Shown: piece by piece, positions 1-57,432 of the stretch
How the letters are laid out: every line of letters begins with the position of its first letter
How positions within the stretch are numbered: position 1 is the stretch's first letter
Origin: a virus
Virus record (IMG/VR): IMGVR_UViG_3300029787_000052
Coordinates: 1 to 57,432 of that record
DNA: 57,432 bases
Direction: 5' to 3' (one strand)
Program-made: the position numbers and the translations under genes
The notes under the pieces: model-generated
Told to the model about the DNA's origin: nothing
Database searches by the model: none
The model's input: the letters and a program-made list of their open reading frames with translations, nothing else

Positions 1-98
1 AAAGACTGGCCTAACTTTTTAGCCGCATGGCTTATGGCTAACCAACAGGCTAGTCCTTCGACAGCGGCTATGAATGCTGTTCGTTCAAGAGAGCAAGC
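1..98. repeat. terminal direct repeat, left copy (circular contig join)
   Basis: The first 98 bases are identical to 57334-57431; the final base of the window (G) then differs from base 99 (C). The repeat lies inside a continuous reading frame, so joining the two copies restores one open gene. This is the usual signature of a circularly assembled phage genome, either circularly permuted DNA or an assembly overlap. It is less likely to be a physical terminal repeat, because a packaged-end repeat would not normally sit in the middle of a coding frame. Confidence 0.95.
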
Positions 99-3000
99 CC
101 TTACGCAAGCGGCGCAAGCTCCTGTTTCACAAGAAGTAGAAGCTGGTTTAGCGGCAGATAGGTTGTTTGATTTCTGGATGGCGATGGAGGCAGGTGGGGA
201 ACTGCCTTCAGGGGGCGCACAGAAACTCTATGATTTTATAGACAGTGGGCTTCTGCGAGAAACGCGGTCATGGATGGGTGACGATGTACGCGGCGGGGCA
301 CCTGCCGTTGCAGACGTTCATTCTCTTAGAGACACTGGGTTTGTTGACGCAACTTACCAGCAGTTTTTGCAGGAAAACTACGGTGTGCGTGTTGAGACTG
401 ACACGTCAGGCTCACCGAGCGAAAATCAATACGAGCGTTCAGGCGACTTTATGAGGGCGCTTAGTGATCACCTCAATGACATAAACTACAAGGGCGGCGG
501 CTGGACGCCATATCAGGTGCAGTCTGTTGGCTGGATGGCGACGACTAAATTCCTTGGTAAGCCGGGACAAACAGCCGAAGAATCAATTCTGTTTAATATC
601 AGGAACTTGCCATTTGAGGTAGCTTTCGGAGAAGGCTCTCCTTACTCCGAGACCTTTGTAGATTATTATCAGCTACCTGCTATCGGACAAAAGGAAGTCA
701 CGGGTATAGCTGCCGAAGCTGCTGCTAATTTTGCCAGAGAAGTGACAGGCGTTGCTGAAATAAATCGCTATGTTTCTACGGGCGGTTGGCTTGACGATAG
801 TCTTAATCCAAACATGGTAGAGCAAGTTGTTGCTTCTCCAGAAGCAATGATGGATATGGCTAGTATTATCGGTTATGCGGTAGAGCAAACAGGAATGTTT
901 CCCTATCGGATTGTGCCTACCAAAACAGGCAAATCTAAGCTTGCTTTAAAAATTCGCCCCAGTGATGTGTCAAAAGATTTGTTGAATAACGACACAAACA
1001 TGGCCATACTGTGGGACAAAATACGCAATGCTGAATTAGCAGGAACTAAGAAAGCTGAAAAACAGTTAGCCAAAGAACGCAAAGCTGGAAAAGAAGATGC
1101 CCGGTTGCCTGATGAGGATAACATTATTACAGGGTACACTGGGACTATTGACGAGAATGGCAATTCTTCAATGCTTATTCTCTTTGATACAAAGAAAGCC
1201 GGTTTGTTGGCTAGGTTGGAGCCTGATGGAGATGTGATAAGCGCCATATCTAAAATTTCTGAGGAAATGGGTTTTGATTTAGATGTTGAGGCAGCTTATT
1301 ACGAAGGCGATTATATAGAAAATAACTGGACGGAGGACAAAGAAGGTGGTGGCTACTTACAAAGGATTCATCAAAGATACGGACCCGCTGTTACAGAGCG
1401 GATCAAGAATTTTAAGCGGGGCCAACTTGAGCCGCTACTCGAAGACTCCATCACAAGCGCAAGACTCAAGTATGGAAACAGAGAAAAGTTTAGTCGCCGG
1501 AGTACCGACAGCGCCGTCGAGAGCCGCATACCCGACAGAGCAGGACTATCTCGAAGCGAGAGACAGTTACAGGCACAGGATAGGTCGGGTGCTACCGCGC
1601 AAGAAGAAGTAAGGGTAGAGGGGCTACCAGCTTCCTACAACATACCCGGAACAGGCCCAGTTCCCACTGAGCCGTTTGCACCAGCAAGACAAGCTGCCCG
1701 TGAATACGGTCAAACCGTTGGGCGCAGTGTGCCTGAGCTTGTTGGTAATTACGTTTACGGACCAGTGGACGGAGAACGGGCAACTCGTATAGCGCAAGCA
1801 TACGAAGACATGCCGAACACTCCAGAGGATTCCTTTACGCAAGCGGCCTATGAAGCTTTGGCAGAAGAGGTCATGACGCAATATGACTTCATCAAAGACA
1901 CTGGTCTTGAGGTAGAGTTCTATCCATCTGACGTTGACCCTTACGCTGCCTCGCCGCGTGAGATGATCGAAGATGTGAAACAGAACAACCATATGTATGT
2001 CTTCCCCACTGACGCAGGGTACGGCATGGACGGGGTAACCGCTGAAGAAGTGGCTGATAACCCTATGCTGCGCCTTACTGACGAGTTTATATCAGGTCGT
2101 CGGGCTAGGGTGAATGACATCTTCCGGGCGGTTCATGATTACTTCGGGCACGTTAAGGAAGGCTTTGGGTTCAGGGCTGCTGGAGAAGATGCTGCATATG
2201 CCAGCCATGCGGTTATGTTTAGTCCGCTCGCTCGCGCAGCATTAGCGAGCGAGACCCGTGGCCAAAACTCTTGGGTCAACTTCGGACCAGCAGCCAAGCA
2301 AAATGAAAACGCTTCTGCTGTTGATACAGTTTATGCAGACCAGAAAGTTGGGATACTGCCAGAGTTTGTTATTAACGAAGGTATTGAAACCCTTGTAGAG
2401 CCTGTCAATCTTCAAGAGCTTCAGGATGAAACTGGCTTTAATACGCAAGAAAACTTTGTTCCTGATGAAAGGTTTTCTCGTAAGTACCCACAAGACCCCC
2501 GTAACGCTGCGCCAAACAGGTTTGTAAAAAGAGCAAGGGCAGACGGAACACGCAGTGATGTTTGGGGTAAGCTTCCATTTAACACTAAATTTTTAAATGT
2601 GCGTATGTCTGCTGGTCAGAATTACGAGACTGGTGGTTACGGTCAGGCTCACGCTGGTCTACACGATGATGATTTCAGGGGCATAGAAGATTTACCGTTT
2701 ACGAGTTCAGATGCTGCTGTTGCTGCTGCTTTAGACGCATACACCGAGGCACGGGTATCTGGTGTTGACAAGTCAAGATTTAAGTTTGTAGAGAACCGCC
2801 GTGCAGGGTCTCTTGAAATGTTGTGGAAACCCGTGGGTTCAAAGACACGGGTTAAAGTTGTTTTCGATACAGTGACCGATGCTAAGTCGGGGCAAGAGTT
2901 CCTTGGTATAACCACGGCCTATCCTGACAGCGAGGTTATGACAAGGGACAACCTCCGTGAGGACGTAGAAAATTACAGGAAAGCAAATCACTTAGGGCCA

Positions 3001-5922
3001 AAGTTTTCTTCCTTGTCTACTACGGCTCAGGAAACTGCGCTTACCTTCAAAACTAAGAAGCCAACTGATCGTCCTGTCTTGAAGCTTAACAAGGCTGCAA
3101 AGGAAAAGTTTTCTAGGGGCGGCACGGTCAAGGACGAAAGCCCTGAAGTTCAGGAAACAATCAACAGAACGCAAGCTGTTAATACAGAGGAGACCGCTGG
3201 TCAGGCTTGGCTTAGTGCAATCTTTGGTGATTACACAGACAGCGTATTGTTTAGCAACAACTGGGACTTGATTAAAAGTAAATTTAGAAAAAATATACTT
3301 AACAAGTATGAAGCTATATCTGTTCTTTCCAGAAAAGCAGCAAAGGTCGCGGGAGAAGTTTTAGCGGATGCCAACGCATTCTCTGCTGTTCTCATGGCTG
3401 AACAACATGCAGGGGTAACAAAGGCTGCTTTCTATGACGGGGTTCCTGTTTACGATAAGGAGCTAGGGTTTACCTATGTAACGAGTGATATCGAAGGGCA
3501 ATCAATTCGCGGCCTTGCTTTTATACTAAGCCCTGTCCTAGAGAACCGCGTTGTTTCTCAGTTTGGCACCTATGCTCAGGCAAGAAGGGCGCAAAGACTT
3601 AATGCAGAGGGTCGCGACTCTGGCATGACTGATCAGGACGTTGTTAACGGTTTGTCGCTTGGTGACAAGTATGATTACTTTGCAGAAGTCTTTGATGAAT
3701 ATCAGGTCTGGAACAGCTACCTAGTTAAGTACATGGTTGACACTGGGTTGATCACAGCCGAGATGGGCCAGACGTGGATTGATACTGCTGATTATACCCC
3801 CTACTACAGACAGTCTTTAGAGGGCGCTGACGGAACTCAAGACCTGACATACTTCTATCCCGGCGATCCTACGCTTGGACCCTCTGGTCAGGGCTTGGCC
3901 CCCCTAGAAGGAGAGAAAAGAACTCGCATTCCCCTAGACGGTAAGCGAGTTGACAAGCGTCTTGTTGGCGCTGGTAGGGTGTTCCAAATAGATGTAGACG
4001 GGCAGGTTCAGCCGGAACAGTACGACAGTTACAACAAAGCCGTCGCGTCTGTTCGTGCCCTAAGACAATCTAATCCAGATGTTTCGGTTGATCTTTATGC
4101 CGCCCCTCGCAGGGTAGATGATTTTCTGGATAACGTCGCAAGGAACACAGCTACAGCAATACAGGGCGGCATGAAAAATATAGCCGCTCAAAGGGTTATC
4201 AGAGACTCCTTGACCTTGGGAGTAGCTTCTGAGGTTGCTCCTGATAAGTCAGGAAACAAACCAAGGCAAACTGTTCAGATACGAGTGGACGGTGTTGATC
4301 GTTACTTTGAAATTGTTGATGAGTTTCTCTACACGAGCATGACAATTCTGGGGCAGAACACCGACAGTGTTATGGATAATGTGTTTGTCGGTTTTGCAGC
4401 AAGCCCAGCAAGGGTGTTGAGGGAACTTGTTACAAGAGACCCCGGATTTATGTTGCGTAATATGATGCGTGATACGTTAAGCGCGTGGGTTACATCGGGG
4501 CAAAATTACATACCAGTTATTGATAGCGCAAAAGGCGTTATGGACGTTATACGAGGCAGCGAGTCTTCCGAGGCTTTAAGGCTGGCTGGGGTTTTCGGGG
4601 GGTTTGATTTTGCCGGAACCCCTAAAGACATGGCTAAATACATTAAGAGTAAAACAAAAACTCAAAAACCATCTGGCGTTTTAGAGACAGCGGCTAGTCC
4701 TTTTAAAAAATTATGGGATGCAACTACCGTTGCAACCAATGCCTCAGAAGCAGCAACAAGAATTGCGGTCTATAAAAGGGTTTTGGAAAAAACTGGCAAT
4801 GAAGCCCAAGCTGTTTTTGAGGCGCTTGAAGTTCTTAACTTTAGCAGACGCGGGTCAAGCGCAACCATTCGCCTTATTACTGCTGTTACTCCCTTTTTGA
4901 ATGCACGATTGCAGGGGCTAGATGTCCTGTATAGGGCTGGTTTTAGCAAAGAAACGGCAAACCCAAACGCTTCTCGAAAGGCGGCTCTTGCGAAGGCTTC
5001 TCTTATTGTAGGCACAACAGCTTTGTATAGCGTGCTTATGAGAGATGCAGATTGTTACAAGAACGCAACTGCTGAAGCCAGAGATTTAAACTGGTTTGTG
5101 CCCACACCTTTTGGGGGGGCTTGTGTAAAAATACCAGTTCCGTTTGAGGTTGGTTTCTTATTTAAGACAATACCTGAGCGGATTATGCAATGGTCGTTTG
5201 ACTCTGACACAGGGCAAGATGTTCTAGATTCTTTGGGGCGAGGCATCACCTCAACACTAGCAGTTAACCCCCCTCAGATTATTACTCCTGCTGTAGAGGT
5301 GGTTACTAATCACTCGTTCTTTTCGGGGAGGGAGATTGTTCCTGCTTATATGAAGAACTTGGACCCTGACTACCAGAAGTTTCAAGGGACCAGCAGTCTT
5401 GCACTTAATCTCGGCAAACAATTAAATATGTCTCCGCTTCAAATTGATCAGCTTATTAAAGGGTACACCGGGACATTGGGAAGTTACGGTTTGTCAGCCG
5501 CAAGTCATATGATAGATGCGTTCCAATCTCCCGATAAGCCGCTCCCGCCCGATAAGAATTGGTACAGCCTTCCTATGGTGAGGAGCTTCTTCCAAGACCC
5601 CAACAGTCGCGGCACTGTCATTCAGTTCTATGAGCTAGACCAGCTTGTTAAAACAGCCGTTAATACTTTTAAGGCGGCTGAACGTGAAGGCGATGTCGAA
5701 AAGATTACAGAGATTGCGACTAAAAGAGGGGCGGTTCTTGCCTTGGAGAATGAGGTAAAGAAAATTCGTCAGCAGCTTAAAGAGGTGCGAGAACAGAAGA
5801 ACCAAATCCTCAGGTCACCGATGGACCCGGAAGCGAAGAGGGAGTTGCTTAACATCATTAGGCAGCAGGAATTAGCTATCACCGCAGCGGTGCCGATACT
5901 CAGACAGATAGCAGTGCAATGA
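1..5922 (+). CDS. giant polyvalent virion protein, 3' part (residues 1097-3069)
   Basis: This is the continuation, in the same frame, of the gene that starts at 54046. The first in-window ATG (34) is internal, not a start. Visible parts: a domain around 2120-2370 with the motifs HDYFGHVKEGFGF and ETRGQNSWVNFGP, which recur in phage polyvalent proteins, and a long C-terminal region containing FSRRGSS (residues about 2710-2716), typical of large polyvalent protein-associated domain LPD38. A coiled, charged tail rich in K, E and Q lies at 5640-5900. Short (K/R)FSR motifs at residues about 1592, 1920 and 2132 punctuate the domains. Such proteins are thought to be packaged and injected with the DNA. 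The stop overlaps the start of the AspH-like gene (ATGA). Family assignment is from recognised motifs; individual domain activities are inferred. Confidence 0.88.
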   Translation, partial: KDWPNFLAAWLMANQQASPSTAAMNAVRSREQALTQAAQAPVSQEVEAGLAADRLFDFWMAMEAGGELPSGGAQKLYDFIDSGLLRETRSWMGDDVRGGAPAVADVHSLRDTGFVDATYQQFLQENYGVRVETDTSGSPSENQYERSGDFMRALSDHLNDINYKGGGWTPYQVQSVGWMATTKFLGKPGQTAEESILFNIRNLPFEVAFGEGSPYSETFVDYYQLPAIGQKEVTGIAAEAAANFAREVTGVAEINRYVSTGGWLDDSLNPNMVEQVVASPEAMMDMASIIGYAVEQTGMFPYRIVPTKTGKSKLALKIRPSDVSKDLLNNDTNMAILWDKIRNAELAGTKKAEKQLAKERKAGKEDARLPDEDNIITGYTGTIDENGNSSMLILFDTKKAGLLARLEPDGDVISAISKISEEMGFDLDVEAAYYEGDYIENNWTEDKEGGGYLQRIHQRYGPAVTERIKNFKRGQLEPLLEDSITSARLKYGNREKFSRRSTDSAVESRIPDRAGLSRSERQLQAQDRSGATAQEEVRVEGLPASYNIPGTGPVPTEPFAPARQAAREYGQTVGRSVPELVGNYVYGPVDGERATRIAQAYEDMPNTPEDSFTQAAYEALAEEVMTQYDFIKDTGLEVEFYPSDVDPYAASPREMIEDVKQNNHMYVFPTDAGYGMDGVTAEEVADNPMLRLTDEFISGRRARVNDIFRAVHDYFGHVKEGFGFRAAGEDAAYASHAVMFSPLARAALASETRGQNSWVNFGPAAKQNENASAVDTVYADQKVGILPEFVINEGIETLVEPVNLQELQDETGFNTQENFVPDERFSRKYPQDPRNAAPNRFVKRARADGTRSDVWGKLPFNTKFLNVRMSAGQNYETGGYGQAHAGLHDDDFRGIEDLPFTSSDAAVAAALDAYTEARVSGVDKSRFKFVENRRAGSLEMLWKPVGSKTRVKVVFDTVTDAKSGQEFLGITTAYPDSEVMTRDNLREDVENYRKANHLGPKFSSLSTTAQETALTFKTKKPTDRPVLKLNKAAKEKFSRGGTVKDESPEVQETINRTQAVNTEETAGQAWLSAIFGDYTDSVLFSNNWDLIKSKFRKNILNKYEAISVLSRKAAKVAGEVLADANAFSAVLMAEQHAGVTKAAFYDGVPVYDKELGFTYVTSDIEGQSIRGLAFILSPVLENRVVSQFGTYAQARRAQRLNAEGRDSGMTDQDVVNGLSLGDKYDYFAEVFDEYQVWNSYLVKYMVDTGLITAEMGQTWIDTADYTPYYRQSLEGADGTQDLTYFYPGDPTLGPSGQGLAPLEGEKRTRIPLDGKRVDKRLVGAGRVFQIDVDGQVQPEQYDSYNKAVASVRALRQSNPDVSVDLYAAPRRVDDFLDNVARNTATAIQGGMKNIAAQRVIRDSLTLGVASEVAPDKSGNKPRQTVQIRVDGVDRYFEIVDEFLYTSMTILGQNTDSVMDNVFVGFAASPARVLRELVTRDPGFMLRNMMRDTLSAWVTSGQNYIPVIDSAKGVMDVIRGSESSEALRLAGVFGGFDFAGTPKDMAKYIKSKTKTQKPSGVLETAASPFKKLWDATTVATNASEAATRIAVYKRVLEKTGNEAQAVFEALEVLNFSRRGSSATIRLITAVTPFLNARLQGLDVLYRAGFSKETANPNASRKAALAKASLIVGTTALYSVLMRDADCYKNATAEARDLNWFVPTPFGGACVKIPVPFEVGFLFKTIPERIMQWSFDSDTGQDVLDSLGRGITSTLAVNPPQIITPAVEVVTNHSFFSGREIVPAYMKNLDPDYQKFQGTSSLALNLGKQLNMSPLQIDQLIKGYTGTLGSYGLSAASHMIDAFQSPDKPLPPDKNWYSLPMVRSFFQDPNSRGTVIQFYELDQLVKTAVNTFKAAEREGDVEKITEIATKRGAVLALENEVKKIRQQLKEVREQKNQILRSPMDPEAKRELLNIIRQQELAITAAVPILRQIAVQ

Positions 5923-6632
5923 GTGCGTACAGGCTTGCACAGATTGTGAAGAAACCCTTTCGCAAAGCCTGTCTGTGGGGGGACAAGAAGTTCTTCAATC
6001 CCTCCTCAACCCCGCTGTCTAGTGAGTTGGAGGAGAACTACTTCCTTATACTGGACGAGACCAAAAAAATTATGGAGCGGTACGATGACTTCGCGCCATT
6101 CCAAGATATATCCCCTGACCAGACTTACATAAGCAACGACGACAAGTGGCGCATGTTCTTTCTCAAGGGTGCTGGCATAACTTTTAAGAAGAACGCCTCT
6201 AATTTCCCCGCCCTCATGAACATACTCAACAAAGACAAGCGGGTTGTTTCTGCATACCTTTCTGTCTTAGGTCCAGAGAAGGCGCTCAACCCACACGAAG
6301 GGCCGTGGGCTGGGGTGCTGCGTATGCACATGGGTTTGATCATACCCGACTCAGAGAAGTGCCACATCAACGTAGAGGGCGATAAGTATCACTGGCAGAA
6401 TGGCAAGGTCGTTCTGTTTGATGACACCTACAATCACTACGCTGTCAATGAAACTGACGAGTTACGGGTGATACTGTTTATAGATTATATGAGACCTATG
6501 AGGTTCCCGTATAACCTGATTAACTCGACAGTCATGAAAATAAGCTGGGCCTTTCCATACATATGGAGACCGTTGCTAAGGCACAGGCGCTGGTCACGAA
6601 AATTTTATGACGACAAGTTACCAGTAACTTAA
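5919..6632 (+). CDS. aspartyl/asparaginyl beta-hydroxylase-like 2OG dioxygenase
   Basis: The 237-residue protein matches the catalytic core of the AspH family (PF05118), which hydroxylates Asp/Asn side chains using Fe(II), O2 and 2-oxoglutarate. The diagnostic block HEGPWAGVLRMHMGLIIP (residues 126-143) carries the RMH motif with one iron-binding His (H137). A second block, VVLFDDTYNHYAVN, carries the other (H173), and R183 fits the 2-oxoglutarate-binding Arg. The family is known to coordinate iron with two His and no carboxylate, as seen here. The start overlaps the stop of the polyvalent gene (ATGA), so the two are probably translationally coupled. The target is unknown: a virion protein, a host surface protein or a small molecule are all possible. 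A dispersed palindrome overlaps the 3' end. Confidence 0.88.
   Translation: MSAYRLAQIVKKPFRKACLWGDKKFFNPSSTPLSSELEENYFLILDETKKIMERYDDFAPFQDISPDQTYISNDDKWRMFFLKGAGITFKKNASNFPALMNILNKDKRVVSAYLSVLGPEKALNPHEGPWAGVLRMHMGLIIPDSEKCHINVEGDKYHWQNGKVVLFDDTYNHYAVNETDELRVILFIDYMRPMRFPYNLINSTVMKISWAFPYIWRPLLRHRRWSRKFYDDKLPVT
6615..6630. repeat. dispersed 16-bp palindrome, copy 1
   Basis: AAGTTACCAGTAACTT has perfect 7-bp arms around a CA centre. It overlaps the last codons and stop of the AspH-like gene and lies 18 bases upstream of the lysozyme ATG. It is the reverse complement of copy 6 at 40111. Function is unproven: a DNA operator or an RNA hairpin. Confidence 0.8.
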
Positions 6633-6647
6633 ACGAGGCTAGGCATT

Positions 6648-7073
6648 ATGGATATTGACAGGTTAATAACACAGTTGAAGGTTCACGAAGGGGTGCGTAA
6701 GTTTGTTTACCTCGACACAGAAGGCATAGAAACCATCGGCGTTGGACGCAATCTGGTAGACCGTGGGCTGTCAGATGATGAGATTGAGTTGATGCTTGCC
6801 AATGACATCAGGGACTTTCAGGAAGAAGTAGAGAGAGCCTTCCCGTGGTGGTCTGATATGGATGACGTGCGTCAGAGGGTTGTGGTGGACATGGCTTTCA
6901 ACATGGGCCTTGGTTCCTTGTCTAAGTTTGTCAACACACTTGCTCACATTGAGAACGGGCGCTACGAAGAGGCTAGTGTTGAGATGCTTGACTCGAAGTG
7001 GGCAAGGCAAGTGGGTGATCGCGCAAATGTTTTGAGTGACATGATGAAGACGGGAGAGGACAATGGCTACTAA
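6648..7073 (+). CDS. endolysin, T4-type lysozyme (glycoside hydrolase 24)
   Basis: The 141-residue muramidase cuts the beta-1,4 MurNAc-GlcNAc bond of peptidoglycan during lysis. The T4 lysozyme catalytic triad is visible: E14 in KVHEGVR, D23 in YLDTEG and T29 in IETIGVG. The C-terminal half has the family pattern AFNMGLGSLSKF. There is no signal peptide, so export needs a holin or membrane lesion. It is followed with an 11-base overlap by the EF-hand membrane protein and then by spanins, a normal lysis-cassette order. Length is typical for a small phage lysozyme. Confidence 0.95.
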   Translation: MDIDRLITQLKVHEGVRKFVYLDTEGIETIGVGRNLVDRGLSDDEIELMLANDIRDFQEEVERAFPWWSDMDDVRQRVVVDMAFNMGLGSLSKFVNTLAHIENGRYEEASVEMLDSKWARQVGDRANVLSDMMKTGEDNGY

Positions 7074-7395
7074 GGGAAAGAAGACCCTCCAAAAGGACAG
7101 TGCCTACGAGGAGTACGACGTTGATGGGGATGGTGTGGTTAGCGATGCTGAACTTGCAACAGTCAAAGCCATACACGAAGCCGAAGTTGCAGAAGAAAAG
7201 GCAGACGCTCAAAGAAAGATGGCTTGGATTTCTATTATATCCATGCTCGTTTTCACTGCTTTTCTTTTCCTTCCTATTTTTCCTGATTCTCGGATTAAAG
7301 CTTTGGCTGATCTCTTTGGCCTTTTCTACATCGGAATGGCTGGTGTCGTCGGTGCGTACATGGGAATGACAGCCTATATGAGTGCTAAAAAATAG
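7063..7395 (+). CDS. EF-hand membrane protein, candidate holin
   Basis: The 110-residue protein has a canonical 12-residue EF-hand loop, DVDGDGVVSDAE (residues 19-30), with Asp at positions 1, 3 and 5 and the closing Glu at position 12. A charged helix follows, then two hydrophobic segments (about 53-73 and 80-106) consistent with two membrane spans. It sits between lysozyme and i-spanin, the usual place for a holin. The N-terminal calcium-binding motif is the odd part and suggests Ca2+ sensing or structural Ca2+ binding. Holin function is inferred from position and topology only; it could instead be a virion or envelope protein. Confidence 0.75.
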   Translation: MATKGKKTLQKDSAYEEYDVDGDGVVSDAELATVKAIHEAEVAEEKADAQRKMAWISIISMLVFTAFLFLPIFPDSRIKALADLFGLFYIGMAGVVGAYMGMTAYMSAKK

Positions 7396-7407
7396 GAGCT
7401 TAGATCG

Positions 7408-7809
7408 ATGCTAAAGGTTTACGCTCTTATTGTGGTGCTGGGTCTTGTGGGTGGCGTGGGCTACGGTGGGTATTATTATTATAAGGACACTCAGCAAAGA
7501 ATTAAAACGCTGACAGAGAACAATGCTAAACTTGAAGTGGCCAAACAACTGCAAGACGATACAATCCAAACGCTTGTTGAGGATGCGGAAGACTTCCGTG
7601 TCCTGAATAAGAAGCTGGCAACTGATTTACAGAAGGCTGAAGAGTACAGGAATAACTTGATAGATAAATTACGGAAACACGATTTGACTAGGTTGAGCCA
7701 GAAGAAGCCTAACTTGGTGGAGAATAAGATTAACAATGGAACGAAGAAGCTTTTTGAGAGATTGGAAAGCCTTACTGCTTTGCCCCCCGACCCTGCTGCT
7801 GTTAAGTAG
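7408..7809 (+). CDS. i-spanin (Rz-like)
   Basis: The 133-residue protein has one N-terminal membrane anchor (about residues 4-26, glycine/tyrosine-rich), a long predicted periplasmic coiled coil (about 30-95) and a Lys-rich C-terminus. This is the architecture of inner-membrane spanins, which pair with an outer-membrane lipoprotein to fuse the two membranes at the end of lysis. The overlapping lipoprotein gene just downstream strongly supports this. The existence of the pair implies a Gram-negative host. Confidence 0.85.
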   Translation: MLKVYALIVVLGLVGGVGYGGYYYYKDTQQRIKTLTENNAKLEVAKQLQDDTIQTLVEDAEDFRVLNKKLATDLQKAEEYRNNLIDKLRKHDLTRLSQKKPNLVENKINNGTKKLFERLESLTALPPDPAAVK

Positions 7810-8152
7810 TTGCGGTAGCTGGAACCCAATTAAGCAGGTAGAGGTAAAGACCGTTCAAGTTGAGCGGGTTATTCCCACACAGCAGCGGCCACGCCCACTG
7901 AAGCTGAGTGATATAACGTGGTATGTCGTAACAGATCAGAACTTTGATCAGTTCAAAAAGAAATACACCAAGAGAAATGGGGAGTTTTTGTTCTACGCAT
8001 TTAGTGTGAGGGACTACGAAACTCTTTCTCTTAATATGGCTGAGTTACAGAGATACATTGGCCAGCAAAAACAGATTATTATTTACTACGAGCAAGCGGT
8101 AGAGCCTAAGCCGAAGCCTGAGAAAGGCATTAATGACAAGCCGAAGAAATGA
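7736..8152 (+). CDS. o-spanin lipoprotein (Rz1-like)
   Basis: The 138-residue protein begins with basic residues, a hydrophobic stretch and a lipobox ending LLLSSCG (Cys26), so it is probably lipidated and sent to the outer membrane. The first 74 bases overlap the i-spanin gene in another frame, a common overlapping Rz/Rz1 arrangement. The mature part contains a proline/arginine segment and ends in a Lys/Pro-rich tail. It is longer than lambda Rz1, so it may carry extra periplasmic functions. The stop overlaps the start of the next secreted protein. Confidence 0.82.
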   Translation: MERRSFLRDWKALLLCPPTLLLLSSCGSWNPIKQVEVKTVQVERVIPTQQRPRPLKLSDITWYVVTDQNFDQFKKKYTKRNGEFLFYAFSVRDYETLSLNMAELQRYIGQQKQIIIYYEQAVEPKPKPEKGINDKPKK

Positions 8153-8700
8153 AACAGAACGCATTTGTTTTCATACTCCTCATTCTCTTTGCTGGGCTTG
8201 CGCCTCTTAGCGAAGCAACTTCTGCTGAGACAAACACAGTCAGTTCTACGGTGGTAACTGACAAGACGCCGCCTACAGCATCTGCTCCCAGCATCGTGGT
8301 AAACAATAATGATGTATGCCGATCAGGTATGAGTGTTGGGGCACAGACAGGGTTCTTGGGATTGTCCACGGGTCACACTGTCATCGATAAGAACTGCGAA
8401 AGAATTAAGCTGGCTCGTAGTCTCTACGGCATGGGTATGAAAGTCGCCGGGGTTAGTCTTCTGTGTCAGGACTCACGGGTGTTTGACGCCATGATGATGT
8501 CCGCAACACCGTGCCCATATCGCGGGAAAATTGGTAAGGATGCAGTAGTAGCTTGGGAAAAGAATTATCTCGAAGCCCCCAACCAGTCCATGTTCTATAT
8601 CGATTTAGTAAAGAAAGCGCAGGAAAAAGAAGAGGCCGAAAGGCTTAGTGAATCAGAAAACGAGTGGCGCGATGAAGACCCCAATCAAAACGCTGAGTAA
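8149..8700 (+). CDS. secreted protein of unknown function
   Basis: The 183-residue protein starts with a clear Sec signal peptide (residues 1-24, hydrophobic core FVFILLILFAG, Ala-rich exit). The mature region has several Cys residues, a GMSVGAQTGFLGLSTG stretch and an acidic, Glu-rich C-terminus. I recognise no enzyme domain. It follows the o-spanin with an ATGA-type overlap and overlaps the next secreted protein, so the four envelope proteins form one translationally coupled run. Possible roles are lysis accessory or envelope modification. Confidence 0.7.
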   Translation: MKQNAFVFILLILFAGLAPLSEATSAETNTVSSTVVTDKTPPTASAPSIVVNNNDVCRSGMSVGAQTGFLGLSTGHTVIDKNCERIKLARSLYGMGMKVAGVSLLCQDSRVFDAMMMSATPCPYRGKIGKDAVVAWEKNYLEAPNQSMFYIDLVKKAQEKEEAERLSESENEWRDEDPNQNAE

Positions 8701-10093
8701 TTATATTTACTCGTCAGTCTGTGCTGCTGTATGCGTCGTACTTTTTTCTGGCGCTGCGATATCTCAAAGCACAGAGGTCGTAGTCGGTTCAGAAACTACT
8801 GCCAATCAACTCCCCGGTATGAGTGAGTTTACTACGTCAGGTGGGACTAAGACGGGGGCTGGCACTGGCGCTCAACGAGGTTGCGAAGCTGGAAAGTTTT
8901 GCACAGCGGGTACTCAAGGACCGGGAGGAACTTACTCCACCACGTTTAATTTTGAAGACAACATGACCATCGATGATATCAATCGCGGGTTCACAATGGA
9001 CTACGGTGTAGACGTTGAGTCTCACCCCAGTAACTCTACTCTTTCGTCATGCGTAGGCGGAAACGTAATGCAGCGTTCAGATTGCAAGGACATCTTTAAT
9101 TTAACTCTGACGCTATCAGAGCAGAACTCTGTTGTTCACAAGTTTCAGCATGAGGTTGAGTTAGATTTTACAGGCGTTCGTTCTTTTGACTTCTCGCAGA
9201 TTATACCGTCAAACAATTTTACAGAGCTTACTGGGGGGTTCGAGTTGTTCGGCATTGACGCTGGCTTCTCGACCGGGTTTTTTGGACCTCGATTTGAGGC
9301 ACCCTTTCTTACAACTACGTTTGACCTTGTTACGTTGGTAGAGGCAGAAGTTATTGACTTGATTACCGAAGAGATTAGCGCCCCGATAGTCATCGCTGCT
9401 CCTGCTCCTGTGATCGCAGCACCTGCTCCTGAACCCGAGGTAGCGCCGCTTGCTCCTATCCAGATAGCTGAAGTACAAGAAATACCAACAATCGAATTAG
9501 CGCCGCCTGTTGTTGTAGCACCAGCGGCTCCCGAAGAAGTTTCAGTTTCAGAGTCGGTAGTTGCAGAAATAGAAGCAGAGGTTGAGGCACAACCGGAGCC
9601 GCAGCGAGAGCCGCAGCCAGAGCCGGAGCCGCAATCAGAGCCTGAACAAGCACAGCCTGACGAGTCAGAGCCTGAGGAGCAACCTGAGGAGCAGCCTGAA
9701 GAGCAACCGGAAGAGCAGCCTGAGGCAACAGAAGAGCGACCCGCAGATACTAGGGAAGCTAAGGAAGAGCAAGGCCCGGAAGAAAAAGCGGAGCCAAAAA
9801 AAGTCGTGGCACAAAAGGCAAAGGAGAAGGCCGGTAAAAAAATTATGGAGAAGATGAACGACAAGTCGCGCTACGATGCAACAAATCAGATTAGAACTCT
9901 GGCAGTTATGAATGTGATCTCAGCCAGCAGTGGTATATTCAAGCAGCAGTCAGCACTCAAAGATATACAGGGATTTTTCCAGCCTACAACTATCCCAGAC
10001 GGGTCTTTGCCTCAGAATAATTTTGCTGAGTACATGCTGTTCGGAGGCAGTGATGCAGGTCACAGTGCTTTGATAGGCACACAATACAGGTAG
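8672..10093 (+). CDS. secreted Pro/Glu-repeat protein
   Basis: About 473 residues from the preferred ATG at 8672, which places a signal peptide (core YSSVCAAVCVVLFSGAAIS) at the N-terminus; an upstream ATG at 8648 would add eight residues. The folded N-terminal part is Thr/Gly/Cys-containing. Residues about 225-380 are Ala/Pro then Pro/Glu-rich, with four EEQP units at 9678-9725 and further EPEPQ-type repeats, resembling the stiff periplasm-spanning region of TonB-like proteins. A C-terminal globular part follows. No known domain was recognised. The strong amino-acid bias creates a long but false antisense reading frame. Confidence 0.7.
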   Translation: MKTPIKTLSNYIYSSVCAAVCVVLFSGAAISQSTEVVVGSETTANQLPGMSEFTTSGGTKTGAGTGAQRGCEAGKFCTAGTQGPGGTYSTTFNFEDNMTIDDINRGFTMDYGVDVESHPSNSTLSSCVGGNVMQRSDCKDIFNLTLTLSEQNSVVHKFQHEVELDFTGVRSFDFSQIIPSNNFTELTGGFELFGIDAGFSTGFFGPRFEAPFLTTTFDLVTLVEAEVIDLITEEISAPIVIAAPAPVIAAPAPEPEVAPLAPIQIAEVQEIPTIELAPPVVVAPAAPEEVSVSESVVAEIEAEVEAQPEPQREPQPEPEPQSEPEQAQPDESEPEEQPEEQPEEQPEEQPEATEERPADTREAKEEQGPEEKAEPKKVVAQKAKEKAGKKIMEKMNDKSRYDATNQIRTLAVMNVISASSGIFKQQSALKDIQGFFQPTTIPDGSLPQNNFAEYMLFGGSDAGHSALIGTQYR

Positions 10094-10098
10094 CAGAT

Positions 10099-10503
10099 AT
10101 GTATGAATACAAATGCAAAGTAGTCAGGGTAGTTGATGGAGACACGGTAGATGTAGACATCGACTTAGGGTTTGATGTTTGGCTGTCCAAGCAGCGAGTT
10201 CGTCTGTATGGAGTGGACACTCCTGAAAGCAGAACCCGTGACAAGGAAGAGAAGAAGTACGGCCTTCGAGCTAAAGCTTTTGTAGAGCATCACCTTCCGC
10301 TTGAAAGCTCTCAGATTTTGAGGACCAAGGTTGACAAGTCACGAGGAAAGTTTGGTCGCATCTTGGGCGAGTTTGTGGTGGATAACACCACTGTAAATAG
10401 CTTGCTTATCAAGACGCACAATGCTGTTGCGTACCACGGTCAAAGCAAGGAAGAGATCAAAGAAGCCCACAGAAATAATTGGTTGTTAATGGAAAGCGAG
10501 TGA
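10099..10503 (+). CDS. staphylococcal-nuclease-like endonuclease
   Basis: The 134-residue protein matches the SNase/thermonuclease fold, a Ca2+-dependent endo-/exonuclease of DNA and RNA. Key residues are visible: the VVDGDTV calcium-site Asp pair (D13, D15), RLYGVDTPE supplying R35, D40, T41 and E43, and FGRILGE supplying R87. All main catalytic residues are present, so an active enzyme is expected. There is no signal peptide, so it acts in the cytoplasm or after lysis. It may degrade host nucleic acid for nucleotides or process phage DNA. It is part of the rightward late block. Confidence 0.9.
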   Translation: MYEYKCKVVRVVDGDTVDVDIDLGFDVWLSKQRVRLYGVDTPESRTRDKEEKKYGLRAKAFVEHHLPLESSQILRTKVDKSRGKFGRILGEFVVDNTTVNSLLIKTHNAVAYHGQSKEEIKEAHRNNWLLMESE

Positions 10504-10504
10504 G

Positions 10505-11065
10505 ATGGCAGAGGTCGAGGTAGGCGGAGTTAAGTTTAGAGGCGGAAAGATAGCTGTCATTCTTACTGCTTTGTCTAGCTTGGGCGGCGCGATGTGGGGA
10601 GGGTTCGAGTTTTATAAAGATTACATGGACATGCGAGAGAAGATAGAAAGCTATGCTGCTCCTGACTTGTCAGGATTTGATAAGCGACTTGCAATCCTAA
10701 CTACAGATATGTCTGCTCTTCGTAAGGAGATGGTTGTTTTTGAAAAGCTAGAGCAGAATATCCAAGACTCTGCTGACGCAGCAAGAGACGAAGCAAGGAC
10801 AATCAAGCGCGATCTCAAGGGTGAGATCATTCGCATTGAAAGAATTGCAGAGAATATGGACCGCCGCATCAAAGCAATTCAGGACGACACTCGTAAGGTT
10901 CTTGAAAAAGAACAAGATCGTTTTGATGCTAGACGAGAAGCAGTCAGAAGAAATATGGACGCCCTCGAAAAAGATACAAAGGCGTCCATAAAAGATTTAG
11001 AAACATCGGTAGCAGATAGAATTAAGAAGGCTCTTGAGAACCCTCTTTCTCAGATGCGTCAGTAG
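10505..11065 (+). CDS. membrane-anchored coiled-coil protein
   Basis: The 186-residue protein has a hydrophobic N-terminal segment (about 15-35, IAVILTALSSLGGAMWGG) followed by a nearly uninterrupted charged helix (about 60-180) with heptad-like spacing and Arg/Glu/Asp richness. No enzyme motif is seen. It is the last gene of the rightward block. Its 3' end overlaps by 44 bases the 3' end of the opposite-strand RHH gene, so the two transcription units converge here. Confidence 0.7.
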   Translation: MAEVEVGGVKFRGGKIAVILTALSSLGGAMWGGFEFYKDYMDMREKIESYAAPDLSGFDKRLAILTTDMSALRKEMVVFEKLEQNIQDSADAARDEARTIKRDLKGEIIRIERIAENMDRRIKAIQDDTRKVLEKEQDRFDARREAVRRNMDALEKDTKASIKDLETSVADRIKKALENPLSQMRQ

Positions 11066-11330
11066 CCTTCAAAGCAGAGGACATTTCATCACAAAGAAAC
11101 TCGTTGAATGTCCGACCGTCAGGCAAGTCTTTGCCATCAATGATGGTAGACTTACGCAACCACTGGCAGCAGTCACGAATGCCTTGCTCGTAACTACGAT
11201 TGGTTAAGATGTATTCGAGACCTTCTCTGATCAAAGACCCGATGCTCCTTTCCTCTTGCTTCGATCTTCGCCGCAATCGTTCAAGTTGATCAGCCTCAAC
11301 CACAAAATTAAATGTTGTTTTTTCACTCAT
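11022..11330 (-). CDS. ribbon-helix-helix DNA-binding protein
   Basis: The 102-residue protein begins with a beta-strand-like TTFNFVVEADQLERL followed by two helices (RRRSKQEERSIGSLIREG), the pattern of MetJ/Arc-type ribbon-helix-helix regulators, which bind palindromic DNA as dimers. It is the last gene of the leftward recombination block and could autoregulate it. Its 3' end overlaps the converging upstream block by 44 bases. The C-terminal half is unassigned. Confidence 0.72.
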   Translation of the reverse strand: MSEKTTFNFVVEADQLERLRRRSKQEERSIGSLIREGLEYILTNRSYEQGIRDCCQWLRKSTIIDGKDLPDGRTFNEFLCDEMSSALKATDASEKEGSQEPS

Positions 11331-11341
11331 AACACCGCCTT

Positions 11342-11686
11342 TTAAAATGGAATGTCGTCGTCAAGATCGATGTCATTATCAACTGCTGGCTGCGGGCGCT
11401 GCGGTCCTTTATCCATCCATGACTCGTCATACTGTTGAACGGACAACCGAATGTTAGGACCGTACTGTCCTTCTTTCGCACGGTTAACTACGCCGTTGTC
11501 CCATCCCTGCACAGACAGCAGCGGTTCCTTGCCTTCTTTCGCACACTCAATAAGAAATTTTACGAGGTCTTTGGAGATGTGCAGGTTCCCTCGGAAGTCA
11601 GCTTGCGAGTCCTTCGTTTTGTTTTTTGCTGGACGAAGGTTGCAATTATTTTCCTTGGGTTTGTTCTCAAGTTTCCACGGTGCCAT
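11342..11686 (-). CDS. single-stranded DNA-binding protein-like, DDDIPF tail
   Basis: The 114-residue acidic/basic protein ends in DIDLDDDIPF, the acidic hydrophobic-tipped tail typical of bacterial SSB, which recruits repair and replication partners. The body (FRGNLHISKDLVKFLIECAK, then LLSVQGWDNG) looks like a small OB-fold-type protein, but I cannot confirm the fold by eye. It lies four bases downstream of the ERF annealing gene and near a nuclease gene, so a role protecting single strands in recombination or replication is likely. Confidence 0.72.
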   Translation of the reverse strand: MAPWKLENKPKENNCNLRPAKNKTKDSQADFRGNLHISKDLVKFLIECAKEGKEPLLSVQGWDNGVVNRAKEGQYGPNIRLSVQQYDESWMDKGPQRPQPAVDNDIDLDDDIPF

Positions 11687-11689
11687 TAG

Positions 11690-12400
11690 TTATATCTCCT
11701 CTAGGTTTGCAATGCGGGATTTAAGCCAGCCTTGAGTCAGCTTGACTTGGTTGGTTATAAACTCAAAGGCTTCGACGCTGGCCTTGTCGGTTCGCTGCTG
11801 TAGCTGTTGTCTTTGCTCAGAGTTATCCTTCCAAAATTTTACAAGGTTGCGCTTAGAGTCACGAGCGTCGTCAATGCCCATGTCATTCACAGCTTCTTCT
11901 GTCGCCGCTCCGATCTTGTCGAAGTGAACACAGTAGAGTTCCTTGATGCTCTCAGGATCAAGAAGATCAATGTCTTCTGCCGCTGACTTGTCAGGCGCTG
12001 GCTTGGCTACTCTCTTTTGAGGCAACTCTTTTTGCGGGGTAGCGCGTTGTCCGTCATCATCTTCTTCGCCACAAATCCCAAGCAAACTACACAATCCATA
12101 ACGACGTGCGTAAGTAATTGCTGATCCCATCTTCTGTGGGTTGTTATTATTCTCACACAATAGGGGAACGCCACCGTCTTCTAGAAATTCTCCTGACGAA
12201 TGAACGATGCGAGTAACCAACCTATCTGGATCAATCAACGTGATCTGCACCACACAAAGGTTATATTGTGCCAGTGTGGAACGAGCAGTCTCTAGACATG
12301 CTGGCAATGTGGCATACTTGCCGTAGTTAGCTCTACCATTTAAAGGTGGGTTGCTGATTTCAGACAACGCTGCCACTAGGTCTTCGTGAAATTTAGCCAT
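11690..12400 (-). CDS. erf: ERF-family single-strand annealing protein
   Basis: The 236-residue protein has the ERF signature near residues 93-120: GSAITYARRYGLCSLLGICG followed by an acidic EEDDDG. ERF proteins anneal complementary single strands and circularise or recombine phage DNA independently of RecA. The C-terminus is Lys/Asp-rich and probably a flexible helical extension. It is flanked by a PD-(D/E)XK nuclease gene and the SSB-like gene, a typical phage nuclease/annealase/SSB set. Confidence 0.92.
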   Translation of the reverse strand: MAKFHEDLVAALSEISNPPLNGRANYGKYATLPACLETARSTLAQYNLCVVQITLIDPDRLVTRIVHSSGEFLEDGGVPLLCENNNNPQKMGSAITYARRYGLCSLLGICGEEDDDGQRATPQKELPQKRVAKPAPDKSAAEDIDLLDPESIKELYCVHFDKIGAATEEAVNDMGIDDARDSKRNLVKFWKDNSEQRQQLQQRTDKASVEAFEFITNQVKLTQGWLKSRIANLEEI

Positions 12401-12403
12401 TCT

Positions 12404-12667
12404 TTAATTCCCCAACAGCCATTCCAAGAAAGTCTTCTTGCGCTTCAACTTTTTCTGTTCTTCCTGCTTATCAGCGACAGGCTTTACCTTCCGCCTTCCC
12501 CTGAGAATTTGTTTATATTTCTGATACCCCATGCTGTTGATAATGATTCGCCGCACCGCGCTGTACTGAATGTTGACGCTAGGGTTCGCCACAATATCAT
12601 TGATGCTTGCGCCTTCTTCAAACTCGTCAATGATAAATTGATTTCTATCTTTTCTATTCATTGTCAT
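12404..12667 (-). CDS. small basic helix-turn-helix-like protein
   Basis: The start was chosen at 12667 because AGGAGG lies six bases upstream of that ATG on the minus strand; a longer upstream frame has no ribosome site. The 87-residue product begins MTMNRKDRNQFIIDEF, then GASINDIVANPSVNIQYSAV, which looks like a helix-turn-helix, and ends in a Lys/Arg-rich tail. It overlaps the nuclease gene by 14 bases. A DNA-binding regulator or recombination accessory is possible, but the assignment is weak. Confidence 0.6.
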   Translation of the reverse strand: MTMNRKDRNQFIIDEFEEGASINDIVANPSVNIQYSAVRRIIINSMGYQKYKQILRGRRKVKPVADKQEEQKKLKRKKTFLEWLLGN

Positions 12668-13538
12668 TCCTGACCTCCTGTTGATATTGGTCGCAAAATT
12701 GCGCGACCTGACAGTAATTCCCAACGCACCGCATTGGCTCTCCTTTCCTTTCGACTATTTGGTACTCCTCTCTTGCTTTCATCTTGTCGTGAAACGATGC
12801 TGCTTCTTCTGGTGAGTCAAAGTTCTTCACTGACCTGACACCCCCAATCTTTTGAACAGCCCAGATCGAATCCCTTTTCCATCGATCTTCGTCACTGCAC
12901 AGTGGCAGAGACCCATCAATGTCGTATTCAAACCATGCATCTTGATGGGCGCTGACCCGCCGTAAGATAAACTTGTGCTGCTCCTCTCGTGACCACATTG
13001 GTATTTCGACCACATGGACCTGCGCTTGAGGGTAGCTGTTGCTGTTCATTGCTTTGCTTTTTTGCCAGTCACGAAGAATCGTAATCACCTGTAGCCTATC
13101 AATGTCGATGTCCAGATCATGGTGAGCGAGGTAGGCGTAACAATTTAATTGCTGCTCCCAACCCGACTGATTCTTTCCTATTGCGTAGGCGCTGGTGAAC
13201 TTCCAGTCCATCAGGAACTTCTGGTCGCCTTCCGTTCTAATGGCGTCACATTGCCCTGAGATTTTCCATCCGTTGATCTCTGCGAACATCCGCTTTTCAA
13301 TGATGTCATTATCGTCGGCACCTTCTTCCAGCACGGTGTGGATACATTTTCCAAGCAGCTTCCATACATCGTCGGAGATATCTGCGACGATGTCGTCCTC
13401 ATGTTTCTTCTGAAGCAACGAAATTCTTGGCGACGAAAGAAGGCGTGTTATAGTTATGCGGCTGTCCCCGGAATCATACTTGTCACGAGCCAAAAGGTTC
13501 TCGAACTGGTGTGGTAATCCGTATTTGTTTGTGACCAT
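12654..13538 (-). CDS. PD-(D/E)XK (RecB/Cas4-like) exonuclease
   Basis: The 294-residue protein shows the order of PD-(D/E)XK nuclease motifs: GKCIHTVLEEG (motif I His), WKISGQCDAI (catalytic Asp), LMDWKFT (the D-x-K strand), and a downstream Gln/Tyr helix (EQQLNCYAYLA). A Cys cluster near the C-terminus (MRCVGNYCQVAQFCDQY) suggests an iron-sulfur or zinc site as in Cas4/AddB-type nucleases. It probably resects double-strand ends for the ERF protein. It is the first gene after the divergent promoter at 13572-13600. Confidence 0.85.
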   Translation of the reverse strand: MVTNKYGLPHQFENLLARDKYDSGDSRITITRLLSSPRISLLQKKHEDDIVADISDDVWKLLGKCIHTVLEEGADDNDIIEKRMFAEINGWKISGQCDAIRTEGDQKFLMDWKFTSAYAIGKNQSGWEQQLNCYAYLAHHDLDIDIDRLQVITILRDWQKSKAMNSNSYPQAQVHVVEIPMWSREEQHKFILRRVSAHQDAWFEYDIDGSLPLCSDEDRWKRDSIWAVQKIGGVRSVKNFDSPEEAASFHDKMKAREEYQIVERKGEPMRCVGNYCQVAQFCDQYQQEVRNDNE

Positions 13539-13562
13539 TAGATATCACGCTATGGGTTGTTG

Positions 13563-13591
13563 TTGCCATGAGTTATATAAGCCTGTATATA
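13563..13591 (+). promoter_or_regulatory. rightward sigma70-like promoter for replication block
   Basis: TTGCCA (13563-13568), a 17-base spacer and TATATA (13586-13591) lie immediately before the rusA ATG at 13600. The expected transcript start falls at or within a base or two of the ATG, and no Shine-Dalgarno sequence is present, so rusA may be translated from a leaderless mRNA. Predicted from sequence only. Confidence 0.55.
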
Positions 13592-13600
13592 AATAGTCAA
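13572..13600 (-). promoter_or_regulatory. leftward sigma70-like promoter for recombination block
   Basis: Read on the minus strand, TTGACT (complement of 13595-13600) is followed by a 17-base spacer and TATAAC (complement of 13572-13577), with the nuclease ATG 34 bases further on. The -35 box overlaps the rusA start codon. It overlaps the rightward promoter, so the two probably compete for polymerase. Predicted from sequence only. Confidence 0.6.
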
Positions 13601-13977
13601 TGACCGAGATCAAGTTTGAAATCAAGGGACAGCCCCACAGCAAAGCCAACAGCAGAAGGCTGGTCTATTTTGGCAAGCGCCCTGCCTTCATTAAATCTCC
13701 ACAGGCCATAGAATACGAAAAGCTTTTTGCTGCTCAATGCCCTGTGCTTGACCCGATTATTCCATACAACAAAAAAGACAAGCAGAACGTGGCTGTTCAC
13801 ATGACAATCTATTATGCCAGTCGTCGCCCTGACCTTGATGAGTCGCTGATACTTGATTGTATGCAAGGGCGCATCTACGAGAATGACAGGTGTGTGAAGG
13901 AGAAGCACATCCGTTGGGGTCTCGACAAGGACAACCCCCGCTCTGAGATTAGAGTAATAAAAATACCGCCTCCGTGA
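13600..13977 (+). CDS. rusA: RusA-family Holliday junction resolvase
   Basis: The 125-residue protein matches RusA, a dimeric Mg2+-dependent endonuclease that cuts four-way DNA junctions. The N-terminal strand and KANSRR segment, the acidic pair in RRPDLDESLILD (D78, D80) and the IYENDR motif with D96 followed by Lys residues form the expected active site. It likely resolves branched replication or packaging intermediates made by the ERF pathway. It is the first gene of the rightward replication block. No ribosome site precedes the ATG, and a 10-bp hairpin spans its stop codon. Confidence 0.92.
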   Translation: MTEIKFEIKGQPHSKANSRRLVYFGKRPAFIKSPQAIEYEKLFAAQCPVLDPIIPYNKKDKQNVAVHMTIYYASRRPDLDESLILDCMQGRIYENDRCVKEKHIRWGLDKDNPRSEIRVIKIPPP

Positions 13978-13987
13978 GGAGGCGGTA
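13957..13987 (-). terminator. hairpin spanning rusA stop; terminator-like on minus strand
   Basis: TACCGCCTCC (13964-13973) pairs with GGAGGCGGTA (13978-13987) around a GTGA loop that includes the rusA stop. On the minus strand the stem is followed by TTTTTATT, the form of a Rho-independent terminator. On the plus strand there is no T-run, so rightward transcription may pass or be attenuated. It could stop antisense transcription from invading rusA, or stabilise mRNA ends. Confidence 0.6.
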
Positions 13988-14043
13988 GTTATCAGGGAGG
14001 TCACGTTCAAATTGGGAATCAGAACAAGACGTAAGGAATTATA

Positions 14044-15828
14044 ATGCAGATGAGTGATCAAGACAATTACATTCAAGACCAAATTGAAGTAAGGGCAAAC
14101 AGCGCAAGGTCGGGCTACTCGACCACCGCAAGGATCAGATGTCCGGTCTGTTCGGACTCAAGAAAGAAGGACGGCGAAAGGTCGATGGCCGTCACTTTTT
14201 TTAATGACCGTCTTGTCTATAAGTGCCATCACTGCGACGAGAAAGGCGTCATTGCTTATGACCGCAAGGAGGTAAAGCCTCGGCGCTCTTATCCTAAAGT
14301 CCAACGAGTGGACAGCCCCCCGCCTTCAGCCATCGACTGGCTTGTCAAAGAGAGAAAGATCAGCCCTCAGGTCGTCAAGGATTACGGAGTTGCCGCTTCA
14401 CGAAAATACTTTCAGAAACTACAGGCTGAAGCAGACTGCGTTGGCTTTCCGTTTTACAACAACGGGGAGGTATACGCAGTTAAGTACCGTACATCGGGTG
14501 GAGAGAAGGCGCATACCCAAGAGGGTGCTGGTGGTGCCCAAAGCTTCTTTGGCATTGAGCGGGTAGCAGCAGACGCCGACACGTTAGTGATATGCGAAGG
14601 TGAGATTGACCAGTTAAGCCTAGCGAGTGCCGGTGTCCTGAATGCTATCAGCGTCCCGAATGGTGCCCCGATGAAGGCATCGGAGGGCGAGGTTGATCCT
14701 GACAATGATCGTAAGTACGGCTTTGTCTGGGCGGCAAAGGACTTGCTGAAACAGGTTGATAAGGTTGTTCTGGCCGTTGACATCGATGGTCCGGGCCAAG
14801 CCCTCGCAGAGGAACTTGCTAGACGGATTGGCAAGATCAAGTGCTGGCAGGTTGAGTGGCCTGAGGAATGCAAAGACCCCAATGACGTACTGGTTAAGCA
14901 CGGCAGCGAGAAGTTAGCTGAAGTCATCGGTGACTCGAAGCCGTGGCCTATCACTGGTCTATTCGATGTCGATCATTACGCTGATCAGGTTGACCAGATA
15001 TATGAGCGCGGCCATCAGCGCGGATTGTCTACAGGTCTGGACTGCATAGATGAGCTATTCACAATCAGCCCCGGTCAGCTTTCGATTGTCACCGGGCACC
15101 CATCATCAGGTAAGTCTGAGTTTATAGATCAGATCATGGTGAATATGGCCGAGGCATACGGGTGGTCGTTTGCTGTATGCTCATTCGAGAACGATCCCCC
15201 AACCCACATCATCAAGCTTATGGAAAAGCATTCGGGCGTTCCCTTCCATGACGGTCCTAGCATGAGGATGACGCGGGAAGAACTTGCCGAAGCGAAGGAC
15301 TGGTGCGGTCGGCATTTCTTTTTTGTTGAGCAGAACGACGGAGAACCAGCGACTATCGAGTCGATATTAGAGAGGGCACAAGCCGCCATTCTGCGATATG
15401 GGGTGAGGGGTTTGATCATCGATCCCTACAACTATGTTGATATTGACAAGTCAAAGGTGAGCGAGACCGAAGCTATCAGTCAAATGCTGACACGGTGTCG
15501 TCTATTCGCACGGGCACATGACGTTCACGTCTGGTTCGTCGCGCACCCAGCAAAGATGATGCGAGATGGCGGAGAGTTTCCTGCGCCAAAGGGCTACGAC
15601 ATTTCAGGGTCAGCCGCGTGGTTTGCTAAGGCTGATCTTGGCGTGACGGTTCACAGAAAACCAGACACAAATTTGTCAGAAATCCACTGCTGGAAGGTGC
15701 GCTTCAAGTGGATCGGACAGCAAGGAGTAAGAGATGTCGAATACTTTAAATCAACAGGACAGTACAAAGAACCCTTCCAATACACAGGAGCCGTTCAATC
15801 CCCAGTCTACATTCAAGGCAGAGATTAG
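14044..15828 (+). CDS. bifunctional primase-helicase (T7 gp4/Twinkle type)
   Basis: The 594-residue replicative protein has an N-terminal CPVC..CHHC zinc ribbon (C33, C36, C61, C64) for template reading. A TOPRIM domain follows, with the acidic LVICEGEIDQLS (E185) and AVDIDGPG (D246, D248) motifs, then a RecA-like hexameric helicase with Walker A GHPSSGKS (351-358). A RecA-type Walker B candidate, GLIIDPYNY, and a later FVAHPAK region follow. It makes RNA primers and unwinds DNA at the fork. No DNA polymerase gene was recognised in the window, so it probably works with host polymerase III. The last 95 bases overlap the next gene. Confidence 0.95.
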   Translation: MQMSDQDNYIQDQIEVRANSARSGYSTTARIRCPVCSDSRKKDGERSMAVTFFNDRLVYKCHHCDEKGVIAYDRKEVKPRRSYPKVQRVDSPPPSAIDWLVKERKISPQVVKDYGVAASRKYFQKLQAEADCVGFPFYNNGEVYAVKYRTSGGEKAHTQEGAGGAQSFFGIERVAADADTLVICEGEIDQLSLASAGVLNAISVPNGAPMKASEGEVDPDNDRKYGFVWAAKDLLKQVDKVVLAVDIDGPGQALAEELARRIGKIKCWQVEWPEECKDPNDVLVKHGSEKLAEVIGDSKPWPITGLFDVDHYADQVDQIYERGHQRGLSTGLDCIDELFTISPGQLSIVTGHPSSGKSEFIDQIMVNMAEAYGWSFAVCSFENDPPTHIIKLMEKHSGVPFHDGPSMRMTREELAEAKDWCGRHFFFVEQNDGEPATIESILERAQAAILRYGVRGLIIDPYNYVDIDKSKVSETEAISQMLTRCRLFARAHDVHVWFVAHPAKMMRDGGEFPAPKGYDISGSAAWFAKADLGVTVHRKPDTNLSEIHCWKVRFKWIGQQGVRDVEYFKSTGQYKEPFQYTGAVQSPVYIQGRD

Positions 15829-16582
15829 AGCGCACTCTGTTGTAGATTTCTTTGTGCTTGAAACAAACCTGCCACCCGATTTCGTCGCCCTTCTTAACGA
15901 AGAGATTGACAAGTTACTGGCAGAAGAGAACGTCAAGGAAAAGGATTACTCTGGAAACCTTGTTGGGCAGATCAAGAACGGGGCACAGCTTCTTCTTGAG
16001 AAAGACAGATGCGAGGCGTTCCACGGTGTGTATGGCGTAGCGGAAAGCTTGGCCAAGGAATACGCCAAGAGGTTCATGATGATCGGTTCTGGAGATGCAA
16101 TACAGCAGGGTGCTGTCGATTATGTTCACGCAGATTGTTATGAGGCGTGGTCAGTTCATAGTTTCAGGGGGGATTATAATCCTATCCACGATCACGGTAA
16201 CCGTCTCGACGGTGCCATGAGTTTTGTGATCTACACGCAGGTGCCGCCTGACATGAGAAACAAGGAAGCATCAAATATGAAGAACGCTTCTGGGTGGATG
16301 GACGGGTGCATCAGCTTTGTTAACGGGCCTACCAGCCAGAAAGCTGCGGCATCGTTTCGCTGGCCGAAAGTTCTGAATATAATTCCAGAGGTGGGGAAAA
16401 TGGTGATCTTCCCACACTGGTTGAACCACATGGTCTACCCGTTCGATTGTGAGGGTGAGCGGCGTTCAATCAGTGGCAACATCACGATGATGACTGAAGA
16501 GCAGCATCAGATATTGACGAGTCAGATTATGAGTACTGAGGAAGAGGTGGTCTCCGCTCCCTCACAACAGGGAGCGGAGTAA
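15734..16582 (+). CDS. 2OG-Fe(II) oxygenase superfamily protein
   Basis: The 282-residue protein matches the 2OG-FeII_Oxy_5 type (PF13759). A jelly-roll core contains IHDHGNRLDGAMSFVIY (H152, H154), GWMDGCISFVNG, and FPHWLNHMVYPF (H232) followed by ERRSISGN with the 2-oxoglutarate Arg. The start at 15734 is supported by AAGGAG about seven bases upstream, so 95 bases are truly shared with the primase-helicase gene in another frame. The substrate is unknown. It is unrelated in sequence to the AspH-like oxygenase at 5919. A strong hairpin covers its 3' end. Confidence 0.85.
   Translation: MSNTLNQQDSTKNPSNTQEPFNPQSTFKAEIRAHSVVDFFVLETNLPPDFVALLNEEIDKLLAEENVKEKDYSGNLVGQIKNGAQLLLEKDRCEAFHGVYGVAESLAKEYAKRFMMIGSGDAIQQGAVDYVHADCYEAWSVHSFRGDYNPIHDHGNRLDGAMSFVIYTQVPPDMRNKEASNMKNASGWMDGCISFVNGPTSQKAAASFRWPKVLNIIPEVGKMVIFPHWLNHMVYPFDCEGERRSISGNITMMTEEQHQILTSQIMSTEEEVVSAPSQQGAE
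16552..16579. terminator. strong hairpin at convergent junction
   Basis: CTCCGCTCCCT (16552-16562) pairs perfectly with AGGGAGCGGAG (16569-16579) around a six-base loop, ending at the stop codon of the oxygenase gene. Rightward and leftward blocks converge here (stops at 16582 and 16603). No T-run follows on either strand, so it may be a bidirectional pause, a Rho-assisted end or an RNA-stabilising hairpin. Confidence 0.55.
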
Positions 16583-16602
16583 GTAGCCGTCGAGGTTGTG
16601 GG

Positions 16603-16869
16603 CTAGAGATGATTACGGATCAGGTATCTGATCTGGGCAGACGTGGTCCGCTCGTTATCATCACAGGCTTTCTTTAACTTAGAAAGACAGGTCTGGTCTA
16701 GAACGATGTGAAGTCGCGTGTTCTCACCATTCTCTGCCTGAATTGTTGAAGGCGTTGAAGGCGTTGAAGGCGTTGAGACGACGACGGAGGGCGTGTTCGA
16801 CTGATCCCCAATAGGTGCTGGCCCAGTCTTCACCTCGCTCGTCAGATTGTTCTCTTGTTCTTGTTGCAT
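16603..16869 (-). CDS. ribbon-helix-helix protein with Ser-Thr-Pro linker
   Basis: The 88-residue protein has a disordered N-terminal half that includes STPSTPSTPST, encoded by a 9-base tandem repeat at about 16743-16772, and a C-terminal RLHIVLDQTCLSKLKKAC plus helix TSAQIRYLIRNHL resembling an Arc/MetJ ribbon-helix-helix. GGAG eight bases upstream supports the ATG at 16869. It is the last gene of the leftward accessory block and may be its regulator. A second reading frame overprints its first half. Confidence 0.65.
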   Translation of the reverse strand: MQQEQENNLTSEVKTGPAPIGDQSNTPSVVVSTPSTPSTPSTIQAENGENTRLHIVLDQTCLSKLKKACDDNERTTSAQIRYLIRNHL

Positions 16870-16927
16870 TGTGTAATCTCCTCAACACATTGATCGCCTG
16901 TTCAGACGAATTGGTTACGTTGTTCAT
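16724..16927 (-). CDS. possible overprinted 67-residue protein
   Basis: An ATG at 16927 has a very good ribosome site (AAGGAG, five to six bases away) and opens a 67-codon frame that overlaps the RHH gene in a different frame over most of its length. The product is Arg-rich with NAFNAFNAFN, the other-frame reading of the 9-base repeat. Without it, the 95 bases upstream of the RHH gene would hold an orphan ribosome site. It may be a real dual-coding gene or only a translational-coupling leader. Confidence 0.35.
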   Translation of the reverse strand: MNNVTNSSEQAINVLRRLHNATRTREQSDERGEDWASTYWGSVEHALRRRLNAFNAFNAFNNSGREW

Positions 16928-16964
16928 AGATACTCCTTCTATCACACTGCGTGGGCCGGAGCAA

Positions 16965-17318
16965 TCACGCCCCCTCATCTGGTGTGTCCTTTTCTGGATA
17001 ATCTTTTGGCACCAGCTTAACGATGTCAGCCGATGGTAGCTTCTGACTGATCTCGTGAAACTCTGGAGATTGAAGCACGTCATCATAGGTCGCGGTCTCC
17101 AAATTTATTTGTATGCAATCACCATTTACGGTCACGCTCTCCACCTCGCTCGTTAGGCACACGCTGCCGCGCATACCTAGAAACACAAGCAACTGTTGAT
17201 GCTTGGCCTCCAAAAGCACAGCCATGTCAGCAAGGCTAAGTTGAGCAGCCAAGGTGCCCAAAGAATCCGCGTGGATTTCTTTTGGTTGTTTGAGAAAGTC
17301 ACTCGTCTGTATAAACAT
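16965..17318 (-). CDS. hypothetical protein
   Basis: A longer frame opens at 17366, but GGGAGG nine bases upstream of the ATG at 17318 makes that start more likely, giving 117 residues (MFIQTSDFLKQ...). The region is moderately acidic, with a coiled AAQLSLADMAVLLEAKHQQL helix and no recognised motif. It overlaps the zinc-finger gene by 20 bases and belongs to the leftward accessory block. Confidence 0.55.
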   Translation of the reverse strand: MFIQTSDFLKQPKEIHADSLGTLAAQLSLADMAVLLEAKHQQLLVFLGMRGSVCLTSEVESVTVNGDCIQINLETATYDDVLQSPEFHEISQKLPSADIVKLVPKDYPEKDTPDEGA

Positions 17319-17628
17319 CTGGCACATCCTCCCATGCAATGTTTCCTTTACCCCAGCATCTCTCACACTCTATGTCTACGGGGTCGTAGCCTTGCCAAGG
17401 ACCGTTGGCGTTAACTCCTCCGACAGTCACCTCTCCCTCGACTTCTCCTGTTCCTTCGCAATCCAGACAGTCAAAATCAAAGTCGGGAATGATTTCATCC
17501 CAGTCGTTTCGCCAAGAGTAAATCACTGGAACTCGTACCGACGAGTCAATGCAAAGCTTGACTAAAGCCTTGACCGTTTGCGAATTGTCGGTGGCTTGTA
17601 TAGCTTCTTTTATGCTGCCGTCATTCAT
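17299..17628 (-). CDS. DnaJ-type zinc-finger protein
   Basis: The 109-residue protein has two CxxCxGxG motifs: CLDCEGTG at about residue 54 and CERCWGKG at about residue 88. The spacing fits one zinc-binding hairpin of the DnaJ cysteine-rich domain. There is no J domain. It could bind an unfolded protein or nucleic acid; in phages such mini zinc fingers are usually uncharacterised. It overlaps the next gene upstream by eight bases, suggesting coupled translation. Confidence 0.7.
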   Translation of the reverse strand: MNDGSIKEAIQATDNSQTVKALVKLCIDSSVRVPVIYSWRNDWDEIIPDFDFDCLDCEGTGEVEGEVTVGGVNANGPWQGYDPVDIECERCWGKGNIAWEDVPDVYTDE

Positions 17629-18592
17629 CTGCTTCCTCCTTTTTGTTAGGCGTCATCCAATTACGATCTGAAAATGGGCGCTGTTCCTCCCAAGAACTGT
17701 CCCAAGTTTCTTGTGCGTTATCAGTAACTGTATTGAACAAACGATCATCAGCTAAAAAATTCTTGAGCTTTTCAAGTTGTAAACAATTTAGCTTGAACCA
17801 TTCACCGCGCACGCACATTTCTTCCATTTTTCGATGCAGCCATTTCTCTAGGGAACAAGCTAGAGGACTGTCTTTTGTCTTGTAAACAAATTGTAATTCA
17901 AAGGGAGAACCGATTTGTAGGCCGCGTATTCTCTCGCTGGGGTTTGTCGAAACCCCTATCTTAATAAGACAATCATCAGATTCTTCGGGCTGCTCACACT
18001 CTACAATGTAAAGACTTTTGTAACCCCCCAAAGATTTAAAGGCTGGCAGCTTAGAACTTTTTGGTGGGCTTACGGCAGGTGACGCAAGGTTGCCGTAAAG
18101 CCCTTGCTGTTGGTTATTGATCGCCTGTTCAACAGTTTCGACCAAGGGTTGAGGTTGGCGTTGCAAGTTCTTATTAGACGGCGCGGCAGGGGCTGGATTG
18201 TTTTTTTTGTGCCATTCTTTTATTCCACGCTCAAATTCGCTAAGACGTGGCCTTGTATGGCCTTGTGTGATCCTTTCCTGCTGATCTTCTTTCCAGATAT
18301 TTATAGCTTTTTCATAGCCAGAAATTATTTTCCAGTTAGAAAGACTAGATTTAGCAATCTCGTGGTCTCTAGTTAATTTCCCAGACCAGTGATGATGCTT
18401 AAAGTATCTCAACCTCTGGTCTGCGCCTTCAAAATTATCATAGCACCGCTTATCAACGACTCCATCTCTCAGAACAAAGTAAACCTGCTGAACAGGGTCG
18501 CCTACAACTGCTTTATAGCCACTTGGATCGCTTACAAGTTGCGGAGGGTGACCCTTTGTGTTGTCTCGTGAAGATTTAACGCTGTAGATCAT
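17621..18592 (-). CDS. T5orf172 / GIY-YIG-like domain protein
   Basis: The 323-residue protein carries a C-terminal domain (about residues 195-285) with LYIVECEQ, IKIGVSTNPSERIRGLQIG, LEKWLHRKM and VRGEWFKL, the pattern of T5orf172/MUG113 domains, a branch of the GIY-YIG nuclease superfamily. The N-terminal part is a separate, unassigned domain, and a Gln/Pro-rich linker joins them. Nuclease activity is likely but not certain, as some members are degenerate. The start overlaps the stop of the preceding gene (ATGA). Confidence 0.78.
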   Translation of the reverse strand: MIYSVKSSRDNTKGHPPQLVSDPSGYKAVVGDPVQQVYFVLRDGVVDKRCYDNFEGADQRLRYFKHHHWSGKLTRDHEIAKSSLSNWKIISGYEKAINIWKEDQQERITQGHTRPRLSEFERGIKEWHKKNNPAPAAPSNKNLQRQPQPLVETVEQAINNQQQGLYGNLASPAVSPPKSSKLPAFKSLGGYKSLYIVECEQPEESDDCLIKIGVSTNPSERIRGLQIGSPFELQFVYKTKDSPLACSLEKWLHRKMEEMCVRGEWFKLNCLQLEKLKNFLADDRLFNTVTDNAQETWDSSWEEQRPFSDRNWMTPNKKEEADE

Positions 18593-19869
18593 GATGACCT
18601 TCCTTTCGATTTGTTAGTTAAGAGATAGTCCTTGGTGATGGTGCCAAGTTCTTTGTTGCCGCGCTTGTGAGACTTGACCCACACTCGCCGACCGTCGTGC
18701 AGTTTGCGGAAGTGGCCGCGCACATCGTGCAATCTTTTCATTCCGCGCACTTCTTCTAGGTAGTCGTCAGGCGTTATCGACACGCCGTTTACTTTAGGCA
18801 AATCAATCTCAAGCACTATGTGTGAGTTGAACTTGATCGGCTTTCCATATCTCAAACCACCGCGACCTGTCATAGGTCTCGGTGATTTAATCACCCAGTC
18901 ATAGTTAAGAACGTGCAACAGACAGATCAGAAACCTTGCGTCACCAGCCGACGATATACTTCCAGACAATCTGGTGATTGCCTCGTGATCTTCTCCACTG
19001 TAGTCGGGGTCATCGCCCGACATGCGAGGCACCATCCAATCAATCGACCTCGACTGCACGGCATGGATATGATTCGTCAGTCCAATGAAAGGCCAGTCTG
19101 AATACCTGTCCTCAGGGACAGATTGTAACTGTTCGTTAAACCACTGAACGCCCAGCAACATGCGAACATTTTCCGCGTGGGTATTTAAGTGTTGCTTGTA
19201 TTCTTCTTCATACTCTCCACTGTCGGAAGGGGTGAAGGAAAAGTCCCGATGAAACGCCCGATGATCTTTGTCTGACCAAGGATGTGGTGACAGTTCAAAC
19301 GCAGACCCATCAAACATAATCCGTTGACGGGTAATCGCTTGCCCTTCCTTTCCCAATGGGTACACGGGAGAAAAGCAGTAGTGATCTTCCTCGCCCGTCC
19401 CGATAAAGGGATAGTCAAGTTCTTCTATAAAGTAGCCAACGTAATCGGACGAACCCGACAAACCTGCCGACCACATTGAATGAGCGGCAGTGTTATTGGT
19501 CGTGAGGTAGTGCTCGCCGATTGCTTCTTGTCTTACTCTCTCGTCCCACTCAATCCACATAGGTGTGTTGGGCGGCACGGCATCGCCGATAATAGCCAAC
19601 AGTTCATCTGCACTGATAGCCATCGAAAGAGTAACAGCGTGGCGAACCATCGATTCGTCTACTGTGTAACGAGTAGCTTTACGAAGTCCATTGTAAGCGC
19701 CCTTAATTCGCTCACGCGAGTGAGGGGTAAGTTTGACCCGTTCTCCCTTGCTGTTGCGTCGGGCGACACTGGGGCAAATGTTTGGCACACTTTCGTAGGA
19801 GATGAGGCCAACCTTTGGCGCAGATAAAGCGGCCAGCGTTTGATCGGCCAGATTATATTCACTGGTCAT
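18589..19869 (-). CDS. conserved phage protein of unknown function
   Basis: The preferred start is 19869 (AAGGAAGG just upstream), giving 426 residues. The C-terminus has RGHFRKLHDGRRVWVKSHKR followed by GNKELGTITKDY. This 'VRGHxR ... VWVKxHxRG' ending recurs in many mobile-element and phage proteins of unknown role and may be a nucleic-acid-binding hairpin. The rest is acidic and Trp/His-rich with no recognised catalytic motif. It is preceded by a terminator and a dispersed palindrome, so it may be regulated apart from the genes upstream. Confidence 0.65.
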   Translation of the reverse strand: MTSEYNLADQTLAALSAPKVGLISYESVPNICPSVARRNSKGERVKLTPHSRERIKGAYNGLRKATRYTVDESMVRHAVTLSMAISADELLAIIGDAVPPNTPMWIEWDERVRQEAIGEHYLTTNNTAAHSMWSAGLSGSSDYVGYFIEELDYPFIGTGEEDHYCFSPVYPLGKEGQAITRQRIMFDGSAFELSPHPWSDKDHRAFHRDFSFTPSDSGEYEEEYKQHLNTHAENVRMLLGVQWFNEQLQSVPEDRYSDWPFIGLTNHIHAVQSRSIDWMVPRMSGDDPDYSGEDHEAITRLSGSISSAGDARFLICLLHVLNYDWVIKSPRPMTGRGGLRYGKPIKFNSHIVLEIDLPKVNGVSITPDDYLEEVRGMKRLHDVRGHFRKLHDGRRVWVKSHKRGNKELGTITKDYLLTNKSKGRSS

Positions 19870-19894
19870 GATGACCTTCCTTTCTGTGATTGAT

Positions 19895-19910
19895 GAGTCA
19901 CTGGTAACCT
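19895..19910. repeat. dispersed 16-bp palindrome, copy 2
   Basis: GAGTCACTGGTAACCT is a hybrid of the AAGTTAC/GTAACTT and GAGTCA/TGACTC arms. It lies 26 bases upstream of the start codon at 19869, close to the 27- and 29-base distances of copies 3 and 4 to their genes. Confidence 0.75.
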
Positions 19911-19911
19911 G

Positions 19912-19948
19912 TAAGAAAAAGGGCGGCACCCATGATTAGGTGCCGCCC
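19912..19948 (-). terminator. Rho-independent terminator, leftward
   Basis: On the minus strand GGGCGGCACC (complement of 19939-19948) pairs with GGTGCCGCCC (complement of 19921-19930) around an eight-base loop and is followed by TTTTTC, a textbook intrinsic terminator. It separates the upstream accessory genes from those after 19869. A second nested hairpin lies at 19996-20025. Confidence 0.85.
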
Positions 19949-20039
19949 GTGAGCCACGAGATTCCGAAAGGTTACCGTTTACATCTCCGCTCACTGACGG
20001 GGTTTTGAGTGGGGCACTCGCCGTCTGATCCCCCCACAG

Positions 20040-20372
20040 TCATGAGCCGACGTAACGCCAGACTTTTATCTCCCGACTGTGGTTAGACTTTCGAGAAGAC
20101 TTGATCCTTTCACCCGTAAACTCCCATTCCTTTCCCCGGAACAGAGAGCCAGCCGCATTGCCCAGCGACTCGGTGATGCCTTCCTTCTCGAATGCTTTGC
20201 CGACATCGTCAGCGGTTACGGTTCTGCTGCCGCGAAGCATGGCGATTTGTCTTGCGACGTGACGCGCATGGTCAAGCAACATATGCTTGCCGCCATACTC
20301 TGCGGCAGTCATGCCTTCTTGCTTAAGGCGATTGCTTTCCGCGATGTCGAACAGGTCTGGATCGTTGTTCAT
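20040..20372 (-). CDS. conserved phage winged-helix-like protein
   Basis: The 110-residue protein resembles a small family common in phages. It has a helical N-terminal part (DHARHVARQIAMLRGSRTVT, then ADDVGKAFEKEG) and a C-terminal SREIKVWRYVGS motif, consistent with a winged-helix DNA-binding fold. Its role is unknown; regulation or replication accessory functions are possible. The stop lies about 90 bases before the leftward terminator, so it closes the upper leftward sub-operon. Confidence 0.65.
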   Translation of the reverse strand: MNNDPDLFDIAESNRLKQEGMTAAEYGGKHMLLDHARHVARQIAMLRGSRTVTADDVGKAFEKEGITESLGNAAGSLFRGKEWEFTGERIKSSRKSNHSREIKVWRYVGS

Positions 20373-20373
20373 G

Positions 20374-20526
20374 TCAATGGCCTTTCATTTCAATAATGAC
20401 TTGGTCGAATGCCGGTGCCAGAACGATGAAACCAGCGACCAAAACTGCTCCGATGAATGCGACGATGATGGACAATATGATTTCCTTCTTGTCGCGCTTT
20501 GCCCAGTCGGGACGGTGTTTATTCAT
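20374..20526 (-). CDS. small single-span membrane protein
   Basis: The start at 20526 is supported by GGAGG four to five bases upstream; earlier ATGs lack a site. The 50-residue product has a charged N-terminus (MNKHRPDWAKRDKKE) and one hydrophobic span (about 18-40). It lies just downstream of the VWA protein and beside another small membrane protein at 24139 in the same block. The role is unknown; a membrane tether for the module is one possibility. Confidence 0.6.
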   Translation of the reverse strand: MNKHRPDWAKRDKKEIILSIIVAFIGAVLVAGFIVLAPAFDQVIIEMKGH

Positions 20527-20560
20527 GATTTCCTCCAAAATAACGGCGATTCTCATCGAC

Positions 20561-20594
20561 CTCGTGAGTAGTTGGTGGTGCAACCACCCACGAG
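20561..20594. other. intergenic stem-loop
   Basis: CTCGTG (20561-20566) pairs with CACGAG (20589-20594), enclosing GGTGG/CCACC around TGCAA. It lies between the VWA gene and the small membrane-protein gene. It could be a processing or attenuation hairpin in the leftward transcript. Confidence 0.55.
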
Positions 20595-20614
20595 ATCAAC
20601 GAGAGAAGCCATGA

Positions 20615-21907
20615 TTATCGGCTGATCTGAACGACTTGCGCCCAGTCAGCCTGTTTCTCGATGGTCTCAAGCCAATGCTGATGCTGTATGCATGCAGCAA
20701 TCAGTGTCGGGCATGACGGCTCAGGGATTTCGTCGTAGTAATCCTCGCAATCACTGAACACGATGATCGCATCGACATCCAAGCCTTCTTCTTCGATATG
20801 CTCGAAAGCACCCTTGGTGTTTGTGCCACCATAGAAACGAGTGCGGTCGATCTCGTCACCAGCCTCGACCACCTGCGTGTCTCTCACATAGTGTGTGAAC
20901 TTGATGACGTGGCTGGTGATCTCGAACTCGGACGCGATCAACTGCAACTCCTCACAGAACTGGGCGAACATCTCGTCATCGACTGATGATGACACGTCAA
21001 GCAGAACTGCAATCTCACCGCCGACATCGACACGGCGGCTAGGCAGCGGCACACCCACTGCACGAGACCGGCGACCAAGCCGCTGGTATGTCGTGCCAGA
21101 TGGGCGACCGTCCAGCAGGAACCGACGCAACACCGACCGCCAGTCAACCTGTGGGCGGCGAAGCATATCAATGTGCTGCTTGAAGGGGCTGTCTTCCTTG
21201 CCAGCCTCGCCAGATATCATGGCGGCGTTCAGCACAATCTCAGTCCACTTGTCCTCTTGCTCCTGTATGTCAGAGGCAGAGAGAGCGGAGCCGTCATCGT
21301 TTGTGCCGTCGATCACCACTCCGTGGCCTTGCATGTCCACTGGCTGGTCGTCACCCGACTGAGCAGGTAAAGCGGGAGCGTCTTGAGAGTCGCCGTTCTC
21401 TGCGGCTTTCGCGTCGTTACCCTGAGCATTACCCTGAGCATCGCCCTCATCACCACCCTTTGGTGATTCGCCCTCGCCTTGCTGACCAGCGGCTGGTGGT
21501 TCTGGCTGATCCTCAAAGAGCTTTCCGTAGATGTCTTCTGCGGACTGTCCGTCCCAAGCCAGATCAACCAACCCGTCTTCGGGCAGAGAGAAACCGGCAG
21601 CAACCAAGATGGCGTTGATGGCGTAGTCGGCGGCGATGTTCCAGTTGTTCTGGTCACGCTGACCTCGACGCAGATGGTGCTTGAAGATGACGTGGCAAAC
21701 CTCATGGGCAACCACTCCCTTGAGGTGAGCGTTCGAGTGCTTGTCAACAAACGCGGGGTTGAACAGGATGCGCTTGCCATCGGTCGCCATCGTCTCAAAC
21801 TGATCGGTCTCGACCAGATCAAGACGCATGGCGATGTTACCGAAGAACGGATTGTCCAGCAGTAGCTGGGTCCGCGCCTTGGTGATCTTCTGATGTGCTA
21901 GTGACAT
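20615..21907 (-). CDS. DUF2201-type metallopeptidase-like/VWA protein
   Basis: The 430-residue protein has an N-terminal zinc-peptidase-like domain with HEVCHVIFKHH (HExxH at 68-72) and WNIAADYAINAIL, the pattern of DUF2201. A low-complexity Gly/Asp/Glu linker (about 133-215) follows, then a C-terminal von Willebrand A-like domain with the metal-site motif LLDVSSSVDD (D304, S306, S308), a later TRFYGGTNTKGA and IIVFSDCED. VWA proteins of this type partner with MoxR AAA+ ATPases (compare RavA-ViaA). Strong AAGGAGG precedes the ATG. The MoxR ATPase gene is two genes upstream. Its activity in phage is unknown. Confidence 0.88.
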   Translation of the reverse strand: MSLAHQKITKARTQLLLDNPFFGNIAMRLDLVETDQFETMATDGKRILFNPAFVDKHSNAHLKGVVAHEVCHVIFKHHLRRGQRDQNNWNIAADYAINAILVAAGFSLPEDGLVDLAWDGQSAEDIYGKLFEDQPEPPAAGQQGEGESPKGGDEGDAQGNAQGNDAKAAENGDSQDAPALPAQSGDDQPVDMQGHGVVIDGTNDDGSALSASDIQEQEDKWTEIVLNAAMISGEAGKEDSPFKQHIDMLRRPQVDWRSVLRRFLLDGRPSGTTYQRLGRRSRAVGVPLPSRRVDVGGEIAVLLDVSSSVDDEMFAQFCEELQLIASEFEITSHVIKFTHYVRDTQVVEAGDEIDRTRFYGGTNTKGAFEHIEEEGLDVDAIIVFSDCEDYYDEIPEPSCPTLIAACIQHQHWLETIEKQADWAQVVQISR

Positions 21908-21919
21908 ATCAATACCTCC

Positions 21920-22786
21920 TTACTGACCGATGAAATCATCGATCTGGTTCATGATCTGACGAGCGTTGTCAGCGACTTCTTGACGCTTGCCCTCGTCTTT
22001 CTTGAGGGTAGAGGCATCGGTCTCGGTCAAGCGCAGCCCGATATCCTTGGCAAGTTGCTCAAGCCGTGGATCATCGCCGACGTTCAGCGATGGCAGCAGA
22101 TCGGCAATGTCACGCACGTTGCCGACCAGACTGTCGTAAAGCTTGGCACCTTTCTTGTCGGGATCGAAAGCTTCGAGACGCTCGACCATGTTGCTGATGG
22201 CAGAGTAGGCGCGGTCGAAACACTCGCTGGTCACCTGCGTGACACGCTCGTCATTCTTGCGCTGCATCTGCGTGACGATCTTCTGCTTGTCTTCAGCAGA
22301 CATGGCCACCCGAAAGTCGCCAGCCTCAGGGACAGGCCGAACCTCGACATCCGAATGAAACAACTCGGCACATGCCTCGACGCTGGGAAATATGTCAGCG
22401 TCGAACAGGTCGCCCAGTCGATGCGGTGCCTGATCAACCAACTCAGGATAGACCTTGAGGAAGTCAGCCACCGCGATGTCGAAGGCGTCGGTCTTCTCAC
22501 GCATCACTTCGGTGAAGCGGTCATAGCCCTTGGCCTTGATGATGTACCAGCCATCCTCGGACCACGGCGCAGTCTCGGCGGCGAACACATTGTAGAGCGC
22601 ACCACGAGCAGTCTTCACCGCCTTGTATGCGGGGTGGGTAGTATCGATCAGCGTCTTGATGACCTTGACCGCCCGTTGGTTGGCGTTCTTCTGGTCCGCG
22701 ACTTCGAGCGATACGCCCTTGTCAGTCTTGGAGAAGCTGGGGTATTTCACCGACAGCCTCACAAGCAGTGCTTTTTCTGAAAGCAT
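21920..22786 (-). CDS. DUF3150-like protein of the MoxR/VWA module
   Basis: The 288-residue protein resembles DUF3150, a family seen next to phage AAA+/VWA genes. Features are an N-terminal strand-rich MLSEKALLVRLSVKYPSFSK, a helical middle with LGDLFDADIFPS and VRPVPEAGDFRV, and a charged C-terminal helix bundle. No catalytic motif is visible. It may be an adaptor linking ATPase and VWA protein. It lies between them, 12 bases from the VWA gene. The family name is given from memory of pattern, so moderate confidence. Confidence 0.68.
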   Translation of the reverse strand: MLSEKALLVRLSVKYPSFSKTDKGVSLEVADQKNANQRAVKVIKTLIDTTHPAYKAVKTARGALYNVFAAETAPWSEDGWYIIKAKGYDRFTEVMREKTDAFDIAVADFLKVYPELVDQAPHRLGDLFDADIFPSVEACAELFHSDVEVRPVPEAGDFRVAMSAEDKQKIVTQMQRKNDERVTQVTSECFDRAYSAISNMVERLEAFDPDKKGAKLYDSLVGNVRDIADLLPSLNVGDDPRLEQLAKDIGLRLTETDASTLKKDEGKRQEVADNARQIMNQIDDFIGQ

Positions 22787-22812
22787 AATTCACCTCTCGG
22801 ATTGATGTTGAC

Positions 22813-22828
22813 GAGTCACTGATGACTC
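22813..22828. repeat. dispersed 16-bp palindrome, copy 3
   Basis: GAGTCACTGATGACTC, extended to an ACGAGTCA/TGACTCGT palindrome at 22811-22830. It lies 27 bases upstream of the DUF3150-like start. The 21 bases from the leading C through TAG are also present at 26307-26327 (copy 5). Confidence 0.8.
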
Positions 22829-22830
22829 GT

Positions 22831-22895
22831 AGATGCATTTGCATCTATCAGCACACCGGATGTGATGTGCTGGTAGATGCAGGGGCCGAAGCCCC
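22831..22895. other. cluster of intergenic hairpins after moxR-like gene
   Basis: AGATGCATTTGCATCT (22831-22846) is a near-perfect palindrome. CAGCACA pairs with TGTGCTG at about 22849-22873. GGGGC/GCCCC (22882-22895) encloses CGAA, which on the transcribed minus strand is a cUUCGg tetraloop, one of the most stable RNA hairpins. The cluster fills the 116-base gap between the MoxR-like and DUF3150-like genes and may set transcript ends or relative expression. Confidence 0.65.
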
Positions 22896-22902
22896 CACAC
22901 CG

Positions 22903-23889
22903 TTAGCCGAGTTCCACGTCGGCATTGTCTGCGCGGTACTGGCAGACCGCCTTGGTCTCAGCCAGATCGGGATGGCGCGAGAGAATGTCACGCACCAGCA
23001 CGACACCAAACTCACGGCCTAGTCGTTTGCCGTAGATCAGCGCAGCCTCGATGGTGTCCTCGTCCACCCGCTTGGCGATGTTGGCGACCAGCGCGATAGT
23101 CACGTCGGTATCCGTAGGCACCTCGCAGTTCTCAGGGTCATCGAACACCTTGCTGACCGGGATCAGCCGGTCGAAGATGCGGAGGAACCCGGCAAACTCA
23201 GCCGCACGTCCCTGCCCAATCAGACCGGATAGCGCGGGAAGATAGTCCCGGCTTTCGATATGCGGCAGCAGCGCAGACACCGCCGACCACGACCGTGCAG
23301 TCGGGCTGACCTCGGCCTTGGGGTCGAACTCTTGCAGGGCATCAGGGCGATGCCGCACATAGCCGACCACACGATGGTCGATACCGGACTGGCCAGCCCA
23401 TGCAGCCCAGTCGTCAACGTCTGCTTCGAGCGGCACGACAGTCAGGCGGTCACGCACATGGGTTGGCAGTGGGCGACAACCCGCCTTGTCTTTGGAGCGG
23501 TTGCCAGTGGCAATCACCGACCAGCCGTCAGGCAACTGATAGCCGTGCAACTCACGTTCCAGCAAGAGACGTGCGGCACCGTTGAGGACGCCTTCGTCAC
23601 CCTGCGGTAACTCGTCAATGAGAAGCACACCGACATCCCCGTCACGATCTGCACGGGGTAGCCAGTCCATTGGCTTGAAGGTGGTCATTGCCCCTGACAC
23701 GTCAGGAATGCCAGTCCAGTCTTCACGGGCCATCGTCGGCACCGGAGCGTAGATCAGGTTGCCGCCCAGTTGCTTGGCGATCTGTCGGGCCAAGGCAGTC
23801 TTGCCCAGTCCGGGTTCGCCTTCGAGATATGGAACGCCGCCGGACTTGAGGATGGCGAGGGTGATGCGTAAAGCTTGAGAGTATTTCAT
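22903..23889 (-). CDS. MoxR-family AAA+ ATPase
   Basis: The 328-residue ATPase has Walker A GEPGLGKT (24-31), Walker B VLLIDE (88-93), sensor-1-like SVIATGNRS and a C-terminal helical lid. MoxR ATPases act as hexameric chaperones that remodel protein complexes together with VWA-domain partners. The DUF3150-like and VWA/peptidase genes follow directly on the same strand, so they probably form one complex. It starts three bases from the stop of the small gene upstream. Confidence 0.9.
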   Translation of the reverse strand: MKYSQALRITLAILKSGGVPYLEGEPGLGKTALARQIAKQLGGNLIYAPVPTMAREDWTGIPDVSGAMTTFKPMDWLPRADRDGDVGVLLIDELPQGDEGVLNGAARLLLERELHGYQLPDGWSVIATGNRSKDKAGCRPLPTHVRDRLTVVPLEADVDDWAAWAGQSGIDHRVVGYVRHRPDALQEFDPKAEVSPTARSWSAVSALLPHIESRDYLPALSGLIGQGRAAEFAGFLRIFDRLIPVSKVFDDPENCEVPTDTDVTIALVANIAKRVDEDTIEAALIYGKRLGREFGVVLVRDILSRHPDLAETKAVCQYRADNADVELG

Positions 23890-23891
23890 GG

Positions 23892-24125
23892 TTAGCTTCC
23901 TTCCGGGTTGTGCTTGGTTTCAAAAATGGTGGACTGCCACGTCATCAGGGCGACTTTGGCAATGACGACTGACAGCGACTTGCGGGTTGGCAATCCGCGA
24001 TCAGCCAGTTCTTCTCTGGCCGCACGGGCAATCTCAGAGATAGACGACTGAGAATGCAGATCGCACTCGAAGCGAGACTGCATATCTGATGCAATCTCGG
24101 TGATAGTTTCGGCTGAAACAAACAT
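23892..24125 (-). CDS. small hypothetical protein
   Basis: A much longer frame exists upstream, but AAGGAGG about eight bases before the ATG at 24125 marks the real start. The 77-residue product (MFVSAETITEIASDMQ...) is a helical, mildly acidic protein with no recognised motif. It sits directly upstream of the MoxR-like ATPase and is probably co-translated with it. Confidence 0.6.
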   Translation of the reverse strand: MFVSAETITEIASDMQSRFECDLHSQSSISEIARAAREELADRGLPTRKSLSVVIAKVALMTWQSTIFETKHNPEGS

Positions 24126-24138
24126 TTGATTTGCCTCC

Positions 24139-24330
24139 TTACTTACGGGCCGCGACCATTGCGCGGATATGACGCTCACGTTCACGAGCAAGTTTTTCCT
24201 CACGCTTGTGCTGGCGCTTGATGGCGGCGACCTGTTCGTCGCCAAAGACGCCTGTCGCCCACATCCCCATGATGGTGATGACAAAGAAGACGACGGTGGT
24301 GATGACGACGAAGCTTGCAAAGATTTCCAT
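24139..24330 (-). CDS. small membrane protein
   Basis: The 63-residue protein has an N-terminal hydrophobic span (about 4-28, FASFVVITTVVFFVITIMG) and a very basic cytoplasmic tail (RQHKREEKLARERERH). A good ribosome site precedes it, and a dispersed palindrome lies 29 bases upstream of the start. The function is unknown. Confidence 0.62.
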   Translation of the reverse strand: MEIFASFVVITTVVFFVITIMGMWATGVFGDEQVAAIKRQHKREEKLARERERHIRAMVAARK

Positions 24331-24358
24331 GATAGTTCCCTTCGGAGTTGATGTTGAT

Positions 24359-24374
24359 GAGTCACTGGTAACTT
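24359..24374. repeat. dispersed 16-bp palindrome, copy 4
   Basis: GAGTCACTGGTAACTT, 29 bases upstream of the small membrane-protein start. Between here and 24441 two further hairpins occur (CGCC/GGCG with an ATCA loop on the minus strand; GACCC/GGGTC). Confidence 0.75.
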
Positions 24375-24441
24375 CTGGCTACCCAGACCGCCGCCTGATG
24401 GCGACGGTTTCGACCCCTGCCAGAGGGTCATCGTCAGTGGG

Positions 24442-24627
24442 CTAGTCGTTCCCAAGAACACATTTCCTCAGGGTCTCCAGAGACTGATCGGGAAGATCAG
24501 CAATGAAGCGCAGGTCTTCGTCGTGACGAAGACGTTTGCGGATAACGTCAAGCACGGGTATCGGCTTGATGTCGCCACGCTCATGCGCGGCTTGAATGAT
24601 CCGATTAGATCGGGAGTGGTCAACCAT
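24442..24627 (-). CDS. small hypothetical protein
   Basis: The 61-residue basic N-terminal protein (MVDHSRSNRIIQAAHERGD...) is followed by an acidic, Leu-rich C-terminal helix (FIADLPDQSLETLRKC). AGGAG precedes the ATG. No recognised family. It belongs to the leftward accessory block. Confidence 0.55.
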   Translation of the reverse strand: MVDHSRSNRIIQAAHERGDIKPIPVLDVIRKRLRHDEDLRFIADLPDQSLETLRKCVLGND

Positions 24628-24654
24628 GTGTGTCTCCTTTGGTTGGTGTTGGGA

Positions 24655-24798
24655 TTAGTCGGTCCAGCGGTCGATCATGGCCTTCGCTTCGCGCAGCAAC
24701 TCTGCGCCATCGGTCCAGCATTCTTCGGTGGCGGGGCGCATGTTGAAGTGACCGGCTTCCATGCGCTCGATGATCCAGCCTTTGTAGTGATGTTCCAT
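24655..24798 (-). CDS. 47-residue hypothetical protein
   Basis: The frame MEHHYKGWIIERMEAGHF... to ...AKAMIDRWTD has GGGAG seven bases before its ATG and continues the close gene spacing of the block. The pattern (GWIIERMEAGHF, then ELLREAKAMID) looks like a small helical protein with aromatic N-terminus, often seen in phages. No assigned function. Confidence 0.55.
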   Translation of the reverse strand: MEHHYKGWIIERMEAGHFNMRPATEECWTDGAELLREAKAMIDRWTD

Positions 24799-24817
24799 GT
24801 CAGTCTCCCCAGTTGGT

Positions 24818-24839
24818 GCCGGGAGCCGAAGCCCCCGGC
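24818..24839 (-). other. UUCG-tetraloop hairpin
   Basis: GCCGGG pairs with CCCGGC, with one internal mismatch and a loop that reads C-UUCG-G on the minus-strand transcript. It lies seven bases downstream of the stop of the 24846-25490 gene, the same position a similar UUCG hairpin occupies after the MoxR-like gene. There is no T-run, so processing or mRNA stabilisation is more likely than intrinsic termination. Confidence 0.6.
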
Positions 24840-24845
24840 GATTGG

Positions 24846-25490
24846 TTACGCTGCCTGTTTGAGGACAGTCACGTTCTCATGACCGTTCGAGATTGCGACG
24901 GCGGCAGATGTTGACCGCTCCAGCAATTCCCAGACAGCGGTCATGCCCTCGACAGTGTCGAGGTCGAGACCGTTTGCCTTCACCAGTTTCTGGGCGAGGG
25001 CGACCAGCTTCTCTTCGTCGCTGACCTCTTCCACCGGGTTGAGGTGTTGGACCAGCTTGTTGTAGCTGTTGATCTCAAGGGCATCGCAAATGTCAGCGAC
25101 TTCGCGGCTGACCTCAGCAATCGCGTTGACCCACGCACTGCTTTCCTGAGTGGTCCTGCTGATCGCGACAGCCCCGTCTCCGATGACCTCGGCGAAGTCG
25201 TCGGACTTGGCAAGCTTCTGAGCATTCTCAGCAAGCTTCTTGCCCTTGCCCGACTTGTTCTTCTGGCCGAGCACGTCGAAGCAGACCGTTTCGAGGAATG
25301 CACCGGCATCGGCCTTGCGGCCTTTGCGGTTGCGAAGGATGTCAGCGTTGATCGCCTCGACTGCGATCAGGGCGATCAGGCTGAACTTGTCTGCTTCAAC
25401 ATTCAGTTCGGAGCGGAGGCTGGAAATCTCACCCTCTTTGACGGAGATGGTGTTGGCGACGTTGGCGGCTTCTTGGATAAGGTAGGTCAT
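24846..25490 (-). CDS. hypothetical protein, first gene of leftward block
   Basis: The 214-residue, mostly helical, acidic protein (EAANVANTISVKEGEI...; later VSREVADICDALEINS) has a Lys/Gly-rich patch (QKNKSGKGKKLAEN) at about 75-90. No domain was recognised. It is the promoter-proximal gene of the leftward accessory block, about 185 bases after the predicted promoter, so it should be strongly expressed and perhaps early. The DNA is visibly richer in G+C than the structural genes. Confidence 0.65.
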   Translation of the reverse strand: MTYLIQEAANVANTISVKEGEISSLRSELNVEADKFSLIALIAVEAINADILRNRKGRKADAGAFLETVCFDVLGQKNKSGKGKKLAENAQKLAKSDDFAEVIGDGAVAISRTTQESSAWVNAIAEVSREVADICDALEINSYNKLVQHLNPVEEVSDEEKLVALAQKLVKANGLDLDTVEGMTAVWELLERSTSAAVAISNGHENVTVLKQAA

Positions 25491-25676
25491 GTTGTAGTTC
25501 CCTTCGGAGTTGTGTGTGTGTTTCGATCCTGCTGGATCATCATCAGCGGTGCAGCATCAGCACCGGACACAATTTTTCTTTCGGCTGGGTCTGATCAGGT
25601 GCCCTGCGCTTCGAGGATGCCTTGTGTCCCCCTGCGTTGTGGTCCGCGTTGTTTTTGCCTCGCGATGGCCGTGAGC

Positions 25677-25707
25677 ATTATATAGGCCCATCGGCTCCCA
25701 TCGTCAA
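25677..25707 (-). promoter_or_regulatory. strong leftward sigma70-like promoter
   Basis: On the minus strand TTGACG (complement of 25702-25707) is followed by exactly 17 bases and TATATAAT (complement of 25677-25684). Both boxes are near consensus. It should drive the leftward accessory block beginning at 25490. Confidence 0.75.
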
Positions 25708-25716
25708 CACATCATT

Positions 25717-25730
25717 TCAAATTAATTTGA
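25717..25730. promoter_or_regulatory. 14-bp perfect palindrome upstream of promoter
   Basis: TCAAATTAATTTGA is a perfect palindrome about ten bases upstream of the leftward -35 box. AT-rich and placed like an UP element or activator/repressor site, it is a good candidate operator. Confidence 0.55.
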
Positions 25731-25829
25731 GGGGGTGATTCTCCCGTATCGATGGCCAGCAAATCACACTGACAGAACAGCGGGTGTGAGCTACCATCTG
25801 ATGGTGATCAATCAGCATGAGGTGACGAC

Positions 25830-26327
25830 GTGGCACAGGATGGTTTGAAGGTGGTCGGCGGGACCGAGAGCGGCAAGTCGTCGGGCAAGGGGCGGCGATC
25901 GCTGACGAGTAAGCAACAGGCATTCGCTGATGGGGTGGTGTCGGGACTGAGCCAGAGCGAGGCTTACCGCCGCGCATACTCTGCGGAGGGCATGAAGCCA
26001 TCGGCGGTCCACACTGAGGCAAGCACGTTGGCTGCACACCCTGAGGTATCCCGAAGGATAGATGCTGGATTAGGGGAGAAGGAGAGGGCAGCACAGCGCA
26101 GCGGCCTCTCCCGGAGGGCGATGGTTCTCGAACGGCTGGAGGTGGAGGCAATGACTGCTGAAGCAGATGCCGCTCGTATCAGGGCGCTTGAACTGCTGGG
26201 AAAACATGAACGGTTATTCGTGGACGTGGTGGAAAATCAGGAGGACACTCGCAGCGCAGATGAACTGCGCGGGGAGTTGGAAGACAAGCTTGCCGATCTG
26301 ATCGGTCGAGTCACTGATGACTCGTAG
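25830..26327 (+). CDS. terS: terminase small subunit
   Basis: The 165-residue protein fits phage small terminases. It has a basic N-terminus, then LTSKQQAFADGVVSGLSQSE and AYRRAYSAEGMKPSAVHTEA, a helix-turn-helix typical of Terminase_2-like TerS, a long oligomerisation helix (about 75-130) and ALELLGKHERLF, which is common in this family. The start is GTG with GAGG seven bases upstream. TerS recognises the phage DNA and loads the large subunit, whose gene follows three genes later. A dispersed palindrome overlaps the 3' end. Confidence 0.85.
   Translation: MAQDGLKVVGGTESGKSSGKGRRSLTSKQQAFADGVVSGLSQSEAYRRAYSAEGMKPSAVHTEASTLAAHPEVSRRIDAGLGEKERAAQRSGLSRRAMVLERLEVEAMTAEADAARIRALELLGKHERLFVDVVENQEDTRSADELRGELEDKLADLIGRVTDDS
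26308..26323. repeat. dispersed 16-bp palindrome, copy 5
   Basis: GAGTCACTGATGACTC, with flanking CG giving an 18-bp palindrome. It lies in the last codons of terS. It matches copy 3 over 21 bases, including the following TAG. Confidence 0.8.
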
Positions 26328-26581
26328 CAGGGCAGTCGGTGGGCTGGCAGCGGGCAGTGGGTCGTCTAGGTCAAAAGACCCCACCCCTAAAAGGCCAACT
26401 GTTCTGACGGCCAGACGCCGAGGGGCCACCCCCTGAGGCGGCTAGGCGTGTCGGCTGGGCCACCATACACGCTGTTTCACTCAAACGATTAGCTGGATTT
26501 GATAGCCCCCCCCATTACCTGTTTCTGTAATGGCCTTGAGTGTGCCCCCACCCTTATACAACTGAAACAAAGGGAGGTAGG

Positions 26582-26612
26582 TTTACAGTGGGCTATGGGT
26601 GTGCTATATAAT
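26582..26612 (+). promoter_or_regulatory. rightward sigma70-like late promoter
   Basis: TTTACA (26582-26587), a 17-base spacer and TATATAAT (26605-26612) reproduce the layout of the leftward promoter at 25677-25707. It lies before the methyltransferase, large terminase and structural genes. The repeat array starts 15 bases downstream, so a bound protein could block elongation. Confidence 0.7.
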
Positions 26613-26627
26613 TCTACAGGAAAGGAG

Positions 26628-26726
26628 CCTGTTATTAACAGTTGCTATTAACTGTTAAGTTAACTGTTAAGGTTTTAATAGTTAATAGCAATTAACAGCT
26701 AGTAACTGCTAACAGTTGATAACAGG
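26628..26726. repeat. AT-rich inverted/direct repeat array
   Basis: The outer arms are CCTGTTAT (26628-26635) and ATAACAGG (26719-26726). The inner arms TGCTATTAACTGTTAA (26643-26658) and TTAATAGTTAATAGCA (26675-26690) match as complements in 15 of 16 positions. TTAACTGTTAA occurs twice, at 26648-26658 and 26660-26670, twelve bases apart, and more TAACAG/CTGTTA units fill the array. It resembles replication-origin iterons or a multi-site operator; a long cruciform is also possible. Confidence 0.75.
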
Positions 26727-26767
26727 CTACCTAAATATCATAATTCTGAGCATTCGGCAAGGGGCAT

Positions 26768-27259
26768 ATGAGAAAAGAATTTGATTACTACCCCACCCCC
26801 ATTTCGATAGTTGAGCAGATAGGCAGAAGGCTGGACTGGGGGCCGTGTAGTTTCTGGGAGCCGTGCAATGGTGGTGGGCACCTGAGTAATTCTCTGGAGT
26901 ATCTAGGCTACACCCCGATACGCACGGACATTCAACATGGCAAAGACTTCTTTGACTTCGATGGCGCTCTCCATGAGAACCTGATTACCAATCCACCCTT
27001 CAAGTATATCCGTGAGTTTATCGATCATGCGTTTCTGATAGGGGTGAAGCGGATGGTACTGGTGTCGCCGGAAAGGTTGTGGGCTTGTGCCAAGGGGAGG
27101 AAGCAGTTTGTCAAGCACAGGCCGAGTGAGTTTGCCATGATGGACTGGCGCGAGGATTATCTGGGTAAGGGCGGTAAACCGGATCGGGCACTTGCCGTAT
27201 CGGTGTGGCATTCCCCCTGTGCAAGAACGTGTAATTTTGATATATGGACAAGGGTATGA
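26768..27259 (+). CDS. DNA N6-adenine-type methyltransferase
   Basis: The 163-residue protein has the SAM-binding motif FWEPCNGGGHLS (residues 29-40) and the catalytic motif ITNPPFKYI with NPPF at 75-78, the signature of N6-adenine or N4-cytosine methyltransferases. It is short and lacks an obvious large target-recognition domain, as in compact phage enzymes. It may protect phage DNA from host restriction or mark DNA for packaging. It is the first gene after the late promoter and repeat array, with no partner endonuclease beside it. Confidence 0.85.
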   Translation: MRKEFDYYPTPISIVEQIGRRLDWGPCSFWEPCNGGGHLSNSLEYLGYTPIRTDIQHGKDFFDFDGALHENLITNPPFKYIREFIDHAFLIGVKRMVLVSPERLWACAKGRKQFVKHRPSEFAMMDWREDYLGKGGKPDRALAVSVWHSPCARTCNFDIWTRV

Positions 27260-27261
27260 GT

Positions 27262-27450
27262 ATGACTGATCAGGATGACGATCTTCTGATCGGGTTTGAG
27301 AAGGAGTTACTGGAACGTATTCAGGTTCTGGAGGATGCGTTACAGGAGATACTGGATATAGCAAATGTTTCCGATGGAAGGGCGGCTGCGTTCTACGGAA
27401 TGTTAGCAAATCGCGCCCTCAAGGGAGGGAAGATTGAAGGGGAAATTTAA
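27262..27450 (+). CDS. small acidic hypothetical protein
   Basis: 62 residues from the ATG at 27262 (AAGGG seven bases upstream); ATGs at 27244 and 27256 are also in frame, the latter overlapping the methyltransferase stop. The product starts MTDQDDDLLIGFEKELLERI, a Leu/Glu-rich coiled-coil-like helix, then a Gly/Ala-containing tail. It overlaps the next gene by 17 bases. The function is unknown. Confidence 0.55.
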   Translation: MTDQDDDLLIGFEKELLERIQVLEDALQEILDIANVSDGRAAAFYGMLANRALKGGKIEGEI

Positions 27451-27916
27451 CGCTAAGATAGCGGCAGAGTTTACGCCGCCAAAAACGTGGGTGTTGCAGA
27501 AGCCTTTGTCGTTCAGTTCGCGGCTTATTGCCAAGGACGAGGTTAGCCTCCTGCGTCAGATCGGGGTAAATGTTTCCTCGCACAAGAGCCTTGTTATGGG
27601 AAAGGTGACGTGCGTCGAAGGTATGCAGACTGATCTGGCTTCGGTGCCCCGTATTGTGTGGGCTGTGATATCTCCGTGGGATGTGGCGAGAGCGGCTGTC
27701 ATCCATGATCATCTGTATGCTTCCCTTAGAAAATACTTCCATTCATCCAACCCCAGAAAGTCCACATGGCGGAAGGCGCGGAAGCTTTCGGACAATATCT
27801 TTCTGTGGGGTATGCAGAGTGCGGAACCGCCTGTCCCCGCTTACAAGATGTGGTCAGCTTACTGGTCAGTGCGTTTGTTTGGTCGGTGGCCAGCTTCTGC
27901 CAAGGAAAAGAACTAG
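27434..27916 (+). CDS. DUF1353 family protein
   Basis: The 160-residue protein contains the DUF1353 core: TDLASVPRIVWAVISPWDV followed by ARAAVIHDHLY, with conserved Asp, Pro and His. The family is found widely in phages between terminase and portal genes and in some prophages; its biochemical role is unknown. The start is a rare TTG, supported by GGGAGGG five bases upstream. It overlaps the previous gene and lies just before terL. Confidence 0.82.
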   Translation: MKGKFNAKIAAEFTPPKTWVLQKPLSFSSRLIAKDEVSLLRQIGVNVSSHKSLVMGKVTCVEGMQTDLASVPRIVWAVISPWDVARAAVIHDHLYASLRKYFHSSNPRKSTWRKARKLSDNIFLWGMQSAEPPVPAYKMWSAYWSVRLFGRWPASAKEKN

Positions 27917-27919
27917 ACC

Positions 27920-29407
27920 ATGAATTTAGCCGCTGTCGATATTGACAAGATAAGTCATGATGACAGGGTCGAGCTTCTTGCGCTTGTAGACAAAATTAAA
28001 AAAGCAGAGACGCGGGAAAACTGTCAAAGCGAATATATCACTTTCGTTAAGTCTGTGTGGCCAGCGTTTATCGAAGGACGGCACCATGAGATTATGGGCG
28101 AGGCGTTCGAGCGTGTCGCACGGGGTGAACTCAAGCGTCTGATTATCAACATGCCACCCCGTCATACCAAATCTGAGTTTGCAAGTTATCTGCTTCCTGC
28201 TTGGTTTCTAGGGCAGTACCCGGAAAAGAAAGTTATCCAGACCGCACATACCGCCGAACTCGCTACAGGCTTTGGCCGAAAGGTCAGGAACCTTTTTCAG
28301 GATGAGTCCTTCAAGGATATATTTCCAAATGTTTCATTAAGGGCTGACTCAAAAGCAGCCGGTCGGTGGAATACAAACCTTGGCGGCGACTACTTCTCTA
28401 TCGGTGTCGGCGGTGCTGTAACTGGTAAAGGTGCTGACCTCCTGATTATCGATGATCCGCACTCCGAACAGGATGCCCAGCAGGGGGCATATAACGCTGA
28501 CGTGTTTGATCGTGTGTATGAATGGTACACCTCAGGCCCACGCCAGCGTCTCCAGCCCGGAGGAGCCATCGTTATCGTTATGACGCGGTGGCACCAGCGT
28601 GACCTTACGGGCCAGATTATCAAGGCGTCGATTGAGCGGCAGGGTTCTGATGAGTGGGAGCTTATTGAGTTACCCGCAATCATGCCGTCAGGTAGCGCGT
28701 TGTGGCCTGAGTTCTGGCAGCTTGAGGAACTCGAAACCCTTAGGAATGAATTGCCTGTAAGCAAGTGGTCGGCTCAGTATCAGCAAGACCCGACAAGTGA
28801 GCAGGGCGCTATTATCAAAAGGGAATGGTGGCAGGAGTGGGAGCGCGAAGACCCTCCCCCTTGTGATTTTATTATTCAGTCTTGGGACACGGCTTTCCTC
28901 AAAACACAACGAAGCGACTTTTCTGCGTGTACGACATGGGGTGTGTGGTTCAATGAAGAAGCTAACAACCATCACCTGATACTGTTAAATGCATTCCAAG
29001 ACAGGATGGAGTTTCCAGAACTCAAAGCAAAAGCTTATGAGCATTACTGTGACTGGACACCAGACGCATTTATAGTCGAAGGAAAAGCAACAGGAATGCC
29101 TTTGATATTTGAATTAAGGCAAATGGGTATACCAGTAACGGACTTTACGCCGAGTCGCGGTAACGATAAGATTGCACGGGTAAATGCGGTTGCTGACCTT
29201 TTCCATTCTGGAATTGTTTGGGCACCACAGACCCGATGGGCTGAAGAGGTTATAGAGCAGTTTGCTTCATTTCCTTCCGGGTCTAATGATGATCTGGTGG
29301 ACTCCAGCACTCAGGCATTACTGCGTTTCAGGCAGGGTGGGTTTGTCCGCGCTGCCGGTGATGAAGTGGAGCAGGAGCATTGGCGTGACACTGTAGAGTA
29401 TTACTGA
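27920..29407 (+). CDS. terL: terminase large subunit
   Basis: The 495-residue packaging motor has an N-terminal ATPase with a Walker A-like MPPRHTKSE (about 78-86), a Walker B LLIIDDP (174-180) and an MTRWHQRDLTG coupling segment. A C-terminal RNase H-like nuclease shows acidic residues in IQSWDTAF, FIVEGKATG and NDDLVDS. It translocates DNA into the prohead and cuts it. It lies directly before the portal gene, as expected. Confidence 0.96.
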   Translation: MNLAAVDIDKISHDDRVELLALVDKIKKAETRENCQSEYITFVKSVWPAFIEGRHHEIMGEAFERVARGELKRLIINMPPRHTKSEFASYLLPAWFLGQYPEKKVIQTAHTAELATGFGRKVRNLFQDESFKDIFPNVSLRADSKAAGRWNTNLGGDYFSIGVGGAVTGKGADLLIIDDPHSEQDAQQGAYNADVFDRVYEWYTSGPRQRLQPGGAIVIVMTRWHQRDLTGQIIKASIERQGSDEWELIELPAIMPSGSALWPEFWQLEELETLRNELPVSKWSAQYQQDPTSEQGAIIKREWWQEWEREDPPPCDFIIQSWDTAFLKTQRSDFSACTTWGVWFNEEANNHHLILLNAFQDRMEFPELKAKAYEHYCDWTPDAFIVEGKATGMPLIFELRQMGIPVTDFTPSRGNDKIARVNAVADLFHSGIVWAPQTRWAEEVIEQFASFPSGSNDDLVDSSTQALLRFRQGGFVRAAGDEVEQEHWRDTVEYY

Positions 29408-29423
29408 TCGGAAGGACGGGCTA

Positions 29424-31952
29424 ATGGCTATAGAGAAACCCTTGGTGAGTGGACCGTTTCCAGAAGAAACGGAAGAAGTAATCGAGGTTGATACCGAGCA
29501 GGACGAGGCTGACGTATCAATAGGTGTTCTCAATCCTGAGGCTGTTTCGATTGAAACCGAGGACGGCGGCGTGATCATTGAGTTTGATCCGCGCTCTGAA
29601 GACGAAGACCCAGACGCCAGCGCACACAATGCAAACCTTGCCGAGTTCATGGAAGACGGTGACTTGCAACATCTTGCGATGGAGTTGATGGGTCAATATG
29701 AGTCAGACCGTATGTCCCGCAAAGACTGGGAAACAACATACATCAAGGGTCTTGATCTTCTCGGTCTCAAAATCGAAGACAGAACACAGCCGTTTCCCGG
29801 TGCCTGTGGTGTCTTCCATCCCGTGCTGACAGAAAGCATTATTCGCTATCAGGCGCACTCCATGATGGAAACCTTTCCTTCTTCCGGTCCCGTCAAGACG
29901 CAGGTGCTTGGCAACATAGATACGGAAAAAGAAGAACAGGCTCTTCGTGTGCAGAATGAAATGAACTTCCAGATCACGGAAGTCATGACTGACTATCGCA
30001 GCGAGCATGAGCAGCTATTGTTTCATCTGCCGCTCGCGGGATCAGCCTTCAAGAAAATTTATTACGACGTAGATATGGGCAGGGCGTGTGCCGTGTTTGT
30101 ACCAGCGGAAGACTTGGTTGTGGCGTATGGCGCGACTGACCTGAGAAGCTGTCAGCGGTTCACCCATGTAATGAAGAAGACGACCAACGAAGTCAGAAAG
30201 CTACAGGTGGCGGGGTTCTACAGGGATGTTGATCTTCCTGAGCCAAGCCCTGATTACAGCCAGATACAATCTGCCTATGATCGCATTCAGGGTGATGATC
30301 CGTCTGTCGAGTATGATGATCGCTATACCCTTCTTGAAATGCACGTTGACCTTGATCTTGAAGGATACGAAGACGAGAAGGACGGTGAGCCGACAGGGAT
30401 TGCGTGTCCGTATGTTGTGACCATCGATAGCCAGTCTCGCGACATTCTTTCAATTCGCAAGAACTGGAACAAGGGCGACGAGCGCAAGATGCGGCGTATG
30501 CACTTCTCGCACTACAAATTTATGCCGGGACTTGGGTTCTACGGGATTGGACTGACCCACATGATCGGTGGCATGGCAAAGTCTGCCACGTCTATTCTGC
30601 GCCAGCTAGTTGATGCCGGAACCCTGAGCAATCTTCCCGCAGGTCTGAAGACGCGAGGCTTGCGGATTAAGGGTGACGATTCACCGATAGCTCCCGGCGA
30701 GTTTCGTGACGTTGATGTACCCGGAGGCTCGATCCGCGACAACATAAGCTTCATGCCATACAAGGAACCGTCTGGAACTCTTTACCAGTTGCTTGGCACA
30801 ATCGTTGACGAAGCCCGTAAATATGCGGCTGTTCCCGATATGAATATCGGAGAGATGAGCAATCAGGCTCCCGTTGGCTCCACGCTTGCTATCCTTGAAC
30901 GATCCATGAAAGTCATGTCTGCGTGTCAGGCGCGGCTACATGCTTCCTTGCGTAACGAGTTCAAGATACTAGCGGGTGTTATCAAAGACTTCCTTCCCGC
31001 CGTCTATGACTACGAAGTCAATGGAGACGCCAATCGTAAGACGGACTTTGATGACCGCATTGATGTAATTCCTGTTTCGGACCCCAACGCTACGACAATG
31101 GCGCAGCGGATTATGCAGTATCAGGCTGCGCTCCAACTCGCCCAGCAAGCCCCACAAATGTATGACTTGCCCCAGCTTCACAAGCAAATGCTGGAAACTC
31201 TGGGTATCCAGAACGTAGACAAGATTATTCCTGTCGGCGCGGAGGTTATGCCGGAAGACCCTGTCAGCGAAAACATGAACATAATTAACATGAAGCCCGT
31301 CAAGGCTTTCGCTTATCAGGATCATGAAGCACACATCCGTACCCATATGGCAGCTATACAAGACCCGAAGATACTGGCTCTCGTACAGCAGTCGCCTAAC
31401 GCTGCTGCAATACAAGCTGCGCTTGAGGCTCATCTTCGTGAACATCTGGCGTTCCAGTATCGTTCTGAAATTGAAGAGCAGCTTGGTGTCGAGCTTCCCC
31501 CGATTGGAGAGCCGCTGCCACGCGACGTGGAGCAAAGGCTTGCAGGTCTTGTGGCCGCTGCCGCAGAGAAGCTTCTGCAAAAAGATATCGCGGAAGCTCA
31601 GGCCGAAGAAAACCGCAAAAGAATGGAAGACCCCGTTGTTCAGATGCAGCAGGAAGAGCTTCGATTGCAAGCGGCGGATATCGAGCGGAAAGCCAAGGGA
31701 GACCAGATGCGTGTCGAAGCTGACCTTCTCAAAACCCAGACAACGGCAGAGACAGAGCGGATGCGTATTTCATCTCAGGAGAAAACGACGGGCGCTCAGA
31801 TTGGGGCCAAGATTGCAACGGAAAGCATGAAGGCTGCTGTCGATGACAATGAGACCTCGTCTAAGGAGAAGATCGAAGGTGCCAAGCTAGGGGCCAAGAT
31901 TGCTGAAGACATTGTGGAGGCCGCAGGTAATGCCAGCAAAAAAGAAGACTAA
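29424..31952 (+). CDS. portal protein (P22-type, large)
   Basis: The 842-residue protein forms the ring through which DNA enters. The N-terminal 60 residues are acidic and disordered. The central portal fold includes DRTQPFPGACGVFHPVL, LAGSAFKKIYYD, SHYKFMPGLGFYGIGLTHMI and SNQAPVGSTLAILERSMK, patterns seen in marine podovirus portals. A C-terminal long coiled coil (about 680-840, Glu/Lys/Gln-rich) may form the crown or barrel. It follows terL, and 23 bases overlap the next gene. Confidence 0.92.
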   Translation: MAIEKPLVSGPFPEETEEVIEVDTEQDEADVSIGVLNPEAVSIETEDGGVIIEFDPRSEDEDPDASAHNANLAEFMEDGDLQHLAMELMGQYESDRMSRKDWETTYIKGLDLLGLKIEDRTQPFPGACGVFHPVLTESIIRYQAHSMMETFPSSGPVKTQVLGNIDTEKEEQALRVQNEMNFQITEVMTDYRSEHEQLLFHLPLAGSAFKKIYYDVDMGRACAVFVPAEDLVVAYGATDLRSCQRFTHVMKKTTNEVRKLQVAGFYRDVDLPEPSPDYSQIQSAYDRIQGDDPSVEYDDRYTLLEMHVDLDLEGYEDEKDGEPTGIACPYVVTIDSQSRDILSIRKNWNKGDERKMRRMHFSHYKFMPGLGFYGIGLTHMIGGMAKSATSILRQLVDAGTLSNLPAGLKTRGLRIKGDDSPIAPGEFRDVDVPGGSIRDNISFMPYKEPSGTLYQLLGTIVDEARKYAAVPDMNIGEMSNQAPVGSTLAILERSMKVMSACQARLHASLRNEFKILAGVIKDFLPAVYDYEVNGDANRKTDFDDRIDVIPVSDPNATTMAQRIMQYQAALQLAQQAPQMYDLPQLHKQMLETLGIQNVDKIIPVGAEVMPEDPVSENMNIINMKPVKAFAYQDHEAHIRTHMAAIQDPKILALVQQSPNAAAIQAALEAHLREHLAFQYRSEIEEQLGVELPPIGEPLPRDVEQRLAGLVAAAAEKLLQKDIAEAQAEENRKRMEDPVVQMQQEELRLQAADIERKAKGDQMRVEADLLKTQTTAETERMRISSQEKTTGAQIGAKIATESMKAAVDDNETSSKEKIEGAKLGAKIAEDIVEAAGNASKKED

Positions 31953-32118
31953 GTCACGAGTTAACGAAGCGGGAAACTACACAAAGCCCACCATGCGTAA
32001 ACGCCTGTTCAATAAGATTAAGGCGGGAGGCAAAGGCGGAAAACCGGGACAGTGGTCGGCAAGAAAGGCCCAGATGCTGGCTTCCCAGTACAAGAAAGCT
32101 GGTGGAGGTTATAAATAA
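31930..32118 (+). CDS. small basic conserved phage protein
   Basis: 62 residues from the preferred ATG at 31930, inside the portal 3' end; a longer upstream frame lacks a site. The sequence KSRVNEAGNYTKPTMRKRLF and GGKGGKPGQWSARKAQMLA is a conserved, very basic pattern in marine phage head clusters. It may bind DNA or act in head assembly. The stop overlaps the next start (TAATG). Confidence 0.72.
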   Translation: MPAKKKTKSRVNEAGNYTKPTMRKRLFNKIKAGGKGGKPGQWSARKAQMLASQYKKAGGGYK

Positions 32119-32291
32119 TGGCCGTCAAAAAGAAAGCTCCCGGCAAGCTGACCAAGCGTCAGGAAGACACCCTGAAGAAACACGCCGTTCACCACACCAA
32201 AAAACACATGACTGAAATGAGAAAGGTCATGCGAAACGGTGGCACCTTTACCGCAGCGCACAAGCAAGCGATGAAAAAGGTCGGCAAGTAA
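32118..32291 (+). CDS. 57-residue basic protein
   Basis: The frame opens MAVKKKAPGKLTKRQEDTLK, has HAVHHTKKH, and ends MKKVGK. It is linked by TAATG overlaps to the genes on both sides, which supports translation. Highly Lys/His-rich, it is probably a nucleic-acid-binding or head-associated small protein. No recognised family. Confidence 0.7.
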   Translation: MAVKKKAPGKLTKRQEDTLKKHAVHHTKKHMTEMRKVMRNGGTFTAAHKQAMKKVGK

Positions 32292-32542
32292 TGGCCCTTA
32301 AAAAATCCCAGAAATCCCTGAAGAATTGGACAAAGCAGAAGTGGCGAACCAAGTCTGGCAAGCCGTCCACGCAGGGGAAGAAGGCAACAGGGGAAAGGTA
32401 TCTTCCAGAAAAAGCTATCAAGAAATTAAGCTCCAAGGAATACGCGGCTACCACAAAGGCTAAACGCAAAGGTACAAAGAAAGGTAAGCAGCACGTCGCG
32501 CAACCCAAAAAAATTGCAAAGAAAACAAGGAGGTATCGTTAG
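32291..32542 (+). CDS. small basic protein, DUF5872-like
   Basis: The 83-residue, Lys-rich protein has KSLKNWTKQKWRTKSGKPST and RYLPEKAIKKLSSKEYAATT, a pattern common in marine phages and resembling DUF5872. The TRRYR tail is also basic. It is translationally coupled at both ends (TAATG before, TAGTG after). The role is unknown; DNA binding or capsid assembly is possible. Confidence 0.72.
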   Translation: MALKKSQKSLKNWTKQKWRTKSGKPSTQGKKATGERYLPEKAIKKLSSKEYAATTKAKRKGTKKGKQHVAQPKKIAKKTRRYR

Positions 32543-32742
32543 TGAGTATACAAGGCGACCACATATTGACTCGTCTACAGAAGTTCATGCGAGAACAGAT
32601 GAACGACGGGGCAGACCATCTTGCGTCTGGTGGTGCAAAGGATATGGCTGAGTACAGTCGCATGGTCGGACGCATAGAAGGAATAGCTATGGTAGAGAGG
32701 GAGATGGTTGATCTCTCTAGCAAGCTTCAAGACGATGACTAA
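32542..32742 (+). CDS. small helical protein, GTG start
   Basis: The 66-residue protein starts at GTG with AAGGAGG nine bases upstream. It is helical, with RMVGRIEGIAMVEREMVDLS, a pattern common in phage head clusters, and an acidic end. The function is unknown. Confidence 0.68.
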   Translation: MSIQGDHILTRLQKFMREQMNDGADHLASGGAKDMAEYSRMVGRIEGIAMVEREMVDLSSKLQDDD

Positions 32743-32807
32743 ACAGGATACCGCTGTGCCTGTAATAATTCAGCGCGAATCGAGCATTGCTCGCGGAGAC
32801 AGAAAGA

Positions 32808-33212
32808 ATGACGAAGACGTTAGAGAAGGAGCGCCCGTCGCTCAAAGAGGTAGTTGAAGAAGAAACAGCCTCTCAGTTACCCAAGCCCTGTGGCTATAAA
32901 ATACTGATAGCCCTCCCCGAAATCGAAGAAACCACTGAAGGTGGCATCATCAAGCCCGACATAGTCAGGGAGCTTGAAGAGTATTCTACAGTGGTAGGCT
33001 TTGTGCTGAAGTTGGGTCCAGATTGTTACGACCAGACGGCAGATCAGAGCAAGAAGTTCCCTACGGGAGCTTACTGTAAGGAAGGGGACTTTATCCTGTT
33101 CCGTGCTTTTCAGGGAACCCGCATCCGTATCCACGGTAAAGAGTTTCGTCTTATTAACGACGATAATGTTGAAGCTGTTGTGGAAGACCCACGCGGCATT
33201 ACGAGGGCTTAG
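32808..33212 (+). CDS. GroES-like co-chaperonin (Cpn10)
   Basis: About 134 residues from the ATG at 32808; a TTG at 32787 would add seven. The core PCGYKILIALPEIEETTEGG, IIKPD, GFVLKLGPDCYD and GDFILFRAFQGTRIRIHGKE matches the Cpn10 barrel with its mobile loop. Phage GroES homologues (T4 gp31 is the model) help host GroEL fold large capsid proteins. It lies three bases before the scaffold gene, a fitting place. Confidence 0.9.
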   Translation: MTKTLEKERPSLKEVVEEETASQLPKPCGYKILIALPEIEETTEGGIIKPDIVRELEEYSTVVGFVLKLGPDCYDQTADQSKKFPTGAYCKEGDFILFRAFQGTRIRIHGKEFRLINDDNVEAVVEDPRGITRA

Positions 33213-33214
33213 AG

Positions 33215-34195
33215 ATGGCTGAAGAAAAACCCGAAGTATCGAAAGAACCTCAAGAAGAGCTTTTTGAGATTGAGGTTATTGATGACACCCCGGAAGAAGA
33301 TCGTCCTTTCTTGGACAAGGGCGCTTCTGATGATGAAGACGAAATCAAGGGTGTCGGTCAACGAGCGCAGGACAGGATTGGTCAGCTTAAGCGTGAGTTT
33401 CATGACAAGCGGCGTGAAGCTGAAGCAGCGCAACGTATGCAGACTGAAGCTATCAATGTTGCCCAGACCATACGTCAGGAGAATGAACAGCTTAAGGCTT
33501 TGTTAAAAAGCGGTAATTCGGCTTTGTTCGATGTGACCAAAGCAAAGAACGACGCTGATCTTGCTCAGGCACAGTCAGACTTGACTAAAGCTTATGACGA
33601 AGGAAACGCTGAAGAAATTGTTTCTGCTCAGACACAGCTTAACGAGTTAATGTTTGACGGACGCAAGCTTCAGGAAGCGATTAGTCAGCGAGAGGTTCTT
33701 GCCCAAACCCCGGCCCCTGCCGCTGCCGCACCGCAAAAACCTGATATTACTCTGACAGAGCGGGACGCGGATTGGATAAGGAAAAACCCGTGGTTCCAGA
33801 AAGATCAAAAGCTAACTGCTTATGCAATGGGTTTGCATTATGAGCTTACGCAGCAAAAGGGAGTTCATCCCAATGGTTCAGAGTATTACGAGATGATCGA
33901 TGAGGAAATGCGAAAACATTTCCCTATTGACGAAATTAACAATAACTACCAAAATGGTTCTACAGAAAGTTCTGTTTCTTCTGATGTTCGTGAGTCAACG
34001 GATGCTGAAAGTATTTCAGTAGAAGTTGAATCGGAAGAAACAGTGGCCCCCGTGGTTGCGCCAGCTACTCGTAGCAGTAACAAAAAACCAACGCGAGCCA
34101 AACTCACGAAGACCCAAGTGGACCTCGCTAGAAAGCTTGGGATTACTAACGAACAGTACGCGAAGCAGCTTTTGAAGGAGCAAGCGAATGGCTAA
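33215..34195 (+). CDS. capsid scaffolding protein
   Basis: The 326-residue protein has an acidic N-terminus, a long charged coiled coil (about 50-160), an Ala/Pro linker, the motif RDADWIRKNPWFQKDQKLTA and a basic C-terminus (SNKKPTRAKLTKTQVDLARK), the capsid-binding end of many scaffolds. It is followed, with one small gene between, by the decoration-like and major capsid genes. Confidence 0.82.
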   Translation: MAEEKPEVSKEPQEELFEIEVIDDTPEEDRPFLDKGASDDEDEIKGVGQRAQDRIGQLKREFHDKRREAEAAQRMQTEAINVAQTIRQENEQLKALLKSGNSALFDVTKAKNDADLAQAQSDLTKAYDEGNAEEIVSAQTQLNELMFDGRKLQEAISQREVLAQTPAPAAAAPQKPDITLTERDADWIRKNPWFQKDQKLTAYAMGLHYELTQQKGVHPNGSEYYEMIDEEMRKHFPIDEINNNYQNGSTESSVSSDVRESTDAESISVEVESEETVAPVVAPATRSSNKKPTRAKLTKTQVDLARKLGITNEQYAKQLLKEQANG

Positions 34196-34694
34196 AGATA
34201 AAGATGATAGTGAACTGTTCGACGGTGATAAGCGCGAATCGAGAACCGCCGCCAGCTTGGGTGATAGAGAAACCCGCGAGATGAGTGAGCGCGAAAAAAG
34301 CTGGGCACCTCCGTCACTTCTGCCTGAGCCAACTCCTGTAGACGGTTATGTGTATCGATGGATACGCACGGCCACTTTAGGGGAAGCCGACAACACGAAT
34401 GTTTCTCAACGCTTTAGAGAGGGTTGGGAACCTGTTCCTGTTGACGACCATCCTGAAATGCAAGTCCTGACTGACCACAACTCGCGGTTTGAAGGGTCTA
34501 TTGAAGTTGGTGGTTTATTGCTTTGTCGCACCGCTGAAGAAAATATGCGGAAGCGGGATGACTACTATGCAAGCAAAACCAAACAGCAGATTGATGCAGT
34601 TGACCAGAGCTATCTAAGAGAAAGCGACCCACGGATGCCTGTTCTCCGTCCAGAGAACTCGACGCGGGTTGGTTTCGGAAATGGCCGCTCATAG
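34188..34694 (+). CDS. conserved head-cluster protein
   Basis: The 168-residue protein is acidic and basic at its N-terminus, followed by PVDGYVYRWIRTATLGEADN and RFREGWEPVPVDDHPE, a pattern seen in marine phages next to capsid genes. Overlaps the scaffold stop by eight bases. No fold recognised; possible head-assembly or minor head protein. Confidence 0.7.
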   Translation: MAKDKDDSELFDGDKRESRTAASLGDRETREMSEREKSWAPPSLLPEPTPVDGYVYRWIRTATLGEADNTNVSQRFREGWEPVPVDDHPEMQVLTDHNSRFEGSIEVGGLLLCRTAEENMRKRDDYYASKTKQQIDAVDQSYLRESDPRMPVLRPENSTRVGFGNGRS

Positions 34695-34714
34695 TAAGTC
34701 CTATGGGTTTTTTT
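34690..34714 (+). terminator. weak terminator before capsid genes
   Basis: CATAG (34690-34694) and CTATG (34701-34705) form a short stem followed by GG and seven T's. The stem is weak, so read-through is likely. It could set relative levels of scaffold and capsid transcripts. Confidence 0.4.
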
Positions 34715-34742
34715 CAACTGAAGATGCGAAAAGGAGACAGAA

Positions 34743-35345
34743 ATGTCCTCAACTGCTGCACCCTTCGGTCTGCGCCCCATTGGTCGGTTGGATAGTGGTT
34801 CGTTAGAAGTATCGCGCCAGTATCCAATAGCCTCAGGCTATGGCACAGCTATCTGCGTAGGTGACATTGTTCAACTAGTAGATGGCGGAACCGCCACCAC
34901 CATTGAGAAGCAGTCCGCAACGGGCGACGACTCAACCGCCATTGATATGGTCGGTATTTTCATGGGCTGTAAATATACAGACCCCAACTCTGGACAACTT
35001 ACGTTTAGTCAAAAGTGGCCAGCCAGTTTGGTTGCCTCTGATGCTATGGCGTATGTGGTTGATGATCCTAATGTTCTGTTCACCATCCAAGCGGATGCTG
35101 CGCCTACTAACGTAGGGGACATTTACGGGAAAAACACTCTTCTAATCCAGACTGCGCCTAACACCACTTTGAATGTTAGCCGTGTTGCTCTGGATATTTC
35201 TGAACTTTCTACCGATGCTCAGAACCCAATTCGGGTAATTGACTATCTCGGCGGAAACGAAGGGGATGAGAAGGGTACGACTTTCCCAATTCTGGTGTGC
35301 AAGTTTAACTATCACCAGCATTCATCCACAACTGGTTCGGCATAG
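34743..35345 (+). CDS. conserved structural protein, capsid decoration-like
   Basis: The 200-residue, Thr/Ser-rich protein begins AAPFGLRPIGRLDSGSLEVS and contains beta-rich segments, the pattern of a head protein preceding the major capsid gene in many marine podoviruses. AAGGAG precedes the ATG. A decoration or head-stabilising role is inferred from position and composition. Confidence 0.72.
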   Translation: MSSTAAPFGLRPIGRLDSGSLEVSRQYPIASGYGTAICVGDIVQLVDGGTATTIEKQSATGDDSTAIDMVGIFMGCKYTDPNSGQLTFSQKWPASLVASDAMAYVVDDPNVLFTIQADAAPTNVGDIYGKNTLLIQTAPNTTLNVSRVALDISELSTDAQNPIRVIDYLGGNEGDEKGTTFPILVCKFNYHQHSSTTGSA

Positions 35346-35357
35346 GGGGATTGAGTT

Positions 35358-36266
35358 ATGGCTATTGCAAGAACACAACTCCTTAAAGAACTTCTTCCGG
35401 GCCTAAACGCCCTGTTCGGTTTGGAGTACGAAAAGTACGAAGACGAACACACGATGATCTACGAGACAGAAAGTTCTGATCGTAGCTTTGAGGAAGAAGT
35501 TAAGTTGTCTGGATTTGGTTCCGCCCCGGTTAAGCCCGAAGGCGAAGCTATTTCTTACGACAGCGCACAAGAGTCATTTACGGCTCGGTATAACCATGAG
35601 ACGGTTGCTATGGGCTTTTCCATTACCGAAGAGGCAATGGAAGACAACCTGTATGACTCGCTCTCGGCTCGTTATACCAAGGCTCTGGCTCGTGGCATGG
35701 CTTACAGCAAGCAGACCAAGGCTGTTACTCCCCTGAATACGGGGTTTGACACCTACCAGTCTGGTGATGGTGTAACGCTGTTTAATGCTTCTCACCCAAC
35801 GGTTGCGGGTGGCACGAACTCCAACCGTCCAGCAACAGCGGCTGACTTGAACGAAACCACTCTTGAGAATGCGGTAATTGATATTGCTGCATACGTTGAT
35901 GAGCGTGGTCTTCTTATTGCAGCCCGTCCGCGTAGGTTGATTATTCCACCTGCACTGACATTTGTTGCAACTCGTATTCTCCAGTCGGAGCTTCGGGTTG
36001 GAACTGCTGATAACGACATCAATGCTATTCGTAGCAACGGTTCGATTCCAGAAGGCTATGAGGTCAACCACTACCTGACCGATACCAATGCCTTCTTTAT
36101 CGTTACCGATGTTCCTAATGGCATGAAGCACTTCGAGCGCACTCCCATGCAGACCAGCATGGACGGTGACTTCGATACTGGTAATGTTCGTTACAAGGCA
36201 CGGGAACGCTACTCCTTCGGAGTATCTGACCCTCTCGGAATTTACGGTTCTCCGGGTTCTTCCTAA
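35358..36266 (+). CDS. major capsid protein
   Basis: The 302-residue protein follows scaffold and decoration-like genes and is followed by a strong terminator, as expected for the most abundant late product. It shows KELLPGLNALFGLEYEKYED, a Glu-rich E-loop-like region and SITEEAMEDNLYDSLSARYT, FNASHPTVAGGTNSNRP and LIIPPALTFVATRILQSE, features of HK97-fold capsids in this phage group. No N-terminal delta domain is visible; the separate scaffold replaces it. Confidence 0.93.
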   Translation: MAIARTQLLKELLPGLNALFGLEYEKYEDEHTMIYETESSDRSFEEEVKLSGFGSAPVKPEGEAISYDSAQESFTARYNHETVAMGFSITEEAMEDNLYDSLSARYTKALARGMAYSKQTKAVTPLNTGFDTYQSGDGVTLFNASHPTVAGGTNSNRPATAADLNETTLENAVIDIAAYVDERGLLIAARPRRLIIPPALTFVATRILQSELRVGTADNDINAIRSNGSIPEGYEVNHYLTDTNAFFIVTDVPNGMKHFERTPMQTSMDGDFDTGNVRYKARERYSFGVSDPLGIYGSPGSS

Positions 36267-36275
36267 AACCGTAGG

Positions 36276-36303
36276 GGGGAGGGGTTCGCCCCTCCCCTTT
36301 TTT
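36276..36303 (+). terminator. strong Rho-independent terminator after capsid gene
   Basis: GGGGAGGGG pairs with CCCCTCCCC around a TTCG loop and is followed by six T's. It separates the capsid transcript from the decoration and tail genes. Since those continue on the same strand with no obvious new promoter, partial read-through is likely and would keep capsid mRNA most abundant. Confidence 0.92.
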
Positions 36304-36352
36304 ATACATCCTGACGGCGAAAGCCGACACTAGCCACGACAGGAGATATAAC

Positions 36353-37069
36353 ATGGCTGTGCATTTTACTGGACCGATCCTTCATGCAGGTAAGGATGGA
36401 AGCCGCAAATGGTTTTCTAACCTGCCCATCACCGCAAGCCCTGACTATGTCGTTTATATGGACGACTTCACGGGTATTGCTCTAGATTCAACAAATGACT
36501 GGACAGTGATCAAAGACAGCAGTGCTTCTGCTGCTCTTGGTGCTGACGCTGAAAGCGGGACATTGGTCCTGTCAAGTCAGGCAACCACCGACAATGATGG
36601 TGCTTCTGTACAAGGCAACGAAATTTTTGCCGTTAACGCAGATCGCGACATCTGGTTTGAGACCAAGCTTACCCCTACGGATGCAGAGGGTAGCAACATG
36701 GATATCTGTGTTGGTCTGACGGTTAACTTTGCGACCAACCCCGAAGCAATGCTTACTGCTGCTGACCGTATTGTGTTTCAGGTAAACGATGGTGACAGCA
36801 ACATTCTCTGCAAGACGGAGAAAGACGGTACGGAAACTTCAACGGATTCGGGGATTGATATTGCCAGCGGTACGGCAGTGACGCTCGGTTTCCATGTAAT
36901 CAACACATCAAGTGTTGAGTTTTTTGTAAACCGGCTTCTTGTAGCTACGCATACTGCCAATATCCCTGACGATGAGAATATGACTATTGGCGCTATGGAG
37001 CTTTCTGGTTCTGCTACAGGCACGAAGTCTATGGCGGTAGATTACCTGTTCGCTTCTCAAACTCGTTAG
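36353..37069 (+). CDS. structural protein, LamG/jelly-roll-like
   Basis: The 238-residue, beta-rich protein has MDDFTGIALDSTNDWTVIKD, IWFETKLTPTD and TLGFHVINTSSVEFFVNRL, the strand pattern of a concanavalin-like (LamG) sandwich. It lies just after the capsid gene and is likely a virion surface or decoration protein that may bind sugars. AGGAG precedes the ATG. Confidence 0.7.
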   Translation: MAVHFTGPILHAGKDGSRKWFSNLPITASPDYVVYMDDFTGIALDSTNDWTVIKDSSASAALGADAESGTLVLSSQATTDNDGASVQGNEIFAVNADRDIWFETKLTPTDAEGSNMDICVGLTVNFATNPEAMLTAADRIVFQVNDGDSNILCKTEKDGTETSTDSGIDIASGTAVTLGFHVINTSSVEFFVNRLLVATHTANIPDDENMTIGAMELSGSATGTKSMAVDYLFASQTR

Positions 37070-37079
37070 GAGATAGAAC

Positions 37080-37223
37080 ATGGCGACGAAACCAAAGGTT
37101 AAGGCTGCGGAAAAAAAGTCTGCACCTAAAGCTTCTGCAAAAAAGGCCGTTGCTGCCAGCACTCCCCCTGTGGGGAGTGCTGAGTACAAGTCCCTTGTCT
37201 TGCAGGGCAAGATAAAGGAGTAA
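37080..37223 (+). CDS. 47-residue Lys/Ala-rich protein
   Basis: The frame MATKPKVKAAEKKSAPKASA to SLVLQGKIKE lies between two structural genes with a ribosome site (AGGAG) and short spacing. It contains a perfect 11-bp DNA stem (37157-37167 with 37172-37182, loop CTGT) inside the coding sequence. The histone-H1-like composition suggests DNA or membrane binding. Many phages have such a Lys/Ala-rich gene here. Confidence 0.65.
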   Translation: MATKPKVKAAEKKSAPKASAKKAVAASTPPVGSAEYKSLVLQGKIKE

Positions 37224-37227
37224 GCTC

Positions 37228-37632
37228 GTGGCAGATGCGGTAACAACCCAAACGATTGTTGATGGCCAGAAAAACGCTGCGTTTAAGTTTACGAACATTA
37301 GTGACGGCTCAGGCGAAGCTGCCGTTGTCAAAGTTGATGTATCGGCACTTGAGAAAGAGCATGTGACTCAAAACGCATGTACCAAATTTACCATTGAACA
37401 GATTTGGTGGCAGTGTGTGGGGATGAAGGTTCAGTTGCTTTTTGACGCAACGAGCAATGCCTTTGTTATTGAGTTGGGTGAGACTTCTTCCGGTCATCAT
37501 GATTACAGGGATTTTGGCGGTATCTGGAACAATGCAGGTTCTGGTGTAACTGGTGACGTTCTGTTTACGACAGTTGGTCATGCCAGTAACGATACCTACA
37601 CAATTCTTATTTCCGGCAGAAAAAGTTACTGA
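37228..37632 (+). CDS. conserved structural protein, GTG start
   Basis: The 134-residue protein starts at GTG preceded by AAGGAG. It is beta-rich, with FKFTNISDGSGEAAVVKVDV, WWQCVGMKVQLLFDATSNAF and GDVLFTTVGHAS. Similar small proteins lie in the neck region of marine podoviruses. It may be a head-completion or decoration protein. Confidence 0.68.
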   Translation: MADAVTTQTIVDGQKNAAFKFTNISDGSGEAAVVKVDVSALEKEHVTQNACTKFTIEQIWWQCVGMKVQLLFDATSNAFVIELGETSSGHHDYRDFGGIWNNAGSGVTGDVLFTTVGHASNDTYTILISGRKSY

Positions 37633-37634
37633 TA

Positions 37635-37994
37635 ATGGCTAAGGCTTATCCCGGCGTAAAAAGGCTACCTAGTGGCGGCATTGAGTATCGCGGCACTAAG
37701 TTTGCTGGGTTTAATAAGCCAAAGCGGTCTAATCGTTCCGGCAAGAAAGGAATGGTTCTTGCTAAAGACGGCGATAAGATCAAGCTTATTCATTACGGTG
37801 ACTCGTCAATGGGGCACAACTATTCCCCTGAAGCTCGGAAAAGTTTTAAGGCTCGTCACGCAAAGAACATCAAAAAGGGCAAGATGTCTGCTGCGTACTG
37901 GGCTAATAAAGAGCTTTGGGGTGGCCCCGGAAAATCAAAGAAGTCTCCTCCTAAATCACAGAAATCTGTGAAGGGCGTTAAGAGGCGGTCATGA
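37635..37994 (+). CDS. small basic conserved phage protein
   Basis: The 119-residue Lys-rich protein has VLAKDGDKIKLIHYGDSSMG, HNYSPEARKSFKARHAKNI and MSAAYWANKELWGG, a pattern common in marine phages. The basic tail (KSKKSPPKSQKSVKGVKRRS) suggests DNA binding. The role is unknown. Confidence 0.72.
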   Translation: MAKAYPGVKRLPSGGIEYRGTKFAGFNKPKRSNRSGKKGMVLAKDGDKIKLIHYGDSSMGHNYSPEARKSFKARHAKNIKKGKMSAAYWANKELWGGPGKSKKSPPKSQKSVKGVKRRS

Positions 37995-38212
37995 GAGGGC
38001 ACTTGGTAACTGTTTTAACATCTTGCTGTTTAGCCATTGGCGGCTGGGCTATTTTGCTTTTGGTTGATATGGACAAGAAAGTAGCAGTGCTGGAAACTTC
38101 AGTTGCGGAAACAAACAAAAAGGTTGGAAAGAATTACGACCTTATAAAAATTGTTTTAACTGAGGTTCGTCCTGTAAGCGAAGTTTCTCACATTCCAATA
38201 AAAGGAAACTAA
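37991..38212 (+). CDS. small membrane protein with coiled coil
   Basis: The 73-residue protein has an N-terminal span (about 7-27, VLTSCCLAIGGWAILLLVDM) followed by a coiled-coil helix (KKVAVLETSVAETNKKVGKN). It is linked by an ATGA overlap to the previous gene. It could be a virion-associated or lysis protein. Confidence 0.62.
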   Translation: MRGHLVTVLTSCCLAIGGWAILLLVDMDKKVAVLETSVAETNKKVGKNYDLIKIVLTEVRPVSEVSHIPIKGN

Positions 38213-38213
38213 G

Positions 38214-38447
38214 ATGAAATACAAAGACCAGAGCAAGAAGATGAAAATGGCTGGCGGCGGTGTTGCTGAAGACATAAAGCCTATGGGAAAAGATATGGGC
38301 GGGTTACTGAAAACATTCTCTCCAGCAGCAATGCTTTATGACAAGCTTGGGAAGGAAAACCGAGGGTTCATGTTTGGTCTTCTGCCCGGAATGGTAATGA
38401 AAGACAGGTATCGGAAGAAGAAGTCTGAAGAGGAAAACATCTCATGA
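38214..38447 (+). CDS. KMKM-GGG family small protein A
   Basis: 77 residues beginning MKYKDQSKKMKMAGGGVAED, with a later hydrophobic FMFGLLPGMVM stretch and a basic tail. Its first 12 residues are almost the same as those of the next gene, and the KMKM-GGGVAED tag recurs in the 40139 protein. No known function; virion-associated is likely. Confidence 0.6.
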   Translation: MKYKDQSKKMKMAGGGVAEDIKPMGKDMGGLLKTFSPAAMLYDKLGKENRGFMFGLLPGMVMKDRYRKKKSEEENIS

Positions 38448-38734
38448 AATATAAAGATCAACAGAAGAAAATGAAAATGCAAGCCGGTGGAGTATCCGCT
38501 GATGTTGCAGCAGCCGGTCCTGACTACAGTGGGTTTGAAAAAAGATTGCAGGAAATTGGCAAGTTTGCTGAAGGAATTGGCACTGCGGGAGACAGACAAA
38601 TTCTTGAAGACATTCTTGCGTCAAGGCAAGCTCAGGAATTTTTAAGCGGTGTTGGAGGAGTAGCTATTCCTGATAGTAAACAGGTCCGAAAACCTCGTCC
38701 CATTGAAGGGGCAAGAGGACCAAGGATGGACTGA
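38444..38734 (+). CDS. KMKM-GGG family small protein B
   Basis: 96 residues beginning MKYKDQQKKMKMQAGGVSAD, then a helical region and GVGGVAIPDSKQ. The N-terminus duplicates that of the preceding gene, which it overlaps by four bases, suggesting local duplication. The function is unknown. Confidence 0.6.
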   Translation: MKYKDQQKKMKMQAGGVSADVAAAGPDYSGFEKRLQEIGKFAEGIGTAGDRQILEDILASRQAQEFLSGVGGVAIPDSKQVRKPRPIEGARGPRMD

Positions 38735-38892
38735 TGCCTCTTACAGTAAAGGGGGAGAAAACTTTAACGACTATGAAAAATCGTTACGGTGCAAAAAAAG
38801 GAAAAGAGATATTTTATGCTGGGGTAAACTCTGGCAAGCTAAAGGGGATGGAGTCTAAAACGGTTTCTACCAGAAGAAAGAAAAAGGCATAG
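38734..38892 (+). CDS. 52-residue basic protein
   Basis: The frame MPLTVKGEKTLTTMKNRYGA, then KKGKEIFYAGVNSGKLKG, ends in RRKKKA. The start overlaps the preceding stop (TGATG). The KN(R)YG..KG(K)EIFYA(G) pattern is frequent in marine phage head/neck regions. Basic, so DNA or capsid binding is possible. Confidence 0.65.
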   Translation: MPLTVKGEKTLTTMKNRYGAKKGKEIFYAGVNSGKLKGMESKTVSTRRKKKA

Positions 38893-38895
38893 TGA

Positions 38896-39594
38896 ATGGC
38901 GGTTAGCGGAACATCTACATTTAATCTCGACATAGCAGAGCTTTGTGAGGAAGCTTACGAACGGGCTGGTCTTGAGATGCGTAGTGGATATGACCTTGCT
39001 ACTGCAAGGCGCAGCCTGAACTTGATGGGTTTGGAGTGGGCTAACCGTGGAATAAATCTGTGGCTTGTCGAGGAAGGCAGCGTCACACTTGTTACAGGCA
39101 CTGCTACTTACACGCTACCGTCTGACACTATTGATCTTTTAGAGCATACGCTCAGAACGGATAGTGGTGAAACAGATCAGACAGATACAGCATTATACAG
39201 GATGTCTGTCAGTACTTACTCTCAGATAACTAATAAATTAACTCAGGGTAAGCCAACACAAATATATATCAACCGTTTGCGGGATGCTCCGACTGTTACT
39301 CTTTGGCCCATCCCAAGCAGCACTTACAACGGTGACTTTGTTCGTTATTTTAGGCTGCGTCGAGTTGAGGACACGGGAGCAAAGTCCAGTAACACCTCAG
39401 ACATTCCAGCGCGGTTTCTTCCCTGCATGGTTGCCGGTCTCGCATATCATATAGCTATGAAGCGCCCAGAAGCTGCGCCTAGAATACAAATGCTTAAGTC
39501 TGTTTATGATGAGCAGTTTGAGCTTGCGGCACAAGAAGATAGAGAAAAGGCTTCTTATTCGTTCACGCCTCAGATGGATTCGTATTCATTATGA
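38896..39594 (+). CDS. head-tail connector/adaptor-like protein
   Basis: The 232-residue protein has LDIAELCEEAYERAGLEMRS, RRSLNLMGLEWANRGINLW, TYTLPSDTIDLLEHTLRTD and an RFLPCMVAGLAYHIA helix, matching a neck/adaptor family that sits after the capsid genes in marine podoviruses (comparable in role to P22 gp4). It probably connects portal and tail. Confidence 0.75.
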   Translation: MAVSGTSTFNLDIAELCEEAYERAGLEMRSGYDLATARRSLNLMGLEWANRGINLWLVEEGSVTLVTGTATYTLPSDTIDLLEHTLRTDSGETDQTDTALYRMSVSTYSQITNKLTQGKPTQIYINRLRDAPTVTLWPIPSSTYNGDFVRYFRLRRVEDTGAKSSNTSDIPARFLPCMVAGLAYHIAMKRPEAAPRIQMLKSVYDEQFELAAQEDREKASYSFTPQMDSYSL

Positions 39595-39935
39595 CTGGGC
39601 CATACGCAAGAGCTAAGTATGCATTTGGGTTTTGTGACCGTACTGGTTTTAGATATCCCTTGGAAAAGCTTGTGTACGAGGTTCAGAATGGTGTGAGGAC
39701 TGGGCTTCGTGTGGGATACGATGTGGTAGACCCAGACCAGCCTCAGAACTTTCTGGGGCGCATTAGGATATTCGATCCTCAGTCATTGCGTGATCCGCGC
39801 CCTGACAAAGGTCTAGAGGCGAGTAGGGAGTTTTTTGGCTGGAACCCTGTGGGGGATGGCGGAACAGCACCTGACGGTACTGACAGCCTGTCTTTAGCGG
39901 GTTCTGTCGGTGATGTAACAATAACTGTTGCCTAG
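39591..39935 (+). CDS. conserved structural protein
   Basis: The 114-residue protein has YAFGFCDRTGFRYPLEKLVY and LRVGYDVVDPDQPQN, a recognisable marine-phage family with a conserved CDxxGFRY motif, and a beta-rich VGDVTITVA C-terminus. It overlaps the previous gene by four bases. A neck or tail role is inferred from position. Confidence 0.68.
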   Translation: MTGPYARAKYAFGFCDRTGFRYPLEKLVYEVQNGVRTGLRVGYDVVDPDQPQNFLGRIRIFDPQSLRDPRPDKGLEASREFFGWNPVGDGGTAPDGTDSLSLAGSVGDVTITVA

Positions 39936-39944
39936 GAGGAAACT

Positions 39945-40112
39945 ATGAACTGGATTAAATCACGCATTGTTGAGCCTACGACTTGGTTGGCTGTAGGCGT
40001 TGGTGCCATTCTTCTTTCGACTGTCGTGCCTGTTATGGCGGTGTGGCTGATGATTGCGGCAGCTATAACGGTAGCTGCTGGTGTTGTCTTGAAAGAAAAA
40101 GGCGGTCGATAA
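39945..40112 (+). CDS. small two-span membrane protein, holin-like
   Basis: The 55-residue frame MNWIKSRIVEPTTWLAVGVG has AGGAGG upstream and two hydrophobic segments (about 13-30 and 34-48) with a basic end (KEKGGR). Size and topology fit a class II holin, but it lies far from the lysozyme; another holin candidate is at 7063. The stop codon overlaps dispersed palindrome copy 6. Confidence 0.65.
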   Translation: MNWIKSRIVEPTTWLAVGVGAILLSTVVPVMAVWLMIAAAITVAAGVVLKEKGGR

Positions 40113-40126
40113 GTTACTGGTAACTT
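40111..40126. repeat. dispersed 16-bp palindrome, copy 6
   Basis: AAGTTACTGGTAACTT, perfect 7-bp arms, begins in the stop codon of the membrane protein and ends 12 bases before the next ATG. Reverse complement of copy 1. Confidence 0.85.
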
Positions 40127-40138
40127 GAGGAGGGTGCT

Positions 40139-40540
40139 ATGCCAAAGATGAACGGAAAGAAAATACCTTACCCAGATGCGGAAAAGCGCATGGGTGGCGG
40201 TGGCCTTAAGATGGTCAAAAACAAGCAGGGAGATAAAGTTCCCTTTTATGCTGCTGACGGTAAGGGAAAGATGATGGGCGGCGGTAAGGTTATGTATATG
40301 GGTGGCGGAAGTCTCTCTTATGGCAAGATGAAGATGGGCGGTGGCGGCGTTGCTGAAGACATTGCTGCTGCTGGTATTGGAGAAGATAAAAAAGATACAA
40401 TTCAACTTCAAACCGCCCCTTCGGAACGAGTGGAAGGGGCTAACCAAGCTTCTAAGCGTAAAGAGAAAAAGGGTATGGGCGGTTCTATTGCCCGTGGCAG
40501 TGGTGCGGCTCGCGCTCAACAGTTTCGTAAAAACGGCTAA
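40139..40540 (+). CDS. Met/Gly/Lys-rich protein with KMKM-GGG tag
   Basis: The 133-residue protein is very rich in Gly, Met and Lys. It starts MPKMNGKKIPYPDAEKRMGG and contains several GKxMxGGG units and KMKMGGGGVAEDIAAAG, sharing the tag of the 38214 and 38444 proteins. Likely disordered and virion-associated. Similar proteins recur in marine phage tail regions without known function. Confidence 0.65.
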   Translation: MPKMNGKKIPYPDAEKRMGGGGLKMVKNKQGDKVPFYAADGKGKMMGGGKVMYMGGGSLSYGKMKMGGGGVAEDIAAAGIGEDKKDTIQLQTAPSERVEGANQASKRKEKKGMGGSIARGSGAARAQQFRKNG

Positions 40541-40546
40541 TGGATT

Positions 40547-41191
40547 ATGGCTTGGACATTTACCACACTTAAAACGGCTATACAGGATTATGTAGATAAT
40601 ACTGAAACGACGTTTGTGAACAATCTGGATGAGATGATACGGATTGTTGAAACGCGCATATTTTATGCCGTTCAGCTACCCATGTTCAGAAGAAACGTAA
40701 CGGGTAGTTTCACGAGTGGTGGTCAATATCTTTCTCAGCCTACTGACTTTATTGCCGCTTTAAGTCTTGCTGTTACTAGCGGTAACAACAGGACATATCT
40801 TCTTCCTAAAGATGTAAATTATATTAACGAGGCTTATCCTGACTCGACCGAAACAGGACTGCCTAAGTACTACGGCATCTTTGATGATGACTTTTTTATT
40901 GTAGGGCCGACACCAGACTCCGGTTACTCAACAGAGCTTCATTACGCATTTCAACCTGAAAGCATTACGGTTTCTTCTAGTGGCACAAGTTGGCTTGGAG
41001 ACAATGCTGAAGATGCGTTGCTGTACGGATGTCTTGTTGAGGCTTACACTTTTATGAAGGGTGAGCCTGATCTTATTACCAACTACACTGAAAGATTTGC
41101 CGCTGCTATTCAAAGGCTTGGTAACTTGGGTGAAGCTAGAAACAGGCGCGATCAATACCGTAACGGTGCCTTACAGATACAGGAGACCTGA
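40547..41191 (+). CDS. neck/tail tubular-like protein
   Basis: The 214-residue protein begins WTFTTLKTAIQDYVDNTETT and has MIRIVETRIFYAVQLPMFRR, YLSQPTDFIAALSLAVTSGN and EDALLYGCLVEAYTFMKGEP, a family akin to phage neck or T7 gp11-type tail tubular proteins. It probably forms the ring below the connector. The position before tail genes fits. Confidence 0.72.
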   Translation: MAWTFTTLKTAIQDYVDNTETTFVNNLDEMIRIVETRIFYAVQLPMFRRNVTGSFTSGGQYLSQPTDFIAALSLAVTSGNNRTYLLPKDVNYINEAYPDSTETGLPKYYGIFDDDFFIVGPTPDSGYSTELHYAFQPESITVSSSGTSWLGDNAEDALLYGCLVEAYTFMKGEPDLITNYTERFAAAIQRLGNLGEARNRRDQYRNGALQIQET

Positions 41192-41484
41192 TGTTATCTA
41201 TCAAAACAACCATGCCGGATGACTTTAAGGTGACTGTTGGCACTACCAATAACCGTGGTCATACGCCTTCTGAAGTAGCTGAGATGTGCGTAAACAAGCT
41301 TATGTATGTTTCCGAAAACGCTCCACCTGCGATCCGTGATCAAGCCGTGTTTTATAAAAATGAGCTTTTTGTTTTAATAGAGCATTACATGAAACAAGCG
41401 GTGGCAAGCGACAGAACTAATGTTATCAATGCGTTAACTAATGCTGGCTCCCCCCAGTTAGCAGAAATGATAAGGAGACTTTAA
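41191..41484 (+). CDS. small conserved tail-region protein
   Basis: The 97-residue protein has GHTPSEVAEMCVNKLMYVSE and APPAIRDQAVFYKNELFVLI, a helical pattern common in marine phages between neck and tail genes. The start overlaps the previous stop. The function is unknown. Confidence 0.68.
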   Translation: MLSIKTTMPDDFKVTVGTTNNRGHTPSEVAEMCVNKLMYVSENAPPAIRDQAVFYKNELFVLIEHYMKQAVASDRTNVINALTNAGSPQLAEMIRRL

Positions 41485-41916
41485 ATGGCTATCACGCAAG
41501 CAATGTGTACGTCTTTCAAAGTAGAGCTTTTGAAAGGTGTCCACAATTTAACCGCCTCGACAGGCAATACAATTAACATGGCGTTGTACCAAAGCACTGC
41601 CTCTCTCGATGCAACAACGACAGCTTATACGACTAGCGGAGAAGCAAGCGGTACAGGCTACACTGCCAAGGGTGCTGCGCTTACAAGCGTTACGCCGGTT
41701 GCAAGTGGGACTACGGCAGTATGCGACTTTGCGGACCTGACATTCTCGTCTGTAAGCATTACCGCTCGTGGTGGCATGATCTTTAACGAAACAGCAACAG
41801 GCGACCCTTCTCTTGTAATTCTTGATTTTGGCGCAGACAAAACCGCGACTGCTGGAGACATGACGATTACGTTTCCAACAGCAAGCGCAACGGCTGCAAT
41901 TATACGGATTGCTTAA
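41485..41916 (+). CDS. conserved beta-rich structural protein
   Basis: The 143-residue Thr/Ala-rich protein has VELLKGVHNLTASTGNTINM, GARGGMIFNE-like ITARGGMIFNETATGDPSLV and LDFGADKTATAGDMTITFP, a known phage pattern of unknown detail, probably a virion or tail-tip beta protein. It lies immediately before the repeat-containing tail gene. Confidence 0.7.
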   Translation: MAITQAMCTSFKVELLKGVHNLTASTGNTINMALYQSTASLDATTTAYTTSGEASGTGYTAKGAALTSVTPVASGTTAVCDFADLTFSSVSITARGGMIFNETATGDPSLVILDFGADKTATAGDMTITFPTASATAAIIRIA

Positions 41917-41925
41917 GGCGTAGTA

Positions 41926-42465
41926 ATGGCAAACGTCACAGGTTGGGGCAGAGGAACATGGGGTAGCGGTCCTTGGGGCCAGCCCATACCTGTGGAAGTT
42001 ACCGGAACTGCTGGCACAAGTGCTGTTGGTAGCGTTACTGTTGCTGGCGGTTCTGCATTTTCAGTAACAGGCAATGCTGCTACTGGAAGTGTAGGCAGCG
42101 TAAGCGTTGGCATTGATGCTACGATTTCGGTTACGGGGATTGCTGCTACTGGGGGTATTGGCTCCGTTACAGCGGCTGGTGGTTCTGCATTTGCTGTAAC
42201 AGGTAATGCTGGAACTGGTTCGGTTGGAAGCGTAACGACTTCGATTAGTGACGATGTAACCCTTGTTGGGTTTGACATAGAAGGAGAAGTTGGCTCCGTA
42301 ACGGTTAGTGAGGGCAGCGGGGTAATAATTATTGAAACGGGCCTTCAGGGCACAGGCGCAGTAGGCAGCGTTAACGTCTGGGGAGAAATAGTTCCGTCAC
42401 AAGATGCTTCGTGGTCTTCGATTTCTCCTGATCAAGACGCAAGCTGGATCGATATAGCTGCTTAA
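41926..42465 (+). CDS. repeat tail-fibre-like protein
   Basis: The 179-residue protein begins GWGRGTWGSGPWG, a motif shared with the stabilisation protein at 46714. It is built from about six VTG.A.TG.VGSV units of roughly 20-25 residues, likely forming a beta-solenoid or fibrous rod. The Trp-rich end SQDASWSSISPDQDASWIDI carries two DASW units. A tail-fibre shaft or adaptor role is inferred. Confidence 0.68.
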   Translation: MANVTGWGRGTWGSGPWGQPIPVEVTGTAGTSAVGSVTVAGGSAFSVTGNAATGSVGSVSVGIDATISVTGIAATGGIGSVTAAGGSAFAVTGNAGTGSVGSVTTSISDDVTLVGFDIEGEVGSVTVSEGSGVIIIETGLQGTGAVGSVNVWGEIVPSQDASWSSISPDQDASWIDIAA

Positions 42466-42478
42466 AAGGATTAGATAA

Positions 42479-43816
42479 ATGACTTCAACATACACAAGCA
42501 ACTCTGGAATTGAGAAGCCCGGAACAGGTGACCAGTCAGGCACATGGGGCGATACCACCAATACCAACATGGACATCATAGATCGCGCTATTAGTGGCGT
42601 GGTTTCTTTGAGCCTAACCGGAACCTCTACAACGCTAACCACCACCGATGGTTCTCTTACAGATGGCATGTATAAGGTTCTTGTGTTAGCCGGAAGCCCG
42701 ACAGGAACAAACACAATTACGATTGCTCCGAATGATGCTGATAAATTTTATCTGGTCAAAAACGGTAGCGGTCAAAGCGCGGTGTTTAGTCAAGGTACTG
42801 GCGCAAATGTTACAATTCCTAACGGCGGCGCAGACATTATTTTTTCAGACGGTGCTGGCACTGGCGCTGCTGTATCAAGTATTTTTGCTAACTCTCTTTC
42901 TTTTGGCAAAGTAAACCTGACTTCGGACACAGCATCTGGAGATGCAGCGGCTCTTGGATATACCGCTGCTGAAGGTTTGATATTGACAGGTCAGGGTTCG
43001 ACCAATGACGTGACAATTAAGAACGATGCCGATGCAGATGTTTTGGAAATTCCCACAGGAAGCACAAACGTCACCGTAGTGGGCGATATTACTGCTGGTG
43101 GAACCTTAAATGCTGCGGGTGATACTTCAGCAGGGGATGATGCAGCTATTGGCTACACGGCTGCTTTGGGTCTTATCTTAACGGGACAAGGCTCAACCAA
43201 TGACGTAACGATTGTTAACGATGCTGATGCAACGGTTTTGTCCGTTGCTACTGGCGGTACTGACGTTGATATCGTGGGCGACGTGACAGCCGCTACAGTA
43301 AACGCGGATGGCGACACCTCTGCCGGTGACAATGCGGCTATGGGGTACACGGCTGCGGAGGGTTTGATCCTAACGGGTCAAGGCTCGACCAACGATGTCA
43401 CAATCAAGAACGATGCTGATGCGGATGTCATTGAGATTCCGACAGGCACCACGAATGTGACGGTCGCTGGGCAGTTCAATGGTGGCACGATTATTCTTGC
43501 AGAGACTGACACCGACACGTCAAACACAGGCAGTGTAACGATTGACTTCTCGGCTCATCAGAACTTTGTGCTTACCCTTACGGGTAACGTGACTTTGGCT
43601 AACCCAAGCACGGAATCAGTAGGCCAAGCTGGGGTGTTCGTGTTCATCCAAGACGGAACGGGTTCGAGAACTCTCAGCCTTGGGACAGATTACGAAAGCC
43701 CTGCTGGGGGCGGCATTACACTAAGTACCGCAGCAAATGCAGTCGATGTGGTCCCATACTTCGTCAAGGCGTCAGGCAGTATCCAGCTAGGCGCACCGCA
43801 GTTGGCGTTCAGCTAA
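42479..43816 (+). CDS. tail fibre protein with tandem repeats
   Basis: The 445-residue protein begins EKPGTGDQSGTWGDTTNTN, a pattern typical of marine phage fibres. The central part has three roughly 64-residue tandem repeats, each with a GYTAA.GLILTGQGSTNDVT core. The C-terminal part includes SVTIDFSAHQNFVLTLTGNV and is beta-rich. It probably forms the fibre shaft that presents the LamG-containing tip made by the next gene, which starts at an overlapping ATG. Confidence 0.8.
   Translation: MTSTYTSNSGIEKPGTGDQSGTWGDTTNTNMDIIDRAISGVVSLSLTGTSTTLTTTDGSLTDGMYKVLVLAGSPTGTNTITIAPNDADKFYLVKNGSGQSAVFSQGTGANVTIPNGGADIIFSDGAGTGAAVSSIFANSLSFGKVNLTSDTASGDAAALGYTAAEGLILTGQGSTNDVTIKNDADADVLEIPTGSTNVTVVGDITAGGTLNAAGDTSAGDDAAIGYTAALGLILTGQGSTNDVTIVNDADATVLSVATGGTDVDIVGDVTAATVNADGDTSAGDNAAMGYTAAEGLILTGQGSTNDVTIKNDADADVIEIPTGTTNVTVAGQFNGGTIILAETDTDTSNTGSVTIDFSAHQNFVLTLTGNVTLANPSTESVGQAGVFVFIQDGTGSRTLSLGTDYESPAGGGITLSTAANAVDVVPYFVKASGSIQLGAPQLAFS
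42929..43505 (+). repeat. three tandem 64-65-codon repeats in fibre gene
   Basis: Copies begin at about 42929, 43124 and 43316 (195 and 192 bases apart). Each carries the GQGSTNDVT core and an ND.DA stretch. They are direct, in-frame duplications that would lengthen a fibre shaft and offer sites for recombination-driven length change. Confidence 0.8.
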
Positions 43817-46137
43817 TGACAATGTTCGGCTCACAATGGCTGGCTAACGCTGGGGCTAGCTACGAGATAGATCAGTCTATTCGTTTTAATGACGATGATT
43901 CTGCTTACCTAGAAAATGCAAATTACAGCAGTTCGCCAACGAGCGGCACTGATTGCACGTTTTCGTTTTGGGTAAAGCGTTGCAGATTAGGCGCAACGCA
44001 AATTTGTATATATGGCGGCGATGCAAGCGGCTCGACCTATGAGGGTATACGATTTGACTCTGACGATCAGTTCAGAGTTTTCCAAGCAAGCAGCGCCTAC
44101 GACATAATTAGCACTCAAGTTTTTCGTGATGTTTCGGCGTGGAGTCATTTTGTAGTTGCTTTTAACACCGACGATTCAACCGCTGCCGACAGAATAAAAA
44201 TATATCACAACGGGTCGCGCATTACTGATTTCAGTCTGCAAACAAACCCGTCGTCTGGATACGTCACCAACTTTAATACTGGTGGTTCCGGTGAAGCAAT
44301 TCAGATTGGTCGAGAAGGAGGCAACTCACAATTCCTTGATGGCTACATGGCTGAAATTGTTTTTATTGATGGACAGGCTCTAACACCTGCAAGTTTTGGT
44401 GAAACTAACGATGATGGTGTGTGGATACCGAAAAATTCGTCAAGTCTGACGTTTGGAACTAACGGCTATTACCTAAAAGGACAGGACAGTTCTGCACTTG
44501 GTGACGACACTAGCGGCAACGGCAACGACTTTACTAGCAGTGGCCTAGCAGCGGCGGATCAGATGTCCGATAGTCCGACTAACAATCACTGCACCCTTAA
44601 CCCCCTTTGGGTAGACGGTCACACACTAAGCGATGGCAATCTAGTTGCTTCCGCTGCGGCAGACAGTGCAGCTATCGGCACAATGGCTTTCGATCCTACC
44701 GACAGCGCCGGTTTTTATTTCGAGGCTAAAGTCACCACCGCCGCCACTTACCCTAATGTGGGCATCCGCACAATTGAAAGCCCCTCGCAAGTTGGAGCGG
44801 TTACAAGCCTGTCTGGTAACAGCACAGGTCGCTTCTCTTTTACCGGCAGCAATGGGCAATTCAGCGATGCGGGGTCAGGCTCAAGCTATGGGTCGGCTTG
44901 GGCGGGAACAGCCGACAAAGTCATCGGCGTTCTTGTCAAGGCCGGGGCTTTGTATTTCAGCATCGACGGTACAATTCAAAACTCAGGCACAGCGGCCAAG
45001 ACGGGCTTAACTGGTTTGATGTTGCCGACAGTTTTCTACGATGCTGGCAGCGGCACCACAGCGTCGTGGGAAATGAGATTTGACGCATCCGATTGGTCAA
45101 CGACGCCGAGCGGATATAAAGCTATCACTACCGACAACCTTGCCACACCATCGATCAAAGATGGGTCAGAGTATTTTCATTCACAACTTTACACAGGTAA
45201 TGGCAGCAGTGGCCTAGCTATTACAAACGACGCAAATGCCGGGGATTTTGAACCGGACCTTCTCATTATCGCACCCCGATCCAACGGCGATAATAAAGTC
45301 TGGCTTGATGATGTACGAGGTACAACAAAGCGGATTAAGTCAAATAGTGCTGATCCCGGTGATACGGACAGTCCCGCGCAAATCACCTTTGAGAGTGATG
45401 GCTTTGACCTCGACACGACAGATGTAAATTTTAATGGCTCAGGGAGAACCTATGTCGCGTGGCAATGGAAAAAAGGAGCAACCCCCGGCTTTGATATTGT
45501 CGAGTACACGGGCAACGCAACAAACCGCACAATTTCGCATTCGTTAGGAGTTGCCCCAGAGTGGATTGTTATTAAAGACACTTCAAACACTGAGAGTTGG
45601 GTTGTTGGTCACAATTCGATTGGCTTCACAAAAAACCTTTTTCTCAATCTGACAAATGCAGAAGCAAGCAGTTCTACGATTTGGCAAGACACTGCGCCGA
45701 CAAGTTCTGTTTTCTCAATCGGAACGTCCGACGGCGTAAACAAAAGCTCCGGCGCTCATATAGCGTATCTTTGGGCATCGGTTGATGGATTTTCAAAGTT
45801 TGGTTCCTACACAGGAAATGGAAATGCAGACGGTCCTTTTGTGTACACAGGATTCAAACCTGCTCTTGTAATACTTAAAGTATCTAGTAATTCACCAACT
45901 GGTTGGATTATTTTAGATAATAAAAGAGATACTTTTAATTCAGTAAATCATGTCCTTCAACCTAATAATTCCGAAACTGAAGTTAGTGGCTCTGATAACT
46001 GGGACTTTAATAGCAATGGATTCAAAGTAAGAACAACTTGGGCCGCTGCTAACGGTTCGGGTTACACAGTAACATACGTGGCCTTCGCAGAGCATCCGTT
46101 TGCGAACCCAGACGGCGCACCAGCGACAGCAAGATAG
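43816..46137 (+). CDS. tail fibre/spike with LamG domain
   Basis: The 773-residue protein has an N-terminal LamG/concanavalin-like domain (about 10-210: TDCTFSFWVKR, SAWSHFVVAFNT, FLDGYMAEIVFIDGQALTP). A SPRY-like middle (GFYFEAKVTTAATYPNVGIR) follows, then a long beta-rich C-terminal region with a VAWQWKKGATPGFDIVEYTG-type unit repeated in related marine phage fibres. It is likely the receptor-binding, carbohydrate-recognising protein. Starts at an ATG overlapping the fibre stop. Host range determinants would be expected here. Confidence 0.82.
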   Translation: MTMFGSQWLANAGASYEIDQSIRFNDDDSAYLENANYSSSPTSGTDCTFSFWVKRCRLGATQICIYGGDASGSTYEGIRFDSDDQFRVFQASSAYDIISTQVFRDVSAWSHFVVAFNTDDSTAADRIKIYHNGSRITDFSLQTNPSSGYVTNFNTGGSGEAIQIGREGGNSQFLDGYMAEIVFIDGQALTPASFGETNDDGVWIPKNSSSLTFGTNGYYLKGQDSSALGDDTSGNGNDFTSSGLAAADQMSDSPTNNHCTLNPLWVDGHTLSDGNLVASAAADSAAIGTMAFDPTDSAGFYFEAKVTTAATYPNVGIRTIESPSQVGAVTSLSGNSTGRFSFTGSNGQFSDAGSGSSYGSAWAGTADKVIGVLVKAGALYFSIDGTIQNSGTAAKTGLTGLMLPTVFYDAGSGTTASWEMRFDASDWSTTPSGYKAITTDNLATPSIKDGSEYFHSQLYTGNGSSGLAITNDANAGDFEPDLLIIAPRSNGDNKVWLDDVRGTTKRIKSNSADPGDTDSPAQITFESDGFDLDTTDVNFNGSGRTYVAWQWKKGATPGFDIVEYTGNATNRTISHSLGVAPEWIVIKDTSNTESWVVGHNSIGFTKNLFLNLTNAEASSSTIWQDTAPTSSVFSIGTSDGVNKSSGAHIAYLWASVDGFSKFGSYTGNGNADGPFVYTGFKPALVILKVSSNSPTGWIILDNKRDTFNSVNHVLQPNNSETEVSGSDNWDFNSNGFKVRTTWAAANGSGYTVTYVAFAEHPFANPDGAPATAR

Positions 46138-46146
46138 GATAAGATT

Positions 46147-46710
46147 ATGTGGAAATACTCCGGCAGAACTATTAAGGAACACAAGGCGTGGACCGATGAC
46201 AACGGCATCACGCATCCTCAGAACTGGCACATCTGGTCGCCATCAGAAAAAGCTGCTGCTGGTTTAACTGAGGTAACACCAGAGACGCCACCTGATAGCC
46301 GCCTCTACACTTGGGGCTACCAAGCTGATGGTGTAACAATCTCCAAGACAGCTAGAAGTTTGACCGATGTAGGTTTGGTGGACGGCGACGGGAATGCGGT
46401 TAACGATGATGACGGCAATCAAATCATGCAGCCGGGAGTTCGGTCTGATCTAAAGGCTGAAGTAAAGTCTCAGCAAGGTTCTTTGCTTGCTCAAACGGAT
46501 TGGGCTGTCGTTCGGAAGGCTGATAAGGGAACTGCTATTCCGTCAAACATTCAGACCTATCGTGATGCGATCCGCACCAAAGCAACTGCAATGGAAAGCG
46601 CAATTGATGGTGCGGCAAACACTGATGCTGTAGCCGCGCTGTTTCTTACCATTGACTTAGAAGGAAATAAGTCCGGTATTCTTTATGATTGGCCTGTGTT
46701 GGGAAGCTAG
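46147..46710 (+). CDS. tail fibre assembly/chaperone-like protein
   Basis: The 187-residue protein contains LLAQTDWAVVRKADKGTAIP followed by SNIQTYRDAIR, a motif typical of phage tail fibre assembly proteins and fibre C-termini. The N-terminal part has WSPSEKAAAGLTEV. It lies directly after the fibre gene, as fibre chaperones do. A structural role is an alternative. Confidence 0.72.
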   Translation: MWKYSGRTIKEHKAWTDDNGITHPQNWHIWSPSEKAAAGLTEVTPETPPDSRLYTWGYQADGVTISKTARSLTDVGLVDGDGNAVNDDDGNQIMQPGVRSDLKAEVKSQQGSLLAQTDWAVVRKADKGTAIPSNIQTYRDAIRTKATAMESAIDGAANTDAVAALFLTIDLEGNKSGILYDWPVLGS

Positions 46711-46713
46711 TAA

Positions 46714-48573
46714 ATGCCGTTAAAAGAATTAAAGTTCCGCGCTGGTATTAACAGGGAGTCTACGTCTTACTCCAATGAAGGCGGCTGGTTTGATTCTGAT
46801 AAGGTCCGATTTCGAGATAATTTTCCCGAAAAAATAGGCGGCTGGCAAAAGTATTCTGAGGCTCAGTTTCTTGGAACTTGTCGCTCTCTTTATTCATGGG
46901 TTGCTCTTGACGGGTCAATATATCTAGGCGTTGGCACTAATCTTAAGTTTTATGTGGAAGAGGGTGAGACCTATTCTGATATTACGCCTATCCGCAAAAC
47001 GACAACAAACAGCACAACTTTTGCAGCCACCAATGGCTCCGCGACAATTACAGTTACAGACAATACGCACGGGGCAAAAGAAGGCGACTTTGTTACCTTT
47101 AGTGGTGCCTCTAGTTTAGGCGGCAATGTCACAGCCGCGATCTTAAATGCAGAGCATCAAATTGTTAGCGTTCCTACTGGCAATACATACACGATTACTG
47201 TTTCAGTTACCGCTAACGCTAGTGACTCTGGAAACGGCGGCGGTTCCGTAACGTCTGTTTATCAAATAAATGTTGGTCTTGATACTGGGGTTACTGGAAC
47301 GGGCTGGGGTATTGGAACTTGGGGGCGCGGTACGTGGGGTTCCGGTGCTTCAAGTTCGGGTGCGGAAGCTCAACTAGGGCTGTGGACGCAGGATAACTTT
47401 GGAGAAGACCTGCTTATAAATCAGAGACAAGGAAATATTTATTACTGGGATTCATCTGCCGGGGTGAGCAATAGGGCCGTTGTCTTATCGGGTTTAACGG
47501 GGTCTAACAAAGCTCCCACAATAGCTAAACAGATCATGGTGTCGGACAGAGACAGGCACGTCATAGCTTTTGGGTGTGATGATGAATCTTCGATAGGAAC
47601 TCAAGACCCCCTACTTATAAGGTTTGCAGATCAGGAGTCTCTTACTGATTGGGAAACCAGAACCGACAACACAGCGGGTAGCCTTAAGCTGGGTACGGGT
47701 TCGGAGATCGTGTGCGCTAAAGAAGCTAGGGAAGAAATACTGGTTTGGACCGATGTGTCTTTGCATTCATTAAGGTTTCTTGGGCCACCGTTTACGTTTG
47801 GCATTACACAAATATCTGGTTTAATTACGATTATTTCTCCGAATGCCGCAATAGCCGTTGAAGATTTTTCTGTGTGGATGGGGCGGGATGATTTTTACGT
47901 TTATAAAGGTGGCGTGAGTACGCTGCCCTGTTCAGTCAAGCAGTATGTATTTAGTGATATGAACTTAACGCAAATACAGAAAATAGTTTGCGGCGTTAAT
48001 TCTGCATTTAGTGAAGTCTGGTGGTTCTATCCTTCTTCCGGGGCGACAGAAAATGACAGGTATGTTGTTTGGAATTACACAAATAATCTGTGGTACTACG
48101 GAACGCTTCCAAGAACAGCTTGGTTGGATCGCGGAATTAAAGATTTCCCTGTAGCTGCATCTAATGATCAGTATCTTTATAGTCATGAATTTGGTTTAGA
48201 CGACGGTTCAACAGTGCCAGCGTCCGCAATCTCTTCTTATATTGAGTCGTCTCAAGTTGATATCGGAGAAGGGGATAGATTTTCTTTTGTAAGCAGAATT
48301 ATTCCTGACATCTCTTTTACCACCAGCAGCGTGTCGGACCCTAGCGCCAACCTGATACTAAAGAGCAGAAACTTCCCCGGCGCTAATTATGAGCAGACTG
48401 ATACATCTGGTGTCACGCAAACATCATCGTCTCCTGTAGAGTTGTACACAGAAAAAGCAGATGTGCGCTTGCGAGGTAGGTCGATGACGTTGCGAGTAGA
48501 GTCAAGCGACGTGGGTGTGCAGTGGAAGTTAGGAACGCCCCGCATGGATGTGCGTCCTGATGGTAGGCGCTAA
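46714..48573 (+). CDS. tail stabilisation protein (P22 gp10-like hub)
   Basis: The 619-residue protein begins FRAGINRESTSYSNEGGWFD, the typical start of marine podovirus stabilisation proteins, with DKVRFRDNFPEKIGGWQK, then a beta-propeller-like body and GWGIGTWGRGTWGSG near residues 190-210. It closes the portal channel and forms the tail nozzle by analogy with P22 gp10. The WG motif also occurs in the 41926 protein, suggesting a shared interaction. Confidence 0.82.
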   Translation: MPLKELKFRAGINRESTSYSNEGGWFDSDKVRFRDNFPEKIGGWQKYSEAQFLGTCRSLYSWVALDGSIYLGVGTNLKFYVEEGETYSDITPIRKTTTNSTTFAATNGSATITVTDNTHGAKEGDFVTFSGASSLGGNVTAAILNAEHQIVSVPTGNTYTITVSVTANASDSGNGGGSVTSVYQINVGLDTGVTGTGWGIGTWGRGTWGSGASSSGAEAQLGLWTQDNFGEDLLINQRQGNIYYWDSSAGVSNRAVVLSGLTGSNKAPTIAKQIMVSDRDRHVIAFGCDDESSIGTQDPLLIRFADQESLTDWETRTDNTAGSLKLGTGSEIVCAKEAREEILVWTDVSLHSLRFLGPPFTFGITQISGLITIISPNAAIAVEDFSVWMGRDDFYVYKGGVSTLPCSVKQYVFSDMNLTQIQKIVCGVNSAFSEVWWFYPSSGATENDRYVVWNYTNNLWYYGTLPRTAWLDRGIKDFPVAASNDQYLYSHEFGLDDGSTVPASAISSYIESSQVDIGEGDRFSFVSRIIPDISFTTSSVSDPSANLILKSRNFPGANYEQTDTSGVTQTSSSPVELYTEKADVRLRGRSMTLRVESSDVGVQWKLGTPRMDVRPDGRR

Positions 48574-48878
48574 TGACAAGCCGCCCAATAGCTCCCACTA
48601 AGCCGACATTCTTGTCGCCCCCGTTTACTTACGACGTTGGGTATTTCGGAACCCTTTCTGCTAACTTAAACATTCTGGTGGCGCAGATAGAGAATCCGGG
48701 GCTTGTGCAGACTTCGGGTTTAAATATCACAAATCTACTTAACAATGATTCAACTCTGGCTGTTGGTGACGTTTTTGAGGTGGATGGATTTTTAAAAGTC
48801 AGTAGAATAAATAATCCAAATGTTGCTGGAAATAGTGGGACAATGTCAGTTGGTTCCGTAACGGTAACAATTAGTTAG
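48573..48878 (+). CDS. small structural protein
   Basis: The 101-residue protein is beta-rich and ends VGSVTVTIS, an ending similar to units in the 41926 and 39591 proteins. It overlaps the preceding stop by one base. Role unknown; a tail accessory is likely. Confidence 0.62.
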   Translation: MTSRPIAPTKPTFLSPPFTYDVGYFGTLSANLNILVAQIENPGLVQTSGLNITNLLNNDSTLAVGDVFEVDGFLKVSRINNPNVAGNSGTMSVGSVTVTIS

Positions 48879-48914
48879 CGGGATCATGACAAGTCAATAC
48901 GATTGGAGGATGCT

Positions 48915-50510
48915 ATGAGCCTAGTAGAAGCAGCGGAAGCCGTAAGACAAAGGGGACGGTTTGGCGATAGCGTCCTGATGCATGTAAACCCTCAGGAAGC
49001 AGAGGCTCTGGCGGCTGGCTCAGGTGGTTATCTAACCACTAACCCAGACACCGGATTACCCGAAGCGTTCCTTCCTGCGCTCCTTCCGATACTTGGCGGT
49101 ATAGGAGGAACAGCTTTGGCGACCTCTGGCGCTCTTGCTGGTCTGGGCGGCTTGGGGGCTTTTTTTGCCGCAAACCCCGCCCTAGCGGGGGCTGTCGGCT
49201 CAGGACTAGGAAAGACAATAGCTACTGGTGATCTCGGCGAAGGTCTTAAAACCGGACTGATATCAGGCGTAACTGGCACTTTATTGCAGGGTCTGACGAG
49301 CGGTGGTGATTTTATAAGATCAGCGGAGTCTATTGGGGGAGCGGATGCACTGGCAGCGGCTAGGGCTGCGGACGCTACTGCTAATGTGGTGCCCAGTATT
49401 GATGCTGCTGATTCTGCCTTAGCTTTACAGGCAGGTCCGGGGGGTGATTTAATCTATGGCTCAGGGAGTACGGGAAGTCTAGAAGCCCTTGATCTTGCGC
49501 GTGCGGCCAATCCAGCAGGATATGCCCCCGACGCAAGCATAACAACAAGGTTGCCAACATCTTCTTCGCTGGGGGTAGGGGAGTTTGCTGGCCAATCAGC
49601 CAAAGACATAGGCACAATCGATAGAATTTTAGAGCCTCCGCGTCCCGCTTATGTAGACCCAACAACGGGAGAATTTGTTAAAGGACAAATAAATCCACTG
49701 GGCCAAGCGGTAGGCGGCGTTGGTAGTTCGATCCTAGAAGAGGCTGCGTTCCCAACAACAGTTAACTTTGATGAAGAAGAAGAAAAAGTATACAGACCCC
49801 AACGGTTTGGAACACGGGATCGGTTTACTCCAGATGCCGACTATCGTGGCGGCATAGACCCAGAGTTTAATTACTTCTCACCCACTCGGTTTGTTGCTGA
49901 TGGCGGGGCTATGCGTATGCAAATGGGTGGTCTTGCAGCTTTGGAAGAAATGCAGGGCATGGACCCTACCGCATCAGGATTAGGCGCAATGGCTGGTGTC
50001 ATGGAGGGTGCTGATCCTGACTCATCAATGATGCAGATACAATCAATGATGATGGAGGGGGCTTCTCCTGATGGAGACACCCAAGACATAATTGTTGAGG
50101 AAGCTATTTCAGCTATTCGTGGTGAACATGCAAACCCAGACGTAGCCATTCAATCTTTTGTCGCGCAGTACGGTGAAGCGGCCCTTAATGTTTTGGTCGA
50201 ACAAGTCGGTCAAGAAATGATGATGGAGCAAATGGGTCAAAATCAAGACATGCTTGTCGAGGGCGATGGGATAGTTGAGGGTATCGGCAAGGGCCGTGAT
50301 GACATGGTTCAGGCAAGCTTAGAGGGTGAGAAGGACGTTCTTCTTTCTCGTGACGAGTTTGTTTTACCCGCTGATGTTGTTTCTGGTTTGGGAGATGGCA
50401 GCACACGGGCTGGAGAAGAAGAACTAATGAAGCTAATTGATCGTGTACGTACACGGCGCACAGGAACAAAAGAGCCGCCGAACATGGTCGGGCAGGTAAT
50501 GCCAGCATGA
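48915..50510 (+). CDS. glycine-rich internal virion protein
   Basis: 531 residues from the ATG at 48915 (GGAGG upstream; a TTG at 48903 is also possible). Begins MSLVEAAEAVRQRGRFGDSV, a marine-phage signature, followed by a Gly/Ala/Leu hydrophobic region (about 45-115) that could cross membranes. The C-terminal half has acidic, Met/Gln-rich repeats (MQMGGLAALEEMQGMDP, MMEGASPDG) and ends in DEFVLPADVVSGLGDGS. A role in DNA ejection is inferred. Confidence 0.75.
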   Translation: MSLVEAAEAVRQRGRFGDSVLMHVNPQEAEALAAGSGGYLTTNPDTGLPEAFLPALLPILGGIGGTALATSGALAGLGGLGAFFAANPALAGAVGSGLGKTIATGDLGEGLKTGLISGVTGTLLQGLTSGGDFIRSAESIGGADALAAARAADATANVVPSIDAADSALALQAGPGGDLIYGSGSTGSLEALDLARAANPAGYAPDASITTRLPTSSSLGVGEFAGQSAKDIGTIDRILEPPRPAYVDPTTGEFVKGQINPLGQAVGGVGSSILEEAAFPTTVNFDEEEEKVYRPQRFGTRDRFTPDADYRGGIDPEFNYFSPTRFVADGGAMRMQMGGLAALEEMQGMDPTASGLGAMAGVMEGADPDSSMMQIQSMMMEGASPDGDTQDIIVEEAISAIRGEHANPDVAIQSFVAQYGEAALNVLVEQVGQEMMMEQMGQNQDMLVEGDGIVEGIGKGRDDMVQASLEGEKDVLLSRDEFVLPADVVSGLGDGSTRAGEEELMKLIDRVRTRRTGTKEPPNMVGQVMPA

Positions 50511-50923
50511 TTGTATCCCTTGTCCCACCTGAATACGTTGACAAAGAGTGGCCGCATGTAGCTGATCTCTTGTTAAAAGCTATTCTATTTTCAGGGGGAC
50601 GCTGGGATATTGAGTCTGTACGCGAAGAGGTAAGAGCAGGTCGGCAGCATTTATTTCTTGTTTATGACGAAGACAAGAAAGAAACAAAGGCCGCTTGGAC
50701 ATCTAAGTTTGTAGAGTACCCCGGCTCTAAGGCTTTGCAGACATTGTTTATAGGCGGCTCTGGGTACGATGAGTGGTTTGGAGAAGTAAACAATTTTATC
50801 AAAAGCTGGGCTGAAGATAACGATTGTAATTTTGTTGAATTTATTGGCCGTAAGGGTTGGGAAAGAAAGCTGAAAAAGATTGGCTGGACTTCTGAGTATT
50901 GTTCTTATCGGATGGAGGTTTAG
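50507..50923 (+). CDS. GNAT-fold protein, gp13-like internal virion protein
   Basis: The 138-residue protein has EEVRAGRQHLFLVYDEDKKE, a Gly-containing turn and FVEFIGRKGWERKLKKIGW, fitting a GNAT acyltransferase-like fold as in T7 gp13 and its relatives. No clear acetyl-CoA P-loop is visible, so it may be structural. It overlaps the preceding gene by four bases and lies among internal virion genes. Confidence 0.72.
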   Translation: MIVSLVPPEYVDKEWPHVADLLLKAILFSGGRWDIESVREEVRAGRQHLFLVYDEDKKETKAAWTSKFVEYPGSKALQTLFIGGSGYDEWFGEVNNFIKSWAEDNDCNFVEFIGRKGWERKLKKIGWTSEYCSYRMEV

Positions 50924-50925
50924 TT

Positions 50926-51984
50926 ATGGGAAAAGGCGCACCACCCTCACCGGGGCCGCAGACATCACAGGTTACTCAGACAACGAGCAATCTTCCTGAT
51001 TATGTAGAACCGTATTTTACGAGACTGCTAGACAGGACCGAGGTTCAAACTAATCTGCCGTATGAAACTTATACTGACTCTAGGATAGCAGAGCCGACAA
51101 CGTCAGGTATTGCTTCTGAACAGCTAACTCGTGACATAGCGACAGACACTGCTTTGCAGCGTAGCTTTGATACGGCAGGTGCTGAATTTGCTGAACAGGT
51201 TGCTCGTCCAACTCAATTTACAGGCACTGATCTTGCGGGACAGTTTGATCCAGCAACTTCATTTGCCCAGTATGCAGCGCCTACCGAAGCTGTCTTAGCT
51301 GCAAGAGACCCCCGCACTCAGGTGCAGAGTTTCGTAAATCCTTATTTAGAAAACGTGCTGGCACAGCAAGAAGCTTCCGCCAAGCGACGGTTTGATGAGG
51401 CTAAGGCAGGAAGAGATGCAGCGGCAATCGAAGCGGATGCGTTTGGCAGTAGCAGAAGGTTTGTTACTGAACAACTAGCGCAACGTGATCTTGATGAAAG
51501 GCTTGATCAAATGGGCGCTGAAGCAAGGGCTAATGCTTTTAATCAAGCCCTTCAGGCGGCGACTGGTCAACAAGAGCTTGCTGTTAAAACAAGGGCGCAA
51601 GCTTTATCTGACGCGGCGGCGCAGCAAGAACGAAGATTGGCAGCAGCAGAAACCGCTGATCGTCTTGGTCTTGCTGGAGCCGAAGCAATGCTGGGTGCTG
51701 CCCCGGTTTTACAGAAGACTCGACTAGAACAGGCTGCTGCTTTAGCGGGTGTAGGTGAGTCAGAAAGATTAAGGCGACAGGCAGAACTTGATCTTAGTTT
51801 CCAAGATTTCATTAACCAGCGTGACTACGAAAGAGGTCAGCTACAGTATCTGTCTTCAATTCTTCGTGGTGTGCCTATCACGCCAGAATCAGAAGTGCGC
51901 CGTATGGAGCCGCCGCCCAGTCCGTATGCTCCTCTTCTAAGTCTTGGCTTGGGCGCTGCTGGCCTGTCTAAGCTGCTGGGGTAA
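50926..51984 (+). CDS. internal virion protein, coiled-coil
   Basis: 352 residues from the ATG at 50926, supported by GGAGG seven bases upstream; an upstream frame start at 50899 lacks a site. It begins MGKGAPPSPGPQTSQVTQTT, with a long Ala/Arg/Glu/Gln coiled coil (about 140-320) and a short hydrophobic C-terminus (LLSLGLGAAGLSKLLG). Typical of ejection proteins of marine podoviruses. Confidence 0.72.
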   Translation: MGKGAPPSPGPQTSQVTQTTSNLPDYVEPYFTRLLDRTEVQTNLPYETYTDSRIAEPTTSGIASEQLTRDIATDTALQRSFDTAGAEFAEQVARPTQFTGTDLAGQFDPATSFAQYAAPTEAVLAARDPRTQVQSFVNPYLENVLAQQEASAKRRFDEAKAGRDAAAIEADAFGSSRRFVTEQLAQRDLDERLDQMGAEARANAFNQALQAATGQQELAVKTRAQALSDAAAQQERRLAAAETADRLGLAGAEAMLGAAPVLQKTRLEQAAALAGVGESERLRRQAELDLSFQDFINQRDYERGQLQYLSSILRGVPITPESEVRRMEPPPSPYAPLLSLGLGAAGLSKLLG

Positions 51985-51996
51985 AGGGGAAGTAAG

Positions 51997-54042
51997 ATGG
52001 TAGCAAACCTTGTTCAAATTCAAGATAAGCTGAAAGACCTAAGCGATAATCAGCTTAGGACCGCTTATTCTCAAGGCACTGTTCCTCAGTTTCTGGTTAT
52101 GACCGAGATGGGTCGTCGCAAGGAAATGAAGGAAGAGTACCAGAAGAATCAAGCTCAAGGTTCTACGACTGTTGCGGAGGACATACTTTCTCCTGCCGCT
52201 AACATGGCGCGTGGTCTAGGTGCTATGGCGCAGCCTCAGAACAGGATGGCTACCCAGCCACAAAATCTGCCCATTGAGCAGTCAATGGCAACCATGCCGC
52301 CGTCTCCTCAACCAATGGCTAATAAGTTACCAGTAACTCGTATGGCTGATGGTGGCCTTGCAAAGATCAAGGCGCGTAATGGTATGAGCCTTGGTTATGA
52401 CCCCTCCTATCTTGGTGCCTTATTTCCGGGCGGGAGTTTTAGTCCTGAGGCTTTTCGGGAACTTTACCTTGGCCAAGTACCTGCTAATCAACAAAGACAG
52501 AGCAGCGTGAGAAGTGGACTTAGAGCAGGTTCTGATATTGGGGCTGGAACCTTTTTTACTCCAAGAGGCGCGATGGAAGCAGCGTTCCCTAGTGATATGG
52601 ATGCGCGTACCAAGGCTATCGAAGCAGTTGCTGCTACTTATAAGCAGCCCAGTATTTTTAGTAGAATTTTTAGCGGTACATCTCCATCAAGCAGCGGACA
52701 AATGGGGCGGGGTTCTAGGTCAGCCGTTAAACCGGCTCCCCCTTCAGTGGTTGAGCAAACTGGTTTTCCGGTCGATGCAGCAGGGCTTCTCATCGGTGAA
52801 TCTCCTGTAAAGAAGGTCGAACCCACTTCCCCTCCTGTTGTTCCTGTTTCGGTTGGTGGGGCTAAACCATCTACTGTAGATATATCTTCATTGCTGCCTA
52901 AGCCTCAGGCCAGTCCCGCTGCTGGGTTTAATACTCCTCTGTCTTTGTATGAAGACAGGTTAAGGGCAGCAGCAGCAAGACAGCAGCCAGAGGTTACTTA
53001 TAGCTCGTCCCTTACTAGCGCCGAAGCGGCGGCGAAGAAAGCGTTAACAGATGCACAGGCGGGATTAACGGCTGACTCTGCGTATAAAGATTTAGCTACG
53101 GCTTTGACTGATAGGAGAGATGCTATTGGTGGCCAGCGCGATGAGGCTGCTGGACTGGCTCTTCTCGAAGCCGCCGCTAGAATTGCTGGTTCTAAAAGCC
53201 CGTTCATTACTCAAGCTATTGGCGAAGCAGCCCCTGCGATTGCAAGCTACGGTAAAAGCTTAAGCGAAGTTAGAAAGCAAGAGAATGCTTTGTTTGACGC
53301 AGAAGCAAAGCTTACGCAGCTAGAAGTAGCAGAAGCTGCTGGCAGAAAAGACGAGGTTTCAAAGTTGCGTGGAGAGCTTCGTGATCTTGACAAGGTGCGT
53401 CGAGATATTGATGAAAAAGCTTTCAATAGATTTGAAAAGACGCGCAACCTTGAGATCAATGTAATTAAAGCCGAACAGCAGTTTGCTACTGCAAGAACCA
53501 CTGAGGCTCGTGAGAACGCAAGATTTCAACTTTCAGCAGCAAAGGATGAAAGAGAAAAAAACTCTCTTGCGAACCAGCTTGGAGAAACTCAAGCTAACAT
53601 TATTGAGCTTGAAGACTTGCTTCGTAGTGGGAAAAGCAGGGGTGGTCAACCTTTGACTGATGCTGAGAAAGCAGCGGTGCAAGATCGCATTGGAGAATTA
53701 AAAACCAGAGGAAAAGATATAGCTGGTTTAGTTAAGTCAATGAAGGGTGATGATCTTTTAACGGCTACAAGAAAGCAAGAGCTAGTTAAGAAATACAATG
53801 CCCAAATTGATAGTATTAAAAAGACACTAGGTTATGGGGTCGATACTTATATTTCACAGGCAAAGATAAAGGGTCTTACAGAAGAAGAGGCCAGAAAAGA
53901 GTTTGATAACTTGAAACAACAGCAAGCTGTCATGCAAAGAGAAATTAACAGCTTGTTGAATCTGAGTGGGGTAGCACCGGCTGGCACTTCGACTGGTGCC
54001 CTACCAAACGTAAATTTCAAAGTTAAGAAACCAAGTTCTTAG
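51997..54042 (+). CDS. internal virion protein, 681 residues
   Basis: Begins MVANLVQIQDKLKDLSDNQL, has MADGGLAKIKARNGM early on (a MxxGG motif common in this phage group) and a Pro/Ser-rich middle. A long coiled coil (about 340-600, RKDEVSKLRGELRDLDKV) and a Gly/Pro tail follow. Likely a packaged ejection or tape-like protein working with the polyvalent protein encoded immediately after it. A dispersed palindrome lies inside the coding sequence. Confidence 0.72.
   Translation: MVANLVQIQDKLKDLSDNQLRTAYSQGTVPQFLVMTEMGRRKEMKEEYQKNQAQGSTTVAEDILSPAANMARGLGAMAQPQNRMATQPQNLPIEQSMATMPPSPQPMANKLPVTRMADGGLAKIKARNGMSLGYDPSYLGALFPGGSFSPEAFRELYLGQVPANQQRQSSVRSGLRAGSDIGAGTFFTPRGAMEAAFPSDMDARTKAIEAVAATYKQPSIFSRIFSGTSPSSSGQMGRGSRSAVKPAPPSVVEQTGFPVDAAGLLIGESPVKKVEPTSPPVVPVSVGGAKPSTVDISSLLPKPQASPAAGFNTPLSLYEDRLRAAAARQQPEVTYSSSLTSAEAAAKKALTDAQAGLTADSAYKDLATALTDRRDAIGGQRDEAAGLALLEAAARIAGSKSPFITQAIGEAAPAIASYGKSLSEVRKQENALFDAEAKLTQLEVAEAAGRKDEVSKLRGELRDLDKVRRDIDEKAFNRFEKTRNLEINVIKAEQQFATARTTEARENARFQLSAAKDEREKNSLANQLGETQANIIELEDLLRSGKSRGGQPLTDAEKAAVQDRIGELKTRGKDIAGLVKSMKGDDLLTATRKQELVKKYNAQIDSIKKTLGYGVDTYISQAKIKGLTEEEARKEFDNLKQQQAVMQREINSLLNLSGVAPAGTSTGALPNVNFKVKKPSS
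52324..52339. repeat. dispersed 16-bp palindrome, copy 7 (coding)
   Basis: AAGTTACCAGTAACTC lies inside the internal virion gene, encoding KLPVT there, just as copy 1 encodes KLPVT at the end of the AspH gene. The shared codons make chance less likely, but a coding coincidence cannot be excluded. Confidence 0.65.
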
Positions 54043-54045
54043 ATA

Positions 54046-57000
54046 ATGGCTGAGATTACGATAGAAGGTATTGGTGATGTGGAGGTGGGTGATGAATTTT
54101 TCACCCTAGACGCTGCTGGTCAGCAAGCATATGCAAACGAAGTCGCAAGGCAAATATCTTTAGGCCAAACTGCTGTTGGCACATTTGCACCATCCGTCTA
54201 CCCCTATGCCGCACGAGACAAAGCAGGTTTTTTTGATCGTGTGGGCGAGTCTTTTGAGTCTGGCGTTAGCAAGGTTCGTGGCCTTAGTGCCAGTGCTGTT
54301 GAGGCTACGGGTGAGCTAACAGGGTCCGAAGACCTTACAGGCTTTGGCCGAGAAGGTCGCGAAGCTTTTGTTAAAAGAGAACAAGAGCGCGAAATTCCTG
54401 CCATACAATTTACCGACATTGATAACTTAGGTGACGTTGGCGAGTGGCTTACGGACACCATCCCCGAACAAACTGTAATGTTTGCTCCTTCGATTGCTGG
54501 TGGTCTGGTAGGAGCAAAGCTTGGGGCAAAAGCAGGGGCAGCAGCGGGTGCGTTTTTTGGCGGCGTTGGTGCAATACCGGGAGCCGCAATAGGCGGAACG
54601 ATTGGTGGTTTGCTGGGCGCATTTATTCCTTCGCTTACCCTTGGTGTAGGAGAAGTTCAAGAGTCAATTAAGTCGAAAGACTCATCCGTTGTAAATCCTG
54701 AAGCAGCATTTGCTGGAGGTACTGCAATAGCGGCGCTTGATTCAATCCTGCCCGGAAAGATTGGAGGTCAGCTTGTTAGGCGATTAGGAACAGAATCTGC
54801 TGAAGAGGTAGCAAAAAGAACGCTACTCAAGCCTATCAAGCGGGAGTATCTCAAAGCCGCTGGTAAGGGTATGGCTGTTGAGGGAATTACCGAGGCTATG
54901 CAGGAAGCAATAGCAGAGGTAACAGCGGTTGAGGCCACCGGACAGGAACTGGATGGCGCTGAACTAAGAAAGATGATGATCAATGCTGGTGCTGCTGGCG
55001 CATTGATGGGCGGTGGCGTTAGAACCGCGTCTGAAAGATTTAAGAAAACCAGAACTCAAGACGAAGTAGATCAGATACAAAAGCTTTTAGACAAGAAGGA
55101 AGCAGAGCGGGAAGCTCGCGCTCGTGAAACTATTACTCCCGATCCAGATGGTCCTCTTCTTTTAAGTTACAACGAAGCAGAGTTTACGACTGATAGCCCC
55201 TCTCAAGTTGTAGAAACTATCATTGACGAGTCAGTCAACGATGTTGCCCCCACAGGTTTGGGAGAAGATATCGGAGCGGGTGCGCCTCTCGGCCCATTCA
55301 CTGTACGCGAAATGCCTAACGGTGGGTTTGCAGTTGTTAATGCTGCGGGTGAGGTGCGGACACCGTCTTTCCAAACTCTTGACCTTGCTCAAGAAGCTGC
55401 CAATCTTTTAACAGAAAGAGTGCCGACAGCTATTGAAGCTGCTGAAGTTGAGTTCACACAAGCGGCAGCAAGTCGTGCGCTTGAAGATAATAAGATTGAA
55501 GAAACCGCTGCTACTCTAGATGCTGCTAGAGAAACAGTGACTCCTCTGGGATTTTTTAGCCGTGAGGAAGTTGGTAAAAAAATTGCTTCCCAAATAGACC
55601 GCAAGCGGACTATGGCTGTTTCTCTCAGGCCGGGAGAGATCGTGCAAAACGATGGCCTCTATACCATTGAAGAGGTGGCTGAAACAGGAGCATCCAACAA
55701 AGCCTTAAGCGCCATCATTGCTAAGAAAAAACCACTTACAGAAGACGCATCTCTTAATGTCACGGTCAGAGACATAGAAGACCTAGCGTCGACTAAGAAC
55801 ATTCGCTTTGGCGATGAGTCGTTTAAGACGTTTGCGTTGCGGACGACAGGCAAATCAATGCCACAAAATATGTCGCAGGTGCAGAGGAATGCTTTGTTTG
55901 AGCGGCTGGACGCGATGCCGGAGTTCAAAGAAGAAACTTCTATCCCTGTTATTAAGTATCCTCATTTCACGGCACAGCAGATTGCTGACGTAGCGAAAGC
56001 AATTAGGGAAACAGGTACAGCAGAGGTTTGGAAAGACACTTCAAAGCCTCCCCCTAAGGCAGCTAAAGTTTCAGATAAGTTAATTCTAGAAGCAGTTGGC
56101 GCACCTAATATAAAGGGCGCTCGACGGAAAGAAGTGGCTGGTGAAATTAGGCGAGAGCTTATTCGTCGCGGAATACTAGATAAGAACGGGACAATCAAGC
56201 GTCGTTTGGTTCTGAGGGGCAGTCCCGAAAGAACGGCCCCACCCAGTGTAAAAAAACAAGAACTGTTGCAGCGGCTTAAGCCTTTAGCTAGGGCAATTAA
56301 CGATAGGTTCCAAGCAAGGGTAAAAGCCAATCCTGCGCTGGAGGGTGTCAGGCTTAAGTTTAACAACTTAATTGAAAGTATAGAGAGCGGGGAAATCCAA
56401 GCTGACGCTGAAGGTGTGTTTAGAGCCGAGGAAGAAGCTGGTCAGCTTATTAAGACTATACGATTGGCGCTTGACCCTGTTGTTGATCCGTCAAAGTCAG
56501 ATCAAGAAAACATATCCGCTCTTGCTGAAGTGCTTGATCACGAGTTTATTCACGCAGCTTACGAGGCTGGTGTTGTTACTGATCAGGAAAAGGCGGCATT
56601 AGAGTCTTTTGTGAAGAAGGCCAAGCGTCCCGGTACTGACAAAACATATTACGAGGACAGGGTCGAAGCTCTTAGAGATAATCCTCCTAGTGAAGAGATA
56701 CTTGTAGAAGAAGCTGTAGCGGAAGCGTTCCGAGATTACGCCGCAGGTCGTCGCGTGTTCCCGCCTAAGACGCGAAACATTTTCCGTAAGATTGCTGAGT
56801 TCTTTAGGCTTGTCAAAGAAGCGGCGGCAGACGCGGACATCATAACTGGTAACGAGATATTCCAGCGTCTTGATGCTGGTGTGGCACCCCTTCGAGGGAG
56901 GCGGTCTGGCGGCAGGGCTACAGAGACAACCGCTACTCCAGTTAATCTTAACGCAGCAGAGACAGCTACGGTTGAAAGAGAGGGTCGTGTTCCCGACTTT

Positions 57001-57432
57001 CCAACAGCCGAAAAGTTCTCTAGAAAACGTGCCCGTAAGACACCTGCTCCAGTTGGAGATAACCCGTTCCCCACCCCTCCCGAAGACGAAATACAAGCAC
57101 GTCTAGGCAGGAAGGCAAAGAGGACAGATGTTGCGGGTGCTACCGAGTCTACAGGACCACGAAACCCACGCCAAGAAATCGTAAACGATGATGGGGAAGT
57201 AGTCGCTGTTGTTGGCAAGATTACATTTGACGACTGGATCAATCAGACAGAAACTCGTCTTGATGATGCCGGAATAGCGGCGGCACGGGAATGGTATCCA
57301 GAAGCAGCCAAATCGTATCAAAAGTATTTTGGCAAAGACTGGCCTAACTTTTTAGCCGCATGGCTTATGGCTAACCAACAGGCTAGTCCTTCGACAGCGG
57401 CTATGAATGCTGTTCGTTCAAGAGAGCAAGCG
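54046..57432 (+). CDS. giant polyvalent virion protein, 5' part (residues 1-1096)
   Basis: Starts ATG at 54046, three bases after the previous stop, and stays open through the end of the window, continuing at base 1 in frame (57334 is in phase with base 1). Predicted total 3069 residues. A Gly/Ala glycine-zipper region lies at about 145-205, suited to membrane insertion. A zincin-like motif, HEFIHAAYEAG, has H832, E833 and H836 with a later VEEAVAEAF (about 887-895) that may supply the third ligand. KFSR occurs at 990-993. Polyvalent proteins of this type are packaged and injected and often counter host defences; protease activity is inferred from the motif only. Confidence 0.88.
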   Translation, partial: MAEITIEGIGDVEVGDEFFTLDAAGQQAYANEVARQISLGQTAVGTFAPSVYPYAARDKAGFFDRVGESFESGVSKVRGLSASAVEATGELTGSEDLTGFGREGREAFVKREQEREIPAIQFTDIDNLGDVGEWLTDTIPEQTVMFAPSIAGGLVGAKLGAKAGAAAGAFFGGVGAIPGAAIGGTIGGLLGAFIPSLTLGVGEVQESIKSKDSSVVNPEAAFAGGTAIAALDSILPGKIGGQLVRRLGTESAEEVAKRTLLKPIKREYLKAAGKGMAVEGITEAMQEAIAEVTAVEATGQELDGAELRKMMINAGAAGALMGGGVRTASERFKKTRTQDEVDQIQKLLDKKEAEREARARETITPDPDGPLLLSYNEAEFTTDSPSQVVETIIDESVNDVAPTGLGEDIGAGAPLGPFTVREMPNGGFAVVNAAGEVRTPSFQTLDLAQEAANLLTERVPTAIEAAEVEFTQAAASRALEDNKIEETAATLDAARETVTPLGFFSREEVGKKIASQIDRKRTMAVSLRPGEIVQNDGLYTIEEVAETGASNKALSAIIAKKKPLTEDASLNVTVRDIEDLASTKNIRFGDESFKTFALRTTGKSMPQNMSQVQRNALFERLDAMPEFKEETSIPVIKYPHFTAQQIADVAKAIRETGTAEVWKDTSKPPPKAAKVSDKLILEAVGAPNIKGARRKEVAGEIRRELIRRGILDKNGTIKRRLVLRGSPERTAPPSVKKQELLQRLKPLARAINDRFQARVKANPALEGVRLKFNNLIESIESGEIQADAEGVFRAEEEAGQLIKTIRLALDPVVDPSKSDQENISALAEVLDHEFIHAAYEAGVVTDQEKAALESFVKKAKRPGTDKTYYEDRVEALRDNPPSEEILVEEAVAEAFRDYAAGRRVFPPKTRNIFRKIAEFFRLVKEAAADADIITGNEIFQRLDAGVAPLRGRRSGGRATETTATPVNLNAAETATVEREGRVPDFPTAEKFSRKRARKTPAPVGDNPFPTPPEDEIQARLGRKAKRTDVAGATESTGPRNPRQEIVNDDGEVVAVVGKITFDDWINQTETRLDDAGIAAAREWYPEAAKSYQKYFGKDWPNFLAAWLMANQQASPSTAAMNAVRSREQA
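57334..57431. repeat. terminal direct repeat, right copy
   Basis: Identical to bases 1-98. The unique genome length implied is about 57,333 bp. The last window base (57432) does not match base 99. Confidence 0.95.

Follow-up and report, generated by a model that had tools for sequence, protein, structure and literature searches.

A phage and plasmid gene triad encoding a MoxR-type ATPase, a divergent DUF3150 protein and a VWA protein with a metallopeptidase-like head

Three adjacent leftward genes of a phage, in a window comprising the whole 57,432 nt of IMG/VR record IMGVR_UViG_3300029787_000052, encode a MoxR-type AAA+ ATPase (A), a divergent DUF3150 protein (D) and a DUF2201 protein (V) in which a zincin-like head is followed by a linker and a C-terminal VWA domain (Table 1). 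On sequence grounds it is very probable that the three proteins form a complex, and the analogy with characterised MoxR-VWA systems makes it likely that this is an ATP-driven remodelling machine, carried by mobile elements. The best explanation as a whole, that such a complex bears a peptidase head and serves a DNA-processing complex of the element, is about evenly balanced; its observed basis is the architecture, the conserved motifs, the conserved linkage and the neighbourhood. The identification of the target as a DNA-processing complex is the tentative part, falling somewhat short of probable. Two points look new: D recurs as a third partner, and phages are linked with conjugative plasmids; the triad as a set apparently has neither a name nor a known job.

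Table 1. Features of the triad locus, in positions of the window
Feature	Position	Strand	Length	Remarks
A, MoxR-type AAA+ ATPase	22903..23889	-	328 aa	Pfam AAA_5, phrog_1297
A, Walker A	23797-23820	-		
A, Walker B DE	23611-23616	-		
A-D intergenic region	22787..22902	-	116 nt	four consecutive stem-loops in the transcript
D, divergent DUF3150 protein	21920..22786	-	288 aa	
V, DUF2201 protein	20615..21907	-	430 aa	zincin-like head, linker, C-terminal VWA
V, metallopeptidase-like head	21503..21907	-		residues 1-135; motif conservation
V, HExxH (HEVCH)	21692-21706	-		residues 68-72 (H68-H72)
V, D94	21626-21628	-		candidate third zinc ligand
V, low-complexity linker, predicted disordered	21323..21511	-		residues 133-195; pLDDT <50 at residues 150-190
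V, VWA domain	20618..21028	-		residues 294-430; VIA
V, MIDAS DxSxS	20984-20998	-		D304-S308; further MIDAS residues T362, D386
24-bp hairpin	20551..20604	-		begins 11 nt past the V stop codon; MFE -45.2, z -8.1

An earlier note, made from the letters of this DNA, had described adjacent leftward genes for an AAA+ ATPase, a DUF3150-like protein and a VWA protein with an HExxH head; the ORFs have exactly the coordinates that it gave (span 20615-23889, minus strand), and Pfam matches and motifs bear the description out. A matches Pfam AAA_5 above the cut-off (E 2.2e-6) and phrog_1297, an ATPase family (E 9.8e-74). Among proteins of solved structure, midasin AAA modules are closest to it in sequence. 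Walker A, Walker B, sensor 1 (N130), the Arg finger (R148) and sensor 2 (R199) are all present and are largely conserved across 179 homologues, essentially all of which keep the ATPase lysine and the Walker B aspartate. As expected of a MoxR AAA+ ATPase, A has a VWA partner encoded beside it. RavA-ViaA likewise consists of a MoxR ATPase and a VWA partner, and the proposal that the locus follows this type of logic is supported; RavA-ViaA is not known to have a peptidase head or a DUF3150 protein.

V matches two Pfam families, PF13203 and PF09967, above the curated cut-offs: DUF2201_N with E 1.9e-41 and 142.9 bits (cut-off 23.2), and DUF2201 with E 1.5e-10 and 41.7 bits (cut-off 26.4). H68, H72, N90, D94 and N98 are invariant among 66 V sequences, and in the AlphaFold2 model H68, E69 and H72 are present, with D94 on the next helix. 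The VWA domain aligns with VWA/I domains at VIA Z scores of 12-13 over about 135 residues, the matches including the NorD VWA of the NorQ-NorD complex. All catalytic motifs of A and V are intact in this phage, and the motif surveys (200 V and 179 A proteins) show that the catalytic residues are not degenerate across homologues: 190 of the V proteins retain HExxH with its catalytic glutamate, and all but one retain DxSxS. The head is, as judged from these residues, reasonably likely to be an active zinc peptidase. Because the glutamate is lost, with H68, H72 and D94 kept, in seven deltaproteobacterial A-V pairs, and HExxH is wholly lost in two plasmid V proteins, peptidase activity would appear dispensable in some relatives. 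The V family carries the label 'HNH endonuclease' in PHROGs, and its identity as a peptidase-headed VWA protein corrects this widespread annotation.

The D of the window has no Pfam match of its own, falling below the gathering score of PF11348, and is therefore termed a divergent relative and not a strict member of that family. The label 'DUF3150-like' given to it earlier is right, as 27 of 68 relatives match PF11348, comparison of the D profile with plasmid DUF3150 by hhalign gives 95% (E 1.9e-8), and a Foldseek search with the AlphaFold2 model (pLDDT 95.3) finds an annotated phage DUF3150 in BFVD (E 4e-18, TM 0.85). The model comprises an alpha+beta N-terminal part and then a long helical bundle. 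Foldseek returned no known fold for it from the PDB (best E 0.48), and VIA only generic helical bundles over residues ~157-288, from which no relation is claimed. D also has no NTPase or beta-propeller match in Pfam and no match in PADLOC, and no mention of DUF3150 was found in the literature searched.

Co-occurrence of the three families in other genomes, set as a test beforehand, is strong. Among 51 IMG/VR loci found by D, A and V lie on the same strand in 40, the other 11 being contig-truncated; the order in phage loci is A-D-V, with median gaps of 50 and 5 nt. Plasmids of Burkholderiales carry the triad too, as do genomes of acidobacteria and of other organisms, with gene order and orientation unchanged in the plasmids and the acidobacteria. 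No close DNA relatives were detected in the phage collection with the first 25 kb of the window as query. The first D alignment was too divergent for the collection scans, and a gene of phage PJN101 (L005, 6418-7716) was dropped as a candidate V, having no alignment to V. In a large share of relatives, 54 of 80 VWA-anchored viral loci, A and V occur without a recognisable D, a point against the explanation given above. Genes that separate A from V or follow the pair in such loci encode proteins of other clusters, without profile similarity to D; one cluster of ~225 aa is also present in loci with D and so is no replacement for it.

The earlier view of the system as largely undescribed holds for D as a third partner but not for the A-V pair. 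A MoxR ATPase of the same type and a V with an N-terminal metallopeptidase fused to the vWA domain have already been described in group 2.2 jumbo phages (Iyer et al. 2021, PMC7824862), as two genes with a proposed role in virion assembly, whereas here DUF3150 stands between them and plasmids have the set as well. Phage N4 (Schitoviridae) encodes homologous A and V proteins as gp24/gp25 (phrog_1297, phrog_1314), the latter matching DUF2201_N and DUF2201, and in the N4-like phage G7C the two are adjacent or nearly so; unlike in the window, no DUF3150 gene was recognised with gp24/gp25.

'Phage-encoded', though correct for many phages, proved too narrow a description, as the triad is equally a plasmid module. 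Of 72,556 plasmid records, 1,118 carry DUF3150; 969 of these 1,118 are conjugative, and IncC-type plasmids are among the carriers. Remote A-D-V sets are present on pCAR1 and R478, and D and V are adjacent on IncC. In pCAR1 (ORF101-103), R478, SXT/R391 and the IncC backbone, a MoxR/CbbQ-type AAA+ protein, DUF3150 and a VWA protein share a transcript (pCAR1) or a gene cluster; the pCAR1 transcript is a single unit covering ORF100-109 (PMC2642839). As DUF2201_N goes undetected by Pfam in the VWA proteins of pCAR1 and R478, a classical plasmid version without a peptidase was considered. This is refuted by an HExxH alignment and a head profile match: all five VWA proteins checked from the remote plasmid sets have the HExxH head (H57, E58, H61 and D88 invariant), which matches the phage head at E 1.2e-5 (81%). 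These remote V proteins have a head like that of the phage V, missed by the Pfam family, and are longer (~600-670 aa); the pCAR1 A, unlike the phage A, carries a CbbQ C-terminal domain. Several 'hypothetical' backbone genes thereby become one testable machine, found in phages as well as plasmids, giving a context to a domain of unknown function whose carriers include IncC-type plasmids that spread drug resistance.

The closest published mechanism is that of NorQ-NorD, in which a MoxR ring acts on a VWA protein whose MIDAS (DxSxS-T-D) and additional N-terminal domain have counterparts here, and for which twisting has been described (PMC13036017, PMC9976466; twisting in PMC13036017); the accessible parts of these sources describe two components with nitric oxide reductase as the known substrate, and no peptidase head or third subunit. 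By extension, the ring of A would hold the VWA part of V, and ATP hydrolysis would twist or pull it relative to the N-terminal head. The MIDAS site may grip an acidic residue on the target, while the flexibly linked head would provide a second contact and might cleave it; D, as the third subunit, would most likely serve as the adaptor, recruiting the target or keeping it in place. VMAP/iSTAND ternary conflict systems also combine MoxR, vWA and a third protein, with effectors fused to the vWA, but their third protein, from which D appears to differ, is VMAP, iSTAND (an inactive STAND NTPase), FtsH or a beta-propeller. Their effector domains are of various kinds and lie mostly on the C-terminal side of the vWA, whereas the head of V is N-terminal and nearly invariant (PMC7159879).

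The most likely target would be one of the protein-DNA complexes through which the element itself replicates or recombines. In this phage the triad lies in a leftward block with an ERF annealase, an exonuclease and a primase-helicase, at a distance from the head and packaging genes, which run rightward, and its plasmid neighbours are ssb, Bet/RecT and lambda-exonuclease. DNA polymerase, primase-helicase or nucleases are near 82 of 131 IMG/VR loci, a count made without a matched control; as evidence for the target this neighbourhood is guilt by association. Deleting bet, exo, s067, s068 and s070 in SXT, a set that may or may not include triad genes, altered transfer 10-fold at most (PMC2791158), and the triad is accordingly not known to have a strong role in transfer. 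It is conceivable, though doubtful, that the triad forms an AAA+-driven metalloprotease machine of its own type, shared by phages and conjugative elements, in which DUF3150 would select the substrate, the MoxR ring power VWA movement and the zincin head cut. Its substrates would then be recombination or replication complexes bound to DNA, or host proteins preventing the element from entering.

Phages and conjugative plasmids both face host defences on entry, and the intermixing of phage and bacterial D sequences suggests repeated exchange; both would suit counter-defence or host takeover, in which the triad would take apart a complex of host defence or of the cell and its peptidase destroy it, as would a role dispensable in laboratory conditions. 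However, no recurring anti-defence neighbour was seen, the motifs are all conserved over the long term and do not show fast turnover, and PADLOC gave no meaningful match to a known defence system. The anti-defence or host-inhibiting role raised in the earlier note has no direct support, and appears unlikely. The proposal for jumbo phages, by analogy with Acidianus two-tailed virus (Iyer et al. 2021, PMC7824862), is that A and V remodel virion components while the peptidase trims structural proteins in assembly or maturation. There is a MoxR-vWA precedent in an archaeal virus, and the pair in Klebsiella phage RaK2 adjoins genes annotated as virion structural; against this, the G7C pair lies by dCTP deaminase and thymidylate synthase. 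As the triad also occurs on conjugative plasmids, which have no virions, and in genomes lacking them, and phage copies are often among replication and recombination genes, as in this phage, virion assembly is quite unlikely as the shared function. A chaperone for metal or cofactor insertion like NorQ-NorD, CoxD-CoxE or CobS-CobT, with a head that binds metal without cutting, would fit the NorD-like VWA, the annotation of the pCAR1 V as 'NorD' and the zinc ligands retained where the glutamate is lost, but is very unlikely given that no metalloenzyme gene was seen to recur beside the triad, that a canonical CobT has no HExxH head and that 190 of 200 V proteins keep the glutamate.

The preferred reading, a remodelling complex, concerns the proteins; the locus also contains structured intergenic DNA. 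Hairpins had been said to flank each gene, and they are real in the A-D gap and after V but are not found around every gene: the D-V gap (12 nt) and that upstream of A (2 nt) are too short to hold one. The A-D gap folds with an MFE of -53.9 (z -6.2), reached by none of 200 shuffles, and its stem-loops are still recognisable in a relative with ~80% coding and 71% intergenic identity. The hairpin after V is kept in near-identical relatives and absent in a more distant one (L022). Several further intergenic regions of this phage are likewise structured.

The 57.4 kb virus record carries terminase, portal and capsid genes among its rightward genes, and a leftward block, adjoined by a rightward primase-helicase gene, that includes an ERF-type annealing protein and a PD-(D/E)XK exonuclease. 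The three genes proposed as a module in the earlier note do lie at the coordinates it gave, inside this leftward block and in the reading order A, D, V (see table). The assigned families also stand: A is a MoxR-type AAA+ ATPase, and V, which belongs to DUF2201, joins a metallopeptidase-like head to a VWA tail. The description of D as 'DUF3150-like' is likewise backed, although a Pfam search with the window's own protein gave no match: PF11348 is matched by 27 of 68 D relatives, the D profile matches plasmid DUF3150 proteins at 95% probability, and the best viral structural match of the very confident AlphaFold2 model (pLDDT 95.3) is an annotated DUF3150 protein (E 4e-18, TM 0.85). A Foldseek search with this model found no match among solved structures, and the VIA second look at D gave common helical arrangements only.

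Coordinates of the features discussed
Feature	Record	Position	Strand
A, MoxR-type AAA+ ATPase, 328 aa	window	22903-23889	-
D, divergent DUF3150 protein, 288 aa	window	21920-22786	-
V, DUF2201 protein, 430 aa	window	20615-21907	-
A-D gap	window	22787-22902	
Hairpin just after V	window	20551-20604	
MUG113/T5orf172 gene	window	17621-18592	-
2OG-Fe(II) oxygenase ORF	window	15734-16582	
Right end (3.4 kb)	window	54043-57432	
V without HExxH	L029	9941-11224	
V without HExxH	L031	9848-11122	
A with DD	L027	7861-8883	
phrog_1314 V protein	L008	4953-6338	
~225-aa cluster member	L130	10005-10679	
Gp157 protein	L058	9222-9848	

A survey of gene neighbourhoods bore out the expectation that the three families recur together outside the window. 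The strongest test set out from D alone and reached 51 more distant IMG/VR loci. A and V lie on D's strand in 40 of these, and in the remaining 11 a contig end falls upstream of D at under 2.4 kb; the most frequent orders are A-V-D (23) and A-D-V (15). D without A and V was not seen in these phage contigs where the flank sufficed. Anchoring on V, among the matches listed, 51 of 80 genome loci have the order A-D-V and 54 of 80 viral loci have A and V but no gene recognised as D; both scans were seeded with short conserved motifs, such that these counts are proportions of the sample and not of nature. From these counts, the pair that stays constant is A with V, and D is a frequent third partner. 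Beyond these contigs D can occur separately: a weak match to D in phage Tunturi_3 lacks a V gene within 5 kb, and on a Manganitrophus plasmid D adjoins an AAA+ gene of another type. The three-gene system is real and conserved, and is a variant of the MoxR-VWA kind; part of the system has already been described.

Of greatest use is the connection that emerges between the phage versions of the triad and those of conjugative plasmids. Close relatives of D were found on 44 plasmids, mostly of Burkholderia, Paraburkholderia and Cupriavidus; six of the seven plasmid loci read hold an A-D-V set. Among the loci read, two have PRTRC genes next to the set and two have VirB conjugation genes. A remote version of the triad is present on pCAR1 and R478. 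DUF3150 occurs on 1,118 plasmid records, of which 969 are conjugative, and extrapolation from the handful of plasmids read would place A and V with D on the majority. On an IncC plasmid ssb, bet and lambda-exonuclease genes, and on pGZAF1 ssb and lambda-exonuclease genes, lie upstream of D and V, which an AAA+ gene precedes in both; a Providencia plasmid has the order RecT, exonuclease, small gene, MoxR, DUF3150, VWA, while one Vibrio plasmid has AAA+ and DUF3150 genes with no VWA gene directly after. A tiling array showed pCAR1 ORF100-109 to be one transcript, with ORF101 as MoxR and ORF103 as VWA, and genes within ORF100-103 are conserved in R478, Rts1, SXT and R391; ORF102 is not discussed in that paper (PMC2642839). 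By position, ORF102 is the DUF3150 gene.

Sequences from phages, plasmids and genomes are intermixed in a tree built from 80 D proteins. Well-supported branches force at least seven changes of the phage label, which points to repeated exchange, although some genome loci may be prophages, which would lower this number. This was a quick tree, in which several long branches, including the window's D, are poorly placed.

The two triad versions can also be compared through the head of V. Pfam finds no DUF2201_N in the pCAR1 and R478 VWA proteins. In an alignment of five plasmid VWA proteins, HExxH is invariant near the N-terminus, and N, D and E come after it every four residues; the window's V family has H68-E69-x-x-H72, then N90, D94 and N98 with the same spacing. 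A single pairwise profile alignment joins the two heads (E 1.2e-5, probability 81%), while a canonical CobT protein has no HExxH and gave no match. Across the five proteins compared, this is good but not conclusive evidence for a zincin-like head common to both versions.

Catalytic residues are largely intact across homologues, not degenerate, as the module proposal entailed. HExxH is retained in 190 of 200 V proteins, and in 35 of 35 from D-anchored viral loci, where the search pattern was blind to it; DxSxS is present in 199 of 200. In seven deltaproteobacterial V proteins, from A-V pairs (L047, L052, L070, L083, L085, L099 and L107), the catalytic glutamate is replaced by T or L while the histidines and aspartate are kept, a pattern that suggests a head which binds metal but does not cut. 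HExxH has been lost, and the VWA motif kept, in two V proteins from plasmids (Variovorax, Paraburkholderia dioscoreae). Nearly all of the 179 A homologues retain the Walker A lysine, the Walker B aspartate, sensor 1 and sensor 2; the Walker B glutamate is aspartate (DD) in 46. The DD form is found in Burkholderiales plasmid copies. PHROGs and many deposited phage records give the V family (phrog_1314; for instance H1 and H10) the label 'HNH endonuclease'; the family matches DUF2201 metallopeptidase and VWA, and its label looks like an error passed on from record to record.

The VWA tail of V matches VWA domains with Z 12-13 over ~135 residues, including that of NorD, solved with the NorQ ring. 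In that complex, a finger of the VWA domain is held in the ring's pore and twisted against the N-terminal domain, and the target is presumed to be gripped at the MIDAS site (PMC13036017; PMC9976466). By analogy, the head of V would be a second lever, possibly a cutter, and D an adaptor.

Virion assembly, proposed for a jumbo-phage pair (PMC7824862), could hold for some phages; it cannot easily be the common function of the triad, because plasmids lack virions. In 82 of 131 IMG/VR loci the flanks hold replication or recombination genes, among them DNA polymerase A, TOPRIM primase-helicase, PD-(D/E)XK nucleases and RusA, and remote-type plasmid triads neighbour ssb, Bet or RecT, and lambda-exonuclease. 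These neighbourhoods, taken without a matched control, are only suggestive of action on replication or recombination. SXT lacking bet, exo, s067, s068 or s070 changes in transfer by at most 10-fold (PMC2791158); some of these may be triad genes.

The A-D gap contains four consecutive stem-loops, one with a UUCG loop, and folds much more stably than shuffled sequence (z -6.2). The stem-loops are recognisable in a relative with ~80% coding identity, in which the gap is 71% identical, below the coding parts, and they are partly conserved in relative L016. The 24-bp near-perfect hairpin after V is present in near-identical relatives and absent from the more distant L022. As this phage has structure in other intergenic regions too, the hairpins may serve generally in processing or termination and not belong to the module.

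Elsewhere in the window, the leftward block also holds a gene with a MUG113/T5orf172 (GIY-YIG-like) domain, a 2OG-Fe(II) oxygenase ORF overlaps the end of the primase-helicase gene by ~95 nt, and the right end, structured in some stretches, is without a rightward ORF of at least 90 aa. A cluster of ~225-aa proteins occurs near A and V in 26 viral loci, between them in several, and also in loci having D. A Siphovirus Gp157 protein is found near the triad in 12 genome loci, several of them acidobacterial, and directly after V in one (L058).
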